From Cryobacterium sp. N22 (GTDB taxonomy: Bacteria; Actinomycetota; Actinomycetes; Actinomycetales; Microbacteriaceae), in the NCBI RefSeq assembly GCF_002929555.1, contig NZ_PJJP01000039.1:124001-188000 (forward strand): a stretch of 64,000 bases of DNA, read 5' to 3'. Positions 1-64,000 of the stretch are shown here, piece after piece. The first letter of the stretch is position 1, and every line of letters begins with the position of its first letter. Both the position numbers and the translations under genes were made by a program. Under the pieces are notes generated by a model. That model was not told the origin of the DNA, made no database searches, and was given only the letters and a program-made list of their open reading frames with translations.

Positions 1-1424
1 GCAAGCGCCTCGTCGTCGGCGAGGGTGCCGGCTCCGGCAGCCTCACTGGTGAACGAGTTGCCGGCTGCGGACGCGACATCGCCGGGGGCGATGATCTCGT
101 CGTTCGCGGATGCGACCTGCTTCTTGTGGGCTTCCCAGCGAGCCTGGGCTGCAGCGTAGTCCTGCTCCCACTTCTCGCGCTGGGAATCGAAGCCTTCGCG
201 CCACTCGTTGGTCTCCGGGTCGAAGCCCTCGGGGTACTTGTAGTTGCCCTGGTCGTCGTACTCGGTGAGCATTCCGTAGAGTGCCGGGTCGAACTCGGTG
301 CCCTCGGGGTCGACACCATCGTTGGCCTGCTTGAGGCTCAGCGAGATGCGGCGACGCTCCAGGTCGATGTCGATGACCTTGACGAACACCTCGTCGCCGA
401 CAGAGACAACCTGCTCGGCGAGTTCGACGTGCTTGCCGGACAGCTCGGAGATGTGGACCAGGCCCTCGATGCCCTCTGCAACGCGAACGAACGCGCCGAA
501 GGGGACGAGCTTGGTGACCTTACCCGGTGCAACCTGGCCGATGGCGTGGGTGCGGGCGAAGACCTGCCACGGGTCTTCCTGCGTGGCCTTGAGCGACAGG
601 GAAACGCGCTCGCGGTCCAGGTCGACCTCGAGGATCTCGACGGTGACTTCCTGACCGACCTCGACGACCTCGCTGGCGTGCTCGATGTGCTTCCAGCTGA
701 GCTCGGAGACGTGAACCAGGCCGTCAACGCCACCCAGGTCGACGAACGCACCGAAGTTGACGATCGACGAGACGACGCCCTTGCGGACCTGTCCCTTCTG
801 GAGGTTGTTGAGGAACGTGGTGCGGCTCTCGGACTGCGTCTGCTCGAGCAGGGCGCGGCGCGACAGGACGACGTTGTTGCGGTTCTTGTCGAGTTCGAGG
901 ATCTTGGCCTCGATCTCCTGGCCCAGGTACGGGGTCAGGTCGCGAACACGGCGGAGCTCGATGAGCGATGCCGGCAGGAAGCCGCGCAGGCCGATGTCGA
1001 CGATGAGCCCGCCCTTGACGACCTCAATGACCGAACCGGTGACGACTCCGTCGGATTCCTTGATCTTCTCGACGTCGCCCCATGCACGCTCGTACTGAGC
1101 GCGCTTCTTCGACAGGATGAGACGGCCTTCTTTGTCTTCCTTCTGAAGAACGAGTGCCTCGACCAGGTCGCCGACCTTGACGACCTCAGAGGGGTCGACG
1201 TCGTGCTTGATGGAGAGCTCGCGGGAGGGGATGACACCCTCGGTCTTGTAGCCGACGTCGAGGAGAACCTCGTCGCGGTCGATCTTCACAACGGTGCCCT
1301 CGATGAGGTCGCCGTCGTTGAAGAATTTCAGAGTCTTTTCGACCGCGGCAAGGAAGTCTTCAGCAGATCCGATGTCGTTGATGGCGACCTGCTTGGGTGC
1401 CCGTTCGGTCGTTGCGATTGTCAT
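1..1424 (-). CDS. rpsA: 30S ribosomal protein S1 (3' end cut by window edge)
   Basis: Ribosomal protein S1, an RNA-binding protein of the 30S subunit that helps bind mRNA. The product starts MTIATTERAPKQVAIND and 474 codons are inside the window; the C-terminus lies beyond position 1. Four successive S1 (OB-fold) repeats can be read. The first begins near residue 35 (GDLIEGTVVKIDRDEVLLDV), the third contains VNFGAFVDLGGVDGLVHVSE and the fourth VPFGAFVRVAEGIEGLVHIS. They are followed by an acidic, aromatic tail (YPEGFDPETNEWREGFD) typical of actinobacterial S1. The family is about 480-490 residues in actinobacteria, so only a few residues are probably missing. No convincing promoter was identified in the roughly 170 bases upstream. 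Confidence 0.95.
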   Translation of the reverse strand, partial: MTIATTERAPKQVAINDIGSAEDFLAAVEKTLKFFNDGDLIEGTVVKIDRDEVLLDVGYKTEGVIPSRELSIKHDVDPSEVVKVGDLVEALVLQKEDKEGRLILSKKRAQYERAWGDVEKIKESDGVVTGSVIEVVKGGLIVDIGLRGFLPASLIELRRVRDLTPYLGQEIEAKILELDKNRNNVVLSRRALLEQTQSESRTTFLNNLQKGQVRKGVVSSIVNFGAFVDLGGVDGLVHVSELSWKHIEHASEVVEVGQEVTVEILEVDLDRERVSLSLKATQEDPWQVFARTHAIGQVAPGKVTKLVPFGAFVRVAEGIEGLVHISELSGKHVELAEQVVSVGDEVFVKVIDIDLERRRISLSLKQANDGVDPEGTEFDPALYGMLTEYDDQGNYKYPEGFDPETNEWREGFDSQREKWEQDYAAAQARWEAHKKQVASANDEIIAPGDVASAAGNSFTSEAAGAGTLADDEAL

Positions 1425-1592
1425 GTAGTAGTTGCTCCAGGATGGACATATTCGGGCCAGAAGGGAAGGTCGTGCGATACGTATTCAAGATCCGCGACTG
1501 GCAGCGGCTAATTCGTCACAAGCGTGACAGTAAAGCTTAGCTGTTTCGGGCGGGCACCGGCAACCCGTTCGTGGCGACGACGGAGGGCCATT

Positions 1593-2192
1593 TCACCCTT
1601 CTTCGATCGAGTACCGGAACGACCCGGAGTATTCGTACACGGTGCCGACCAGCGGCAGCGTGACGGTGACCTGCACGTGTTGCCTCGTGTCGCCGTCGTC
1701 GAAGCGTTCCGTCAGGTGCACGCGGGGCGCGCACAGCCGTGGAACCGGCACCCGGTGACCGGCGAGGTGCACGAATACCCCAGTGGAATCCAGGTGCAGG
1801 GCACCGTCGACGATGCGGGCGTCAAGGCGGGTTTCCAGGCGTCCACTCCGACCGAGGCGGTCGGCGAGGCCGCCGGCATCCGCACCGATGGCATCGATCA
1901 TGTCGCGGGACCCGGCCGGGAATTCGAAGCGACGCACAGCATCCACCCGGTCGGGTCCCGGCCGGTTCACGACCAGGAATGGCACGTCGTGTTCCCAGAC
2001 CGGGAACAGCACGCCGTCGCGGGCCAGCAGCGCCAGAACCGGCCACAGCCAGCGCCGCGGGGTGCCGACCCTGTCGAAGGTCCCCCGGCCCAGGCCGTGC
2101 CGCCCGGCCGGGATGGCCGCGAAGTAGGCGCGAAGCTGCGGGTACAGTCCCGTCAGGTCACCACCGAGGGCGACCTCGTACGGCGACGGCAT
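1593..2192 (-). CDS. DUF4166 domain-containing protein
   Basis: About 199 residues starting MPSPYEVALGGDLTGLYPQL. The central stretch FDRVGTPRRWLWPVLALLARDGVLFPVWEHDVPFLVVNRP, quoted only as motif pieces (VGTPRRWLWPVL, LFPVWE, VPFLVVNRP), matches my memory of DUF4166 proteins, whose function is unknown. No signal peptide or membrane segment is evident. The start is chosen at the ATG 10 bases after the stop codon of the DUF885 gene. A longer reading frame exists upstream, but it would overlap that gene and lacks family-like sequence. The tight spacing suggests co-transcription with the DUF885 gene. Function not assigned. Confidence 0.75.
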   Translation of the reverse strand: MPSPYEVALGGDLTGLYPQLRAYFAAIPAGRHGLGRGTFDRVGTPRRWLWPVLALLARDGVLFPVWEHDVPFLVVNRPGPDRVDAVRRFEFPAGSRDMIDAIGADAGGLADRLGRSGRLETRLDARIVDGALHLDSTGVFVHLAGHRVPVPRLCAPRVHLTERFDDGDTRQHVQVTVTLPLVGTVYEYSGSFRYSIEEG

Positions 2193-2202
2193 GGGCACCG
2201 GG

Positions 2203-3879
2203 TTAGTTCTGCAGCGCCGATTCGAGGGTGTCGAGGCCGACCCCGCCGAGGTCGAGGGCACGGCGGTGGAACTCCTTGATGCTGAAGGCGGTTCCCTCGC
2301 GGACCTGGGCGTCGTCGCGCAGCTGTTCCCAGATGCGCTGGCCCACCTTGTACGAGGGCGCCTGGCCGGGCCAGCCCAGGTACCGGTTCACCTCGAACTT
2401 CACGAAGCCCTCGTTCATGTTCACGTTCCTGGCCAGGAAGTCGAAGGCGTAGTCCGCGGTCCAGGTCTGCGACCCGTCCGGCACCTTCTTGCCCAGGTGC
2501 ACCCCGATGTCGAGCACGACCCTGGCGGCGCGCATCCGCTGCCCGTCGAGCATGCCGAGCCTGTCGGCGGGGTCGTCCAGGTAGCCCAGCTGTTCCATCA
2601 GCCGTTCGGCGTAGAGCGCCCAGCCCTCCGCGTGGCCCGACGTGCCGGCCAGCTGGCGGCGCCAGGTGTTGAGGGACGCCCGGTTGTAGACCGCCTGGCC
2701 GATCTGCAGGTGATGACCGGGGATTCCCTCGTGGTAGACCGTGGTGAGTTCTCGCCAGGTGTCGAATTCGGTGACACCGGCGGGCACCGACCACCACATG
2801 CGGCCGGGGCGGGAGAAGTCATCGGTGGGTCCGGTGTAGTAGATGCCGCCCTCCTGGGTGGGGGCGATCATGCACTCCAGGCGGCGGATCTCCTCGGGGA
2901 TGTCGAACTGGGTTGCGCCGAGTTCGGCGACGGCCCTGTCGCTGGTCTCCTGCATCCAGCGCTGCAGGGCGTCGGTGCCGTGCAGCTTCCGGGCCGGGTC
3001 GGTGTCGAGGAAGGCGATCGCCTCGAGCACGGTGGCTCCGGGCTTGATCTGCCTGGCCACGCTCTCCTGTTCCTCGGTCATGCGGGCCAGTTCCGCGATG
3101 CCCCACTCGTACGTCTCGTCGAGGTCGATGGTGGCGCCGAGGAAGTGCCGCGACCTCAACGCGTAGAGCTCCCGGCCGACGGCATCCTGCTCGGTGGCAC
3201 GTGGCGCGAGCTCGTCGGCGAGGAACGTCGCCAGCCGCTCGTAGGCGGTAGCTGCCGCGTGGGCCCCGGCACCGAGGTCGGTGGCCAGGGAGGCCGGCAG
3301 GGAACCGTTTTCGAGGCCGGCCTCGGCGACGAAGTGGTTGAAGAACCCGTCGTTGGCGGCGTTGCGCCTGGCCTGGCCGAGCACCTCTCGCACCTGCCGG
3401 CGGGCCGGCGTGATGCCCTGGTCGATGCCCAGTCGCAGGGTCTCGATGTAGCCGGTGATGGCCGCAGGCACGGCGCCCAGGCGCGCGGAGATGTTGCGCC
3501 AGTCCTCGACAGTGTCGGTGGGCATGAGGTCGAAGACCTCGCGGATGCCCTGCGCGGGTGAGGCGATGACGTTGAGGTCGCGCAGTTGCAGGCCGGCGTC
3601 GGAACTCTCCAGGTCCAGCGCGAGGGTGCTGCGCAGGTCGGCGTGGGTGACCCTGTCCACGTCGTCGACCGGGACCGTGTCGTCGAGAAGCCGGATGGTG
3701 TCTGTCGCGGCCCGTACGTACGCCGCGTGTCCGTCCGGCGAGTAGTCCGCGAAACCCGATCCGTCGGCAGACCGGCCGATATAGGTGCCCACGGTGGGAT
3801 CGAGCGACACCATGGTGTCGACCCACCCCTCGGCGATCTGGTCGACGGGGGTGGGTGTCCGGCCTTCGTTCAGAGTCAT
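2203..3879 (-). CDS. DUF885 family protein (zincin-like metallopeptidase fold)
   Basis: 558 residues, ATG start. It carries the DUF885 signature: an HEGIPGHH motif around residue 382 (HExxH-like, probable zinc ligands and catalytic Glu) followed some 40 residues later by EGWALYAE, the region expected to supply a further ligand. The helical C-terminal half (DYAFDFLARNVNM, EVNRYLGWPGQA) also fits the family. DUF885 proteins are related to zincin peptidases and are usually annotated as putative dipeptidases; the substrate is unknown. There is no signal peptide, so it is probably cytoplasmic. It lies 26 bases downstream of polA and 10 bases upstream of the DUF4166 gene. Confidence 0.88.
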   Translation of the reverse strand: MTLNEGRTPTPVDQIAEGWVDTMVSLDPTVGTYIGRSADGSGFADYSPDGHAAYVRAATDTIRLLDDTVPVDDVDRVTHADLRSTLALDLESSDAGLQLRDLNVIASPAQGIREVFDLMPTDTVEDWRNISARLGAVPAAITGYIETLRLGIDQGITPARRQVREVLGQARRNAANDGFFNHFVAEAGLENGSLPASLATDLGAGAHAAATAYERLATFLADELAPRATEQDAVGRELYALRSRHFLGATIDLDETYEWGIAELARMTEEQESVARQIKPGATVLEAIAFLDTDPARKLHGTDALQRWMQETSDRAVAELGATQFDIPEEIRRLECMIAPTQEGGIYYTGPTDDFSRPGRMWWSVPAGVTEFDTWRELTTVYHEGIPGHHLQIGQAVYNRASLNTWRRQLAGTSGHAEGWALYAERLMEQLGYLDDPADRLGMLDGQRMRAARVVLDIGVHLGKKVPDGSQTWTADYAFDFLARNVNMNEGFVKFEVNRYLGWPGQAPSYKVGQRIWEQLRDDAQVREGTAFSIKEFHRRALDLGGVGLDTLESALQN

Positions 3880-3905
3880 CCCCCGAGCCTAGGACATGGT
3901 CCAGG

Positions 3906-6599
3906 TCAGTGCGCTGCGGCGTCCCAGTTGGCTCCGCGGCCCACCTGCACGTCCAGTGGCACCAGGAGATCGGCCGCGGACTCCATCCGCTGGGTGACCA
4001 CGTGCTGCAGGGCGTCCCACTCCCCCGGCGCCACCTCGAAGATCAGTTCGTCGTGCACCTGCAGCATCATGCGGCTCTGCAGGTCCTGCTCGCGCAGGTC
4101 CTCGGCGATGTTGTTCATCGCGATCTTCATCAGGTCGGCGGCCGAGCCCTGGATGGGTGCGTTCAGCGCGGCCCGTTCGGCGTTGTCCCGCAGCACCCGG
4201 TTGGGGCTGTTCAGTTCGGGGAACGGTCGGCGCCGGCCGAAGATCGTCGTGGTGTACCCGTCGACCTTGGCCTGCTCGACCACCCGGCGCAGGTAGTCGC
4301 GTACGGCGCCGAACCTGGCGAAGTAGTCATTGATGAGCTGTTTGGCCTCGCGCGATTCGATGCGCAGCTGCTTGGACAGGCCGAAGGCGCTGAGCCCGTA
4401 GGCGAGGCCGTACGACATGGCCTTGACCTTGTTGCGCATCTCTCCGGTCACGTCTTCAGGCGCGACGCCGAAGACCCTGGCGCCGACGAATCGGTGCAGG
4501 TCTTCGCCGGCGTTGAACGCCTCGATCAGGCCGGCGTCCTCGGAGAGGTGCGCCATGATGCGCATCTCGATCTGCGAGTAGTCGGCGGTGAGGAGGCTCT
4601 CGGAGCCGGACCCGGCGTGGAACGCGGCCCGGATGCGGCGGCCTTCCTCGGTGCGGACGGGGATGTTCTGCAGGTTCGGGTCGGTGGAGGAGATCCGGCC
4701 GGTGGCGGTGCCGATCTGCACATAGGTGGTGTGGATGCGGCCGGTGTCGTCGATGGCCCTGTCCAGGGTTTCCACGATCTGGCGCAGCTTGGTGGCGTCC
4801 CGGTGCTTCAGGAGCAGGTCGAGGAACGGGTGCGGGTTGCTGGCCTGCAGGTCGGCGAGGGCGCCGGCATCCGTGGTGAAGCCGGTCTTGTTGGCCCGGG
4901 TGCGGGGCATGCCCAGCTGGTCGAAGAGCACCTCCTGAAGCTGCTTGGGCGAACCGAGATTGACCTCGCGGCCGATCTGGGCGTAGGCGCCGGCCGCGAG
5001 CTCCGCGGCGGTGTCGCCCAGCTGCACCGACAGCGCGGCGAGTTCGGTGTGGTTGACCGCCACGCCGGCCAGCTCCATGCCGGCCAGCGTCATCAGGGTG
5101 GGCATCTCGATGTCGGTCAGCACGGTCCGTGAACCCTCGTCGAGCAGGGCGGCCAGGGTCGCGGCGAGCCGCACCGTGTACCAGGAGTCAACGGCGACGC
5201 CGCCGGCGACGCTCTCATCCGGCACCAGCTGGTTGGGGTCGACGACGGGCAGCGTCTCGTCGAGGTAACGCTTGACGAGGTCGGCCAGGGTCTTGTCCGG
5301 GCCGCCCGGGCGCAGCAGCCAACCGGCCACGAGGGTGTCGATGGCCAATCCGTTCAGGACCAGGCCGGCTCGGGTGAGGGCCTTGACCTGCGGCTTGGCG
5401 TCGTGCATGACCTTGGGGCCGGGGCCGGCCAGCCATTCCTCAAGCGGCAGGTAGTCGGCCCGGCCGGGCTGCCAGGCCACCGTCGCGGTCTCGGTGGCTG
5501 TGGCCAGGCCGAATCCGATGGGCAGGCCGTTGAGGAGCTCCACGGTGACGGAGAGGGCGGTGCCGCTCGTGGTCACCCGGTCCAACCAGGTGGCGAGTTC
5601 CTCGTCGAGCAGTTCGCGCTGCACCGGAGCCTTCGCCGCCGCGGGGACCTCGGCGACCGGGGCAGCCGCGACAGTCGCATCACCGGTGGCGGTCCCGTTG
5701 CCGTTGCCGTTGCCCTCGAGCTTGATCACCCGGTCCAGCAGGGTGCGGAACTCCAGGCGGCCGAAGACCTCGCGCACGGCGTCCTCGTCGATCGGTCCGC
5801 GCACCAGGTCGCGCAGCTCGACGGGCAGGTCGAGGTCGGTGACCAGCCGGTTGAGCCGGCGGTTGCGAATCGCGTTGTCCTTTTGTTCGCGCAGGTTGGC
5901 GCCGACCACGCCGGTGATCTCGTCGGCGTGCTCGAGGATCGCGTCGAGGCTACCGAACCGCTCCAGCCACTTCACGGCGGTCTTCTCGCCGACCTTGCTG
6001 ATGCCGATCAGGTTGTCGCTGGTCTCGCCGACGAGCGCGGCGATGTCCGGGTACTGTTCGGGGGCGATGCCGTACTTCTCGCGCACCTTGGCCGGGTCGT
6101 ACCTGGTGAGAGCCGACACACCCTGGCTGGCCGGGTAGAGCAGGGTGACGGTCTCGTTGACCAGTTGGATGGTATCCCGGTCGCCAGACACCACGTATAC
6201 GTCATAGCCCTCGGCGGTGCCACGCACCGAGAGGGTCGCGAGGATGTCGTCGGCCTCGTAGTCGTCCTTGGTCAGGGTCGTGATGTTCAGCGCCTTGAGC
6301 GCCTCCTGGAGCAGGGGAACCTGGCCCTTGAACTCCGACGGGGTGATCGCCCTGGTGCCCTTGTACTCCGGGTAGTCGCGGGTGCGGAACGAGTACCGCG
6401 AGATGTCGAACGCCACGGCGATGTGGCTCGGATTCTCGGTGCGGAGCAGGCTCAGCAGCATCGACAGGAAACCGTGGATGGCGTTGGTGTGCTGCCCGTC
6501 CCGGGTTTGGAAACTGTCAATGGGGAGGGCATGAAAGGCCCGGTAGGCCAGCGAGTGGCCATCGATGATCATCAGGGTAGGCTTTTTTGATTCCGACAC
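3906..6599 (-). CDS. polA: DNA polymerase I
   Basis: 897 residues, GTG start (VSESKKPTLMIIDGHSLAYR). It fills gaps in replication and repair. The N-terminal 5'-3' exonuclease (FEN-like) domain occupies roughly residues 1-300 (DGHSLAYRAF, YEADDILATL, SGDRD). The middle domain, where proofreading would lie, has no DxE exonuclease I motif (SVTVEL at the expected place), so it is probably inactive. In the polymerase domain, motif A is DYSQIEMRI (about residue 673), motif B RNKVKAMSYGLAYG (about 728) and motif C QVHDELIFEV (about 849). Motif B has Tyr where E. coli and Taq PolI have Phe, as I recall for mycobacterial PolI. Upstream is a short divergent gap to the thioesterase gene. Confidence 0.97.
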   Translation of the reverse strand: MSESKKPTLMIIDGHSLAYRAFHALPIDSFQTRDGQHTNAIHGFLSMLLSLLRTENPSHIAVAFDISRYSFRTRDYPEYKGTRAITPSEFKGQVPLLQEALKALNITTLTKDDYEADDILATLSVRGTAEGYDVYVVSGDRDTIQLVNETVTLLYPASQGVSALTRYDPAKVREKYGIAPEQYPDIAALVGETSDNLIGISKVGEKTAVKWLERFGSLDAILEHADEITGVVGANLREQKDNAIRNRRLNRLVTDLDLPVELRDLVRGPIDEDAVREVFGRLEFRTLLDRVIKLEGNGNGNGTATGDATVAAAPVAEVPAAAKAPVQRELLDEELATWLDRVTTSGTALSVTVELLNGLPIGFGLATATETATVAWQPGRADYLPLEEWLAGPGPKVMHDAKPQVKALTRAGLVLNGLAIDTLVAGWLLRPGGPDKTLADLVKRYLDETLPVVDPNQLVPDESVAGGVAVDSWYTVRLAATLAALLDEGSRTVLTDIEMPTLMTLAGMELAGVAVNHTELAALSVQLGDTAAELAAGAYAQIGREVNLGSPKQLQEVLFDQLGMPRTRANKTGFTTDAGALADLQASNPHPFLDLLLKHRDATKLRQIVETLDRAIDDTGRIHTTYVQIGTATGRISSTDPNLQNIPVRTEEGRRIRAAFHAGSGSESLLTADYSQIEMRIMAHLSEDAGLIEAFNAGEDLHRFVGARVFGVAPEDVTGEMRNKVKAMSYGLAYGLSAFGLSKQLRIESREAKQLINDYFARFGAVRDYLRRVVEQAKVDGYTTTIFGRRRPFPELNSPNRVLRDNAERAALNAPIQGSAADLMKIAMNNIAEDLREQDLQSRMMLQVHDELIFEVAPGEWDALQHVVTQRMESAADLLVPLDVQVGRGANWDAAAH

Positions 6600-6654
6600 A
6601 GTCCCAGCCTACAAGCCGCCTCCGGTGGGGCTGAGCCGAGCCACGAGGGTGACC

Positions 6655-7095
6655 ATGACCGAGCAGAACCCGTCCGAGAGCACCACCGACTTCCTCGCCT
6701 GGACGAAGGCGCGCGGCGCCGGCGACCTGGCCGACAAGATGGGCATCGAGTTCACCGAGTTCTCGCTCGAGAGGGCGGTGGCGCGGATGCCCGTCGAGGG
6801 CAACACCCAGCCGGCGATGCTGCTGCACGGCGGCGCCTACGTGGTGATGGGCGAGTCGCTCGGGTCGATGTCGGCCAACCTGCACGCCGGCCCTGGCAAG
6901 CTCGCCGTGGGCATCGAAATCAACGCCAGCCACACCGGCTCGGCCACCTCCGGGTACGTCACAGCCGTGTGCACCCCGATTCACCTGGGGCGCACGCTGA
7001 CCACCCACGAGATCGTGGTAACCGACGACGCGGGCCGGCGCTGTTCGACGATCCGCATCACCAACCTGATCCTGGACCAGCCCGCAGCGAGCTGA
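6655..7095 (+). CDS. PaaI-family hotdog-fold thioesterase
   Basis: 146 residues. The sequence LHGGAYVVMGESLGSMSANLH followed by VGIEINASHTGSATSGYVTA and PIHLGRTLTTHEI is typical of small hotdog-fold acyl-CoA thioesterases of the PaaI/YbdB/MenI group, which hydrolyse acyl- or aryl-CoA esters. The start is the ATG with a GAGGG ribosome-binding site five bases upstream. An in-frame GTG two codons earlier is an alternative, and the longer upstream frame overlaps the start of polA. It is transcribed divergently from polA and ends in a strong bidirectional terminator. A menaquinone-pathway role (MenI-like) is possible but not shown by context. Confidence 0.85.
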   Translation: MTEQNPSESTTDFLAWTKARGAGDLADKMGIEFTEFSLERAVARMPVEGNTQPAMLLHGGAYVVMGESLGSMSANLHAGPGKLAVGIEINASHTGSATSGYVTAVCTPIHLGRTLTTHEIVVTDDAGRRCSTIRITNLILDQPAAS

Positions 7096-7104
7096 TCCGC
7101 ACGG

Positions 7105-7149
7105 CACGAAAAAGCGGGTCCCTCACCGTAAGGGACCCGCTTTTTCGTG
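7105..7149. terminator. Bidirectional rho-independent terminator
   Basis: A perfect 19-bp inverted repeat (left arm 7105-7123, right arm 7131-7149) with a 7-base loop. The outer part of the stem is A5 on one side and T5 on the other, flanking a GC-rich core (gcgggtccct). It therefore provides a U-tract in both directions and serves the convergent thioesterase (+) and pdtaR (-) genes. Confidence 0.93.
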
Positions 7150-7178
7150 ACGCTGGTGCTAGCGCTAGCTGTTTTTTG

Positions 7179-7787
7179 CTAGCTCTTCTTGGCAGAGAGC
7201 TGTTCGATGATCGCCTGGGCGACGTCGTGCATGGTCAGGCGGCGGTCCATGGACGCCTTCTGGATCCAGCGGAACGCCTCCGGCTCGGTCAGGCCCATCT
7301 TCTCGTTGAGGAGGCCCTTGGCCCGGTCGACGAGCTTGCGGGTCTCGAAACGTTCGACAAGGTCGGCGACCTCGGCCTCGAGCGTGATGATCTGGCTGTA
7401 CCGCGAGAGGGCGATCTCGATCGCGGGCAGCAAGTCGTTCGGCGTGAACGGCTTCACGACGTACGCCAGGGCGCCGGCCTCGCTCGCGCGCTCGACCAGT
7501 TCCTTCTGGCTGAACGCGGTGAGCAGCACGACGGGGGCGATGTGCGCCTTGGTGATGCGTTCCGCGGCGGAGATCCCGTCGAGGTGGGGCATCTTGACGT
7601 CCATGATCACCAGGTCGGGGCGGAGCTCGGTGGCCAGGGCCACAGCGGTCTCGCCGTCGCCGGCTTCGCCCACCACTTCGAATCCGTTGTCTCGGAGGAT
7701 CTCGACGATGTCGAGCCTGATGAGGGATTCATCCTCCGCTACGACGACGCGGCGGGGGGGTACTGGAGTAGTCTCTTGGTCGGTCAC
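7179..7787 (-). CDS. pdtaR: ANTAR-domain response regulator (PdtaR type)
   Basis: About 202 residues. An N-terminal receiver domain (VVVAEDESLIRLDIVEIL, phospho-acceptor Asp in VIMDVKMP near residue 63, conserved Lys in YVVKPF) is followed by a C-terminal ANTAR RNA-binding domain (ERFETRKLVDRAKGLLNEKMGLTEPEAFRWIQ). This matches mycobacterial PdtaR (Rv1626), the partner of the histidine kinase PdtaS and an antiterminator-type regulator. No kinase gene lies next to it. The start is uncertain: GTG at 7787 is used here, and an in-frame TTG at 7793 is equally possible because no clear Shine-Dalgarno is seen. The tRNA-Leu gene is divergent, 38 bases away. Confidence 0.92.
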   Translation of the reverse strand: MTDQETTPVPPRRVVVAEDESLIRLDIVEILRDNGFEVVGEAGDGETAVALATELRPDLVIMDVKMPHLDGISAAERITKAHIAPVVLLTAFSQKELVERASEAGALAYVVKPFTPNDLLPAIEIALSRYSQIITLEAEVADLVERFETRKLVDRAKGLLNEKMGLTEPEAFRWIQKASMDRRLTMHDVAQAIIEQLSAKKS

Positions 7788-7825
7788 AGCCAAAAGCCTA
7801 CGGTATTCTGGTGCAGGTGTTGTGA

Positions 7826-7911
7826 GCCGGTGTGGCGGAATGGCAGACGCGGAGCACTCAAAATGCTTTGTTCGAAAGGACGTGTGGGTTCGAGTCCCAC
7901 CACCGGTACCA
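7826..7911 (+). tRNA. tRNA-Leu (anticodon CAA)
   Basis: 86 bases with encoded CCA. Acceptor stem gccggtg pairs with caccggt. The D-arm contains tggcggaatggcagacgcg, the anticodon stem gagca/tgctt encloses loop ctcaaaa (anticodon CAA), a long class-II variable arm follows, and the T-arm is gtggg-ttcgagt-cccac. The long variable arm and anticodon identify leucine. A TATTCT hexamer at 7804-7809 could be the -10 element, but no matching -35 was found. This is one of the few plus-strand genes here. Confidence 0.96.
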
Positions 7912-8123
7912 CTTCACCGCATGCCCGTTGCCCGGTTCGACCGGCGGCGGGCGTGCGGTGTTTCTGCCCTCGAGACGACTTTTCCGTCCCGGCAGCCAGG
8001 CCTTCAACGCCCGCACAGGCCCATCTCAGCCGTCGTTGCCCCCATTCGGCCGTCTGGCCCTCGTACGGGCGCACAGGCGCCCATCGGCCGTGCACGGCCG
8101 CTCAGTGGCCGCTCGGGGCGGGA

Positions 8124-8168
8124 ACGACAACAGCCCCGCGGATTTCTCCGCGGGGCTGGTGTTGTCGT
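8124..8168 (-). terminator. Terminator downstream of pyk
   Basis: Strong hairpin just past the pyk stop codon. Inner stem gccccgcgg (8133-8141) pairs perfectly with ccgcggggc (8148-8156) around a 6-base loop. An outer stem acgacaac/gttgtcgt (8124-8131 with 8161-8168) extends it with small bulges. The following U-tract is weak. The 260 bases between tRNA-Leu and pyk hold no other feature I can support. Confidence 0.8.
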
Positions 8169-8173
8169 GCTGC

Positions 8174-9619
8174 TTACTGCTGGGCGTACGCCGGAGCGAC
8201 ACCGTTGTGGGCGTCACCGATGCGGTGAACCCGGATGTCGTTCGTCGAACCCGCGATTCCGGGAGGGGATCCGGAGATCACCACGACCTTGTCGCCGATC
8301 TCGGCCAGGCCCTGGCCGAGCAGGATGTCGTCGACCTGACCGAACATCGAGTCGGTGTGGGTCACCCGGTCGACCAGGTACGTCTGCACGCCCCAGGTCA
8401 GCGCGAGGCGACGGCGGATGCTCGCCTCGGGGGTGAAGGCCAGCATCGGGATCGAGGAGCGCAGGCGCGCCATACGGCGAGCGGAGTCGCCGGACTCGGT
8501 GAAGATGCAGAGGTACTTGGCCTCGACGAACTCGGCAACCTCGATGGCGGCCAGCGTGATGGCACCACCCTGGGTGCGCGGCTTGTTGGTGAGCGGTGCG
8601 ATCCGCTCCAGGCCGTGTTCCTCGGTCGACTTCACGATGCGCGCCATCGTTTGCACGGTGACCACCGGGTACTCGCCGACGCTGGTCTCGCCGCTGAGCA
8701 TGACCGCGTCAGCACCGTCGAGCACGGCGTTGGCGACGTCAGACGTCTCCGCGCGCGTGGGAACGGGGCTGTGGATCATCGATTCGAGCATCTGCGTCGC
8801 GACGATGACCGGCTTCGCCATGCGGCGGGCCAGTTCGACGGCGCGCTTCTGCACGATCGGCACGGCCTCGAGCGGAAGCTCGACGCCCAGGTCGCCACGG
8901 GCGACCATGATCGCGTCGAACGCGTCGACGATGCCCTCGAGGGCCTCGACGGCCTGCGGCTTCTCGATCTTGGCGATGACGGGGACCTTGCGGCCCTCTT
9001 CGGCCATGATCTCGTGAACCCGGTCGATGTCCTCAGCGTTGCGCACGAAGGAGAGCGCGATGAGGTCGGTGCCCAGACGCAGGCCCCAACGCAGGTCGGC
9101 CTCGTCCTTGAGGGACAGGGCGGGCACGTTGACGGCAACGCCGGGCAGGTTGATGCCCTTGTTGTTCGACACCGGGCCGGCGACGATGACCTTCGTGGTC
9201 ACGACGGTGCCGTCGGTCTCGACGACCTCGACCTTGACCTTGCCGTCGTCGATCAGGAGGAAGTCCCCCTGCTTGACGTCGTTCGGCAGGCCCTTGTAGG
9301 TCGTGCCGGACAGTTCCTTGGTGCCGAGGATGTCCTCGGTGGTGATCTTGAAGATGTCACCGACGGCGAGGTCGTACGGACCGCCCTCGAACTTGCCCAG
9401 ACGGATCTTCGGGCCCTGCAGGTCGACCATCACGGCGACGGCACGGCCGGAGTCGTTGGCTGCCTTCCGGATGTTGGCGTAAACGCCCTCGTGCACGGTG
9501 TAGTCACCGTGGCTCAGGTTCATGCGGCAGACGTCTACGCCGGCGTCGATAATGGCGCGGATCTGTTCGTAGCTGGATGCTGCCGGCCCGAGGGTGGCGA
9601 CGATTTTCGCGCGTCTCAT
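8174..9619 (-). CDS. pyk: Pyruvate kinase
   Basis: 481 residues, ATG start (MRRAKIVATLGPA). It converts phosphoenolpyruvate and ADP to pyruvate and ATP, the last step of glycolysis. Visible landmarks are the N-terminal RxKIVxTLGPA substrate segment, MNLSHGDY, VDLQGPKIRLG, the active-site signature VPVIAKIEKPQAVEAL (catalytic Lys), and MVARGDLGVELP with the Mg-binding acidic residues. The length is normal for bacterial pyruvate kinase. It is followed by a strong terminator and preceded by a 90-base gap after the end of gltD, so it may be the last gene of the gltBD transcript or have its own promoter. Confidence 0.97.
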   Translation of the reverse strand: MRRAKIVATLGPAASSYEQIRAIIDAGVDVCRMNLSHGDYTVHEGVYANIRKAANDSGRAVAVMVDLQGPKIRLGKFEGGPYDLAVGDIFKITTEDILGTKELSGTTYKGLPNDVKQGDFLLIDDGKVKVEVVETDGTVVTTKVIVAGPVSNNKGINLPGVAVNVPALSLKDEADLRWGLRLGTDLIALSFVRNAEDIDRVHEIMAEEGRKVPVIAKIEKPQAVEALEGIVDAFDAIMVARGDLGVELPLEAVPIVQKRAVELARRMAKPVIVATQMLESMIHSPVPTRAETSDVANAVLDGADAVMLSGETSVGEYPVVTVQTMARIVKSTEEHGLERIAPLTNKPRTQGGAITLAAIEVAEFVEAKYLCIFTESGDSARRMARLRSSIPMLAFTPEASIRRRLALTWGVQTYLVDRVTHTDSMFGQVDDILLGQGLAEIGDKVVVISGSPPGIAGSTNDIRVHRIGDAHNGVAPAYAQQ

Positions 9620-9709
9620 ACTGGTGGATCTCCGGTTTCCGCGCCGGTGTGGCGCATTGGTGCGTTCGGTTGGTTGGAGAGAAATGGGCAGCGGAGTCAG
9701 TTCGTTCGC

Positions 9710-11159
9710 TCAGATGGCAAACGAATGATCCGTCGGCTTCACCGGGGCGGGCAGTTGAGTCTCGCCTTCGAGATACCGATCGACGGCTGCCGCAGCAGCG
9801 CGTCCTTCGGCGATAGCCCATACGATGAGCGACTGACCTCGGCCTGCATCTCCGGCAACGAAAACACCCTCGTGGCTGGTCTGGTAATCACCATCACGAA
9901 CGACATTACTCCGGTCGTCGAGGGGCAGATGCAGATCATGGGTCAGTTCGGTGCTGTCGGGGCCGGTGAAGCCCAGTGCCAGCAACACCAGATCAGCGGG
10001 AATCTCGCGTTCGGTTCCGGCCTTGGGCACCCGTCGGCCGTCGAGATATTCGGTTTCGGCGACCCGGATGGCGCGCACCTCGCCGGCCTCATTGGCCAGG
10101 AACTCGATGGTGGACGCGAGGTATTCCCGGGTGCCGCCCTCTTCGTGGGCGCTGGACACCTCGAACAGGGTCGGCGACATCGGCCAGGGCTGGTGCTCCG
10201 GGCGGCTGTCGCCGGGCTGCTTGCCGATGGCGAGGTTGGTCACCGAGGCGGCGAGCTGACGGTTCGCGGTGCCGATGCAGTCCGCACCGGTGTCGCCGCC
10301 GCCAAGGACAACGACGTGCTTGCCTTCGGCGAGGATCTGGTTGTCGACGGTGTCGCCGGCACCCACCTTGTTTTGTTGGACGAGGTATTCCATCGCGAAA
10401 TGCACCCCGGGCAAGTCGCGCCCCGGGATCGGCAGGTCGCGGGGCACCATGGCGCCGGTCGCGATGACGACGGCGTCGTACCGGGCCCGCAGGTCGGTCC
10501 AGGTGATGTCCACACCGATGTTGACGCCGGCGCGGAAGCGGGTGCCCTCTGCGGTCATCTGGGACAGGCGCTGGTCGAGGTGCTTCTTCTCCATCTTGAA
10601 GTCCGGGATGCCGTAGCGCAGCAGGCCGCCGATGCGGTCGTCACGTTCGAACACGGCCACGGTGTGGCCGGCCCGGGTCAGCTGCTGTGCGGCGGCGAGG
10701 CCGGCCGGTCCGGAGCCGACGACGGCGATGGTCTTGCCGGTGAGCCGGCCGGGCGGCTGGGGGGTTACCCAGCCCTCGGCGAAGGCCTGGTCGATGATCG
10801 AGACCTCGACCTGCTTGATGGTCACCGCCGGCTGGTTGATGCCGAGCACGCAGGCCGACTCGCAGGGTGCCGGGCAGAGCCGGCCGGTGAACTCGGGGAA
10901 GTTGTTCGTTGCGTGCAGACGCTCGATGGCCTGCCGGCCCTCGTCACGCCAGGTGAGGTCGTTCCACTCAGGGATCAGGTTGCCCAGCGGGCAGCCCTGG
11001 TGGCAGAACGGCACGCCGCAGTCCATGCAGCGGCCGGCCTGGCGCTTGAGCACGGCAGAGTCGCCGGCTTCGTAGACCTCTTTCCAGTCCATCAAACGGA
11101 TGGACACCGGACGACGGGCAGGGAGTTCCCGGTCCGTGGTCTTCAGGAATCCCTTCGGG

Positions 11160-11167
<8 letters not shown>
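9710..11167 (-). CDS. gltD: Glutamate synthase small (beta) subunit
   Basis: 485 residues, ATG start ([14 protein letters not shown]). It is the NADPH-oxidising FAD subunit that passes electrons to GltB. The N-terminal region has two Cys clusters for [4Fe-4S] centres ([17 protein letters not shown] and [12 protein letters not shown]). An FAD-binding GxGxxG ([15 protein letters not shown]) and an NADPH-binding [15 protein letters not shown] follow, and the C-terminal FAD motif [14 protein letters not shown] is present. The gene starts 8 bases inside the end of gltB, so the two are translationally coupled. Confidence 0.97.
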
Positions 11168-15737
<4,570 letters not shown>

Positions 15738-15804
15738 TAGACCGTCCTCACAAAATGACTGGCAGGTGGGGACGACGTTGGCCCGCGGGAAGAAGAGAAG
15801 CCAC

Positions 15805-15826
15805 TCCGCCCGAAATGGAGGGCGGA
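15805..15826 (-). terminator. Possible stem-loop between lgt and gltB
   Basis: Perfect 7-bp stem (tccgccc with gggcgga) and an 8-base loop in the 117-base gap after lgt and before gltB. There is no T-run on the minus strand, so it could be a weak terminator for lgt or a leader structure of gltB. Only the inverted repeat itself is seen. Confidence 0.4.
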
Positions 15827-15854
15827 AACCGTGGACCGGGTGGGATGACCGCGG

Positions 15855-16829
15855 TTAGGGGCGGGAGTCGGTGGTGCTTGTGGCGTCGACGTCGCGTGAT
15901 TCAACGGGTTCATCAGCCTCATTGCCGTGATCCTCGAAAACGGAATCGGTTTCACCAGATTCTACCTCAGGGTCGACCGGCTTCCACTCGCGCCCGGGCA
16001 GGTAGGGGCTCAGTTCGATACCGGTGTGGCGTCTGCTCTGCACGAGGATGATGACCAGGCCGATCACGATGGCGAACAGTGCGGCCCACACGTTGGTGCG
16101 CAGGCCGAAGAAGATCTCGCTCGGGTCGACCCGGATCGATTCGAACACGCTGCGTCCCACGCCGTACCAGATCAGGTACACGCCGAACGCGGCGCCCCAG
16201 CGCAGCCGGAACCGGCGTTCGAGGATCAGGATGACGGCGACGCCGATCAGGTTCCAGACGATCTCGTAGAGGAAGGTGGGGTGGAAGAGGGTGCCGACGG
16301 GCAGGCCCACCGGGTACGCCGCGTTGTCGGGCGAGATCTCCAGGCCCCACGGCAGTGTGGTGGGCAGGCCGAACAGTTCGTGGTTGAACCAGTTGCCGAG
16401 ACGACCCATGGCCTGGGCCAGGAGCATTCCCGGTGCCAGTGCGTCGGCGAACGACCAGAACCGGATGCCGGCCCGTCGGGTGCCGATGTACGCGCCAACG
16501 GCGCCACCGAGCAGGGCGCCGAAGATGGCGATGCCGCCCTTCCAGACCGCGAAGACGTCCCAGAGGTTCGCTCCGTCGTAGAAGTAGTCGTTGGGGTGGG
16601 TGAGCACGTGGAAGATCCGGGCTCCGACGATGCCCAGCGGCACGGCCCAGAGGATGATGTCCAGCACCACGCCCGGCTCGCCGCCGCGCTTCGTCAGCCG
16701 CCGCGAGGTGACGGCGGTGGCCAGGAAGATACCGATCAGGATGCAGATCGCGTACGCGTGAATGCGGAACGGCCCCAGGTCGAAGAAGCTCCACTCAGGG
16801 CTCGGAATGCTCAAGGGCAACGACACCAC
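15855..16829 (-). CDS. lgt: Prolipoprotein diacylglyceryl transferase
   Basis: 324 residues, GTG start (two GTG codons in tandem, the second also possible). This inner-membrane enzyme transfers diacylglycerol from phosphatidylglycerol to the lipobox Cys of prolipoproteins. About seven hydrophobic segments are visible. The signature region GRLGNWFNHELFG around residue 140 and the early HAYAICILIGI segment (essential His region) are characteristic. The C-terminal 50 residues are hydrophilic and acidic (PEVESGETDSVFEDHGNEADEPVESRDVD), a cytoplasmic tail often seen in actinobacterial Lgt. It lies between trpA and gltB with gaps of 134 and 117 bases. Confidence 0.95.
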   Translation of the reverse strand: MVSLPLSIPSPEWSFFDLGPFRIHAYAICILIGIFLATAVTSRRLTKRGGEPGVVLDIILWAVPLGIVGARIFHVLTHPNDYFYDGANLWDVFAVWKGGIAIFGALLGGAVGAYIGTRRAGIRFWSFADALAPGMLLAQAMGRLGNWFNHELFGLPTTLPWGLEISPDNAAYPVGLPVGTLFHPTFLYEIVWNLIGVAVILILERRFRLRWGAAFGVYLIWYGVGRSVFESIRVDPSEIFFGLRTNVWAALFAIVIGLVIILVQSRRHTGIELSPYLPGREWKPVDPEVESGETDSVFEDHGNEADEPVESRDVDATSTTDSRP

Positions 16830-16963
16830 AACAACCTTTCATCGTGACACTCTGGTCACTGGGAGCCGGTCGGTCGACCGCCTCGGACAATTTACCCTAA
16901 ACGGGATGGCTTAAACACAGGGACCTGACGACGGGGTCAGCCGGCGCGGGTTAGCAGGCAGGG

Positions 16964-17785
16964 TCAGACGGCGGCGCGGATGTCGCGGGCGCCGGCGGCG
17001 AGTTCGGCCGCGAGGGTGGCCACGGCGGCGACTCCCCCGTCGGCCAGTGCCTTCACCAGCGCTGACCCGACGATGGCGCCGTCGGCGTACTCCAGCACCT
17101 CGCGCACCTGGGCGGGGGTGGAGATGCCCAGGCCGACACAGGCGCTATCGGATCCGGCCTCACGCAGTCGGGTGACGAGCACCCGGGCGGCCGAGTCCAC
17201 ATCGGACCTGGCTCCGGTGATGCCCATGGTGGAGACGGCGTAGACGAATCCGCGGCTCCGGGTGACGGCCTGCACGAGTCGTTCGTCCGAGGACGACGGG
17301 GCGGCCAGGAAGACCCTGTCCAGGCCCGCGCGCTCGCTCGCTGCGAGCCAGCTCTGCGCGTCGTCGGGGATCAGGTCGGGCGTGATCAGCCCGGCTCCCC
17401 CGGCGGCGGCCAGGTCGTCGGCGAATCTGTCGACCCCGTACTGCAACACGGGGTTCCAGTAGGTCATCATCAGCACGGGCGTGTCGACCTGGGCGGTGAT
17501 CGCGGCGACGGCCTCGAAGCCGTGGCGCAGGCGGAAGCCGTTGGCCAGGGCCTGCTGGGTGGCCGCCTGGATGACCGGGCCGTCCATGACGGGGTCGGAG
17601 TACGGCAGGCCGAGTTCGATGATGTCCACGCCGCTCTTCGCGATCGCGACGGCGGCGTCGATGCTCTCCGACAGGGTGGGGAAGCCGACCGGCAGGTAGC
17701 CGATCAGGGCGCCGCCGCCGGCGGCACGGCGGGCGGCGATCGTGGCCTCGACGGTGCTGGTATGTCCGGTGCTGATGTTCGTCAC
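16964..17785 (-). CDS. trpA: Tryptophan synthase alpha chain
   Basis: 273 residues, GTG start ([20 protein letters not shown]). TIM-barrel subunit that cleaves indole-3-glycerol phosphate to indole and glyceraldehyde 3-phosphate. The motif [14 protein letters not shown], with catalytic Glu and Asp in [19 protein letters not shown], and the phosphate-binding GLGIST are present. The GTGA overlap with the trpB stop codon indicates translational coupling, matching the 1:1 alpha2beta2 complex. Confidence 0.97.
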
Positions 17786-19008
17786 AGTTGCTGCGCTCCA
17801 GCGTCGAGAAGGTCGAAGTAGCGGCCGGCGGTTTCCATGTCCTTGTCGCCGCGACCAGAGAGGTTGACGAGGATGATCGAGTCCGGGCCGAGCTTCTTGC
17901 CCAGCTCCAGGGTCCCGGCCAGAGCGTGCGCCGATTCGATCGCGGGGATGATGCCCTCGGTGCGGCTGAGGAGCCGCAGCGAGGCCATCGCCTCGGCGTC
18001 GGTGACGGGCAGGTAGGTGGCGCGGCCGATGCTGGCGAGCCAGGCGTGTTCGGGGCCGACGCCCGGATAGTCCAGCCCCGCGGAGATGGAGTGCGACTCG
18101 ACGGTCTGGCCGTCTTCGTCCTGCAGCATCATGCTGCGCGCGCCGTGCAGCACGCCGGGGCGGCCCTTGGTGAGGGTCGCGGCGTGCCGCAGGCCCTCGA
18201 TGCCTTCGCCGCCGGCCTCGTAGCCGTACAGGGCGACCTCGGGGTCGTCGAGGAACGCGTGGAAGATGCCCATGGCGTTGGAGCCGCCGCCGACGCAGGC
18301 GGTGACGGCGTCGGGCAGCCGACCGGTGAGGTCGAGCACCTGCTGCCTGGCCTCTTCGCCGATGATCTTCTGGAAGTCCCGCACCATGGCGGGGAACGGG
18401 TGGGGGCCCGCGACGGTGCCGAAGACGTAGTTGGTGGTCTCCACGTTGGTGACCCAGTCGCGCATCGCGTCGTTGATGGCGTCCTTGAGGGTGCGCGAGC
18501 CGGTCTTCACCGAGACGACCTCCGCGCCGAGCAGACGCATCCGGGCGACGTTGAGCGCCTGGCGCTCCGTGTCGACCTCGCCCATGTAGATCACGCAGTC
18601 CAGCCCGAAGAGGGCGGCGGCGGTCGCCGTGGCGACACCGTGCTGACCGGCGCCGGTCTCGGCGATCACCCGCTTCTTGCCGATGCGCTTGGTGAGCAGC
18701 ACCTGGCCGAGCACGTTGTTGATCTTGTGTGAGCCGGTGTGGTTGAGGTCTTCGCGCTTGAGGATGATGCGGGCACCGCCGCCGTGTGCGGCGAAGCGGG
18801 GTACCTCGGTGATCAGCGACGGCCGGCCGGTGTAGCTGCGGTGCAGCTCGGACAGCTCGGCGGCGAAGGCCGGGTCGGCCTTGGCGAGGGCGTACTCGGC
18901 CGAGAGTTCGTCGAGCGCGGCCACCAGGGACTCGGGAACGAACCTGCCGCCGAAATCGCCGAAGTAGGGCCCGGACTGGGCGCGGAGGGAAGGATTTGCG
19001 CTGGACAT
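17782..19008 (-). CDS. trpB: Tryptophan synthase beta chain
   Basis: 408 residues, ATG start directly abutting the trpC stop codon. A PLP enzyme that condenses indole with serine. The PLP lysine is in [15 protein letters not shown], the phosphate-binding loop is [12 protein letters not shown], and [12 protein letters not shown] and [14 protein letters not shown] are typical. Length and N-terminus ([16 protein letters not shown]) are standard. It lies between trpC and trpA in the trp block. Confidence 0.98.
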
Positions 19009-19791
19009 TTATACCGCCAGGAATTCGTTGAGGGTGAGAATGGGGTCGCTGGTGACGAGGGCTTCACCGACCAGGACGACGTCGGCGCCCGCGGCGCGGT
19101 AGTGGGCCACGTCAGCGGCGGTCTTGACCGCGGACTCCGCCACGCGGACGACGCCGGCGGGGATGCGGTCGGCCAGGCTCGCGAAGAGGTTCTGGTCGAG
19201 TTCGAAGGTGCTGAGGTTTCTGGCGTTCACGCCGACGAGGTTCGCGCCGACGTCCAGCGCCCGCGTGACCTCGTCCGCGCTGTGCGTCTCGACCAGCGGG
19301 GTCATGCCGAGTTCGAGTACCAGGCCGTGCAGGGTGGCCAGAGTGGGCTGATCGAGGGCGGCGACGATGAGCAGCACGAGGTCCGCACCCGCCGCGCGCG
19401 CTTCGAACACCTGGTAGGCGGTGCCGATGAAGTCCTTGCGCAGCACGGGAATCGAAACGGATGCCCTGACCTGTTCGAGGTCGGCAAGCGAGCCGAGGAA
19501 CCGGCGGCCCTCGGTGAGCACGCTGATCGCGCTGGCGCCGCCGAATTCATACGACGCGGCCAGGGCGGCCGGGTCGGTGATCTCGGCCAGGGGGCCGCGG
19601 GACGGGCTGGCGCGCTTCACCTCGGCGATGATCTTCACCCGGTCGGACGGTGCGAGGGCGTGCAGCGCGTCGAGGGCGGGGGCCTGGGCGAGCGCATCGG
19701 CCTCGAGGGCCGCCAGGGGGCGGTCCAGCCTGCGGGTTTCGGCGTCGGCGAGCGAACCGGCGAGAAGTTCTGCGAGGAGGTCGGAGGGCAC
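19009..19791 (-). CDS. trpC: Indole-3-glycerol-phosphate synthase
   Basis: 260 residues from a GTG start (VPSDLLAELLAGSLADAETR). It converts CdRP to indole-3-glycerol phosphate. Catalytic landmarks IIAEVKRASPSRGPLAEI (catalytic Lys), VLRKDFIGTAYQV and GVNARNLSTFELD are visible. The GTG was chosen because it lies 4 bases after the upstream small membrane protein gene and gives the normal family length; the longer open frame would run back through that gene. TrpC is a separate protein here, not fused to TrpF, and trpD, trpG and trpF are not in the window. Confidence 0.96.
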   Translation of the reverse strand: MPSDLLAELLAGSLADAETRRLDRPLAALEADALAQAPALDALHALAPSDRVKIIAEVKRASPSRGPLAEITDPAALAASYEFGGASAISVLTEGRRFLGSLADLEQVRASVSIPVLRKDFIGTAYQVFEARAAGADLVLLIVAALDQPTLATLHGLVLELGMTPLVETHSADEVTRALDVGANLVGVNARNLSTFELDQNLFASLADRIPAGVVRVAESAVKTAADVAHYRAAGADVVLVGEALVTSDPILTLNEFLAV

Positions 19792-19795
19792 TGAG

Positions 19796-20017
19796 TTAGT
19801 GGCTTCCGTCGACCGAGGCCGCGCCGTAGCCGGCCTTGGCCATGATCCAGCCGGCGACGAGGCCGACGAGGAGCAGGACGGCGGCCGCCCAGACGAGCCA
19901 GACAACCTCGAAGAAGAAGGCGACGGTGCCGATGCCGAACGCGATCAGCATGATGGTGACTGCGGTCCAGGCCGCCGTCGAATGGCCGTGGCCGGGGTCT
20001 GCCGACTCGAAGCTCAT
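19796..20017 (-). CDS. Small HGxxPAAW-type membrane protein
   Basis: 73 residues with two hydrophobic helices (about 17-38 and 42-62) and a conserved N-terminal HGHSTAAWTAV motif, a variant of the HGxxPAAW signature of small actinobacterial proteins found beside trp genes. Function unknown. It sits in the trp operon between the Trp-associated membrane protein and trpC, with a 4-base gap to trpC, so it is cotranscribed. Confidence 0.85.
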   Translation of the reverse strand: MSFESADPGHGHSTAAWTAVTIMLIAFGIGTVAFFFEVVWLVWAAAVLLLVGLVAGWIMAKAGYGAASVDGSH

Positions 20018-20075
20018 GGTTCTCCTAAAGGTCAGTGGGCGTACGGCACAATTCTAGCTTGCCGGGTAAGCCAGG

Positions 20076-20687
20076 TCAGACGGTGGGGTCGTCGCCCCTG
20101 GTGAGGCCGTCCCAGTCGTCGACGGCGTCACGGGGGCGCGTCTGGCCGGTGGCTGAATCCGTGACCGGCTCCAGGCGGGTGCTCTCGTAGCGCGTGGTCG
20201 GGCCGGGCCAGCGCCGGGCGGTGACGCACACGGCGAGGCCGACCAGGAGCATCAGGATGCCGGCGGCGAGGGCCAGGAACGGCCAGAAGGTCAGTGCGGC
20301 GCTGCTCACCGCCGATCGGGTGGAGTCTGCCCCCGCGATGCCCGTTGCGGCGGTGACCGCCGCGGCACTCGCGCCGATCGGGTCGGCCAGGGCCAGGGCG
20401 GCCGAGAGGATGACGCTGATCCCGAGGAGCGCCTCGAGCAGGCCGAGGATGAAGCGGATGACGACGCCGGCGATGGTGAGCGCCCCGGCCAGGGCGAGCC
20501 CGGCCAGGGCCAGGGCGGTCAGGCCCGGCGCGGCGGTGCTGCCGGTGACGTCGAGCACCTGCTGGGTGGTGCCGTCCGCGGCAAGGCGCACGGTCGCCCA
20601 GACCTGGGTCCAGGCCAGCAGCGCGAGCCCGCTCGCGGCGATCACGGCGAGGATCAGGGTGGGCTTGAAGCGGCGCGGTGCGGTCAT
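20076..20687 (-). CDS. Trp biosynthesis-associated membrane protein
   Basis: 203 residues, ATG start immediately after the trpE stop codon. Four hydrophobic segments (about 10-27, 53-75, 80-102 and 132-156) and a soluble, charged C-terminal tail. Position and pattern (GLALLAWTQVWATV near the N-terminus) match the actinobacterial family annotated as Trp biosynthesis-associated membrane protein (TIGR02234), whose biochemical role is not established. Translational coupling with trpE is likely. Confidence 0.88.
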   Translation of the reverse strand: MTAPRRFKPTLILAVIAASGLALLAWTQVWATVRLAADGTTQQVLDVTGSTAAPGLTALALAGLALAGALTIAGVVIRFILGLLEALLGISVILSAALALADPIGASAAAVTAATGIAGADSTRSAVSSAALTFWPFLALAAGILMLLVGLAVCVTARRWPGPTTRYESTRLEPVTDSATGQTRPRDAVDDWDGLTRGDDPTV

Positions 20688-22211
20688 TCAGTACACCCGG
20701 GTCATCGCGTTGGCCACGGCGACGGCGCGCAGCGGTGCCGCGGCCTTGTTCTGGGACTCCTGGAACTCCGACGCCGGATCGGAATCGGCGACGAGCCCGC
20801 CGCCGGCCTGCACGTACGCGACACCGTTCATGATCGTCGCGGTGCGGATGGCGATGGCGAGGTCGGCGTCGCCGGCGAAGCCGAAGTAGCCCACCACACC
20901 GCCGTACACGCCACGCTGGGCAGGTTCGAGGGAGTCGATGATCTCCAGCGCCCGTGGCTTCGGCGCGCCGGAGAGGGTGCCGGCCGGGAAGGTGGCCCTG
21001 AAGACGTCGATCGCGGTCATCTCCGGCAGCAGGTCGCCCTCGACTGAGGAGACCAGGTGCATGATGTGGCTGAACCGTTCGATGCGCATGAACTCGGTCA
21101 CCTCCACCGACCCGGCGCGGCAGACCTTGAGCAGGTCGTTGCGGGCCAGGTCGACGAGCATGAGGTGCTCGGCGCGCTCCTTGGGGTCGCCGGCGAGGTC
21201 GGTTTCGAAGTCGGCGTCGGCCTCGGGGGTCGCGCCGCGGGGCTTCGACCCGGCGATGGGGTGGGTGAAGACCCGGGTGTTCGCGACCTTCACCAGGGCC
21301 TCGGGTGAGGACCCGACGATCGAATACGGCTCGCCGGTGGTGGATTCGAGGCTGAGCAGGTACATGTACGGGCTGGGGTTGAGGCTGCGCAGCACCCTGT
21401 AGACGTCGATGGGGTCTGCGGTGCACTCCTGGTCGAAGCGCTGGGAGATGACGACCTGGAACACGTCGCCGTCGACGATGTGTTGTTTGGACGTGCCCAC
21501 CGCGGCGAGGAAGTCCGCCCGCTCGGTGCGGTGCTGCGGGGCGGCCGGGGTGGACAGGTCCACCTCGGACACAAATGCTTCGGCCGGCTGGGTGAGCCGG
21601 GTCTGCAGGGCGTCCAGGCGCGCCTGGGCGGCCGGCCACAGGGCATCCGTGGGGTCGGTGCCGTCGTTGAGCACATTGGCGATGAGCTGCACGGTGCCGT
21701 ATTTGTGGTCGATCACGACGAGGTCGGCTACGAAGCTGAACGCCTGGCCCGGCACCTCGTAGTCCGCGGGCGGGCGGTTGGGCAGCCGCTCGATCTGGCG
21801 GATGGCCTCCCAACCGATGAAACCGACCAGGCCGCCGGTCAGCGGCGGGTGCTCGGGCAGCCGCGGCGTCTGCCAGCGCTCGTAGAGGTAGGCGAGCGCA
21901 TTCAGCGGTGCCAGGTCGGTGGCGCCGCCGAAGGCCCGCTCGGCGGAGACGCCGTAGTCGAGCCAGGCGGTCTCGTCGCCGGACTGGGTGAGCACGCCGA
22001 AGGAGGAGACCCCGACGAACGAGAACCGCGACCAGATGCCGCCCTGCTCGGCGGATTCCAGCAGGAAGCTGCCCGCGGTGCCGTTGGCGAGTTTGCGGTA
22101 GATGCCTACCGGCGTCTCACCGTCGGCGAAGAGCTCCCGGATCACCGGGATCACCCGGTGCTCGCCGAGCAGGCCGGTGAAGGTCTCCTGGGTGGTCGAG
22201 CCGGCGCTCAC
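20688..22211 (-). CDS. trpE: Anthranilate synthase component I
   Basis: 507 residues. It makes anthranilate from chorismate with the glutaminase TrpG, which is not encoded here. The feedback-inhibition motif LLES is present (FLLESAEQGGIWSRFSFVG). Chorismate-binding landmarks are PFQ-type IVGSSPEALVKV, HPIAGSKPRG, LVDLARNDLLKVC, HLVSSVEGDL, FPAGTLSGAPKPRALEII and VQAGGGLVADSDP. The start overlaps the hisI stop by 4 bases, so there is no room for a separate trp leader or attenuator and trp expression must follow from the his genes or from an internal promoter. Confidence 0.96.
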   Translation of the reverse strand: MSAGSTTQETFTGLLGEHRVIPVIRELFADGETPVGIYRKLANGTAGSFLLESAEQGGIWSRFSFVGVSSFGVLTQSGDETAWLDYGVSAERAFGGATDLAPLNALAYLYERWQTPRLPEHPPLTGGLVGFIGWEAIRQIERLPNRPPADYEVPGQAFSFVADLVVIDHKYGTVQLIANVLNDGTDPTDALWPAAQARLDALQTRLTQPAEAFVSEVDLSTPAAPQHRTERADFLAAVGTSKQHIVDGDVFQVVISQRFDQECTADPIDVYRVLRSLNPSPYMYLLSLESTTGEPYSIVGSSPEALVKVANTRVFTHPIAGSKPRGATPEADADFETDLAGDPKERAEHLMLVDLARNDLLKVCRAGSVEVTEFMRIERFSHIMHLVSSVEGDLLPEMTAIDVFRATFPAGTLSGAPKPRALEIIDSLEPAQRGVYGGVVGYFGFAGDADLAIAIRTATIMNGVAYVQAGGGLVADSDPASEFQESQNKAAAPLRAVAVANAMTRVY

Positions 22212-22585
22212 CGGTCGGCCTTCGAGGTGTCGGAGGGCTCGATGAGTCCGGTGACCTCGATGCCGCGGCCGTCGAAGCAGGTGTGCGTGCCGGTGTGGCA
22301 GGCCGCGCCGATCTGCTCGACCTGCACGACGAGCGTGTCGGCGTCGCAGTCCAGGGCCGCCGAGCGCACGAACTGGGCGTGGCCGGAGGTGTCGCCCTTG
22401 CGCCAGTACTCCTGCCGGCTGCGCGACCAGAAGGTGACGCGTCCCTCGGTGAGGGTGCGGCGGAGGGCCTCACGGTCCATCCAGCCCAGCATCAGCACCT
22501 CGGACGTGTCCCACTGCTGGATCACGGCGGGCAGCAGGCCGTTGGCGTCGAAGCGGGCAGAGTCCAGAGCGGCGTCGACGTTCAT
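22208..22585 (-). CDS. hisI: Phosphoribosyl-AMP cyclohydrolase
   Basis: 125 residues, ATG start. Third step of histidine synthesis (ring opening of PR-AMP). Zn/Mg ligands are visible in [22 protein letters not shown] and the family motif [17 protein letters not shown] is intact. It is a stand-alone HisI; the HisE activity is encoded separately nearby. It overlaps hisF by 4 bases and trpE by 4 bases. Confidence 0.96.
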
Positions 22586-23346
22586 CGGCGCACCACCATT
22601 CCGGCGTCGGCAAGCTCGCGCTTGACGTCGCCAATCGTCAGGTCTCCGCTGTGGAAGACGGAGGCGGCCAGCACGGCGTCGGCTCCCGCGGTGATCGCCG
22701 GCGGGAAGTGTTCGAGAAGGCCGGCTCCCCCGGACGCGATCACCGGGACGGAGCTGAGCTCGCGCATGATCGTGATCAGTTCGAGGTCGAAGCCCGCCTT
22801 GGTGCCGTCGGCGTCGATGCTGTTCACCAGCAGTTCGCCGGCTCCCAGTTCGATCGCCTGTCGGGCCCAGGCGAGGGCGTCCAGGTCGGTTTCGGTGCGG
22901 CCGCCGTGCGTGGTGACCACAAAACCGGATGGCGTCCTGCCGCTCCGCTTGACGTCGAGAGAGAGCACCAGCACCTGCGCGCCGTACTTGTCGGCGATCT
23001 CGGAGATCAGGGCCGGCCGGGCGATGGCGGCGCTGTTCACCCCCACTTTGTCTGCGCCGCTGGCCTGCAGTCTGGCCACGTCGTCGACGCTGCGGATGCC
23101 GCCGCCGACGGTGAGCGGGATGAAGACCTGCTCGGCGGTGGCGCGCACCACGTCGTAGGTGGTCGAGCGGTCGTCGACGGTGGCGGTCACGTCGAGGAAG
23201 GTCAGTTCGTCCGCGCCCTGCTCGTAGTAGCGCTTGGCGAGCTCGACGGGGTCACCGGCGTCGCGCAGGTTCTGGAAGTTGACACCCTTGACGACGCGGC
23301 CGTTGGCCACGTCGAGGCACGGGATCACTCGAACGGCGAGGCCCAT
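22582..23346 (-). CDS. hisF: Imidazole glycerol phosphate synthase subunit HisF
   Basis: 254 residues, ATG start. The cyclase barrel makes IGP and AICAR from PRFAR with ammonia from HisH. The catalytic Asp is in [19 protein letters not shown] and the second Asp in [16 protein letters not shown]; phosphate sites VGGGIRS and [11 protein letters not shown] are present. hisH, hisA and hisB are absent from the window. There is a two-base gap to hisG and a four-base overlap with hisI. Confidence 0.97.
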
Positions 23347-23348
23347 GG

Positions 23349-24188
23349 TTACAACCGGGCGTTGTGGATCGAGGTGACCAGGATGGCGCGGGCGCCGAGT
23401 TCGTAGAGCCGGTCCATCACGCTGTTCGTGTCCAGGCGCGGGATCATCACCCGCACGGCCACCCAGTTCGGGTCGCGCAGCGACGAGATCGTGGGCGACT
23501 CGATGCCGGACGCGGCCTGGCAGGCTGCGTCGAGGTTGTCCACGTGCACGTCGTAGTCCACGAGCACGTACTGGCGGGCCACGAGCACGCCCTGCAGGCG
23601 ACGCAGCAGGGTGTTGATGCCCGGGTGCTGGTTGTCGGAGGTGATGAGCACTGCGGTGGATTCGAGGATCACCGGGCCGAAGATCTGCAGGCCGGCCTTG
23701 CGCAGGGTGGAGCCCGTGGAGACGACGTCGGCGACGGCATCCGCCACGCCGAGCTGAACGGCGGATTCGACGGCGCCGTCGAGGGTGACCAGGTCGACGG
23801 TGACGCCGTGGCCGGTCAGGAACGTGCCGACCAGGCCGGGGTAGCTTGTGGCGACGCGGAGGCCCTCGAGGTCGGCGAGTTCGCTGAAACGGCCGGCAGG
23901 TCCGGCAAAGCGGAAGGTGGAGTCGCCGAAGTCCAGGCTGGCGATCTCGCCGGCGGTGGAGCGGGAGTCCAGCAGCAGGTCGCGGCCGGTGATGCCCACG
24001 TCCAGCGCGCCGCTGCCGACGTAGGTGGCGATGTCGCGGGGCCGCAGATAGAAGAACTCCACGTCGTTGTGCGGGTCGGCCACGACCAGGTCGCGGGGGT
24101 CGCGGCGGCCGTTGTAGCCGGCCTCCGACAGCATCTGGGCGGCGGTCTCGGCGAGGGAGCCCTTGTTGGGCACAGCGATTCTCAACAT
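23349..24188 (-). CDS. hisG: ATP phosphoribosyltransferase, long form
   Basis: 279 residues starting [20 protein letters not shown]. First committed step of histidine synthesis, normally feedback inhibited by histidine. The PRPP-binding motif is in [17 protein letters not shown]. The length and the C-terminal ACT-like region ([20 protein letters not shown]) mark the long form, which does not need HisZ. The ATG used is 10 codons inside the open frame, where family homology begins. Confidence 0.96.
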
Positions 24189-24248
24189 GTCAATTTTTCC
24201 AAACGTGGGGCTTGCCAAAGGGCGGGTGGGTTTCGCGAGGTGACGACA

Positions 24249-24512
24249 TCACAGATGTCGGTAGACGTCCTCGGGGGAAAGCCCCTTCGCCACCATCAAG
24301 ACCTGCAGGTGGTAGATCAGCTGCGAGATCTCTTCAGCGGTTTCGGTGTCGCTCTGGTACTCGGCGGCCATCCAGACCTCAGCGGCCTCTTCGACGATTT
24401 TCTTGCCGATGGCGTGCACGCCGGCATCGAGTTCACGCACGGTTCCGGAGCCAACCGGGCGGTCAATGGCCTTCTGGCTCAGCTCAGTGAACAGGTCGTC
24501 GAATGTTTTCAC
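24249..24512 (-). CDS. hisE: Phosphoribosyl-ATP pyrophosphatase
   Basis: 87 residues, GTG start. Second step of histidine synthesis (PR-ATP to PR-AMP). The all-alpha MazG-like fold is recognised by [16 protein letters not shown] (Mg-binding EExxE pattern) and [23 protein letters not shown]. It is the first gene of the his/trp run, 60 bases upstream of hisG and 25 bases after rpe. Confidence 0.95.
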
Positions 24513-24537
24513 CTGTACAGGTTACCGGTCCGACAAG

Positions 24538-25203
24538 CTAGTGCGCGTGCGCGTGCAGTTCGGCAGCGGCGCGCAGCCGGGCGATCTGGCCGGCCGGGTC
24601 GCCGTTGAAGACGCTGGAGCCGGCGACGAAGGTGTTGGCGCCGGCCGTGGCGGCCTGCTCGATGGTGTCCTCGGTGATGCCGCCGTCGACCTGCAGCCAG
24701 ACGTCGAGGCCCCGCTCGCGCACGGCGTCGGCCAGGAGGGTGAGCTTGGGCATGGTCGAAGCCATGAAGCTCTGGCCGCCGAAGCCCGGCTCCACCGTCA
24801 TCACCAGCACCTGGTCGAACTCGTCGAGCAGGTCGAGGTAGGGCTCAACGGGGGTGCCGGGCTTGAGGGCGATGCCGGCCCTGGAGCCGATGGCGCGCAG
24901 GCGCCGGGCCAGGGCGACGGCATCCGTGGCAGCCTCGGCGTGGAAGGTCACCGAGTAGGCGCCGGCCTCGGCGTAGGCGGGCGCCCACCGGTCGGGGTCC
25001 TCGATCATCAGGTGGATGTCCAACGGGATCGGTGACACCTGCAGGAGGCGTTCCACGATCGGCAGGCCGAGGGTGAGGTTCGGCACGAAGTGGTTGTCCA
25101 TGACGTCGACATGGGCGAGGTCGGCGGTGCCGATGCGGCCGAGTTCCCTCTCCAGGTTGGCGAAGTCTGCGGCGAGAATGCTCGGGTTGATCCGGGTAAC
25201 CAT
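24538..25203 (-). CDS. rpe: Ribulose-phosphate 3-epimerase
   Basis: 221 residues, ATG start ([20 protein letters not shown]). Pentose phosphate pathway enzyme interconverting ribulose 5-phosphate and xylulose 5-phosphate. Metal and catalytic residues lie in [45 protein letters not shown] and VDGGI (catalytic Asp). It lies 48 bases after rsmB and just before hisE, so it may belong to the same transcript. Confidence 0.97.
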
Positions 25204-25251
25204 GGTTTCACCCTACCGAATCACGGCTGGCGGTCCGCTCAGCCCGGCGGC

Positions 25252-26697
25252 TCAGTCCGGCTGCCGCTGCAGCAGGGTGATGAACATGGCGTCGGTGCCG
25301 TGCCGGTGCGGCCAGAGCTGCACGCTGCCGGGGTCGCCGGCGAGGTCCAGCGGCTGCACGGCCAGGCCCTGCAGCACCGCGGCGGTGTCCATCGGCGCGA
25401 TCTTGTCGCCCCAGGCCTTGCGGGCCGTCGCCACGATCCCCCGCGTCTCGGCGATGTGCGGCGAGCAGGTGACGTAGGCCAGGATGCCGCCGGGCTTGAG
25501 CGCGCCGAGCGCCGCGTGGATCAGGGCGGACTGCAGGTCGGAGAGCTCCGCGACGTCCTTGGGCTGCTTTCGCCAGCGCGCCTCCGGGCGGCGGCGCAGG
25601 GCGCCGAGTCCGGTGCACGGGGCGTCGAGCAGGATCCGGTCGAAGACCTGCGGCTGGTCCTCGCCGACCCAGGTTCCGTCCATCTCCCAGACGGGCACGT
25701 CGGCGGGCACGGCGGCCAGCGCCGCCCGCACCAGTTGCGCCCTGGCCGGGACGACCTCGTTGGCGACGAGGGTGGCGCCGCCGTTCAGGGCCTCGGCGGC
25801 GAGCAGGGCGGCCTTGCCGCCGGGGCCGGCGCACAGGTCGAGCCAACGCTCACCCTCCACGATCGGCCGGGCGCGGCTGAGGGCGAGGGCGGCGAGCTGG
25901 GAGCCCTCGTCCTGCACCCGCAGGCGGCCCTGGCTGTCCTTCATCAGGTGGTGCGGGTCTCCCCCGGCGAGGACGAAGCCGGTGGGCGAGAAGGCGTTGG
26001 CGTCGCCCAGCTCGGCGGTGGCCTCGGCGAGGCCGGGCAGGGCCACCATGTTGACCCGCGGTGCGGCGTTGTCGGCGGCGAGGAGCTCTTCCAGTTCAGC
26101 CTCGCGGCCCTCCTGGCGCAGGGACTGCCGGAACGCCCGCACCACCCAGACCGGGTGGGAGTACAACGCGGCGAGGGCGTCGTCCGGCGACGTGGTGTCG
26201 GCGAGGATGCGTTCCCGCCACTCGTCGGCGCTGACCCGGGCGATCGCGCGCAGCACACCGTTGGTGAATCCCGTCGCGGAGCGGGAGCCCACCTGGCGGG
26301 CGAGTTCGACGGATTCGTTGACGGCGGCGTGGGTGGCGACGCGGGTGGCCAGCAGCTGGTGTGCGCCGAGCCTGAGCACGTCCAGGATGGCAGGGTCGAT
26401 GGCCGTGACGGGCCGGCCGGCGGCCTCGGCGATGACCCTGTCGTAGAAGCCCTGCATGCGCAGAGTGCCGTAGGTGAGCTCGGTGGCCAGCGCGGCATCA
26501 GCCGTGTTGAGCGCCGCCCGCTGGATGCGGGTGGGCAGCAGCAGGTTCGCGTACGCGTCGGATTCGCGGACGGCCGCGATCACCTCGTAGGCGACCCGGC
26601 GGGCGGGCTGTACGACGTAGTTCGGCCGTGCAGCGTTCGGACGTGCATCGTTCGGGCGTGCGGCATTCGGGCGGGTCTCGCCCCGGCGTTCGCTCAT
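25252..26697 (-). CDS. rsmB: 16S rRNA (cytosine-C5) methyltransferase RsmB family
   Basis: 481 residues, ATG start overlapping the fmt stop by 4 bases. An N-terminal NusB-like RNA-binding domain (about 45-170) is followed by a Rossmann methyltransferase. SAM motif I is WLDLCAGPGGKAALLA; motif IV, with a catalytic-loop Cys, is DRILLDAPCTGLGALRRRPEARW; motif VI, with the nucleophile Cys, is ILAYVTCSPHIAETRG. It methylates C967 of 16S rRNA in E. coli. The first 25 residues are a low-complexity ARPN repeat tail encoded by 15-base tandem units, which is not part of the family core. Confidence 0.94.
   Translation of the reverse strand: MSERRGETRPNAARPNDARPNAARPNYVVQPARRVAYEVIAAVRESDAYANLLLPTRIQRAALNTADAALATELTYGTLRMQGFYDRVIAEAAGRPVTAIDPAILDVLRLGAHQLLATRVATHAAVNESVELARQVGSRSATGFTNGVLRAIARVSADEWRERILADTTSPDDALAALYSHPVWVVRAFRQSLRQEGREAELEELLAADNAAPRVNMVALPGLAEATAELGDANAFSPTGFVLAGGDPHHLMKDSQGRLRVQDEGSQLAALALSRARPIVEGERWLDLCAGPGGKAALLAAEALNGGATLVANEVVPARAQLVRAALAAVPADVPVWEMDGTWVGEDQPQVFDRILLDAPCTGLGALRRRPEARWRKQPKDVAELSDLQSALIHAALGALKPGGILAYVTCSPHIAETRGIVATARKAWGDKIAPMDTAAVLQGLAVQPLDLAGDPGSVQLWPHRHGTDAMFITLLQRQPD
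26621..26680 (-). repeat. 15-base imperfect tandem repeat within rsmB N-terminus
   Basis: Units begin with ttcgg at 26621, 26636, 26651 and 26666, giving a 15-base period and about four imperfect units. In protein this reads NAARP-NDARP-NAARP before the NusB-like domain of RsmB. Because the unit is a multiple of three, copy-number change would stay in frame. Confidence 0.8.
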
Positions 26698-27611
26698 GAG
26701 GCGATCACCTCGGATGCTGCCACTCCGCGCCACCAGTCGATTGCTTTCATTGGGGTTTTTCCTGCCGGTTGTACGGTGATGAGTTCGAGCGGATCCGTGC
26801 CGGTGCCGATCAGAACCCGTTTGTCGAGGTGGGTGATGTGGCCGGGGCTGAGGCCGGGTTGGCCGTGTGCCGGGGCCACGTCGTGGAGTTTGAGCCTGGC
26901 GCCGTCGATCTCGGTGAACGCACCGGGTTCGGGGGTGACGCCGCGGATGATGGCGTGGATCCTCTCGCCGGGCAGCGTCCAGTCCACGCGCGCGTCGTCG
27001 AGGCTGAGCTTGGGAGCGAGGGTGACCTCGCCGCGCTGCTCGAGCGCCCGGATGCTTCCGGCCGCGATGTCGTCGACGACGCTTCGGAGCAGTTCGGCGC
27101 CGCTGTGGCTGAGGCTCTCCAGCAGGGTGCCCGCCGTGGCGTGCCGGCCGATGGGCACCCTGAGCTCGCCGAAGACAGCGCCGGCGTCGAGTTCGGCGAC
27201 GAGCTGGAACACCGCGGCGCCGGTCTCGGCGTCCCCGGCCATGATCGCGCGCTGCACCGGCGCCGCACCGCGCCAGCGCGGCAGCAGGGAGAAGTGCAGG
27301 TTGATCCAGCCCAGGCGAGGCGCGGAGAGCAGGGGCTCGCGCACCAGGCCGCCGTAGGCCACGATCACGCCGAGGTCGGCGTCCAGGGCCGTGACGGCCG
27401 CGGTCGCGTCGGCGTCGAGCCGGTTGGCCTTGATCACGGGCAGGCCCAGGCTCTCGGCGGCAGCGGCCACCGGTGACGGCGTGAGCACGCGTTTGCGGCC
27501 GAGCGCGGCATCCGTGCGGGTGACGACGGCGGCGATCTCATGGTCTGAAGAGGCCAGGAGGGTCAGGCTGGGCACGGCAACCTGCGGGGTCCCGGCGAAG
27601 ACGAGTTTCAT
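26694..27611 (-). CDS. fmt: Methionyl-tRNA formyltransferase
   Basis: 305 residues, ATG start. It formylates initiator Met-tRNA using 10-formyl-THF. The Rossmann-like catalytic domain has the conserved Asn-His pattern (WINLHFSLLPRWRGAAPVQRAI, containing the SLLPxxRGxxP signature) and the OB-fold C-terminal domain follows after about residue 210. Upstream gene priA ends at the adjacent base, and rsmB starts inside its stop codon. fmt-rsmB adjacency is common in bacteria. Confidence 0.97.
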   Translation of the reverse strand: MKLVFAGTPQVAVPSLTLLASSDHEIAAVVTRTDAALGRKRVLTPSPVAAAAESLGLPVIKANRLDADATAAVTALDADLGVIVAYGGLVREPLLSAPRLGWINLHFSLLPRWRGAAPVQRAIMAGDAETGAAVFQLVAELDAGAVFGELRVPIGRHATAGTLLESLSHSGAELLRSVVDDIAAGSIRALEQRGEVTLAPKLSLDDARVDWTLPGERIHAIIRGVTPEPGAFTEIDGARLKLHDVAPAHGQPGLSPGHITHLDKRVLIGTGTDPLELITVQPAGKTPMKAIDWWRGVAASEVIAS

Positions 27612-29705
27612 TTACAGCAGCTCCGGGTCGTCGAATCGTACTCTGAGTGTAGGCGCAGGGCGGAACGCGGCGCCCTTGGGCTTGCGTCGGCTGGCCGCGT
27701 TGCGCACGATCGCGGCCTTGAGGGTGCGGGCGACCTCGTCGCCCAGCGGGTAGCCGAAGCGCACGATGGCGCGCACCAGCGCGGGCCCGCCGGGTTTCTG
27801 GCCGGGGCCGGCCGGGTCGTGACTGACCGGGCCGAGCACGTCGAGCCCCGGCAGCTCGGCCAGTGACTCGATGGCGGTCTCCACCTCGGCGCTGGTTCCG
27901 GTGACGGAGGCCACCCGCACCGCCGGCGGGAAGCGCAGCTGGCGGCGATCGGCGAGTTCGGCGGCGGCATACGGCCCCGGCTGCCAGGTGTTGAGGGCGT
28001 GGGCGAGGGCCCCGCCCACACCGGCGAGCATGACGGAGGCGCCCGGAGCGGCCAGGGCGGCGGCGTTGGCCCACCAGCGCAGGCAGTCCTCCCCCACCCG
28101 CAGGGACTCGCGGGCGAGCATCCGTTCGCCGTCGAGCAGCAGGATCGCGCTGTAGCCGTTGCGGGGTATCGGTTCGGCGCCGCGCGTGGCGATCACCAGG
28201 GCGGGTTCTGGCCCGATGGTCTGCACGGTGTGCTCGCCGTCGGCGACGATCACCCTGGAGCCGGGGAAGGCCCGGCCGAGCTCCTCGGCGGTGCGGCCGG
28301 TGCCGACGGTGACCACGCGCAGGTTGGTGGCCTCGCAGTGCGAGCAGTGCCAGCCGGCGGCGAGGTGGCCGCACCAGCGGCAGGCGGGGGTGGCATTGGC
28401 ATGGGTGAGGGCCAGCGGACCCTGGCATTGGGTGCACCGGGCGGATTGCCCGCAGGAGCGGCAGGCCAGCATCGGCGCGTAGCCGGGGCTGGCGACCTGC
28501 ACCAGCACGGGACCGCTTCGCACGGCCTCCTTCGCGGCGAGCCACGCCGCTGACGGGATGCGGGCGGCCCTGGCCTGCGCGTCCGGCTCGGACTGGAAGG
28601 TGGTCGGGATCACCCGGGGGTGGCTGTCACGGGTGGGGTGCAGGGCGCGCAGCCAACCGATCTCGACAAGGCGTTCGGTCTCGACGCTCCGTGAGTGGCC
28701 GATGAAAACGAGCGCGCAGTCGGCCGCCTCCCGGCGGATTAGCGCGGCGTCGCGAGCGTGCACGTACGGGCTGAGCTGCTCGCCGTAGAGCGGGTCGCCA
28801 TCGTCCCACAGCACGATCAGGCCGAGGTCGTGAGCGGGGGCGTACACGGCGGACCGGTTGCCGAGGATGATCCTCGGCCGGCCCTCGAGCAGGGTGAGGA
28901 AGCCGCGGTAGCGGTCGGGATTGCTCTGCCTGGCATCGACGCGGACGACGTCGTCTGCGGGCGCCAGCATCGCCAGGGCGGCCTGAAGCTGGTCCTGGTC
29001 GCGGAAGTCCGGCACCACGAGGATGCTGCTCTTGCCCTGACGCAGGGCCGACACGGCGAGCTCGGCCATGGTGATCGCCCAGGTGCCCACGGTGCTGCCG
29101 CCATCGTCCGGGCCGGGCAGGCGGACCAGGCTGGGCACCGCGGCGATGCAGACCCGTAGCCGGTCGGCCACGATGGTGCCGAGTGTTTCGGGCGGATACT
29201 CGGCGAATCCGGGTTCGGCGAGCGTGCCGGCAGCGTCCGCCGGTTGCGGGGCCGGCGCATCGGGCGTGGCGGCCCGCGCGGCCAGCCAGGCCTTCTCCAC
29301 CCGCACGGCGCGGGGCGGCACGGCCAGTCTCACGATGTCGCTCGCGTTGCCGGCCGCCCGGTCGGCCAGGCGCCGGGCAAGCTGCCAGACGGCGTCGGTG
29401 AGCACGGGCACCGCCGACACTATCGAGTCGACCGGGCTGAGCTTGCCGCTGTAGCCGGTGTCGGCGCCGCCGATGCCGTCCAGGGTCGCCGCACCGGCCG
29501 GGTCGGCCACAGCGTGCTGCGGGTCGATCAGCTCGATCAGGTAGCCGTCGGCCACCCGGTTCGCCGAGCGCAACGGAACCCGAACCCGCACCCCGGGTTG
29601 GGCGAGGTGCGCCAGCTCGTCGGGGATGGCGTAATCAAAGAGATGGTCGAGCTGCGGTAGCGGCGAGTCGATCAGCACCCTCGCGATGAGGCCGGTGCGA
29701 GTCAT
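27612..29705 (-). CDS. priA: PriA-like primosomal protein N' with degenerate helicase motifs
   Basis: 697 residues, ATG start. The N-terminal DNA-binding domain (ARVLIDSPLPQLDHLFDYAIP, VRVRVPLRSANRVADGYLIE) and the zinc-binding Cys pairs between about residues 410 and 460 (CRSCGQSARCTQC, CRWCGHLAAGWHCSHC) identify PriA. The Walker A GxxGSGKT motif is absent: the equivalent region reads TWAITMAELAVSALRQGKSS. The DEAH box is replaced by LWDDGDPLYGEQ. It is therefore probably a non-helicase PriA, as I recall for actinobacterial relatives. Its likely role is replication restart through DNA binding. It lies between metK and fmt. Confidence 0.92.
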   Translation of the reverse strand: MTRTGLIARVLIDSPLPQLDHLFDYAIPDELAHLAQPGVRVRVPLRSANRVADGYLIELIDPQHAVADPAGAATLDGIGGADTGYSGKLSPVDSIVSAVPVLTDAVWQLARRLADRAAGNASDIVRLAVPPRAVRVEKAWLAARAATPDAPAPQPADAAGTLAEPGFAEYPPETLGTIVADRLRVCIAAVPSLVRLPGPDDGGSTVGTWAITMAELAVSALRQGKSSILVVPDFRDQDQLQAALAMLAPADDVVRVDARQSNPDRYRGFLTLLEGRPRIILGNRSAVYAPAHDLGLIVLWDDGDPLYGEQLSPYVHARDAALIRREAADCALVFIGHSRSVETERLVEIGWLRALHPTRDSHPRVIPTTFQSEPDAQARAARIPSAAWLAAKEAVRSGPVLVQVASPGYAPMLACRSCGQSARCTQCQGPLALTHANATPACRWCGHLAAGWHCSHCEATNLRVVTVGTGRTAEELGRAFPGSRVIVADGEHTVQTIGPEPALVIATRGAEPIPRNGYSAILLLDGERMLARESLRVGEDCLRWWANAAALAAPGASVMLAGVGGALAHALNTWQPGPYAAAELADRRQLRFPPAVRVASVTGTSAEVETAIESLAELPGLDVLGPVSHDPAGPGQKPGGPALVRAIVRFGYPLGDEVARTLKAAIVRNAASRRKPKGAAFRPAPTLRVRFDDPELL

Positions 29706-29721
29706 CTGCGGCCTCCAGGGG

Positions 29722-30915
29722 TCAGAGTCCGGCTGCGCTTCTCAGGTCGTCGACCCTGTCGAGTCGCTCCCAGGTGAAGTCGGGCAGTTCACGGCCGAAG
29801 TGGCCGTAGGCCGCGGTCTGGGCGTAGATCGGTCGCAGCAGGTCCAGGTCGTGGATGATCGCGGCCGGGCGCAGGTCGAAGACCTCGCGGATGGCGGCGG
29901 TGATGTCCTTCTCCGGCAGGGCGCCGGTGCCGAAGGTCTCCACGTACAGGCCCACCGGTGACGCGGTGCCGATAGCGTAGGCCACCTGGATCTCGAGGCG
30001 TTCCGCCAGTCCGGCCGCGACGGCGTTCTTGGCGACCCAGCGCATGGCGTACGCGCCGGAGCGGTCGACCTTGGACGGGTCCTTGCCGCTGAACGCGCCG
30101 CCGCCGTGCCGGCTGGATCCGCCGTAGGTGTCGATGATGATCTTGCGTCCGGTCAGGCCCGCGTCGCCCTGCGGGCCGCCGATCTCGAACCGGCCGGTGG
30201 GGTTCACCAGGGTGCGCAGGTTGCTCGCGTCGAGGTCGACGCGTTCGAGCACGGGCTTGATGACGAGTTCGGCGATCTCGGCGCGCAACTGCTCGGTGCG
30301 CACCGACGGGGAGTGCTGGGTGGAGAGCACAACGGTTTCCACGGTGCGGGGAATGATGCCGTCGTAACCGATGGTGACCTGGGTCTTGCCGTCGGGCCGG
30401 AGGTAGCTCAGTTCCCCGGACTTGCGCACCTCGGCGAGGCGTTCGGCCATGCGGTGCGCGATCCAGATCGGGATCGGCATGAGCTCGGGGGTCTCGCGGG
30501 TGGCGTAACCGAACATGATGCCCTGGTCGCCGGCGCCCTGGCGGTCGTAGTCGTCGAGGCTGTCCTGCTCCCGGCTCTCGTAGGCGTCGTCGACGCCCTG
30601 CGCGATGTCGGGCGACTGCCCGCCGATGGAGATCTCGACGCCGCAGGACCGGCCGTCGAACCAGACGTCGGAGGAGTCGTAGCCGATGTCGGTGATGCAC
30701 TTGCGCACGATCGAGGGGATTTCGACGTATCCCGCCGTGGTGACCTCACCGGCCACGTGCACGAGGCCCGTGGTGACGAGCGTCTCGACCGCGACGCGGC
30801 TGTGCGGGTCTTCGGTGAGGAGGGCGTCGAGGATGGTGTCGGAGATCTGGTCGCAGATCTTGTCAGGGTGGCCTTCGGTGACCGATTCCGAGGTGAAGAG
30901 GCGAAGATCGCTCAT
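29722..30915 (-). CDS. metK: S-adenosylmethionine synthetase
   Basis: 397 residues from the ATG giving [20 protein letters not shown]; the open frame extends five codons further but family homology begins here. It makes SAM from methionine and ATP. Signatures [24 protein letters not shown] and [16 protein letters not shown] (phosphate-binding loop) are intact. An unusual AT-richer leader with a near-perfect direct repeat lies immediately upstream. priA follows 16 bases downstream. Confidence 0.97.
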
Positions 30916-30929
30916 CGGGGCTCGTCTCA

Positions 30930-30958
30930 ATTCTTGGGTAAATATTCTTGGGCTAAAT
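30930..30958. repeat. Direct repeat in the metK leader
   Basis: Two copies in tandem: attcttgggtaaat (30930-30943) and attcttgggctaaat (30944-30958), differing by one inserted base. They lie 15 bases upstream of the metK start codon in the 109-base gap to coaBC. They could bind a regulator or form part of the promoter; no SAM-riboswitch-like fold was recognised. Confidence 0.6.
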
Positions 30959-31024
30959 GTGCTTCGGGTGACTGGTGTGCGGCTGCGAGCATGCCTGATC
31001 CCGCAGGAACCCGGGAACGCCGGC

Positions 31025-32290
31025 TCAGGAGACGGGTGCGTCCGCTCGGATGGCGTCGATGGTGCTGCCCAGGATGCTGTCGAGAATACGGTGGGCCACC
31101 GACAATTTCGTCCCGGCGGCCTCCATCACTATATCTCCGGCGCCGTCCAGCACCTCGATTTCGTTACGTTCGGTGGCGAAGCCCTGGGTCCAGCCGACCC
31201 TGTTGAGGACCAGCAGGTCACAGCCCTTGCGGAGGACCTTGGTGCGGCCGAGTTCGCGGCGGGCCGCGGCATCGGGTTCGGTTTCGGCGGCGAACCCCAC
31301 GATCACCTGGCCGGGGCGCCGGTCCTCAACCAGTCCGGCGAGCACGTCGGGGTTGCGCACCAGGTCCAGGGTGACCCGGTCCCCCGCAACGTCCTTCTTG
31401 ATCTTGCCGGCCTGCACCTCGGCCGGCCGGTAGTCCGCGACGGCGGCGGCCATGATGACGATGTCGGCGGATGCGGCGGCGTCCCGCATCGCCTGCTGCA
31501 GTTCCAGGGTGGTGCTGACGCTGTGCACAGCCACGCCGGACGGTGCGGAGACTTCCAGGTGCGCGGCGACCAGGGTCACGACGGCTCCCCTGGCGAGGGC
31601 GGCTTCGGCGAGGGCGACGCCCTGGCGTCCGCTGGACCGGTTGCCGAGGAAGCGCACGGGGTCGAGGGGTTCACGGGTGCCGCCGGCGCTGATCAGAACG
31701 TGCCGGCCGGTCAGGTCCGGAACCGAAACACCCGCGGGGCGCTCGGCGCGGTGGGCGGCCAGGGCCGCCAGTGCGGCGTCCACGATGGTGTCGGGCTCTT
31801 CCATCCGGCCCAGGCCGGAATCGGAGCCGGTCAACCGGCCGGTGCCCGGCCCGACGATGGTGACACCGCGGCGGCGGAGGGTGGCGATGTTGGCCACCGT
31901 GGCGGCGTTGTTCCACATCTCGGTGTGCATCGCCGGCGCGATCACGAGCGGGGCGGTGCTGGCGAGGATGGTGTTGCCCAGCAGGTCGTCGGCCAGGCCG
32001 AGGGCGATCTTCGCGATGCTGTTGGCGGTGGCCGGGGCGATCACGATGAGGTCGGCGGACTGGCCGATGGCCACGTGGCGCACCTCCGCGACACCCTCGT
32101 ACAGGTCGGTGTGCACGGGGTTCCGGGAGATCGCCTCGAGCGTCGGCTTGCCGACGAACCGCAGCGCCGCCTCGGTGGCGACGACGTGGACGTCGTCCCC
32201 GAGCAACACAAAAGCGCGCACGATGTTGACGGCCTTATAGGCAGCGATGCCGCCGGTTACCCCGACGACGATCGTGCGACCAGTCGACAT
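31025..32290 (-). CDS. coaBC: Bifunctional phosphopantothenoylcysteine decarboxylase/synthetase
   Basis: 421 residues, ATG start. Two steps of coenzyme A synthesis. The N-terminal flavin-dependent decarboxylase CoaC runs to about residue 190 ([18 protein letters not shown], catalytic His in [33 protein letters not shown]). The C-terminal CTP-dependent ligase CoaB follows ([22 protein letters not shown]). The CoaC motif written PxMNxxMW in E. coli Dfp reads PAMHTEMW here, a form I recall from mycobacterial CoaBC. It sits between rpoZ and metK. Confidence 0.96.
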
Positions 32291-32320
32291 CCTGCGCGCT
32301 TACGTGAGAGCTACGTCGAG

Positions 32321-32578
32321 CTATTCGACGATGGGCTTCGAGGTGAGCTTGTCCTCGTTGATTTCGCGGAGGGCCACGGAGAGCGGCTTGTCGTCAACGG
32401 TGGAGTCGACGAGCGGTCCGACGTTGTCGAACAGGCTGCCTTCGTGAAGGTCTGCGTAGTAGTCGTTGATCTGGCGGGCGCGCTTGGACGCGAAGATCAC
32501 CAGGGCGTACTTGGAATCGACCTTGGTGAGCAGGTCGTCGATGGGCGGGTCAATGATGCCAGTGGGCTTGTTGGGCAC
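32321..32578 (-). CDS. rpoZ: RNA polymerase omega subunit
   Basis: 85 residues. The omega subunit aids RNA polymerase assembly. The body [20 protein letters not shown] and [21 protein letters not shown] matches actinobacterial RpoZ. The start is placed at GTG ([17 protein letters not shown]) because a strong AAGGAG ribosome-binding site lies nine bases upstream. That site itself falls within the longer in-frame reading beginning at ATG 32605 or 32596, so the longer starts are unlikely. gmk ends 138 bases upstream and coaBC begins 30 bases downstream. Confidence 0.93.
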
Positions 32579-32716
32579 GCTGTCACACTCCTTCATGCTG
32601 TTCAAGCAAAATGTACGGGCTGCGCGGTGTCACACCTGAGGTTTCCGTGGCCGGAAACCCGACATGAACCACGTTGATGCGCCTATTCGACGCGAGGAAT
32701 TCAAGTACAGCGGGCG

Positions 32717-33637
32717 CTACGACGGCGCCGATGTCTTGCGAATCTGCATCAAGTCTACGACTTCTTCGGCGGCTTCGGCCACGTCGCTGTTCACGACGCG
32801 GTAATCGAACTCGCCCTGGGCAGCCAATTCGAGCTTCGCGGTCTCCAGCCGGCGGCTCTGTTCGGCCGAATCTTCGGTGCCGCGGCCGATCAGGCGGCGC
32901 ACCAGTTCGTCCCAGGTGGGTGGCAGCAGGAAGACCAGGCGGGCCTCGGGCATTGCCCGGCGCACCGACCGGGCACCCTGGATGTCGATCTCGAGCAGCA
33001 CGCTGTTACCGTCGGCGATGGCCGCCTCGACGGGGCCGCGCGGGGTGCCGTACCGGTAGGCGTTGTGCACGGTGGCGTACTCCAGGAGTTCGCCGGCCTC
33101 GATCATCCGATCGAACTCGGCGTCGTCGACGAAGAAGTAGCTGACACCCTCGACTTCGCCGGCCCGCGGCGCCCTGGTGGTCGCGGACACCGACAGGTGC
33201 ACCTCGGGGTGGTGCTCGCGGATGTACGCCGCGACGGTGCCCTTGCCGACCGCCGTCGGTCCGGCGAGGACGACGAGCCTGGAGTCGGCCGCTCCCCTGC
33301 GGGCGGTGGGCCGGGCGGCGAGGAAGTCGCGCAGCCTGTCCCGCTGGTGCTTGCCGAGGCCACCCAGGCGTTTGGACGGCGAGATCTCCAGCCGGGTCAT
33401 GATGCGTTGCATCTTGGTCACCCCGATGGCCGGGATGCTCACGAGAAGCTCGGTCACCCGCAGCCGGCCTTCGACGCCGTTGGGTTCCTTGACGGCGGCG
33501 GCGAGCACGTCGAGCGAGGTGCGTTCACCGGCCGCGACCTGTGCCTTCACGGCGGCGCGGGCTCGTCGGGCCGCTACGGCGGCGCGGGAGGCCGCGACGC
33601 GGTCGACGTCGGGTGGGGTAGGGCGATTATCAGCCAC
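32717..33637 (-). CDS. gmk: mIHF-guanylate kinase fusion
   Basis: 306 residues, against about 185-210 for ordinary Gmk. Residues about 13-108 match mycobacterial integration host factor mIHF: an AARRARAAVKAQVAAGE helix and then GVTKMQRIMTRLEISPSKRLGGLGKHQRDRL, the helix-two-turn-helix DNA-binding part. A short linker (PTARRGAADS) leads to guanylate kinase: P-loop GPTAVGKGT (126-134), SVSATTRAPRAGEVEGVSYFF (GMP binding) and LLEIDIQGARSVRRAM. In mycobacteria mihF and gmk are adjacent separate genes. Here they are one frame, with no ATG, GTG or TTG codon in the linker. The start overlaps the pyrF end by 8 bases. Confidence 0.93.
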   Translation of the reverse strand: MADNRPTPPDVDRVAASRAAVAARRARAAVKAQVAAGERTSLDVLAAAVKEPNGVEGRLRVTELLVSIPAIGVTKMQRIMTRLEISPSKRLGGLGKHQRDRLRDFLAARPTARRGAADSRLVVLAGPTAVGKGTVAAYIREHHPEVHLSVSATTRAPRAGEVEGVSYFFVDDAEFDRMIEAGELLEYATVHNAYRYGTPRGPVEAAIADGNSVLLEIDIQGARSVRRAMPEARLVFLLPPTWDELVRRLIGRGTEDSAEQSRRLETAKLELAAQGEFDYRVVNSDVAEAAEEVVDLMQIRKTSAPS

Positions 33638-34534
33638 GGGTCGCTCCAGCTTCGGTTAATCGGCGGGTTATCTCATCGGCCACACGGTCGGGACCGGCGG
33701 ATAAAACGCTGCGCGATTCACTCACGATAACGCCTTGAGCGTATCCGCCAAACAAACCGGCCAGATCGGTGGGATTCGCACCCTGGTGACCGAAGCCCGG
33801 CGCGAGCACCGGGGTGACGACAGGGGCGGCCGGTGCGTGGATGTCGATGCCGAAGTCGGCCAGCGAAACCGTGGCCCCGAGGACCACTCCGACCGACCCG
33901 AACGTGCCGCTGGGCGACTGGCCGGCGTTGATGGCGGCGACCTGGTCGAGCACCGACGCGGCGACGGAGCTGCCCGCCTGCGGTCCGGTTGCGAGCACGG
34001 CCTGCTGCAGGTGGGCGGCCTCCGGATTGGAGGTGGCGGCGAGCAGGAACAGCCCCTTGCGGTTGACCGCGGCGACGTCCATGGTGCTGGCGAGCGAGCC
34101 GACCCCCATGTACGGGTTCACGGTGATGGCGTCGACCTCGAGCGGCGAGCCCTGGCTCAGCCAGGCCTGGCCATAGGCTTCGACGCTGGTGCCCAGGTCG
34201 CCCCGCTTGACGTCGGCGATGACCAGCAGCCCGGCCGCCCGTGCGTCGGCGAGTACCCGCTCCAGCGCGAGGTAACCGGCGGAGCCGAACCTCTCGTAGA
34301 ACGCGACCTGCGGCTTGACGATGCCCGCGCGCCCCGCCGCGGCGGCGACGACCGCCCGGCCGAAGCTCTCGGCCCCCGAGGCGGTGTCGGGAAGGTTCCA
34401 GTCGGTCAGCAACCAGGAGTGCGGGTCGATGCCGACGCAGAGCCGGCCGAACCGGGCGAAGGCACCGTGCAGGCGTGCGCCGAAGGTGTCGGCGACGTCG
34501 ACCGAATCGACTGTGCTCTCTGCGCCGGCTGGAG

Positions 34535-34538
<4 letters not shown>
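33630..34538 (-). CDS. pyrF: Orotidine 5'-phosphate decarboxylase (long, type 2)
   Basis: 302 residues, GTG start overlapping the carB stop by 4 bases. Last step of UMP synthesis. It belongs to the longer OMP decarboxylase class used by mycobacteria: [12 protein letters not shown] near the N-terminus, catalytic [19 protein letters not shown], then VNPYMG and PGFGHQGA. Its 3' end overlaps gmk, linking pyrimidine and guanine nucleotide genes on one transcript. Confidence 0.95.
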
Positions 34539-37821
<3,283 letters not shown>

Positions 37822-37822
<1 letters not shown>

Positions 37823-38988
37823 TACTTGGCGTCTCCTGCTCCGGCGGCCGCGTGCGCGACCACCACATCCCTGAACCTGTCGAAAAGATAGTTGGCGTCG
37901 TGCGGGCCGGCCGCGGACTCCGGGTGGTACTGCACCGAGAAGGCCGGGATGTCCAGGCACCTGATGCCCTCGACGACCTGGTCGTTGAGGCTGTAGTGGC
38001 TGACCTCCACGCGGCCGAATCCGGTCGTGGATTCGCTGATGCCCTCGATGGGCATGTCCACGGCGAAGCCGTGGTTCTGCGAGGTGATCTCGACCCGGCC
38101 GGTGGCCTTGTCGAGCACCGGCTGGTTGATGCCGCGGTGGCCGAACGGCAGCTTGTAGGTGCCGAAGCCGAGGGCGCGGCCCAGCAGCTGGTTGCCGAAG
38201 CAGATGCCGAAGTACGGCACGCCCGCGCGCAGCACCTCCTGCAGCAGCGTCACGTGCGCGTCGCTGGCGGCGGGATCGCCGGGTCCGTTCGAGAAGAACA
38301 GGGCGGTCGGGTTGAGCGAGAGCACGTGCTCCGCGGTGATCGACTGCGGGAGCACGAGAACCTCGAAGCCACGCTCGGCGAGGTAGTTGAGGGTGGAGGT
38401 CTTCACTCCGAGGTCGAGCACGGCGACAGAACCGATGCGATCGCCCTGCGCCGGAATCGAGTACGGCTCCACGGTGGAGACCTCGTCGGACAGGTTGCGG
38501 CCGCGCATGCTGGCCCCGCCGCGCACGAGTTCGAGCTGTTCGCCCTCGGAGAGCTCATAGTCCTCGCCCGAGAAGATGCCGCTGCGCATGGAACCGAGCG
38601 AGCGGATGTGCCGGGTGATGGCGCGGGTGTCGATGCCGCTGATGCCCACGACGCCGTTCGACTCGAGGTCGGCGTCGAGGGTGCGCTGGGAGCGGAAGTT
38701 CGACGGCACCCGGGCGGGCTCGCGCACCACAAATCCGGAGACCCAGATGCGGGAGGATTCCATGTCCTCGTCGTTGGCGCCGGTGTTGCCGATGTGCGGC
38801 GCGGTCATCAGCACGATCTGGCCGGCGTAGGACGGGTCGGTGAGCGTCTCCTGGTAGCCGGTCATGCCGGTGGCGAAGACGATCTCGCCGAGAGTCTGGC
38901 CGAGGCTGCCGTAGGCACGTCCCACGTATCGGCTGCCGTCTTCGAGGACGAGCACGGCCGGGGCCGGTGTGGTTGTTGGGTAGCTCAC
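37822..38988 (-). CDS. carA: Carbamoyl-phosphate synthase small subunit
   Basis: 388 residues, GTG start. Glutamine amidotransferase subunit supplying ammonia to CarB. The class-I GATase nucleophile is in [18 protein letters not shown], with catalytic His-Glu in [15 protein letters not shown]. The N-terminal CarA domain has [22 protein letters not shown]. It is followed by carB with a one-base overlap and preceded by the PH-like membrane protein gene 3 bases away. Confidence 0.98.
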
Positions 38989-38991
38989 GGG

Positions 38992-39555
38992 CTACACCTC
39001 ACTTTCTTCGGTGCCGAATTCGGTCTTGCCAGGTTCTGCAGTGATAGATCTGATCGCTTCGTTGATCGCACGGCGGTCGACCGGGTCGCTGAAGCGGAAG
39101 TAACTGTCGACACCCGTGGGCGTCTCGGGGCCTGAGGCCTCGGGGCCGGTGGTGTTCAGCCGCCAGCCGAGCAGCAGCAGACCGCCGGGCTCGACGACCC
39201 GGTCGATGGCCACGGTGGCGTCGGCGACGAGTTGCACGGCATCCGCCGGAATGAACAGGGCGGGCGAGCCGGCGAGCTCGAGCAGCACGCCCCGTTCGGT
39301 GACGGTCACCCCGCCGCGGGCGCGGAAGCCGAGTCCGGGGATGTTCAGGCGTTCCAGCGGGGCCTCGCGGGGAGTGGTGGCCACATACAGGGCTGCGGCG
39401 GAGGCCAGCTCACGACCGCGATCGGCGGGCAGCGGGTAGCCGGCGGGCAGCGTTGCATCCCGCGTGGTGCGCCGGCGCCAGGAGCGCAGCATCAGGGCGA
39501 GCACGGCGAGCAGGACCAGCGCCGTGATGATCGTCGCAAGGGTGCGGCTACTCAT
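38992..39555 (-). CDS. PH-like membrane protein of the pyr operon
   Basis: 187 residues. A single N-terminal transmembrane helix (SSRTLATIITALVLLAVLALML, residues 2-23) is followed by a basic stretch and a soluble domain (GLGFRARGGVTVTERGVLLEL, FIPADAVQLV) resembling the PH-like domain found in actinobacterial proteins encoded between pyrC and carA (Mycobacterium Rv1382 position). Function unknown. The start is the ATG overlapping the pyrC end by 8 bases; the longer frame upstream is inside pyrC. Confidence 0.83.
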   Translation of the reverse strand: MSSRTLATIITALVLLAVLALMLRSWRRRTTRDATLPAGYPLPADRGRELASAAALYVATTPREAPLERLNIPGLGFRARGGVTVTERGVLLELAGSPALFIPADAVQLVADATVAIDRVVEPGGLLLLGWRLNTTGPEASGPETPTGVDSYFRFSDPVDRRAINEAIRSITAEPGKTEFGTEESEV

Positions 39556-40906
39556 TGCGGCCCTCTCCGATGCGGCCCGCCAGGGCTGCACGTGCGGCGT
39601 CGATCTGCGCGGTGCTCTGCAGTACGCCGTCGAGCACGGTGGCATAACCGCGGTGGAAGGTGGCCAGCACCTGGCCGGGCAGCGTCATCTCCAGGTAGGG
39701 AGAGTTGACACCCTTGCCGATCAGGTTCGACCGGCCGAACACCCGGCGGGCGCTGGGGTCGTAGAGGGTGAGTTCGGCGGGGGCGCCGACGGTGAGCTGC
39801 TGACCCTGGCCCTGGATGCGGCCGATGCGGGCAGGGGTCGTCGACATCACCCTGACGAGGTCTTTCCAGTCGAGGAAACCGGTCTCCACGACGGCGGCGT
39901 GGGCCACCGACAGGGCGGATTCGAGGCCGACCATGCCGTTGGCGGCGGCGTCCCACTCACAGTCCTTGGACTCCACGGGGTGCGGGGCGTGGTCGGTGGC
40001 GATGATGTCGATGGTGCCGTCGGCCAGGCCCTGGCGCAGGGCCTCGACGTCTTCCCGACGGCGGAGCGGCGGGTTCACCTTGTAGCGGGCGTCGTAGCCG
40101 GCCACGAGTTCCTCGGTGAGCAGCAGGTGGTGCGGGGTGACCTCGGCGGTGACGTTGATGCCGCGGGCCTTGGCCCAGCGCACCACGTCGACGGCGCCGG
40201 CCGTGGAGAGGTGGCAGACGTGCAGGCGCGAACCCACGTGCTCGGCCAGCAGCACGTCGCGGGCGATGATGGATTCCTCGGCGACGGCGGGCCAGCCGGT
40301 GAGGCCGAGCTCGCTCGAGAGGGCTCCCTCGTTCATCTGGGCGCCCACGGTGAGGCGCGGTTCCTGGGAGTGCTGGGCGACGACACCGTCGAAGGCCTTG
40401 ACGTACTCGAGGGCCCGGCGCATCAGCAGCGGGTCTGAGACGCAGAAACCGTCGTCGGAGAAGACCCGCACGTTGGCGCGGCTGGCGGCCATGGCACCGA
40501 GTTCGGCGAGCCGCAGGCCCTCCAGACCGACGGTGACGGCGCCGATCGGCTGCACGGTCACGTAACCGGCGCTCTCCCCCAGTGCGAGCACCTGCTCGAC
40601 GACGCCGGCGGTGTCCTGCACTGGTGAGGTGTTGGCCATGGCGAACACGGTGGTGAATCCGCCGATGGCCGCCGCCTGGCTGCCGGTGAGCACGGTTTCG
40701 CTCTGCTCGTAGCCGGGCTCGCGCAGGTGGGTGTGCAGGTCGACCAGGCCGGGCAGGGCGATGAGCCCGTCGGCGTCGATCACGGTGGCGCCGGCATCGG
40801 ACAGCCGGGTGCCGGCGCCGGTGATGACACCGTCGGCCAGCAGCAGGTCGGTGGTGGTTCCGTCGCTCAGCTGTGCTCCGCGCACAAGGTAGCGTTCGCT
40901 CGACAT
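39548..40906 (-). CDS. pyrC: Dihydroorotase
   Basis: 452 residues, ATG start directly after the pyrB stop. Cyclises carbamoyl aspartate to dihydroorotate. Amidohydrolase metal site: DLHTHLREPGYE (HxH), later VCHLSTAGAVDVV and TEVTPHHLLLTEE, and ATDHAPHPVESK with the catalytic Asp. This is the class I (PyrC/allantoinase-like) form usual in actinobacteria. Confidence 0.97.
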   Translation of the reverse strand: MSSERYLVRGAQLSDGTTTDLLLADGVITGAGTRLSDAGATVIDADGLIALPGLVDLHTHLREPGYEQSETVLTGSQAAAIGGFTTVFAMANTSPVQDTAGVVEQVLALGESAGYVTVQPIGAVTVGLEGLRLAELGAMAASRANVRVFSDDGFCVSDPLLMRRALEYVKAFDGVVAQHSQEPRLTVGAQMNEGALSSELGLTGWPAVAEESIIARDVLLAEHVGSRLHVCHLSTAGAVDVVRWAKARGINVTAEVTPHHLLLTEELVAGYDARYKVNPPLRRREDVEALRQGLADGTIDIIATDHAPHPVESKDCEWDAAANGMVGLESALSVAHAAVVETGFLDWKDLVRVMSTTPARIGRIQGQGQQLTVGAPAELTLYDPSARRVFGRSNLIGKGVNSPYLEMTLPGQVLATFHRGYATVLDGVLQSTAQIDAARAALAGRIGEGRNE

Positions 40907-41857
40907 TTAGTGATCCTCTCGGTCGCCCGATAACAGCAGGTACAGCGCGGCCATGCGCACTGATACCCCGTTTGCAACCTGTTCGCGAACGGTGGACCGG
41001 TCGGAGTCGGCCGCGGCGGAGGAGATCTCCAGGCCGCGATTCATCGGTCCGGGGTGCATGACAATGCTATGCGACGACAGCCGCGCGAAACGCTCGTCGT
41101 CCAGGCCCCAGCGGCGGGAGTATTCGCGGCTGTTCGGGAAGAACGCCGCGTTCATCCGCTCGGCCTGGATGCGCAGCATCATCACGACATCCGGGCCGGC
41201 GTCGATGGCCGCGTCCAGGTCGTAGCCGATGGTGGCCGGCCAGGCCGACGTGTCGGTGGGCACCAGGGTGGGTGGGGCGATGAAAGTGACGTGCGCGCCG
41301 AGGGTGTTCAGCAGCCACAGGTTGGACCGGGCCACCCTGGAGTGCAGGATGTCGCCGACGATGGTGACGGTGACGCCGTCGAGCGCGCGGCCACGGGAGG
41401 CGCTGCCGTGCAGGCGGCGGCGGATGCTGAAGGCGTCGAGCAGGGCCTGGGTGGGGTGTTCGTGGGTGCCGTCGCCGGCGTTGATGATGCCCGCGTCGAT
41501 CCAGCCGCTGCCGGCCAGCACCTGCGGGGCGCCCGACGCGGGGTGCCGGATGACGACGCCGTCAGCGCCCATCGCGGCGAGGGTCTGCGCGGTGTCCTTG
41601 AGGCTTTCGCCCTTGGAGACGCTGGAGCCCTTGGCGCTGAAGTTGATCACGTCTGCGCTGAGTCGCTTGGCGGCGGCCTCGAACGAGATGCGGGTGCGGG
41701 TGGAGTCCTCGAAGAAGAGGTTCACCACGGTTTTGCCGCGCAGGGTCGGGAGCTTCTTGATCTCGCGGTTGGCGACATCCGCCATGTCTTCGGCGATGTC
41801 CAGCAGGGTGATGGCCTCGTCGCGGCTGAGCGACTTGGTGGAGAGCAGGTGCCTCAT
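40907..41857 (-). CDS. pyrB: Aspartate carbamoyltransferase catalytic subunit
   Basis: 316 residues, ATG start overlapping the pyrR stop by 4 bases. Condenses carbamoyl phosphate and aspartate. Carbamoyl-phosphate loop [20 protein letters not shown] (STRTR) and the aspartate-side motif [11 protein letters not shown] are present. No regulatory subunit PyrI is nearby, which is normal for Gram-positives. Confidence 0.98.
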
Positions 41858-42417
41858 GCGTCGGTGCCTCCGCCTGACTCTGGGCCTCCGTCGATGCTGA
41901 CGAATTCGTCGCCGTCGACCTCGATGACGTGCACGTTGATGCGTTCGTGGCTGGCGCTGGGCAGGTTCTTGCCCACGAAGTCGGCGCGGATCGGCAGCTC
42001 GCGGTGGCCGCGGTCCACCAGCACCGCCAGGCGCACGACGTTGGGGCGGCCGTGGTCGCCGAGGGCGTCCAGGGCGGCGCGGATGGTGCGGCCGGAGTAG
42101 AGCACGTCGTCCACGAGAACCACGGTGGCGCCGTCGATGCTGCCGGGCACCTGGGTGGGCGAGGGGGTGCGGGTGCGGGTGTGCGCGAGGTCGTCGCGAT
42201 ACATCGTCACGTCGAGGGACCCCACGCGCACGGCGGCGGATGCCGGTTCGATGCGCTGGATGATCTCGGCGATGCGCTGGGCGAGGGCCACTCCCCTGGT
42301 GGGGATGCCCAGAATGACCAGGTTCTCCGCTCCTCGATTGGACTCGAGGATCTCGTGCGAGATCCGAGTCAACGCTCGGGTGATGTCAGCCTGGGTGAGC
42401 ACGGTGCGCTCCGTCAA
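41854..42417 (-). CDS. pyrR: Bifunctional pyr operon regulator / uracil phosphoribosyltransferase
   Basis: 187 residues, TTG start. PyrR binds pyr mRNA in response to UMP/UTP; the family also has uracil phosphoribosyltransferase activity. The PRPP motif is [21 protein letters not shown] and the RNA-binding side includes basic [26 protein letters not shown]. The TTG is selected because an AGGAGG lies five bases upstream. The first possible GTG (42402) would be about 20 bases from it. The hairpin described next sits just upstream of this ribosome-binding site. It heads pyrR-pyrB-pyrC-(PH-like)-carA-carB-pyrF-gmk. Confidence 0.95.
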
Positions 42418-42431
42418 ACCGACCTCCTTTC

Positions 42432-42447
42432 CCGTCTCACAGGACGG
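42432..42447 (-). promoter_or_regulatory. PyrR-binding stem-loop in the pyrR leader
   Basis: On the minus strand the RNA reads ccgtc-CUGUGA-gacgg: a perfect 5-bp stem and a hexaloop matching the CNGNGA consensus of PyrR binding loops, including the UC before and GA after it. Only three bases separate its end from the AAGGAGG ribosome-binding site (AGGAGG at 42423-42428) of the TTG-started pyrR. No terminator or antiterminator pair is seen, so the layout fits PyrR-dependent translational repression as described in mycobacteria rather than Bacillus-type attenuation. Confidence 0.82.
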
Positions 42448-42527
42448 CTCTTAAAGTAGGTCTTAAGTACCCTTAGACCCTAGCATCCCCGCTCCCTCCC
42501 CTGTCCCTCCCCCTGTGTGCGTGGTCT

Positions 42528-42588
42528 CGCGAACTGTGAGTTAAGCCCCAGGATTTCGCGATTTTTGGTGCTTTTCTCACGGTTCGCG
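42528..42588. repeat. 61-bp imperfect palindrome (REP/MITE-like)
   Basis: Arms cgcgaactgtgag (42528-42540) and ctcacggttcgcg (42576-42588) are inverted repeats with 12 of 13 bases matching. Similarity continues inward (taagcccca against tggtgctttt, several matches). The centre contains a self-complementary tcgcga. The element lies between pyrR and the HNH gene and is AT-richer than its surroundings. The form is that of a short palindromic repetitive element; a second copy was not noticed in this window. Confidence 0.7.
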
Positions 42589-42640
42589 GAGGTCGTCGCC
42601 GGGCGGGTGCAGTGTCGGTGGTAGGTGAGACGATCTCAGT

Positions 42641-44161
42641 ATGAGTAGCCCCGACCAGGCACCAACGCCCGCTCCGGACGATGACGACTACTCTCCGGAG
42701 CCCACCCTGGACGAACAGGTCCAGACCGATCTGATCAGGCACACCGAACTGATCGCGGCCGATGACCGCCTCATCGCCCAGGCCCAGGCGCGCCGTATCG
42801 AACACCTGCTGGACCTGCAGGACTGGAGCGAGCAACCCCAGGTCGCGTCCCGGCTGCACGGCAACCCGGAGAACATCCGCCGCGCCGACACCAACGCCGC
42901 CACGATGACCGAGGATCGGGCCCGTGCGGCCGCCCACAACCGGTGGGACGACCACGAGGTCGCCCGGCGCACCATCGTGAGCGAGACCGCGTGCCTGACC
43001 CGGGTGGCCGAACGCACCATCGACCGGCAACTGGACGAGGCCCGATACCTCTGGTCCTACGCACCGGCCACCTTTGACGCCTTCTCCAACGGCGAGATCA
43101 GCTACCGGCACGCCACCACCCTGCTCGACCAGCTCCGCACCCTGCCCGACGAGGAGCACGCGGCGTTTGAAGAAGCCGTCCTCTCCGAAGCGAAGCGGAT
43201 GCCGGTGGGCCGATTCCGCGACAAGGCCCGCCGACTGCGGGAGAAGCAACACCCGTCGTCCATCGTGATCCGCAACAAGAGCGCTCTCGCCGAGCGGCAC
43301 ACTCTTTGGGAGGCCGCCCCGGACGGGATGGGCTGGTTGCACTGGTACGGCACCGCCCACGACACCAAGGCCGCCTGTGACCGGATCAACTCGATGGCGG
43401 TGAGCCTGAAAAGGACTGATGACCCGGCGCCAGCGGGCGCCGACTCAGACGCGGATGAGGAGCAGCAGAAGCGCACCCTCGACCAGCTCCGCGCCGACAT
43501 CACCCGGGCACTGCTGCTGGACGGCATCACCCCCGATGGGATGGGTGCCGGGATCCGCGGCACGGTCATGATCACCGTGCCGGTGCTCACCCTGCTGGGC
43601 CTGGACGAGGAACCCGCCACCCTCGAAGGCTACGGGCCCATCTCGCCCGAGGCCGCCAGGGAGATCGCCGGGAACTGCCCCGGCTTCACCCGGCTGCTGA
43701 CCCACCCGGAAACCGGGGTGGTGCTCTCGCTGGGCAAGACCCAGCACAAGAACACCAAGGCCATGAAGAAGTGGCTGCGGGTGCGCGACGAGACCTGCCG
43801 GTTCCCGGGCTGTTCCCGCCCGGCGGTGACAAGCGACGTCGATCACACCGACGACTGGGCCGGCGGCGGCAGAACCGACTGCGACAACCTCGCCCACCTC
43901 TGCGAACCCCACCACCGGCTCAAGCACCTCTCGCAGTGGCGGGTGACCCAGGAACCCGGCGGCATCCTCCTGTGGACCTCACCGGGGAAACGCAGCTACC
44001 GCACCGACCCGGCCAACCCGATGGGACCACCCCGGCCCCGGCCCCCAGTGGTGGGACCGAAAACCCGGAAGCGGCCCGCCGACGAGAGCTACCTGATGGC
44101 GCCGCGGCACCGGCCGGCCCGGAAGCCGACACCGCCGGTACCCGACAACCCGCCGTTCTGA
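42641..44161 (+). CDS. HNH endonuclease-type protein with DUF222 domain
   Basis: 506 residues, ATG start. The long helical DUF222 domain (about 30-370; the 13E12-repeat family of mycobacteria) is followed by an HNH nuclease motif near residues 385-430: CRFPGCSRPAVTSDVDHTDDWAGGG and NLAHLCEPHHRLKH, with paired Cys and the catalytic His. The Pro-rich tail (PPRPRPPVVGPK) is disordered. Such genes occur in many copies per actinobacterial genome and behave as mobile or multicopy elements; the biological role is not established. Plus strand, against the trend of the region. Confidence 0.9.
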   Translation: MSSPDQAPTPAPDDDDYSPEPTLDEQVQTDLIRHTELIAADDRLIAQAQARRIEHLLDLQDWSEQPQVASRLHGNPENIRRADTNAATMTEDRARAAAHNRWDDHEVARRTIVSETACLTRVAERTIDRQLDEARYLWSYAPATFDAFSNGEISYRHATTLLDQLRTLPDEEHAAFEEAVLSEAKRMPVGRFRDKARRLREKQHPSSIVIRNKSALAERHTLWEAAPDGMGWLHWYGTAHDTKAACDRINSMAVSLKRTDDPAPAGADSDADEEQQKRTLDQLRADITRALLLDGITPDGMGAGIRGTVMITVPVLTLLGLDEEPATLEGYGPISPEAAREIAGNCPGFTRLLTHPETGVVLSLGKTQHKNTKAMKKWLRVRDETCRFPGCSRPAVTSDVDHTDDWAGGGRTDCDNLAHLCEPHHRLKHLSQWRVTQEPGGILLWTSPGKRSYRTDPANPMGPPRPRPPVVGPKTRKRPADESYLMAPRHRPARKPTPPVPDNPPF

Positions 44162-44311
44162 CGCCGATACAGGCCCTCGCGCGCCGGTGCGCCGAGACCT
44201 GTCACGGTGCTTCGCAGACCTCGCATAACGACCTCGGGTTGACTACCCTGCCTTGCGAGACAACTCAGCGATCTGCGATGCCGCGCGCCTGTGGCGCCAG
44301 GAGGTGATCTG

Positions 44312-45484
44312 ATGTGCCCCGCCGAGAAGGATCAGTCCGGTGATCAGCACGCCGACCCGCCCGACCAGCACGCTGACCGGCCCGCCGACGAGAACGCTGA
44401 CCCGCCCGCCGACCGGACCGAGGACCCGGCGGACGTGGCGCCAGTCGACCCGGCGGACGTGGCGCCAGTCGACCCGGCGGAGGTTTCGCCAGTCGACCCG
44501 ACGGCGGACGCTGCCGCTGAGGTCCCTGATGCCGAACCCGAACTTGCCGGCACCCACCGACAGAACCGGCGCGAAGCGACCGAGGACGCATCGACAGCCC
44601 GGTCCGAGGTGCGGCATCCCTCGAACGTCGACTCGGAGGTCGGCGCGCCGGCCGGACCCATCAGCTTCGTGCGCCGACGTGAGATCGAGGCCGTGCATCA
44701 TGAGATCGAGCTCAACTCGGGCAACCCGGCCCGCACGCTCGTCGGGGTGCGGAAGTACCGCGAGGCCCTGTTCACAAACTACTTCCGCGCCCGTGCGCCC
44801 TTTGTCGTCACCTGGCCGGACAACCTCTACATCCCCGCCGACGCCGACTATCGCACCTACTGGAGTTCTCCGGCTCCCGACGATCACCGTTTTCGGTATC
44901 GGTGGGCGAACGGCCGCGACGGGCTGCCGGATGGCAGCGACGCGTCGGAGAAGACCGGACGCCTGTTCAGCTGGGTGAACGCCTCCGCGATGACCTCCGG
45001 TGACATCGGCTTCGCCGGAACCGGGGTGACGCTCGTGCCCCGGGCCAGCCTGTCGTCGGTGACCGTCACGGCCTCGGTAGATCTGGTCGCCGAGAGCCGG
45101 TGGTGGTTCCTGCCAGCCGGACCGATCGGGTTCGCGGCCTTCTCGTACCGAGGCACCGCATATGTCGCCGGGTGGGAGATCGACCCGATCACCGGGGCCT
45201 GGGAACTGCTCAGCCCATTCGGGTCTCGCACTCTTTTTGCCTTCGACGAGAGCGGGAAGGGTGGTTCGGCGATCAGTTCACAACGCCATGCCTTCACCGA
45301 CCTCTCGGTGACCCTGCAGCTGCGCGGGTCCCGGACCTACGCGATCGGTGTGGCCCTGGAGGCGCAGATCTCGTTCGAGTGCCGCGACAAGTCGGGGACG
45401 CCCTACGCGCCCCAGCCCGGCGACGACGTGAAACTCTGGGCATCGATCGCCGGCATCGTGCCGAGCATCACCCTGACCACCTGA
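44312..45484 (+). CDS. Unrecognised protein with acidic repeat N-terminus
   Basis: 390 residues, ATG start (MCPAEKDQSGDQHADPP). The start is firm: an aggaggtgatct sequence, nearly a full anti-Shine-Dalgarno complement, ends two bases before the ATG. Residues 1-100 are acidic, Pro/Ala/Asp-rich and repetitive (DPADVAPV units). Residues about 115-390 form a compact, aromatic, beta-rich region (RRREIEAVHHEIELNSGNPA, YIPADADYRTYWSSP, AESRWWFLPAGPIGFAAFSY, TYAIGVALEAQISFEC). No signal peptide, transmembrane helix or known catalytic motif was found. Function unknown. It lies 150 bases after the HNH gene on the same strand. Confidence 0.8.
   Translation: MCPAEKDQSGDQHADPPDQHADRPADENADPPADRTEDPADVAPVDPADVAPVDPAEVSPVDPTADAAAEVPDAEPELAGTHRQNRREATEDASTARSEVRHPSNVDSEVGAPAGPISFVRRREIEAVHHEIELNSGNPARTLVGVRKYREALFTNYFRARAPFVVTWPDNLYIPADADYRTYWSSPAPDDHRFRYRWANGRDGLPDGSDASEKTGRLFSWVNASAMTSGDIGFAGTGVTLVPRASLSSVTVTASVDLVAESRWWFLPAGPIGFAAFSYRGTAYVAGWEIDPITGAWELLSPFGSRTLFAFDESGKGGSAISSQRHAFTDLSVTLQLRGSRTYAIGVALEAQISFECRDKSGTPYAPQPGDDVKLWASIAGIVPSITLTT
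44423..44494 (+). repeat. 24-base tandem repeat inside the acidic-repeat gene
   Basis: Two identical 24-base units (44423-44446 and 44447-44470) and a third with four differences (44471-44494), followed by a partial unit. They encode DPADVAPV, DPADVAPV and DPAEVSPV. The unit length keeps the reading frame. Exact identity of two units implies recent duplication. Confidence 0.95.
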
Positions 45485-45492
45485 ACGGCAGG

Positions 45493-46470
45493 CTAGCTGG
45501 TCACGCCCAGGATGGCGTCGGCGAGGGCCTGCGGGTCGTCGATCGGTCCGTCGTACTGGCTTCCGTCGATCAGGACGGTGGGCGTGCCCTGGATCGACGC
45601 GATCTCGGCGCCGGGGATCGGGCCGGCCAGCGCGGCATCCGTGTTCTGCTGCGACCAGGCGTGATACTGCTCGCCGGTGACGCAGTCGGCGATGGACGAG
45701 CTGCCGCCGGACAGCGCCACGAGTTCATCGTCGCTGAGTCCGGTGGTGCCCTCGGCGGGCTGATTCGCGAACAGTGCGGCCAGGTAGTCGAGGGTGGACT
45801 CCGGGTTGATCGCGGCCTCGCAGGTCAGGGCGGCGGAGGCCCGCGTGGAGTACTCGGTGCCCTGTGAGGTGTGGTCGAGGAAGGTGAGCGGGTGCAGTCG
45901 CATGGTGATGCTGCCGTCGTCGACCAGGGCCGCCAGGGTGTCGCCGTTGGCGATGTCGAACTGCCCGCAGAACGGGCACATCGGGTCGATGTAGAGGTCG
46001 ACGACAGTGCTTCCGGTCCCCACCAGGAGGTAGCCGTCATCGAAGTACGCGGCGCCGGTCTGGCCGGTCGGCTCAGCCGATGACGACTCCGATGACGTCG
46101 CCGATGAGGTGGCGCCGACGGCGGCGGCCACGAACGCTCCCATCGCTGCCGTGAAGAACACCATCACCACGAGCATGATCGCGGTCAGGCCTATGCTCGC
46201 GTAGCCGAGCACGAGCCCGGCGATGGCGAAGCCCTTCCCGGCCTCGCCGGTGCGCCTGATCTGGCTGAGCGCGATGTGCCCGGTGATCACGGCTGCGATG
46301 TTGCAGCAGAATCCGGTCACCAGCGCCACGATCGCCAGAGTGTTTGTGCGCGGAGCCACGGGTCCGTTGTACGCAGTGGACGGAACTTTGTAGGGCGTCG
46401 GCACGCCCGGCTGATCTCCAGGGTCGCCAGTGGGGTATTCCCCGGTGCTTACGTCGGTGCGTTCCGTCAT
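45493..46470 (-). CDS. Membrane-anchored DsbA-like thioredoxin-fold protein with DUF4190
   Basis: 325 residues, ATG start. A polar Pro-rich N-terminus, then a DUF4190-type two-helix membrane unit (about 44-67 and 82-112; HIALSQIRRTGEAGKGFAIAGLVLGY), a Ser-rich linker, and an extracytoplasmic thioredoxin fold with CPFC at 165-168 (VVDLYIDPMCPFCGQFD) and cis-Pro GTPTVLIDG near the end. Two further Cys (LTCEAA, IADCV) may pair. Likely a thiol-disulfide oxidoreductase for secreted proteins. It is convergent with the acidic-repeat gene, 8 bases away. Confidence 0.88.
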   Translation of the reverse strand: MTERTDVSTGEYPTGDPGDQPGVPTPYKVPSTAYNGPVAPRTNTLAIVALVTGFCCNIAAVITGHIALSQIRRTGEAGKGFAIAGLVLGYASIGLTAIMLVVMVFFTAAMGAFVAAAVGATSSATSSESSSAEPTGQTGAAYFDDGYLLVGTGSTVVDLYIDPMCPFCGQFDIANGDTLAALVDDGSITMRLHPLTFLDHTSQGTEYSTRASAALTCEAAINPESTLDYLAALFANQPAEGTTGLSDDELVALSGGSSSIADCVTGEQYHAWSQQNTDAALAGPIPGAEIASIQGTPTVLIDGSQYDGPIDDPQALADAILGVTS

Positions 46471-46488
46471 GTTCTCCCCCTCATGAAT

Positions 46489-46517
46489 CCGGTCCCGGGC
46501 GATGAGCCCGGGACCGG
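46489..46517 (-). terminator. Terminator-like hairpin downstream of nusB
   Basis: Perfect 11-bp stem ccggtcccggg / cccgggaccgg with a 7-base loop, about 36 bases past the nusB stop. There is no T-run on the minus strand, so termination would depend on the strong GC stem. It separates efp-nusB from the DsbA-like gene. Confidence 0.72.
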
Positions 46518-46533
46518 CACTACGTGCTGCTCA

Positions 46534-46553
46534 AGCCGACGATGCGGTCGGCT
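46534..46553 (-). terminator. Second hairpin at the nusB stop
   Basis: Perfect 7-bp stem agccgac / gtcggct with loop gatgcg, beginning at the last base of nusB. It lies just before the larger GC hairpin and may act with it in termination or in protecting the 3' end. Confidence 0.5.
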
Positions 46554-46972
46554 CAGGCGGATGGCGCCGTCTGGGCGATGCGTCCGAGGAGTCCGTTGAC
46601 GAACCCGGCCGAATCATCGGTCGAGAGCACCTTGGCGGCCTCGACGGCCTCGTCGATCGCGACGGCGTGCGGCACGGCGTCGTTGTACAGGATCTCCCAG
46701 ATACCGATGCGCAGGATGGCCCGGTCGATCGTGGGCATCCGCGAGAGCGTCCAGCCCTGCGAGTACGTCTCGATCAGTTCGTCGATCTCCTCGCGGTGGT
46801 CGACGACTCCGTCCACGATGTCGCGCGCGTAGAGCCAGGACACCATGCGGGCCGGTTCGTTGGCGGCGCGCTCGGCCTCCATGGCCAGCGACTGCGGGAT
46901 CGTGGTCTGGCGGATGTCGGCGGCGTACAGAATGTCGATGGCGCGCTTGCGCGCCTTGGTGCGGGCGCTCAC
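46553..46972 (-). CDS. nusB: Transcription antitermination factor NusB
   Basis: 139 residues, GTG start overlapping the efp stop by one base. NusB binds boxA RNA with NusE (S10) in rRNA antitermination. The helical fold is recognised by SARTKARKRAIDILYAADIR, DRAILRIGIWEILYNDAVPHAVAIDEAVEAAK and FVNGLLGRIAQ. Normal length. Confidence 0.96.
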   Translation of the reverse strand: MSARTKARKRAIDILYAADIRQTTIPQSLAMEAERAANEPARMVSWLYARDIVDGVVDHREEIDELIETYSQGWTLSRMPTIDRAILRIGIWEILYNDAVPHAVAIDEAVEAAKVLSTDDSAGFVNGLLGRIAQTAPSA

Positions 46973-47532
46973 TAGTTGACGCGGCCGAGGTAGTCACCGT
47001 TGCGGGTGTCGACCTTGACCTTGGTGCCCTGCTCGAGGAACAGCGGCACCTGGATCTGGTAGCCGGTTTCAACGGTGGCGGGCTTGGTGCCGCCGGTGGA
47101 GCGGTCGCCCTGCAGGCCCGGCTCGGTGTAGGTGATCTCGAGAACGACGGATGCCGGCAGTTCGACGTAAAGCGGGTTGCCGTCGTGCAGCGCGACGGTC
47201 ACGGCCTGGTTTTCGAGCATGAAGTTGGCGGCATCGCCGACGACGGCGGCGGACACCGTGAGCTGGTCGTAGTCCGAAACGTCCATGAAGACGTAGGATT
47301 CGCCATCCGCGTAGAGGTACTGGAAGTCGCGACGGTCAACGTTCTCGGTCTCGATCTTGGCGCCGGCGTTGAAGGTGCGGTCGACGGTCTTGCCCGTGAC
47401 GACGTTCTTCAGCTTGGTGCGCACGAACGCGCCGCCCTTGCCGGGCTTGACGTGCTGGAATTCGATGACGGCCCACAGCTGCTTGTCGATGTTGAGGACG
47501 ACGCCATTTCTAATGTCGGCGGTAGATGCCAT
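46972..47532 (-). CDS. efp: Translation elongation factor P
   Basis: 186 residues from ATG ([20 protein letters not shown]); the eight-codon upstream extension lacks family sequence. EF-P relieves ribosome stalling at polyproline. The domain I tip is PGKGGAF with Lys32 at the position modified in some bacteria; no modification genes (epmA or similar) are seen here. C-terminal OB domain signature: [12 protein letters not shown]. It is the first gene of efp-nusB. Confidence 0.97.
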
Positions 47533-47588
47533 GAAGAGGTGTTCCGTTCGATTCAATTGGGAAGGTGCGCGACCAAAGGTCTCAGACG

Positions 47589-47594
47589 AGTGTA
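47589..47594 (-). promoter_or_regulatory. Candidate -10 element of the efp-nusB promoter
   Basis: TACACT on the minus strand, about 57 bases before the efp start, with a weak -35-like TCGATC 17 bases further upstream. It falls in the 114-base gap after aroQ. Based on sequence resemblance only. Confidence 0.35.
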
Positions 47595-47646
47595 GCCGAC
47601 ACGCCGCGGCTGATCGATTCCGTGGGCCCGGGTGCTCGGGCTGAGG

Positions 47647-48084
47647 TCAGGCCAGGCGAACGATGTGGTCGAGGGCCAGGCGGTAGGAGTCGAAGCCGAA
47701 TCCGGCGATGACGCCGGTCGCCACGGCGCTGACCACACTGGTGTGCCGGAAGGTCTCCCGGGCGTGCGGGTTGGAGATGTGCACCTCGACGAGCGGGATC
47801 CCGGCCTTGGTGACCAGGGCCGCAGCGTCCCGCAGCGCATAGCTGTAGTGCGTGAACGCGGCGGGGTTGAGCACGACCGGCGTTGTGGTGTCCACGGCTT
47901 CGTAAAGCCAGTGGATGAGCTCAGCCTCGTCGTCGGTCTGGCGCACGTCGACGGTGACATCCTCTGGTGCGGAATCGGTGAGCAGCACCCGCAGGTCGTC
48001 GAGGTCGGCGGAGCCGTAGACGTCGGGCTCCCGGCTGCCGAGGCGTCCGAGGTTCGGGCCGTTCAGAACGAGGACTGTGCGCAT
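47647..48084 (-). CDS. aroQ: 3-dehydroquinate dehydratase, type II
   Basis: 145 residues, ATG start (MRTVLVLNGPNLGRLGSREP). Shikimate pathway step 3. Type II signature NGPNLGRLG with catalytic Tyr23, NPAAFTHYSYALRDA, and the catalytic His in VEVHISNPHARE. Complete. Steps aroB, aroK, aroC and aroE are 12 kb away, beyond the accessory segment. Confidence 0.97.
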   Translation of the reverse strand: MRTVLVLNGPNLGRLGSREPDVYGSADLDDLRVLLTDSAPEDVTVDVRQTDDEAELIHWLYEAVDTTTPVVLNPAAFTHYSYALRDAAALVTKAGIPLVEVHISNPHARETFRHTSVVSAVATGVIAGFGFDSYRLALDHIVRLA

Positions 48085-48136
48085 GGACCCAGCCTAGGCC
48101 CGGCCGGGTCGCTGCCGTAGTCATGGACCCACCGTC

Positions 48137-49810
48137 TCACTGTGCGCCCGGGCGCCCAGTGGGGCGGCGCAGTTCGCTCAGAGTCCGGTCGCCCAGCACA
48201 TAGCTGACCACGATGAACACCCCCATCGATGCTGCTCCGGCGGCGCCCACGAGGAGGACCTGGCCACCTCGATCAGACGGAGCACCGACGTATGTCACCG
48301 CCATCCATCCGACAGTGAAGCTGGCAAGCCCCGCACCGAGCAGCCGGACGTAGCCGAGAACAGCGCGGTGGCCGCGAACCGGTATGTGGCCGAGTCTGCG
48401 GAACGTTCGTTGCAGTGCCCAATGTGCGGTGAGCCAGCCGGCGAAGTTGGCGAGAGAGATTCCGGCCGCGATACCGATCACGGCGAGAGTCGGCGGCAGC
48501 AACAGCGCGGATGCAGCGGCCCCCGCCGCAGAGAGCACCGCGATGACGAGCTGGGTGAGGAACGGGCCGCGGGCGTCCTGGAGCGCGAAGGAGGTTCGGT
48601 TGAGCACGTACGCCTGGCTGAAGCCGACGAGCCCGATCGCCAGGACCTGCAGCACCTGCCCGATGATCGGGTAGCCGAAGAGCGCCGCGGTGATCAGCGG
48701 TCCCAGCGCGGCGAACACCGCGGCGGCGGCAATCGAGACATAGGCGACAGGCTTCGTGGCCAGGGTCGAGAGAGATTCGGTTTCAGAGAAGTCGCGGCGC
48801 GCGGCATGCCCGCTCATCCGGGTGTACAGGGCAGTGGTCAGGGACACCGTGAGGATTCCATGCGGCAGGAGCATCAGGAGGTACGCGGTCGACAGCGAGT
48901 TCAGGCTCGGCCCGTCGATGCCCAGCCGATGGAGTGTCTCGCCGGCGCTGTTGGCGACGTTGGCGGTGACCAGGTAGGTGACTTGGCCGGCGACCACGCC
49001 GAGGAGCGTCCAGCCGGCCACGGTCGACATCTGCCCCAGACCACTGAATCCCCACCGAAGGCGAAGCCGAAACCCGATCTTGCGGAGGGGGACAACCAGA
49101 AGAACGCTTTGGATGGCGATGGCCAGGGTGGCGGTGCCGCTGAGGACCGCGATCATCAGCGGACTCCATTCGCCCACGTCTCCCAACCCGGACGGCAAAA
49201 CGTGGAGGAACACCAGGATCCCGCCGATCCCCACCAGGTTCGAGATCGCCGGCGCCCACGCCGGCGCGCCGTACACTCCCCGCGCGTTGAGGACCTGTGA
49301 CAGGACCGCGAAGGCAATCAGGAAGAAGATCTGCGGCAGGCACCAGTACGCCATCGACGTTGCCAGTCCTCGCCATTCCGGTGACCAGTTTGTGGCGTAG
49401 ATCCAGACGATGCCCGGGGCGCAGAGAGTGAGTACGACCGTGGCCACGGCTCCGCCGAACAGAACGATGGTCAGGAGCCGGTCGGTGTTGTCCTGACCGA
49501 CGGCGCCGTCGTGCAGGTTCCGGACGATCTGCGGAACGAGCACAGCACCGAGGACGCCCCCGGCGATCAGGGCGAAGAGATAGGTGGGAGCCGAGTTGGC
49601 GTTCTCGAAAGCTTGCCCGCCGACGCCGGCGCTGCTGCCGCCGATGGCAGCCACCAGGAGGCTGGCCTTCAGGAAACCCAGCGCACGGGAGACCAGGGTG
49701 GCGGCCATCATCGACCCGACCGAGCCCTGCACGCTCACAAACAGGCCCCGGAACACAGTGTGATCTGAAACCAAGCCGATACAGAATCCCCCATTGGCCA
49801 AGAATGGCAC
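48137..49810 (-). CDS. MurJ/MviN-like lipid flippase family membrane protein
   Basis: Up to 557 residues with about 14 hydrophobic segments. The N-terminal GSMMAATLVSRALGFLKASLLVAAIG and later FALIAGGVLGAVLVPQIVRN resemble MurJ, the lipid II flippase of the MOP superfamily. Also VLNRTSFALQDARGPF is MurJ-like. The start is uncertain: GTG at 49810 gives a long N-terminus, while GTG or ATG codons about 25-34 codons further in fit the family better. It is probably a paralogue exporting a polyprenyl-linked glycan rather than the essential MurJ, because no mur genes are near; that is inference. Confidence 0.85.
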   Translation of the reverse strand: MPFLANGGFCIGLVSDHTVFRGLFVSVQGSVGSMMAATLVSRALGFLKASLLVAAIGGSSAGVGGQAFENANSAPTYLFALIAGGVLGAVLVPQIVRNLHDGAVGQDNTDRLLTIVLFGGAVATVVLTLCAPGIVWIYATNWSPEWRGLATSMAYWCLPQIFFLIAFAVLSQVLNARGVYGAPAWAPAISNLVGIGGILVFLHVLPSGLGDVGEWSPLMIAVLSGTATLAIAIQSVLLVVPLRKIGFRLRLRWGFSGLGQMSTVAGWTLLGVVAGQVTYLVTANVANSAGETLHRLGIDGPSLNSLSTAYLLMLLPHGILTVSLTTALYTRMSGHAARRDFSETESLSTLATKPVAYVSIAAAAVFAALGPLITAALFGYPIIGQVLQVLAIGLVGFSQAYVLNRTSFALQDARGPFLTQLVIAVLSAAGAAASALLLPPTLAVIGIAAGISLANFAGWLTAHWALQRTFRRLGHIPVRGHRAVLGYVRLLGAGLASFTVGWMAVTYVGAPSDRGGQVLLVGAAGAASMGVFIVVSYVLGDRTLSELRRPTGRPGAQ

Positions 49811-49891
49811 AGGCCAGGCAGGATTCCCCCGCCTCCAGCCACCAATCGCGCTCTTACCCGACTGGAGGCTGGAGACTGGGCTACTCCTGCA

Positions 49892-51280
49892 CTACGCGTC
49901 CTTGTGGGAGCGCTCGATGACCATGATGAAGACGCGGTACAGCACCAGGCCGAGGGCAGCCACTCCCGTGAGAATCAACAACACCGATCCGTAGGAGGAC
50001 GCCTGGGCACCGTCGGTGATGCCGCCCAACAGGTTGGGCTGCAGGTTCATCAGCGTTGCGGTGTAGGCGATGCCGACCGGAACGGCAATGTTGATGGTGA
50101 GGTTGTAGAAGCCAATGGCGATACCGGAGTTTGCGACCGGCACCCGCTCGATGGCGGTCGACACGAGCGGTCCGTACATCAGCGCAAAGGCCATCGGGAA
50201 CAGGCTCATCGAGATCACGAAGATCCAGACTCCCTTGTCCACCAGCAGAGCCGGGATCAGCAGTGAGATGACGATCACGATCAACGCGATGGTGATGGCT
50301 TGCTTGGATGAAAGGTACTTAGCGATCTTGCCGGTAAGCGTGCCCACAATCACGGCGGCGACGTAGCCGGGGATGAGCAGCAGGGCGACCTCGCCGAGGT
50401 TGTAGCCGTACACGTCGGAGATCAGGAACGAGAACAGGAAGGTGTAGCCCAGCTGTACGGAGTAGGTAATGAACACCACGATGATCATGAGTGAGTACTG
50501 AGCGTTGGCGAAGAACGCGCTGGTGATCACGGCGTTGTCGTGGGTGCGGATGTGCCAGATGAAGAGAGCCAGCCCGGCAGCAACCGGTAACAGGTACCAA
50601 AGGTTGAAGTTCTGCATGAACATGATCAGGCCGGTGGCGAAGACCGCGATCAGGAACAGGCCGAATACGTCCACATGGCCGCCGCCCGTCGCCTCCTTGG
50701 GCACCGTGCGCATCACGACCGGGATGGCCAGCAGCGAAAGCAGTGCGACCAGGAAGAAGGCAGCCCAGCCGATGTAGGTGGCGATGAAGCCACTTCCGAC
50801 GGTGCCGATCAGCAGGGACAACTGGAAGGCCGCGGTGCTGAAGCCCAGATACTTCTTCTGCTCGTCGCCCCTGAAGTGCTTGGTCACGTAGATCACGTAG
50901 AGCGTCTCGGCGGCCGCCAGGCCGGCGCTCTGAATCAGCCGGCCGACCAGGATCATCGAGAAGTTGCCCTGGAAAACGAAGCCGACGATCGACCCAACCG
51001 TCATCAAGATGATCGCGAAGATGATGAGTTTGCGGATGCTGATCGAGTCGGCAAGCGCCGCGTAGACCACGGCGCCGATGCCGATCAGGATGCCGGCCAG
51101 AGTGGCCTGCAGGCTGACGGTGGTGACCGGAAGGTTGAGACTATCCGCCAACGCCGGCGACAGGAACTTGAAGCCGTTATCGAGCACCAGAGAGAAGACG
51201 AAGAGGATCAGAAGGATGGGGATGGCCCGGCTCGGTTTGACGGCCTGGGCGAGAACCGAGGGGTGGGTTGCGGTGCTCAT
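49892..51280 (-). CDS. MFS transporter, probable nucleoside-linked uptake
   Basis: 462 residues, ATG start overlapping the deoD stop by one base. Twelve or more hydrophobic helices; an MFS-type loop 2-3 motif is loosely present (YAALADSISIRKLIIF). It resembles drug/metabolite MFS permeases in general shape, and no substrate signature is recognised. The overlap with purine nucleoside phosphorylase suggests that it imports nucleosides or exports a product. Base composition here looks a little lower in GC than the flanking core genes. Confidence 0.88.
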   Translation of the reverse strand: MSTATHPSVLAQAVKPSRAIPILLILFVFSLVLDNGFKFLSPALADSLNLPVTTVSLQATLAGILIGIGAVVYAALADSISIRKLIIFAIILMTVGSIVGFVFQGNFSMILVGRLIQSAGLAAAETLYVIYVTKHFRGDEQKKYLGFSTAAFQLSLLIGTVGSGFIATYIGWAAFFLVALLSLLAIPVVMRTVPKEATGGGHVDVFGLFLIAVFATGLIMFMQNFNLWYLLPVAAGLALFIWHIRTHDNAVITSAFFANAQYSLMIIVVFITYSVQLGYTFLFSFLISDVYGYNLGEVALLLIPGYVAAVIVGTLTGKIAKYLSSKQAITIALIVIVISLLIPALLVDKGVWIFVISMSLFPMAFALMYGPLVSTAIERVPVANSGIAIGFYNLTINIAVPVGIAYTATLMNLQPNLLGGITDGAQASSYGSVLLILTGVAALGLVLYRVFIMVIERSHKDA

Positions 51281-51996
51281 CAGGCGAGTTCCAGCGCGAT
51301 CTCGATCATGGAGGTGAAGGCGGTCTGCCGTTCCTCGGGGGTGGTCTTGGCGTGAGTGACGATGTGGTCGCTGACCGTGAACAGGGCAAGCGCATCGACG
51401 CCCGCGGCCGCGGCGTTGGCGAACAGACCCGCCGACTCCATCTCAACGGCCAGAATGCCCATCTTCATCCACTTGCCCATGGCGTCAGAGTCGGCGCCGT
51501 AGAACACGTCGGAAGAGAGCACGTTGCCCACGTGGGTGCGCTGACCGCGCTCGTCGGCGACCCGCTTGGCCTGCTCCAGCAGCCGGTACGACGACAGTGC
51601 CGCCCACTGACCGGGCAGGTTGAACTGGTCAAGGTAGTTGGAGTCGGTCGACGCGCCCTGAGCGATGACCACGTCGTAGAGCTCCATGTTCTCCTGCATG
51701 GCGCCGCAGCTACCCACGCGAATCAGGTTCTTGACCCCGAAGTGGTGGATCAGCTCGTAGCTGTAGAGCGAGATGGAGGGAATACCCATACCCGTGCCCA
51801 TGACGGATACGGGGCGCCCCCGGTAGGTGCCGGTGAAGCCCAGCATGTTGCGAACCTCGTTGAAACAACGGATGTCGTCGAGGTAGGTCTCGGCGATGAA
51901 TTTTGCTCGCAGCGGGTCGCCGGGGAGCAGGATCGTCTCGGCGATGTCCACCCCCTTCGGATCGATGTGGGGTGTGCTGGCGGTGGTTGAACTCAT
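51280..51996 (-). CDS. deoD: Purine nucleoside phosphorylase DeoD type
   Basis: 238 residues from the ATG with GGAG five bases upstream; the open frame continues far upstream without family sequence. Cleaves purine (deoxy)nucleosides with phosphate to base and ribose 1-phosphate. Hexameric PNP signatures: VLLPGDPLRAKFIAETYLDD, GTGMGIPSISLYSYELIHHFGVKNLIRVGSCGAM, and the catalytic-side VEMESAGLF and SDHIVTH. First gene of deoD-MFS, divergent from gntR. Confidence 0.96.
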   Translation of the reverse strand: MSSTTASTPHIDPKGVDIAETILLPGDPLRAKFIAETYLDDIRCFNEVRNMLGFTGTYRGRPVSVMGTGMGIPSISLYSYELIHHFGVKNLIRVGSCGAMQENMELYDVVIAQGASTDSNYLDQFNLPGQWAALSSYRLLEQAKRVADERGQRTHVGNVLSSDVFYGADSDAMGKWMKMGILAVEMESAGLFANAAAAGVDALALFTVSDHIVTHAKTTPEERQTAFTSMIEIALELA

Positions 51997-52009
51997 GTGG
52001 ACTCCATTG

Positions 52010-52033
52010 TCTGGACTGCTTTTTCTGGACTGC
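52010..52033. repeat. Direct repeat in the deoD leader
   Basis: tctggactgc occurs at 52010-52019 and 52024-52033 (period 14), just upstream of the deoD ribosome-binding site. Possibly a regulator half-site pair; only the repeat is seen. Confidence 0.5.
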
Positions 52034-52066
52034 GTTGAGTAGATTGCATTTACTGGCTTGCAGTAT

Positions 52067-52079
52067 GAGGTTATACCTC
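52067..52079. promoter_or_regulatory. Candidate GntR operator between deoD and gntR
   Basis: gaggttatacctc is a palindrome with 5-bp arms around TAT. Its core GGTTATACC resembles the GT-n-TA-n-AC operators of GntR/HutC regulators. On the deoD strand it contains TATAAC, usable as a -10 element with TTCGAC 15 bases upstream. It lies 49 bases before the gntR start. The assignment is inferred from symmetry and position. Confidence 0.6.
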
Positions 52080-52127
52080 TGCGGGCACATGTCGAACGTG
52101 ATAGCGTCGGGCACACAAGGAGGTCTC

Positions 52128-52919
52128 GTGACGACCAGTCTGGATTCCCACACGTTCTTGCAACAGCAGCTCCAACTCGCCGTCGGCCAGCCCATTCGCG
52201 TCGCCGTCTACACGCGGCTGGCTGAAGGGATCCGCTCTGGCGTGTTCCGACTCGGCGAGATGCTGCCGCGGGAAATTGAGCTCTCGGCAACGCTCGGCGT
52301 CAGCCGCACTCCGGTGCGGGAGGCGCTGATGCTCCTCGAGGAAGACGGGTTGCTCGTCACCCGTCGAGGTGTCGGGCGATTCGTCACAGACTCCATCCCG
52401 CACGGCGGGCTTGAGCAGCTGCGGCCCTTCGAGGTCGCCCTCGCCGATCCGAACATGACGATAACCGTGCGGCCGGTGCGTTTTGAGTTGGAAGGGGTTA
52501 CCGACTTCGTGTCCAGCCGGCTCGCGCTCGACCCGGCTGCGAACGCCTGGATCCGCGAGAGCATATTGCTGCAGGACGGCCGTCCCGTTGCGACAGTTCA
52601 GGAACATCTCCCTGCGGGGCGCTACCTCAGTGATGTGAGCGAGCGGATCGCATCCGAACTCGTGGAGATGGCCGCCGAACCACGAACACTCCTCGCATCC
52701 ATGCAGGCCAAGGGCCACGTCTTCACTAACGGCGTGTGCCAGATCGTCGCAACCGAGGCCGGCCCCACGCGGGCGCAACTATTGAACATCGATCCGTCAG
52801 CGGCGGTCCTCATCCTGACCCAGACCGCGGCGCACGGCGGAGTGCCGCTGTACGCCGCCAAGTGTATCGTCGCGCCCGGTCACGGGTCGCTGTCGGTTAT
52901 GCAACACAACCCGAACTGA
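52128..52919 (+). CDS. GntR-family transcriptional regulator (HutC/UTRA type)
   Basis: 263 residues from GTG, chosen because aaggagg lies four bases upstream; an in-frame ATG further upstream lacks a site. The winged HTH is typical of GntR (VYTRLAEGIRSGVFRLGEMLPREIELSATLGVSRTPVREALMLLEEDGLLVTRRGVGRFV). The C-terminal part (VQEHLPAGRYLSDV, HGGVPLYAAKCIVAPG) resembles the UTRA ligand-binding domain. Divergent from deoD-MFS, which it most likely represses; the effector would be a nucleoside or sugar phosphate (inference). Confidence 0.92.
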   Translation: MTTSLDSHTFLQQQLQLAVGQPIRVAVYTRLAEGIRSGVFRLGEMLPREIELSATLGVSRTPVREALMLLEEDGLLVTRRGVGRFVTDSIPHGGLEQLRPFEVALADPNMTITVRPVRFELEGVTDFVSSRLALDPAANAWIRESILLQDGRPVATVQEHLPAGRYLSDVSERIASELVEMAAEPRTLLASMQAKGHVFTNGVCQIVATEAGPTRAQLLNIDPSAAVLILTQTAAHGGVPLYAAKCIVAPGHGSLSVMQHNPN

Positions 52920-52952
52920 ACCGTCCCGTCGGGTGCTGACTAGGTTGGGGTC

Positions 52953-53639
52953 ATGCATTTCGTAGACGTGGACCCGATGGACGTTCCCCCACCGTCGAGC
53001 GTCGACGCCGCAGTCGCGACTTTCGGCACGCCCGTGGTCGGGTTTCTCAGACAGCCTTCACTGTCCGAACTCGGCGTCGGAACCGTCAGTTCCTCCACGA
53101 ACGGCGGCCCGGTCACCCCTGAATCCCTGGCCATCAGCTACACGCTCTGGAGAAACCCCGAGGATCGGGACGATCCCGCCAACCTGGCCGACCTGACGAG
53201 CCAGGAGCGTGAGTCGCTGGAGGTGGAGCCGGCCAGACCATTGCCCGACTGGATGTTGGAAGCCCGGCGACTCATGCGCTACCCCTCCGTGTGGGAGGCC
53301 GCGATGACCACGCGAGTGCACAACCCGGAGTGGCAAACACCCGAGTCGGTGCTGGTTCTGCACACGAACCACATCCTGACGAATACATTCCGCGACCAAC
53401 GCGTCGTTGGCGACTTCCCCGGGCAGCTGGATTCGCCCGTCGCCGAGCATCACATCGAGCGCGTCAGCATCTCGATCGACGGCGTCGAGGTGCCGGGCCT
53501 CCGCATCGACACCGATCCCCACGTCTATGCGGTCGGCGCTGACCTGGGCGATCGCATCCTGACTGCAGTCGTGGCTCGAGATCACCTTGCGTACGTCGTC
53601 GTCGCCTTCGAGACCCGCGCCGTGAGTCTCGGACGGTAA
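52953..53639 (+). CDS. Hypothetical protein
   Basis: 228 residues, ATG start, 33 bases after gntR on the same strand, so possibly cotranscribed. Acidic, soluble, no signal peptide or membrane helix. Not recognised. Visible features are a Pro-rich N-terminus (DVDPMDVPPPSSVDAA), a middle region YTLWRNPEDRDDPANLADL and a C-terminal beta-rich half (HHIERVSISIDGVEVPGLRI, AYVVVAFETRAVSLGR). It ends convergently with the DUF779 gene. Confidence 0.7.
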   Translation: MHFVDVDPMDVPPPSSVDAAVATFGTPVVGFLRQPSLSELGVGTVSSSTNGGPVTPESLAISYTLWRNPEDRDDPANLADLTSQERESLEVEPARPLPDWMLEARRLMRYPSVWEAAMTTRVHNPEWQTPESVLVLHTNHILTNTFRDQRVVGDFPGQLDSPVAEHHIERVSISIDGVEVPGLRIDTDPHVYAVGADLGDRILTAVVARDHLAYVVVAFETRAVSLGR

Positions 53640-53695
53640 CGGCGACGACGCAATACACCGAGACCGATGGGGCGAGGCGTGATGACCCCGTACGC

Positions 53696-54142
53696 CTACG
53701 CGCTGAACGAATCCATCAGCTCCGAACGGATGATGAAGCGCACGCCGCGTGGGGCCTCGGCGGAGAAGCCGCCGCCGCGACCCTTGACGGTGTCGATGAG
53801 CAGGGCGGTATGGCTCCAGTACTCGAACTGCTCGGCGGAGATCCAGAAGTCGATCACCTGTTCAGGCTCCCCCACCGCATCGATATCGAGCCGGCCGAGC
53901 AGCACGTCCTGGTCGGAGGTGATGAACTCCCCCGCCGGGAAGCACATCGGCGAACTGCCGTCGCAGCAGCCGCCGGACTGGTGGAACATCAGCGGGCCGT
54001 GCTCCTCCCAGAGGCTTCGCAACAGGTCGACGGTGGCCTGCGCCAGCGCGACCCTCGACCGGGTCTCCCCCGGGATGGTGATGGACGCTTCGACCGCGGC
54101 CGCAACAAGCGCATCCGGTGCTGGTGTGATCAGGTCGGTCAT
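53696..54142 (-). CDS. DUF779 domain-containing protein
   Basis: 148 residues from ATG with GGAGG five bases upstream. The motif HGPLMFHQSGGCCDGSSPMCFPAGEF, with CC and a nearby Cys, is the DUF779 hallmark and suggests metal or thiol chemistry, though function is unknown. The family is usually encoded next to acetaldehyde-type dehydrogenases, and here it follows one by 99 bases. A strong hairpin lies between the two genes. Confidence 0.88.
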   Translation of the reverse strand: MTDLITPAPDALVAAAVEASITIPGETRSRVALAQATVDLLRSLWEEHGPLMFHQSGGCCDGSSPMCFPAGEFITSDQDVLLGRLDIDAVGEPEQVIDFWISAEQFEYWSHTALLIDTVKGRGGGFSAEAPRGVRFIIRSELMDSFSA

Positions 54143-54187
54143 GGGTTCCTCCAACGGAATCGGGTGAAGCGGGAATCGGGAGGCGCT

Positions 54188-54226
54188 GCCGGCCGGGGCA
54201 ACCTTCGGGTTGTCGCCCCGACCGGC
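54188..54226 (-). terminator. Large hairpin between aldehyde dehydrogenase and DUF779 genes
   Basis: Left arm gccggccggggcaacc (54188-54203), TTCG tetraloop (54204-54207), right arm ggttgtcgccccgaccggc (54208-54226), paired with small bulges. It begins 16 bases after the dehydrogenase stop. There is no T-run; it could reduce read-through into, or stabilise mRNA before, the DUF779 gene. Confidence 0.7.
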
Positions 54227-54241
54227 ACCGCCGATTCGCGT

Positions 54242-55765
54242 TTAGAAGAAGCCCAGGGCGTCTTCGGAGTAGGACACCAGCAGGTTCTTCGTCTGCTGGT
54301 AGTGGCCGAGAGCCAGCTTGTTGTTCTCCCGACCGATACCCGAGCTCTTATAGCCACCGAAAGCGGCTCCAGCCGGGTAGTTGTGGTAATTGTTCACCCA
54401 CACGCGTCCGGCGTGCAGGTCCCGGCCCGCGCGGTACGCCGTGGTGCCGTTCCGCGACCACACCCCGGCGCCGAGGCCGTAGAGGGTGTCGTTGGCGATC
54501 GAGATGGCGTCGTCGTAGTCGTCGAAGCTGGTCACCGCGACGACGGGGCCGAAGATCTCCTCCTGGAAGATGCGCATCTTGTTCTGGCCCTCGAAGATGG
54601 TCGGCTGCACGTAGTAGCCACCGCTGAGGTCGCCGCCCAGGTCGGCCTGTTCGCCGCCGAGCAGCAGCTTGGCGCCCTCCTTCTTGCCGATGTCGATGTA
54701 GGAAAGGATCTTCTCCAGCTGGTCGTTGCTGGCCTGCGCGCCCACCTGGGTGTCGGTGTCGAGCGGATTACCCTGTTTGGCCAGCTTGGTGCGCTCGATG
54801 GCGCCGCCGAGGAAGCTGTCGTAGATGGGCTTGTGCAGCAGTGCCCGGCTGGGGCAGGTGCACACCTCGCCCTGGTTGAAGGCGAAGAGCACGAAGCCTT
54901 CCTGCGCCTTGTCGTAGTAGCTGTCGTCCTTCTGCGCCACGTCGTCGAAGAAGATGTTGGCGCTCTTGCCGCCCAGCTCCACGGTTGACGGGATGATGTT
55001 GGCGCTGGCGTACTGCAAGATCAACCGGCCGGTGGTGGTCTCGCCCGTGAACGCGATCTTGCGGATACGGTTCGAGGAGGCGAGCGGTTTGCCCGCTTCG
55101 ATGCCGAAGCCGTTGACAATGTTGAGCACCCCGGGCGGCAGGATGTCGCCGATCAGTTCGATCAGCACCAGGATCGACGCGGGGGTCTGCTCCGCGGGCT
55201 TGAGCACGACCGCGTTCCCAGCGGCGAGGGCCGGCGCGAGCTTCCAGACCGCCATCAGGATCGGGAAGTTCCAGGGGATGATCTGGCCGACCACGCCCAG
55301 CGGCTCGTGGAACTGGTACGACATCGTGTCGTTGTCGAGCTCGGCATGGTCGCCGTCCTGGGCGCGGATGGCGGAGGCGAAGTACCTGAAGTGGTCGGCG
55401 GCCAGCGGCAGGTCGGCGTTCAGCGGTTCCCGGATGGGCTTGCCGTTGTCCCAGGTCTCGGCGACAGCGAGCAGTTCGCGGTTCGCGTCGATGACATCCG
55501 CGATCTTGTTGAGCACCGCTGCACGGTGAGTGGCGGTGGTCTTGCCCCAGGCCGGTGCGGCCTTGTGGGCGGCGTCGAGGGCCAGGTCGATGTCTTCGTG
55601 GGTGCTGCGGGCGACTTCGGTGAACGGTTTACCGTTGACCGGGGAGATGTCTTCGAAGTACTGGCCTTTCACCGGCGGAACCCATTCGCCTCCGATCCAG
55701 TTCTCGTAGCGGGGCTTGAAGGTGACTTTCGCATCCGGCGTGCCGGGGGCGGCGTAAACGGTCAT
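54242..55765 (-). CDS. Aldehyde dehydrogenase, AldB/ExaC type
   Basis: 507 residues, ATG start with AAGGAG four bases upstream. NAD(P)-dependent oxidation of aldehydes, probably acetaldehyde, to acids. Very close in pattern to E. coli Ald[40 protein letters not shown], catalytic Glu in [11 protein letters not shown] and catalytic Cys in [12 protein letters not shown]. Full length. Followed by DUF779; a GAF-domain regulator is 0.9 kb upstream. In related organisms such regulators activate this gene in alcohol or aldehyde metabolism. Confidence 0.95.
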
Positions 55766-55960
55766 TTCACTCCTTGTTCGACGGCTCTGTCGATGGCGTC
55801 CGCGTCGTCGCGGTCCATGGGGTGAGCCTACGAACGCAGAGGTTGCGAAACGTTGCGGTGGGTGCCCGGTTCGGCACGGCGGCCGAGGTCATCCTCCGGT
55901 ATGCGCCGGTCACCCTCTGGGAGGATGTCCGGCCGGCCCGCTCTGCCTAGCGTTGACCAC

Positions 55961-56635
55961 ATGGAAACCCTGGAGAGTTCGCGGTTCGTCGAGCCGGCGC
56001 CCGCGCGCAGCGGCTGGTGGCACGCCGAGACCCGGTCGTCGGCGCTGCGGGCGACCGTCGTGGCGGTCGGCGGAGCGGTGCTGATCGGCGGGCTGACCAG
56101 TTTCGCCCAGCAGTACCTGCCGCCCTGGATCAATTCGCTCAGCAACTCGGCCGGCGGCTGGACGATGTTCAGTTTCCTGATCGTCTGGCTCAGCCGCGCC
56201 CGGCCGCTGCTCGCGGGCGTCATCGGCATCGTGGTCTTCCAGCTTCTCGTCGAGTCCTACAGCGTCGTGTCCGAGTGGCGAGGGTTCGACGACGGCGATC
56301 CGTTCACCTCGATCTGGACTCTCGTGGGCCTCGTCGCCGGACCGCTTCTGGGCGTCGCCGCCGGCCTGGTGCGCCACGCCCCTCCGGAGTGGCGCGCCCT
56401 GGCGGTCACGCCGCTGAGCGCTGTTCTCCTGGGCGAGGGGATCTGGGCGCTCAACACCGTCGCAGACACCACGAGTCCGGTCTACTGGACGCTCGAGATC
56501 GTGCTGGCCGTCGGCTTTCTGCTCGCGGCGATCCTGCACGGCCGGCTCACGCCCCGCGACATCTCGTTGGTGGGCAGCGTGTGCCTGCTGGGGACTCTCG
56601 GCTTCGTGAGTGTGCTCGTGTTCGTCCTGAATTGA
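55961..56635 (+). CDS. DUF6518-like six-helix membrane protein
   Basis: 224 residues, ATG start (METLESSRFVEPAPARS). About six hydrophobic helices (residues about 31-51, 67-80, 84-102, 120-138, 149-168 and 175-220). The DUF6518 assignment is from general resemblance of actinobacterial proteins with this layout and is tentative. Function unknown. Divergent from the aldehyde dehydrogenase and convergent with the GAF regulator, 15 bases away. The 195 bases upstream hold an 8-bp inverted repeat (catcctcc at 55890, ggaggatg at 55920) of unclear meaning. Confidence 0.72.
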   Translation: METLESSRFVEPAPARSGWWHAETRSSALRATVVAVGGAVLIGGLTSFAQQYLPPWINSLSNSAGGWTMFSFLIVWLSRARPLLAGVIGIVVFQLLVESYSVVSEWRGFDDGDPFTSIWTLVGLVAGPLLGVAAGLVRHAPPEWRALAVTPLSAVLLGEGIWALNTVADTTSPVYWTLEIVLAVGFLLAAILHGRLTPRDISLVGSVCLLGTLGFVSVLVFVLN

Positions 56636-56650
56636 CGGCTGCCCGGGCGG

Positions 56651-58015
56651 CTACGCGCTGAGCTCGGCCTCGATGCGGGCGAGGTTCGCCACCACGGCGG
56701 CTCGCTGCGGCGACCGGGCAGGCAGCAGCTGAAGGCAGGCCCGCCATACCTCGGAGTCCCAGGCGGCCTCCTCGGTGCGGGCGTAGTCGAGCAGCACCTC
56801 CACCGAGGCATCGCTGAGCAGGGTCTGGCGCAGGCGCTGGCTCACCTCGGCGCGGATCTCCGTGATGCCGGGCGCCGCTGAGCCTGGCAGCACGGTTCCG
56901 CGGTACGCGGCCAGGGCCATCCGGTGTGCGCCGCGGGCGAGGAGGCGAAGGACCCGGCCGGCGTCAGTGTCGACGCTGGTCTCCAGGCGGTACGGGCGGG
57001 AGCCGACCCGCAACTGCGGATGGCTGACCGCCAGCACCCGGCGTAGCCGCACCATCTCGGCGCGCAGGTTCTCGACGGCGTGCGGCTGCTCGGCGCTGAG
57101 GAGGCCGGCGAGCCTGTCGGCGGACAGGCCCTGCCGGTGCCAGGCGAGCAGGAGCAGGATCTCGGCGTGCCGGGGGCTGAGGTCGACGCGGTGCTGGTCG
57201 ACGCTGTGTTGGCCGGCGCTGTGTTGGCCGGCGCTCTGGGCGCCGTGCAGGGCGCCGTGTTCGGTGCCGAGTACGCTCAGCAGAATCCCGGGCGCGGTGA
57301 AGCCCGAGGGTCGTGCCGGTGCCGGCCGCGGTGCACTGAGGCTCTGGATGCGCAGCTCGGCCTCGAGTGCGGCGACGGCGGCCTCCACAAGCGGCAGGGT
57401 CTGCGGGGCCACGGCGGCGTCTCCCCCCGTGATGTCGATGACGCCGAGCAGCGCCCCGGTGACCGGGTCGTGGATAGGCACGGCGGTACAGCTGAACGGG
57501 TGGGCCAGCTGGCTGAAGTGTTCGGCGCGTTGGATCTGGATGCCGTGGTCGAGCGCCAACGCGGTGCCGGGCGCGCTCGTGCCGACCCTGGCCTCCGACC
57601 AGTCGGCGCCGACCACGAAGTGCATGTCTTCGGCTCGGGTACGCACCGAGCTGTCACCGTCGATCCAGAGCAGCCTGCCGGTCTCATCGGCCACCGCCAC
57701 GATCAGCCCGAATTCGGCGGCGTGCCGCACCAGCAGCGTGTTGATCACCGGCAGCACCGCGGCGAGCGGGTTCCGGGCGCGCAGTCGGCCGAGTTCATCG
57801 GCGCTCAGCGTCGGTGCGGCCTGCGCCGTCAACGGGTCCAGGCGCAGCGAGAGCGACCGCTGCCAGGATTCCCGCACCAGTCGGCGCACGCCGGCCTGTA
57901 CGGCACCGGAGCCCAGGTCGGTTCGGTCCCCGATGGCGGCCTCGTGCAGGCGTTCCTGCCGGGAGAACGTCCCCAATGGAGAATCGGCAGGAGTTATCGT
58001 CCACGGGCTGCTCAC
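56651..58015 (-). CDS. GAF-domain transcriptional regulator (AcoR-like, no AAA+)
   Basis: 454 residues from GTG with GGAGG four bases upstream; an in-frame TTG five codons earlier is less likely. The N-terminal half has a helical segment and a GAF domain (VRESWQRSLSLRLDPL, GLIVAVADETGRLLWIDGD, GTSAPGTALALDHGIQI, HPFSCTAVPIHDPVTG) as in AcoR-type activators, but no sigma-54 AAA+ domain follows. Instead there is a linker containing QHSAG repeats, a winged-helix-like region (LSPRHAEILLLLAWHRQGLSADRLAGLL) and a C-terminal helical domain. Likely regulator of the aldehyde dehydrogenase. Confidence 0.85.
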   Translation of the reverse strand: MSSPWTITPADSPLGTFSRQERLHEAAIGDRTDLGSGAVQAGVRRLVRESWQRSLSLRLDPLTAQAAPTLSADELGRLRARNPLAAVLPVINTLLVRHAAEFGLIVAVADETGRLLWIDGDSSVRTRAEDMHFVVGADWSEARVGTSAPGTALALDHGIQIQRAEHFSQLAHPFSCTAVPIHDPVTGALLGVIDITGGDAAVAPQTLPLVEAAVAALEAELRIQSLSAPRPAPARPSGFTAPGILLSVLGTEHGALHGAQSAGQHSAGQHSVDQHRVDLSPRHAEILLLLAWHRQGLSADRLAGLLSAEQPHAVENLRAEMVRLRRVLAVSHPQLRVGSRPYRLETSVDTDAGRVLRLLARGAHRMALAAYRGTVLPGSAAPGITEIRAEVSQRLRQTLLSDASVEVLLDYARTEEAAWDSEVWRACLQLLPARSPQRAAVVANLARIEAELSA

Positions 58016-58081
58016 AACACCTCCGATCAACGCTGGTCGTAGGCGACCTGCGCTTCGCGGCCGGTCGGGTGCTTCATTCTA

Positions 58082-58105
58082 GGCACAGTCGGCTGGAACT
58101 GTGCC
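58082..58105. promoter_or_regulatory. Inverted repeat between the M1 peptidase and GAF regulator genes
   Basis: Perfect 8-bp arms ggcacagt / actgtgcc with an 8-base spacer in the 122-base gap. It could be a terminator for the peptidase gene (no T-run) or an operator for the regulator gene. Confidence 0.5.
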
Positions 58106-58137
58106 GGCTCGGCGCGGTGATCCGGGTCCGCGGACGC

Positions 58138-59676
58138 TCAGGGGGACGGCATGACCGGTCGGTCACCTTCGCGCAGCCAGTCGTCGAAGAAGGTGTCGAG
58201 CTGTTGGCCCGAGCTCTCTTCCATCACGGCTTCGAAGTCCTCGGTGGTGGCCGTCGAGTCGTTGTACCGGGTCAGCCACAGGCGGGCGCCGGCGAAGAAT
58301 GCGTCGTCGCCGATCTCCGCACGCAGCGCGTGCAAGGCGGCCGCTCCCCGCTGGTAGACCGGGCTGTCGAACAGCTGGTCGCGACCCGGGTCTGCGATGT
58401 TGAGCGTCCAGCCGTTGTCGGTGTCCAGCTCTGCCACCGTGTCGGCGAACTGTTCGGCAACGTCCGCAGTGCCCTGGTGCTCGCCCCATAACCACTCGAC
58501 ATAGGTCGCCCAGCCTTCGTTCAGCCAGATGTCCTTCCAATCGGCCGGGGACACCGCGTTGCCGAACCATTGGTGCCCCAACTCGTGCACGACCGTGAAT
58601 TCGTCCGCGACCCCGGAGTACACCGGACGGGTCTGGGTCTCCAGGGCATACTCGACCGAGTCGTCATCGACGATCGCGCCGAACGACTCGAACGGGTACC
58701 GCCCGAACTGGTCCTCGAGGAACGTGATCATCTGGGGTTGCAGTGCGAGGGACGCCGTCGTTTCGGCGAGTCCCTCCCCCGTTACGCCATCGTCGATGGC
58801 GTTGATGATCGGCAGACCACCAGGACCGACGTCGCGGGAGAGGGCGTAGTCGCCGACGCTCGCCGTCGACAGGTAGCTGGCCATCGGGTCCGAGGCCCGC
58901 CAGGTCCACGTCGTCCAGCCCGCCCTGGTCTTGGGTTTTCCGTCCGGCAGCCCGTTCGCCACCGCTGTCTTGCCGGCCGGCACCGTGAGGCGGAACGTGT
59001 ACGTCGCCTTGTCCTGCGGGTCGTCGTTGACCGGATACCAGGTTGCCGCGCCGTCGGGCTCGTTGACCACCATCGCGCCATCAGCAGTAGTCACCCACCC
59101 GTAGAGGGCACCGGTGGTGTCCAGGGGCTGCCCGGTGGCACCGCCGTACTCGATCACGATGGTCGTCGTCTGCCCTGCTTTAAGCTTCGGCCGCAGCCCG
59201 ACGGTGAGTTCCCAGATGCGATTCACGTCGTCCTGCTGCTGTGACCACTCGGCGTTGTTTCCGCCGTGTGACTTCCCGTGTGCCGCGGCCTTGCCGTCCA
59301 CCCGCACGGATGCGACGTCCAGGCCGCGCAGGTCGAAGTTGAGCGACTCGAGATCCTGCGTCGCGCGGAGTGTGATGGTCGCGACGCCGCTGAGGCGGCC
59401 GGTGAGCACCGCGGGATCGGCCGGTGGCTCGTAACGGAGGGCGAGGTCGTAGTCCTGGACGTCGTACCCGCCGTTGCCGGCGTAAGGGAAGTACGCGTCG
59501 CCGCTTCCCGGAGCGCCGGGCGTGTAGCGCGGCCCGCCCTTCCCGGAGGGGACCTGCGTCGTCGTACTGGACGCCGTCTCGCTGGTCGAGCTGATCTCGA
59601 CCGTTGCCGGCGCGACCAGGGCGAACACCGACAGCCCCGCAACGGCGGCAGTCTTGAGCTTCTTCAATGACTTCAA
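58138..59676 (-). CDS. Secreted M1-family zinc metallopeptidase
   Basis: 512 residues, TTG start with AAGGGA seven bases upstream; the nearby ATG is out of frame. The N-terminal signal peptide is KSLKKLKTAAVAGLSVFALVAPA. The beta-rich M1 N-domain covers about 70-270. The zinc site is HELGHQWFGN (His364, Glu365, His368) with the third ligand Glu387 in WLNEGWATY, 18 residues later. The GAMEN loop is replaced by VEYALETQTRP, as in several secreted M1 relatives. The C-terminal helical domain is short. Probably an extracellular aminopeptidase. Confidence 0.92.
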   Translation of the reverse strand: MKSLKKLKTAAVAGLSVFALVAPATVEISSTSETASSTTTQVPSGKGGPRYTPGAPGSGDAYFPYAGNGGYDVQDYDLALRYEPPADPAVLTGRLSGVATITLRATQDLESLNFDLRGLDVASVRVDGKAAAHGKSHGGNNAEWSQQQDDVNRIWELTVGLRPKLKAGQTTTIVIEYGGATGQPLDTTGALYGWVTTADGAMVVNEPDGAATWYPVNDDPQDKATYTFRLTVPAGKTAVANGLPDGKPKTRAGWTTWTWRASDPMASYLSTASVGDYALSRDVGPGGLPIINAIDDGVTGEGLAETTASLALQPQMITFLEDQFGRYPFESFGAIVDDDSVEYALETQTRPVYSGVADEFTVVHELGHQWFGNAVSPADWKDIWLNEGWATYVEWLWGEHQGTADVAEQFADTVAELDTDNGWTLNIADPGRDQLFDSPVYQRGAAALHALRAEIGDDAFFAGARLWLTRYNDSTATTEDFEAVMEESSGQQLDTFFDDWLREGDRPVMPSP

Positions 59677-59832
59677 CGGACATTCCCTTCATCGGGAGTG
59701 ACGACGAATAGAGACCCGCTGAACACGGCACGGACCTGGTCAGGTCAGATCGCGAGGAGTTCGGTGCAGGGAATTCACACCGTAGTGCTGCTTGCCGGAA
59801 ACAGGAAGGCCCTCGGACGACAAGGAGACGCG

Positions 59833-60930
59833 CTAGGAGCCGATTTCCTGGTACGCCGCGAACAGCAGCGACGCATCCGGACCCTCGAGCACCGTGGGCT
59901 TGCCGATGTCGTCGAGAACGATGAAGCGCAACATTCCGCTGCGGGTCTTCTTGTCGCGCTGCATCGTCGCCAGCAGGGTAGGCCAGCGGCCCACCGGGTA
60001 GGTCGTCGGCAGAGTGAGCGACTCCAGGATGCGGCGGTGCCGGTCCACGGCCTCGTCGGAGAGCCGGCCACTGAGCCTGGCGAGCTCGGCGGCGAACATC
60101 ATGCCCACGGCGACGGCGGCGCCGTGCCGCCAGCCATAGCGTTCGGCGTGCTCGACGGCGTGGCCGAGGGTGTGCCCGTAGTTGAGGATCTCGCGCAGGC
60201 CCGCCTCCTTGAAGTCCGCACCGACGACGCGGGCCTTCATGGCGATGGAGAGTTCGAGCACCCGGCGGAACTCGGGCGTTGTCGGGTCGGTGACCGCGGC
60301 GACGTCCGCCTCGACGATGTCGAGGATCTCCGGGATCTGGATGAAACCGGCCTTCACGATCTCGGCGAAGCCGGCGAGGATTTCGTTGCGGGGCAGGTCG
60401 GCGAGGATCTCGAGGTCGCAGATCACGGCGGCCGGCGCGTAGAAGGTGCCGACGAGGTTCTTGCCCTCAGCGGTGTTGATGCCGTTCTTGCCGCCGACGG
60501 CGGCGTCGACCATGCCGAGCACGCTGGTGGGGATCTGCACGAGCTTGACCCCGCGCAGCCAGGTGGCGGCCACGAAGCCGGCGAGGTCGGTCACGGCGCC
60601 GCCGCCGAAGCCGATCACGGCGTCGGTGCGGGTGAAGTCGGCCTGTCCCATCACCTGCCAGCAGAACGCGGCAACCTCCACCCGCTTGGCGGGCTCGGCG
60701 TCGGGAACCTCGGCGATGAGAACCTCGTAGCGATCCAGCAGGCTCTCCCGCAAGGCCACGGCGCGGGCGCCGAGGTGCGAGGTGTGCACAATGAGCACCT
60801 TCTTCACGGTGTCACCGAGCTGCTCGGCGACATCGGCGACGATGCCCCGCCCGATGAGGACCGGGTAGCTGTCGACACCACTGACGGTGATGGTGGTGGT
60901 GCCGGTCTGTTCGGGCTGCATGTCGGTCAC
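59833..60930 (-). CDS. aroB: 3-dehydroquinate synthase
   Basis: 365 residues from a GTG overlapping the aroK stop by 4 bases (ATG at 60921 is an alternative). Shikimate pathway step 2; NAD and Zn enzyme. GFGGGAVTDLAGFVAATWLRG (NAD binding), AAVGGKNGINTAEGKNLVG and the metal ligands around NYGHTLGHAVEH are present. The 156 bases after it, before the M1 peptidase gene, hold no feature I can support. Confidence 0.97.
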   Translation of the reverse strand: MTDMQPEQTGTTTITVSGVDSYPVLIGRGIVADVAEQLGDTVKKVLIVHTSHLGARAVALRESLLDRYEVLIAEVPDAEPAKRVEVAAFCWQVMGQADFTRTDAVIGFGGGAVTDLAGFVAATWLRGVKLVQIPTSVLGMVDAAVGGKNGINTAEGKNLVGTFYAPAAVICDLEILADLPRNEILAGFAEIVKAGFIQIPEILDIVEADVAAVTDPTTPEFRRVLELSIAMKARVVGADFKEAGLREILNYGHTLGHAVEHAERYGWRHGAAVAVGMMFAAELARLSGRLSDEAVDRHRRILESLTLPTTYPVGRWPTLLATMQRDKKTRSGMLRFIVLDDIGKPTVLEGPDASLLFAAYQEIGS

Positions 60931-61553
60931 GATTGTTCTCTTACCCATTTCACGATGTCGGCGGCGATGGCGTCGACCGGCCTGGTCGACGTATCGAAGT
61001 GGATGCTGGCCAGCGCCTCGTACAGCGGCCGGCGCTCGTCGTAGATGCGCTGCCAGGCGTCCGGTCCGTCGGCCAGGAGCGGACGCTTGGCGTTCCTGGT
61101 GCGGTTGCGCACGGCCTCAGCGGTGGTGCTCAAGGAGATGACGGTGGTGTGTCGCAGGTCCGCCCGGGTGGCCGGGTCGAGCACCGCTCCCCCACCGAGC
61201 GAGACCACCGCCCGCTTCGCCCGCAGCGCGTCGGCGACGGCCACACGTTCCAGGGCCCGGAAATGGTCCTCGCCGTGTGTGGCGAAGATCTCGGTGATCG
61301 GGCCGTGTTCGGTGACGATGAGTTTGTCGGTGTCCAGGAACGGCACCCGCAGGGTGCGCGCGACCCGGCGTCCGATCTTGGACTTGCCCGACGCCATCGG
61401 CCCGATGAACACCAGCGGGTACACCGGGGAATCCGCGTCCCGGTGCGGCTCCGCGCCCTCCGGTGACACCTGGTCGTGGAGGTCGCGGGCCGGTCCGGGT
61501 GCGGCCGGCCAGCCGTCGGCGGGACGGGAGGCGTCCGGGCTCAGGAACAGCAC
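60927..61553 (-). CDS. aroK: Shikimate kinase with N-terminal extension
   Basis: 208 residues from GTG two bases after the aroC stop, or about 180 from the in-frame GTG at 61469. Phosphorylates shikimate. Walker A GPMASGKSKIG, DTDKLIVTEHGPITEIFATHGEDHFRALE (shikimate-binding Asp and Arg), VSLGGGAVLDP and RPLLAD are clear. Residues 1-45 of the longer form (VLFLSPDASRPADGWPAAPG...) are not part of the kinase core. No clear ribosome-binding site distinguishes the starts. Confidence 0.93.
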   Translation of the reverse strand: MLFLSPDASRPADGWPAAPGPARDLHDQVSPEGAEPHRDADSPVYPLVFIGPMASGKSKIGRRVARTLRVPFLDTDKLIVTEHGPITEIFATHGEDHFRALERVAVADALRAKRAVVSLGGGAVLDPATRADLRHTTVISLSTTAEAVRNRTRNAKRPLLADGPDAWQRIYDERRPLYEALASIHFDTSTRPVDAIAADIVKWVREQS

Positions 61554-61554
61554 G

Positions 61555-62763
61555 CTAGAGCGTGGCGTCGCTGGACGCCCCGGTGCGCAGGTTGGCCGGG
61601 ATGTTGGCGAGGTAGGAGTCCAGGTTGCGCTTGGTTTCGCCCAGCGAGTCGCCGCCGAACTTCTCCAACACCGAATTGGCCAGCACCAGGGCCACCATGG
61701 CCTCGGCGACGACGCCGGCGGCCGGCACCGCACAGACATCGGAGCGCTGGTGGTGGGCGGGTGCGGCTTCGCTCGTGGTGATGTCCACGGTGCGGAGCGC
61801 CCGCGGGATCGTGGCGATGGGCTTCATTCCGGCCCGCACGCGCAGCACGGTTCCGGTGCTCATACCGCCCTCCGTGCCGCCGGCCTTGTCGCTGACGCGC
61901 ACGATCTGGTCATCGACCTGAACGAGTTCGTCGTGTGCGTCCGAGCCGCGCCGGGTGGTGGTGAGGAAGCCGTCGCCGACCTCGACGCCCTTGATCGCCT
62001 GGATGCCCATCAACGCGGCAGCCAGCTGGGAGTCGAGCCGGCGGTCCCAGTGCACGAACGAACCCAGACCGGGCGGGAGGTTGTAGGCGAGGACCTCGAC
62101 GATGCCGCCGAGGGTGTCGCCGTCCTTGTGCGCGGCATCCACCTCGGCGACCATGAGCGCGCTGGTGGCGACGTCGAAGCAGCGCAGGGGGTCGGCGTCG
62201 AGGGCGTCGACGTCCCCGGGGCGCGGCAGCGGCGATCCCTCCGGCACGCGGACCGGGCCGATCGAGAGGGTGTGGCTGACCAGTTCGATGCCGAGGCCGG
62301 CGAGGAAGGCACGGGCGACGGCGCCGAGGGCAACGCGGGCGGCGGTCTCCCGGGCGCTGGCGCGCTCGAGCACCGGGCGGGCCTCGTCGAAGTCGTACTT
62401 CTGCATGCCGACCAGGTCGGCGTGGCCGGGTCGGGGGCGCACCAGGGGTGCGCCCCGGCCGCGGGCGAGCAGGGCGGGGTCCACGGGTTCAGGGCTCATC
62501 ACGTCGGCCCACTTGGGCCATTCGGTGTTCCCGATCCGCAGCGCCACGGGGCCGCCGAGGGTGAGGCCGTGGCGGACGCCGCCGGAGATGTTCAGTTCGT
62601 CCTGTTCGAACTTCATGCGCGCACCTCGGCCGTAGCCGAGTTTGCGGCGCGCAAGGTCGAGGCGGATCGCATCTAGTGTGACCGGGATCCCAGCGGGCAA
62701 ACCCTCGACAATGGCGAGGAGTTCGGGGCCGTGGGACTCTCCGGCGGTGAGCCAACGAAGCAT
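61555..62763 (-). CDS. aroC: Chorismate synthase
   Basis: 402 residues, ATG start ([20 protein letters not shown]). FMN-dependent last step to chorismate. Signatures [18 protein letters not shown] (His) and [13 protein letters not shown] are present, as are [18 protein letters not shown] and the C-terminal [25 protein letters not shown]. It lies 5 bases after aroE and 1 base before aroK. Confidence 0.98.
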
Positions 62764-62768
62764 GGTTC

Positions 62769-63719
62769 CTATCCTTCCACAGCGCGGCCGGGTGCCGTCC
62801 CGCCGGCGGGGGCGTCGAGCGCGGCGCGCATGGCCTCCAGCACCTCCTCTTCGTCGGGAAGCGGCAGGAAGGGGTCGTTGGCCAGGAAGATTCGGATCTG
62901 CACCACGGCCTGGTGCAGCAGCATCGTGCGGCCGGACAGGGCACGGCCGCCGGCGGCCGCCCAGGAACGGGCCAGCGCGGTGGGCCAGGGGGCGTAGCCC
63001 ACGTCGAAGAGCAGGGTATCCGCTCGCAGCGCGGCCGGGAACTCGTACTGCAGGGCGGCGTCGCCGGGCATGGTGCTGATCACGAGGTCACTGACGCGGT
63101 CGGCTGCGGCCATGTCCGGCAAGCCGGATACCGTGACGACGAGTCCGAGTCTGCGACCCAGGTCCAGGAGCGGGTCGGCCCGGCCCGGCGTGCGGGCGAT
63201 GATCTGCACGGTCTCGGCGCCGAGTTCGGCCGCGGTGACGAGGGCGGATGCGGCCGTCGCGCCGGCACCGAGCAGGGTGACGTGGGTGGCCCGGTCGATG
63301 CCGGCCTCAGCCAGGGCACGCACGAGCCCGGGCACGTCGGTGTTGTAGCCGGAGAACGGCCGCGGCGCGGTCGCCGCCGTGCTGTCATCGCTCTCCCCCA
63401 CCGGGGAATCGCCGAACCGCACAGTGTTCACGGCACCGGTCAGGGTCGCGACACGGTCCAGGATGTCCAGGCGCGGCTGGACCTCGTGCTTGAGCGGCAT
63501 GGTCAACGACAGCCCCAGCCACTCGGGGGTGAGGCCGTCCAGGAAGCCGTCCAGTTCACCCTCGCCGATCTGCACCGCCGTGTACTCCCAGTTCAGACCG
63601 AGTACCCGGTACGCGGCCGTGTGCAGGGCCGGCGACAGCGAGTGCGCGATCGGCGAACCGAGCACCGCCACCCGGCGCCGCGGCGCCGCGCTGACTGCAG
63701 ATTCTGTCGGATCAGCCAT
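62769..63719 (-). CDS. aroE: Shikimate dehydrogenase
   Basis: 316 residues from the ATG overlapping the mltG stop by 8 bases; an ATG five codons earlier is possible. NADPH reduction of 3-dehydroshikimate. [24 protein letters not shown] (shikimate binding), [14 protein letters not shown] (catalytic Lys), [13 protein letters not shown] and the Rossmann loop [19 protein letters not shown] are visible. The stretch [16 protein letters not shown], just before the conserved GYNTDVPG, is an insertion in a surface loop. Confidence 0.95.
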
Positions 63720-64000
63720 ATTCGGGGTGTTCATCCATCCAGTCCAGCCACTTGGCGACACCGGCGTCGTGCTCGTCGGCCGTCGTTGAGAAGATGGTAT
63801 CTCCGGTATCCAGGTTCCACGTCACGAAGAATAGCCAGGATCCCTCCGCGGGGTGCAGGGCGGCGTCGATGGCGATGTCGCCCGGGTTACTGATCGGACC
63901 GACGGGCAGACCAGGGTGCACGTAGGTGTTGTAGGCGTTGTTGACATCCTCCCGCTCAGCGTCGGTCGTCGTGACCAGGTGAGTGTTGCCGGTGCCGTAG
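63712..64000 (-). CDS. mltG: Endolytic murein transglycosylase MltG, C-terminal part
   Basis: 95 residues at the window edge; the N-terminal part lies beyond position 64000. It cleaves nascent peptidoglycan and is membrane-anchored. The diagnostic C-terminal signature is present: NAYNTYVHPGLPVGPISNPGD, then DAALHPAEGSWLFFVTWNLDTGDTIFST and HDAGVAKW. Followed by aroE with an 8-base overlap, a common actinobacterial order. Confidence 0.94.
   Translation of the reverse strand, partial: YGTGNTHLVTTTDAEREDVNNAYNTYVHPGLPVGPISNPGDIAIDAALHPAEGSWLFFVTWNLDTGDTIFSTTADEHDAGVAKWLDWMDEHPEYG

Follow-up and report, generated by a model that had tools for sequence, protein, structure and literature searches.

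The actinobacterial nucleoid protein IHF and guanylate kinase (Gmk) are encoded by one fused gene in Cryobacterium sp. N22, and the same architecture spans the family Microbacteriaceae, where 181 of 195 sampled genomes with a match carry it. The product is likely to be bifunctional, with an IHF-type DNA-binding domain and a GMP kinase held on a flexible tether like "beads on a string", and to have come about through loss of the mihF stop codon. An earlier note on this DNA had described the fusion in a single genome. Three observations go beyond it, namely a reshaped IHF half, five genera without IHF, and a possible re-split species.

The fused gene was found in an open reading frame analysis of the window, which is the whole stretch of 64,000 nucleotides that was analysed. 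It lies on the minus strand at 32717..33637 and comprises 306 codons, from a GTG start at 33637 to a stop codon at 32719-32717, with a product of 306 amino acids. An actinobacterial IHF domain (mIHF/sIHF type, S13-like H2TH) occupies residues 12-105 (33323..33604, minus strand) and was recognized by the NCBIfam model NF041260 (actino_IHF) with 76.7 bits against a cut-off of 60. The Pfam model PF22525 matched this S13-like H2TH domain with 53.4 bits against a cut-off of 27. A tether of approximately residues 106-119 follows (33281..33322, minus strand) and leads into the guanylate kinase domain at residues 120-297 (32747..33280, minus strand). The kinase domain carries the P-loop GPTAVGKGT at 126-134 and scored 211.5 bits with TIGR03263 (guanyl_kin, NCBIfam) against a cut-off of 160.45; it matched Pfam Guanylate_kin as well. 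Thus, the reading of this frame as mIHF plus Gmk in 306 residues was confirmed by NF041260 and TIGR03263, both above their cut-offs. The earlier note had raised a sequencing error joining two frames as a way in which this reading could fail. Such an error was ruled out across the genus because a single stop-free match spans both halves in 56 of 57 Cryobacterium genomes, the source genome included. The genome (4.06 Mb in 39 contigs) gave one match each to the IHF and Gmk families, both of them the fused gene, and searches with both families at the thresholds used found no second copy of either in it.

Profile matches identified carA, carB, and pyrF as same-strand neighbors upstream of the fused gene and rpoZ, coaBC, metK, and priA downstream. 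The end of pyrF (33630..34538, minus strand; TIGR02127, 255.3 bits) overlaps the start of the fused gene by 8 nt, and rpoZ, encoding omega, lies on the other side (32321..32605, minus strand; TIGR00690, 72.3 bits). The overlap bears out the coupling to pyrF that had been proposed, but the further proposal that the gene joins purine and pyrimidine synthesis was not upheld, as carA-carB-pyrF upstream amounts to an ordinary operon neighborhood. carA is overlapped by the longest carB frame (34535-37960), whose first residue lies 46 positions ahead of the CarB model; carB probably starts inside this frame. The PriA-like protein at 27612-29705 scored 811.5 bits with NF011453, just below the cut-off of 812. 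According to PMC6155035, mihF is followed by gmk and rpoZ in M. tuberculosis, an order common to the fused locus and in agreement with the earlier statement that mihF and gmk are separate adjacent genes elsewhere.

The kinase half appears to be a complete enzyme. Among solved structures it is closest to M. tuberculosis Gmk 1znw (E 4.5e-59), and it superimposes on 1s4q with a TM score of 0.91 by target length at 55% identity (Foldseek). All 50 matches listed in the Foldseek search were Gmk. An alignment of 45 fused proteins showed twelve residues of the kinase half without any variation: G126, P127, G131, K132, R155, R158, Y167, E186, T198, D218, R252, and R263. We take the first ten of these to be the P-loop and GMP-site residues of guanylate kinase. 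The fusion's kinase half therefore shares both the family match and the active-site residues with Gmk of M. tuberculosis (Rv1389, 1s4q/1znw). It differs from Rv1389 in having a DNA-binding-type domain at its N terminus, and no free Gmk was found in the genome.

The IHF half aligns over nearly its whole length with mIHF (Rv1388; 6tob, E 4.6e-15) and with sIHF (SCO1480; 4itq, E 2.1e-11; 6bek), and its helices in the AlphaFold model fall at residues 13-36, 41-50, 61-67, 73-83, and 96-108. mIHF and sIHF are separate proteins of ~105 residues, whereas the fusion is joined to Gmk and has G92 and K89 where unfused homologues mostly have arginine. How far does the IHF half resemble a free IHF? Residues were compared between 94 fused and 41 unfused sequences, a set without frame-split or duplicate loci. 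R24, R27, A28, K31, R60, G72, and Q98 were invariant in all 94 fused loci, and R24, R27, K31, R60, G72, and Q98 also in the IHF half of the 45 aligned fused proteins. Other positions had shifted. Position 92 (window 33362-33364) is G in 92 of 94 fused loci and R in 28 of 41 unfused ones. For position 89 the counts are 90 of 94 with K and 33 of 41 with R; this K, like the R that 89 of the 94 fused loci have at position 90, keeps the site basic. Position 60 is R in every fused locus versus K in 37 of 41 unfused sequences, and at position 35, 59 of 94 fused loci have A, compared to K in 39 of 41 unfused sequences. The stretch 89-92 corresponds in the alignment to RRLR of M. tuberculosis mIHF, and the arginines of this H2TH loop are presumably needed for DNA binding. 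The replacement of R by G at position 92 suggests that DNA binding may be altered. Judged from these alignments, the IHF half appears systematically changed at several basic positions, a feature that the earlier note did not contain. Two divergent fused relatives (G074 and G089) reached only 57.8 and 55.3 bits with NF041260, below its cut-off of 60. Of five distance bins in between-family comparisons, four gave fused pairs a higher ratio of IHF to Gmk distance than split pairs (1.30-1.74 versus 1.09-1.98), where the pairs are not independent and the split set includes two frame-split loci of the family. Relative to the kinase, the IHF half thus appears to have diverged somewhat further in fused pairs. 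The residue shifts and the divergence together indicate an IHF half that is conserved and still basic and not simply interchangeable with free mIHF.

These changes bear on a reading in which the IHF half is no longer a nucleoid protein and serves as an N-terminal accessory domain of Gmk, acting on stability, oligomer state, or RNA contact. The changes at mostly basic positions (92 from R to G, 35 from K mostly to A) fit it, as do the higher distance ratio in four of the five bins and the absence of IHF from 12 genomes that keep the kinase. However, none of the 94 fused loci deviates at R24, R27, K31, R60, or Q98, and the IHF half in Cryobacterium has a dN/dS as low as that of the kinase. This reading, which overlaps in part with the bifunctional one, seems unlikely.

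The distribution of the fusion was followed through the family, as the earlier note had proposed. In an evenly drawn Microbacteriaceae sample of 199 genomes, 195 gave a match; the four without one are assemblies that are 59-88% complete. All of the 150 matches listed span both halves, 136 of them stop-free and 14 with stops. The stops were considered as a sign of non-fusion and rejected, because all 14 loci proved fused once their frames were read. Forty-four of the 45 further matched genomes were examined: 30 are fused, one (G205) is fused across a contig break and is counted within the 181, 12 have the kinase only, and one (G068) is frameshifted within the IHF half in an assembly that is 86% complete and 5% contaminated. 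The 14 genomes outside the 181 are therefore the 12 with kinase only, G068, and the one matched genome beyond these 44 (G195).

No fusion was found outside the family in the loci examined. The named loci are the best 80 of 576 confirmed ones, and among these all 37 loci that NCBI ranks in Microbacteriaceae are fused. Two metagenome-assembled genomes without a family rank are fused as well, one of which (L213) is a contig of family member G152. None of the remaining 41 of these best 80 loci is fused; 39 are split and two have gmk alone in the stretch read. One of the two gmk-alone loci (L246) has no family rank. A phylum sample of 149 genomes gave 147 with a match, 146 of them outside Microbacteriaceae, although a strongly diverged fused IHF half could escape where only the kinase matched. 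Among the matches listed, the 25 from outside the family that covered both domains all had a stop inside; the matches of three genomes were not among these. All 20 outside-family regions that were read directly were split. A stop-free match over both domains was found in none of 23 genomes of other families and in none of the 16 matched genomes (of 18) of family f20. Among the genomes examined, then, the fusion was seen only in Microbacteriaceae. An apparent independent fusion in one phylum group (f32), with open frames of ~296 aa, was rejected because mihF there had been read out of frame.

The split loci indicate how the fusion could have arisen. The kinase domain starts at most 188 nt past the mihF stop in 39 of 39 named split loci, and the two genes share a frame in 12 of them. 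Joining them would take no more than a small deletion or the loss of a single stop codon. In the outgroup family f20 (L082-L087), mihF and gmk are in the same frame with a TGA between them in 10 of 16 genomes, one of which has further stops. This arrangement is one step from fusion. A careful Gmk tree was built on 70 rows selected out of 229. It placed 25 of the 26 split rows in one group (82/89) and needed five changes among fused, split, and no-IHF states, with the no-IHF rows in three places. A quick tree of 210 rows was less tidy, with eight such changes. Neither a single clade for all 26 split rows (p-AU 0.548) nor one for the no-IHF rows (p-AU 0.547) was rejected. A single origin of the fusion is therefore compatible with the trees and not proven by them, and the IHF half may have been lost once or several times.

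The IHF half was absent from 12 genomes of five genera (g32, g35, g87, g92, and g102) in which the kinase was retained. In each of these loci (L076-L079, L081, L100, L101, and L105-L109) pyrF lies directly before a lone gmk. Nine of the 12 genomes are 1.1-1.7 Mb in size. A search for IHF elsewhere in these 12 genomes gave best NF041260 matches of only 13.8-20.1 bits. These weak matches were rejected as IHF candidates, as 11 of the 12 lie in frames of 126-165 aa and were taken for ribosomal S13. Three of the genomes are 78-84% complete, so the absence of IHF elsewhere is less sure for them. A different departure from the fused state is seen in one Cryobacterium genome (G021; L066, ~1456-1510): the reading frame changes between the halves, and stop and start overlap as GTGA within the tether. 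In length, the locus differs from its relatives by a net amount not divisible by three, and the flanking pyrF and rpoZ are open. Either an assembly error or a natural re-split would account for this locus, and one species may thus have re-split the gene.

Selection acts differently on the parts of the fused protein. Among 23 Cryobacterium loci (Nei-Gojobori, pairs with dS of 0.2-1.5), median pairwise dN/dS was 0.084 for the IHF half (234 pairs), 0.42 for the tether (195 pairs), and 0.097 for the kinase (249 pairs). Both halves are therefore under strong purifying selection in the genus and the fast-evolving tether much less so. Its length also varies: counted with the first kinase strand it measures 15 to 48 codons in 94 loci and exactly 20 in 54 of them. 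L111 (G211) has an Ala/Gly-rich tether of 48 codons, first kinase strand included, versus ~20 typically. The AlphaFold model has a mean pLDDT of 92, a pLDDT of 56 over residues 111-120, and a pTM of 0.65. Two confidently predicted domains with a low-confidence linker are consistent with rigid domains in no fixed arrangement.

Can the kinase be made on its own from the fused gene? The earlier note had seen no start codon from residue 104 to the P-loop, and this was borne out: no ATG, GTG, or TTG occurs in the window gene between codons 81 and 145. The closest start-like codons before this interval, ATG80 and ATG76, lie within the IHF half. ATG76 has an SD-like sequence upstream with a duplex of -6.3 kcal/mol, compared to -5.6 at the GTG start, so that internal initiation at ATG76 or ATG80 may occur in Cryobacterium. 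Among the 94 fused loci, a start-like codon is present at position 76 in 44 and at position 80 in 36. Within the tether (residues 107-119), ATG, GTG, or TTG occurs in only 23 of the 94; an internal kinase start in the tether is therefore not conserved. These data bear on the reading of a passive fusion, in which the joined protein is cleaved, or translation of the kinase also begins internally, leaving separate proteins as in other actinobacteria. The flexible tether of the model, the SD-like sequence before ATG76, and the start-like codons at 76 and 80 speak for it, but no start position is common across the family and the tether lacks a start-like codon in 71 of 94 loci. We consider a merely passive fusion improbable. 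Proteolysis of the exposed tether of the model could nonetheless release the kinase.

The earlier note had suggested that GMP kinase activity may be placed on DNA by the fusion, or nucleoid binding tied to the GMP/GDP state, and a regulatory coupling between the halves is conceivable. The occupancy of the kinase site by GMP, GDP, ATP, or (p)ppGpp would alter DNA binding, or DNA would alter kinase activity, and the state of the nucleoid would follow guanine nucleotide status. Such coupling could add to the bifunctional reading. Some Gmk enzymes are sensitive to (p)ppGpp, which counts in its favor. Further support comes from the retention of the fusion in 181 of 195 genomes of the family sample although re-splitting seems easy; within the genus, no more than one of the 57 may have re-split. 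However, the tether of 15-48 codons evolves fast and was modeled with low confidence, the pTM of 0.65 does not point to a fixed interface, and the kinase occurs alone in five genera. The variable, low-confidence tether and the lone kinase of those genera imply that any coupling is not indispensable to the kinase. Taken together, coupling of this kind is doubtful.

The bifunctional, flexibly tethered protein remains the best explanation. Loss of the mihF stop would have joined the neighboring genes mihF and gmk (in the order pyrF-mihF-gmk-rpoZ) in an ancestor of the family. The IHF-type H2TH half would bind DNA without sequence specificity, the complete guanylate kinase half would convert GMP and ATP to GDP and ADP, and a flexible tether of about 14 residues would join them as two independent domains. 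Allosteric cross-talk between the domains would not be needed. The layout of the gene, its distribution, and the selection on its parts are shown here; we infer that both halves are active and that the chain stays uncut. It would follow that much of the cellular GMP kinase is nucleoid-associated, in a 1:1 ratio with the IHF domain. The alternative readings overlap with this one in part, and the probabilities given to all of them add up to more than one.

How much of the fused protein is made? mIHF of M. tuberculosis is reported to be essential and to rank in the top ten proteins by abundance, and deleting it was polar on gmk and rpoZ (PMC6155035). For msIHF, sequence-independent binding to DNA and high mobility are described (PMC10028186). 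Should the fusion retain the abundance of mIHF, GMP kinase would be produced at the levels of a nucleoid protein. In codon usage, the fused gene appeared closer to its metabolic neighbors than to ribosomal genes (scaled medians -0.33 and -0.13, with background at 0 and ribosomal genes at 1), in a weak comparison where the ribosomal signal was too faint and the split genes were widely scattered. In this comparison, 45 of 60 genomes were scored; eight had too little sequence, one had no ribosomal match, and six presumably had no hit. An IHF-Gmk fusion was not described in the literature covered on IHF or mIHF together with guanylate kinase, or on guanylate kinase in Microbacteriaceae or Tropheryma whipplei, a coverage that mostly leaves out subscription papers. 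NF041260 is typed "equivalog_domain", which suggests that its curators expect IHF within longer proteins, and longer IHF proteins may already sit in annotation unremarked.

The fusion locks a nucleoid protein and a GMP kinase in a 1:1 ratio across a large bacterial family. One far-reaching and rather improbable possibility is that the nucleoid protein acts as a carrier of the only GMP kinase of the cell. GDP would then be made on the chromosome, close to replication and to RNA polymerase (with rpoZ as the next gene), and DNA compaction would be tuned by whether GMP or an alarmone occupies the kinase. If so, the change from R to G at position 92 would be an adaptation that weakens or redirects DNA binding. 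The family offers a natural experiment on whether nucleotide synthesis on DNA, or a common expression level of a packaging protein and an enzyme, changes chromosome organization. Ready comparisons are provided by the genera without the IHF half, the possible re-split species, and the neighboring families in which the two genes are separate.
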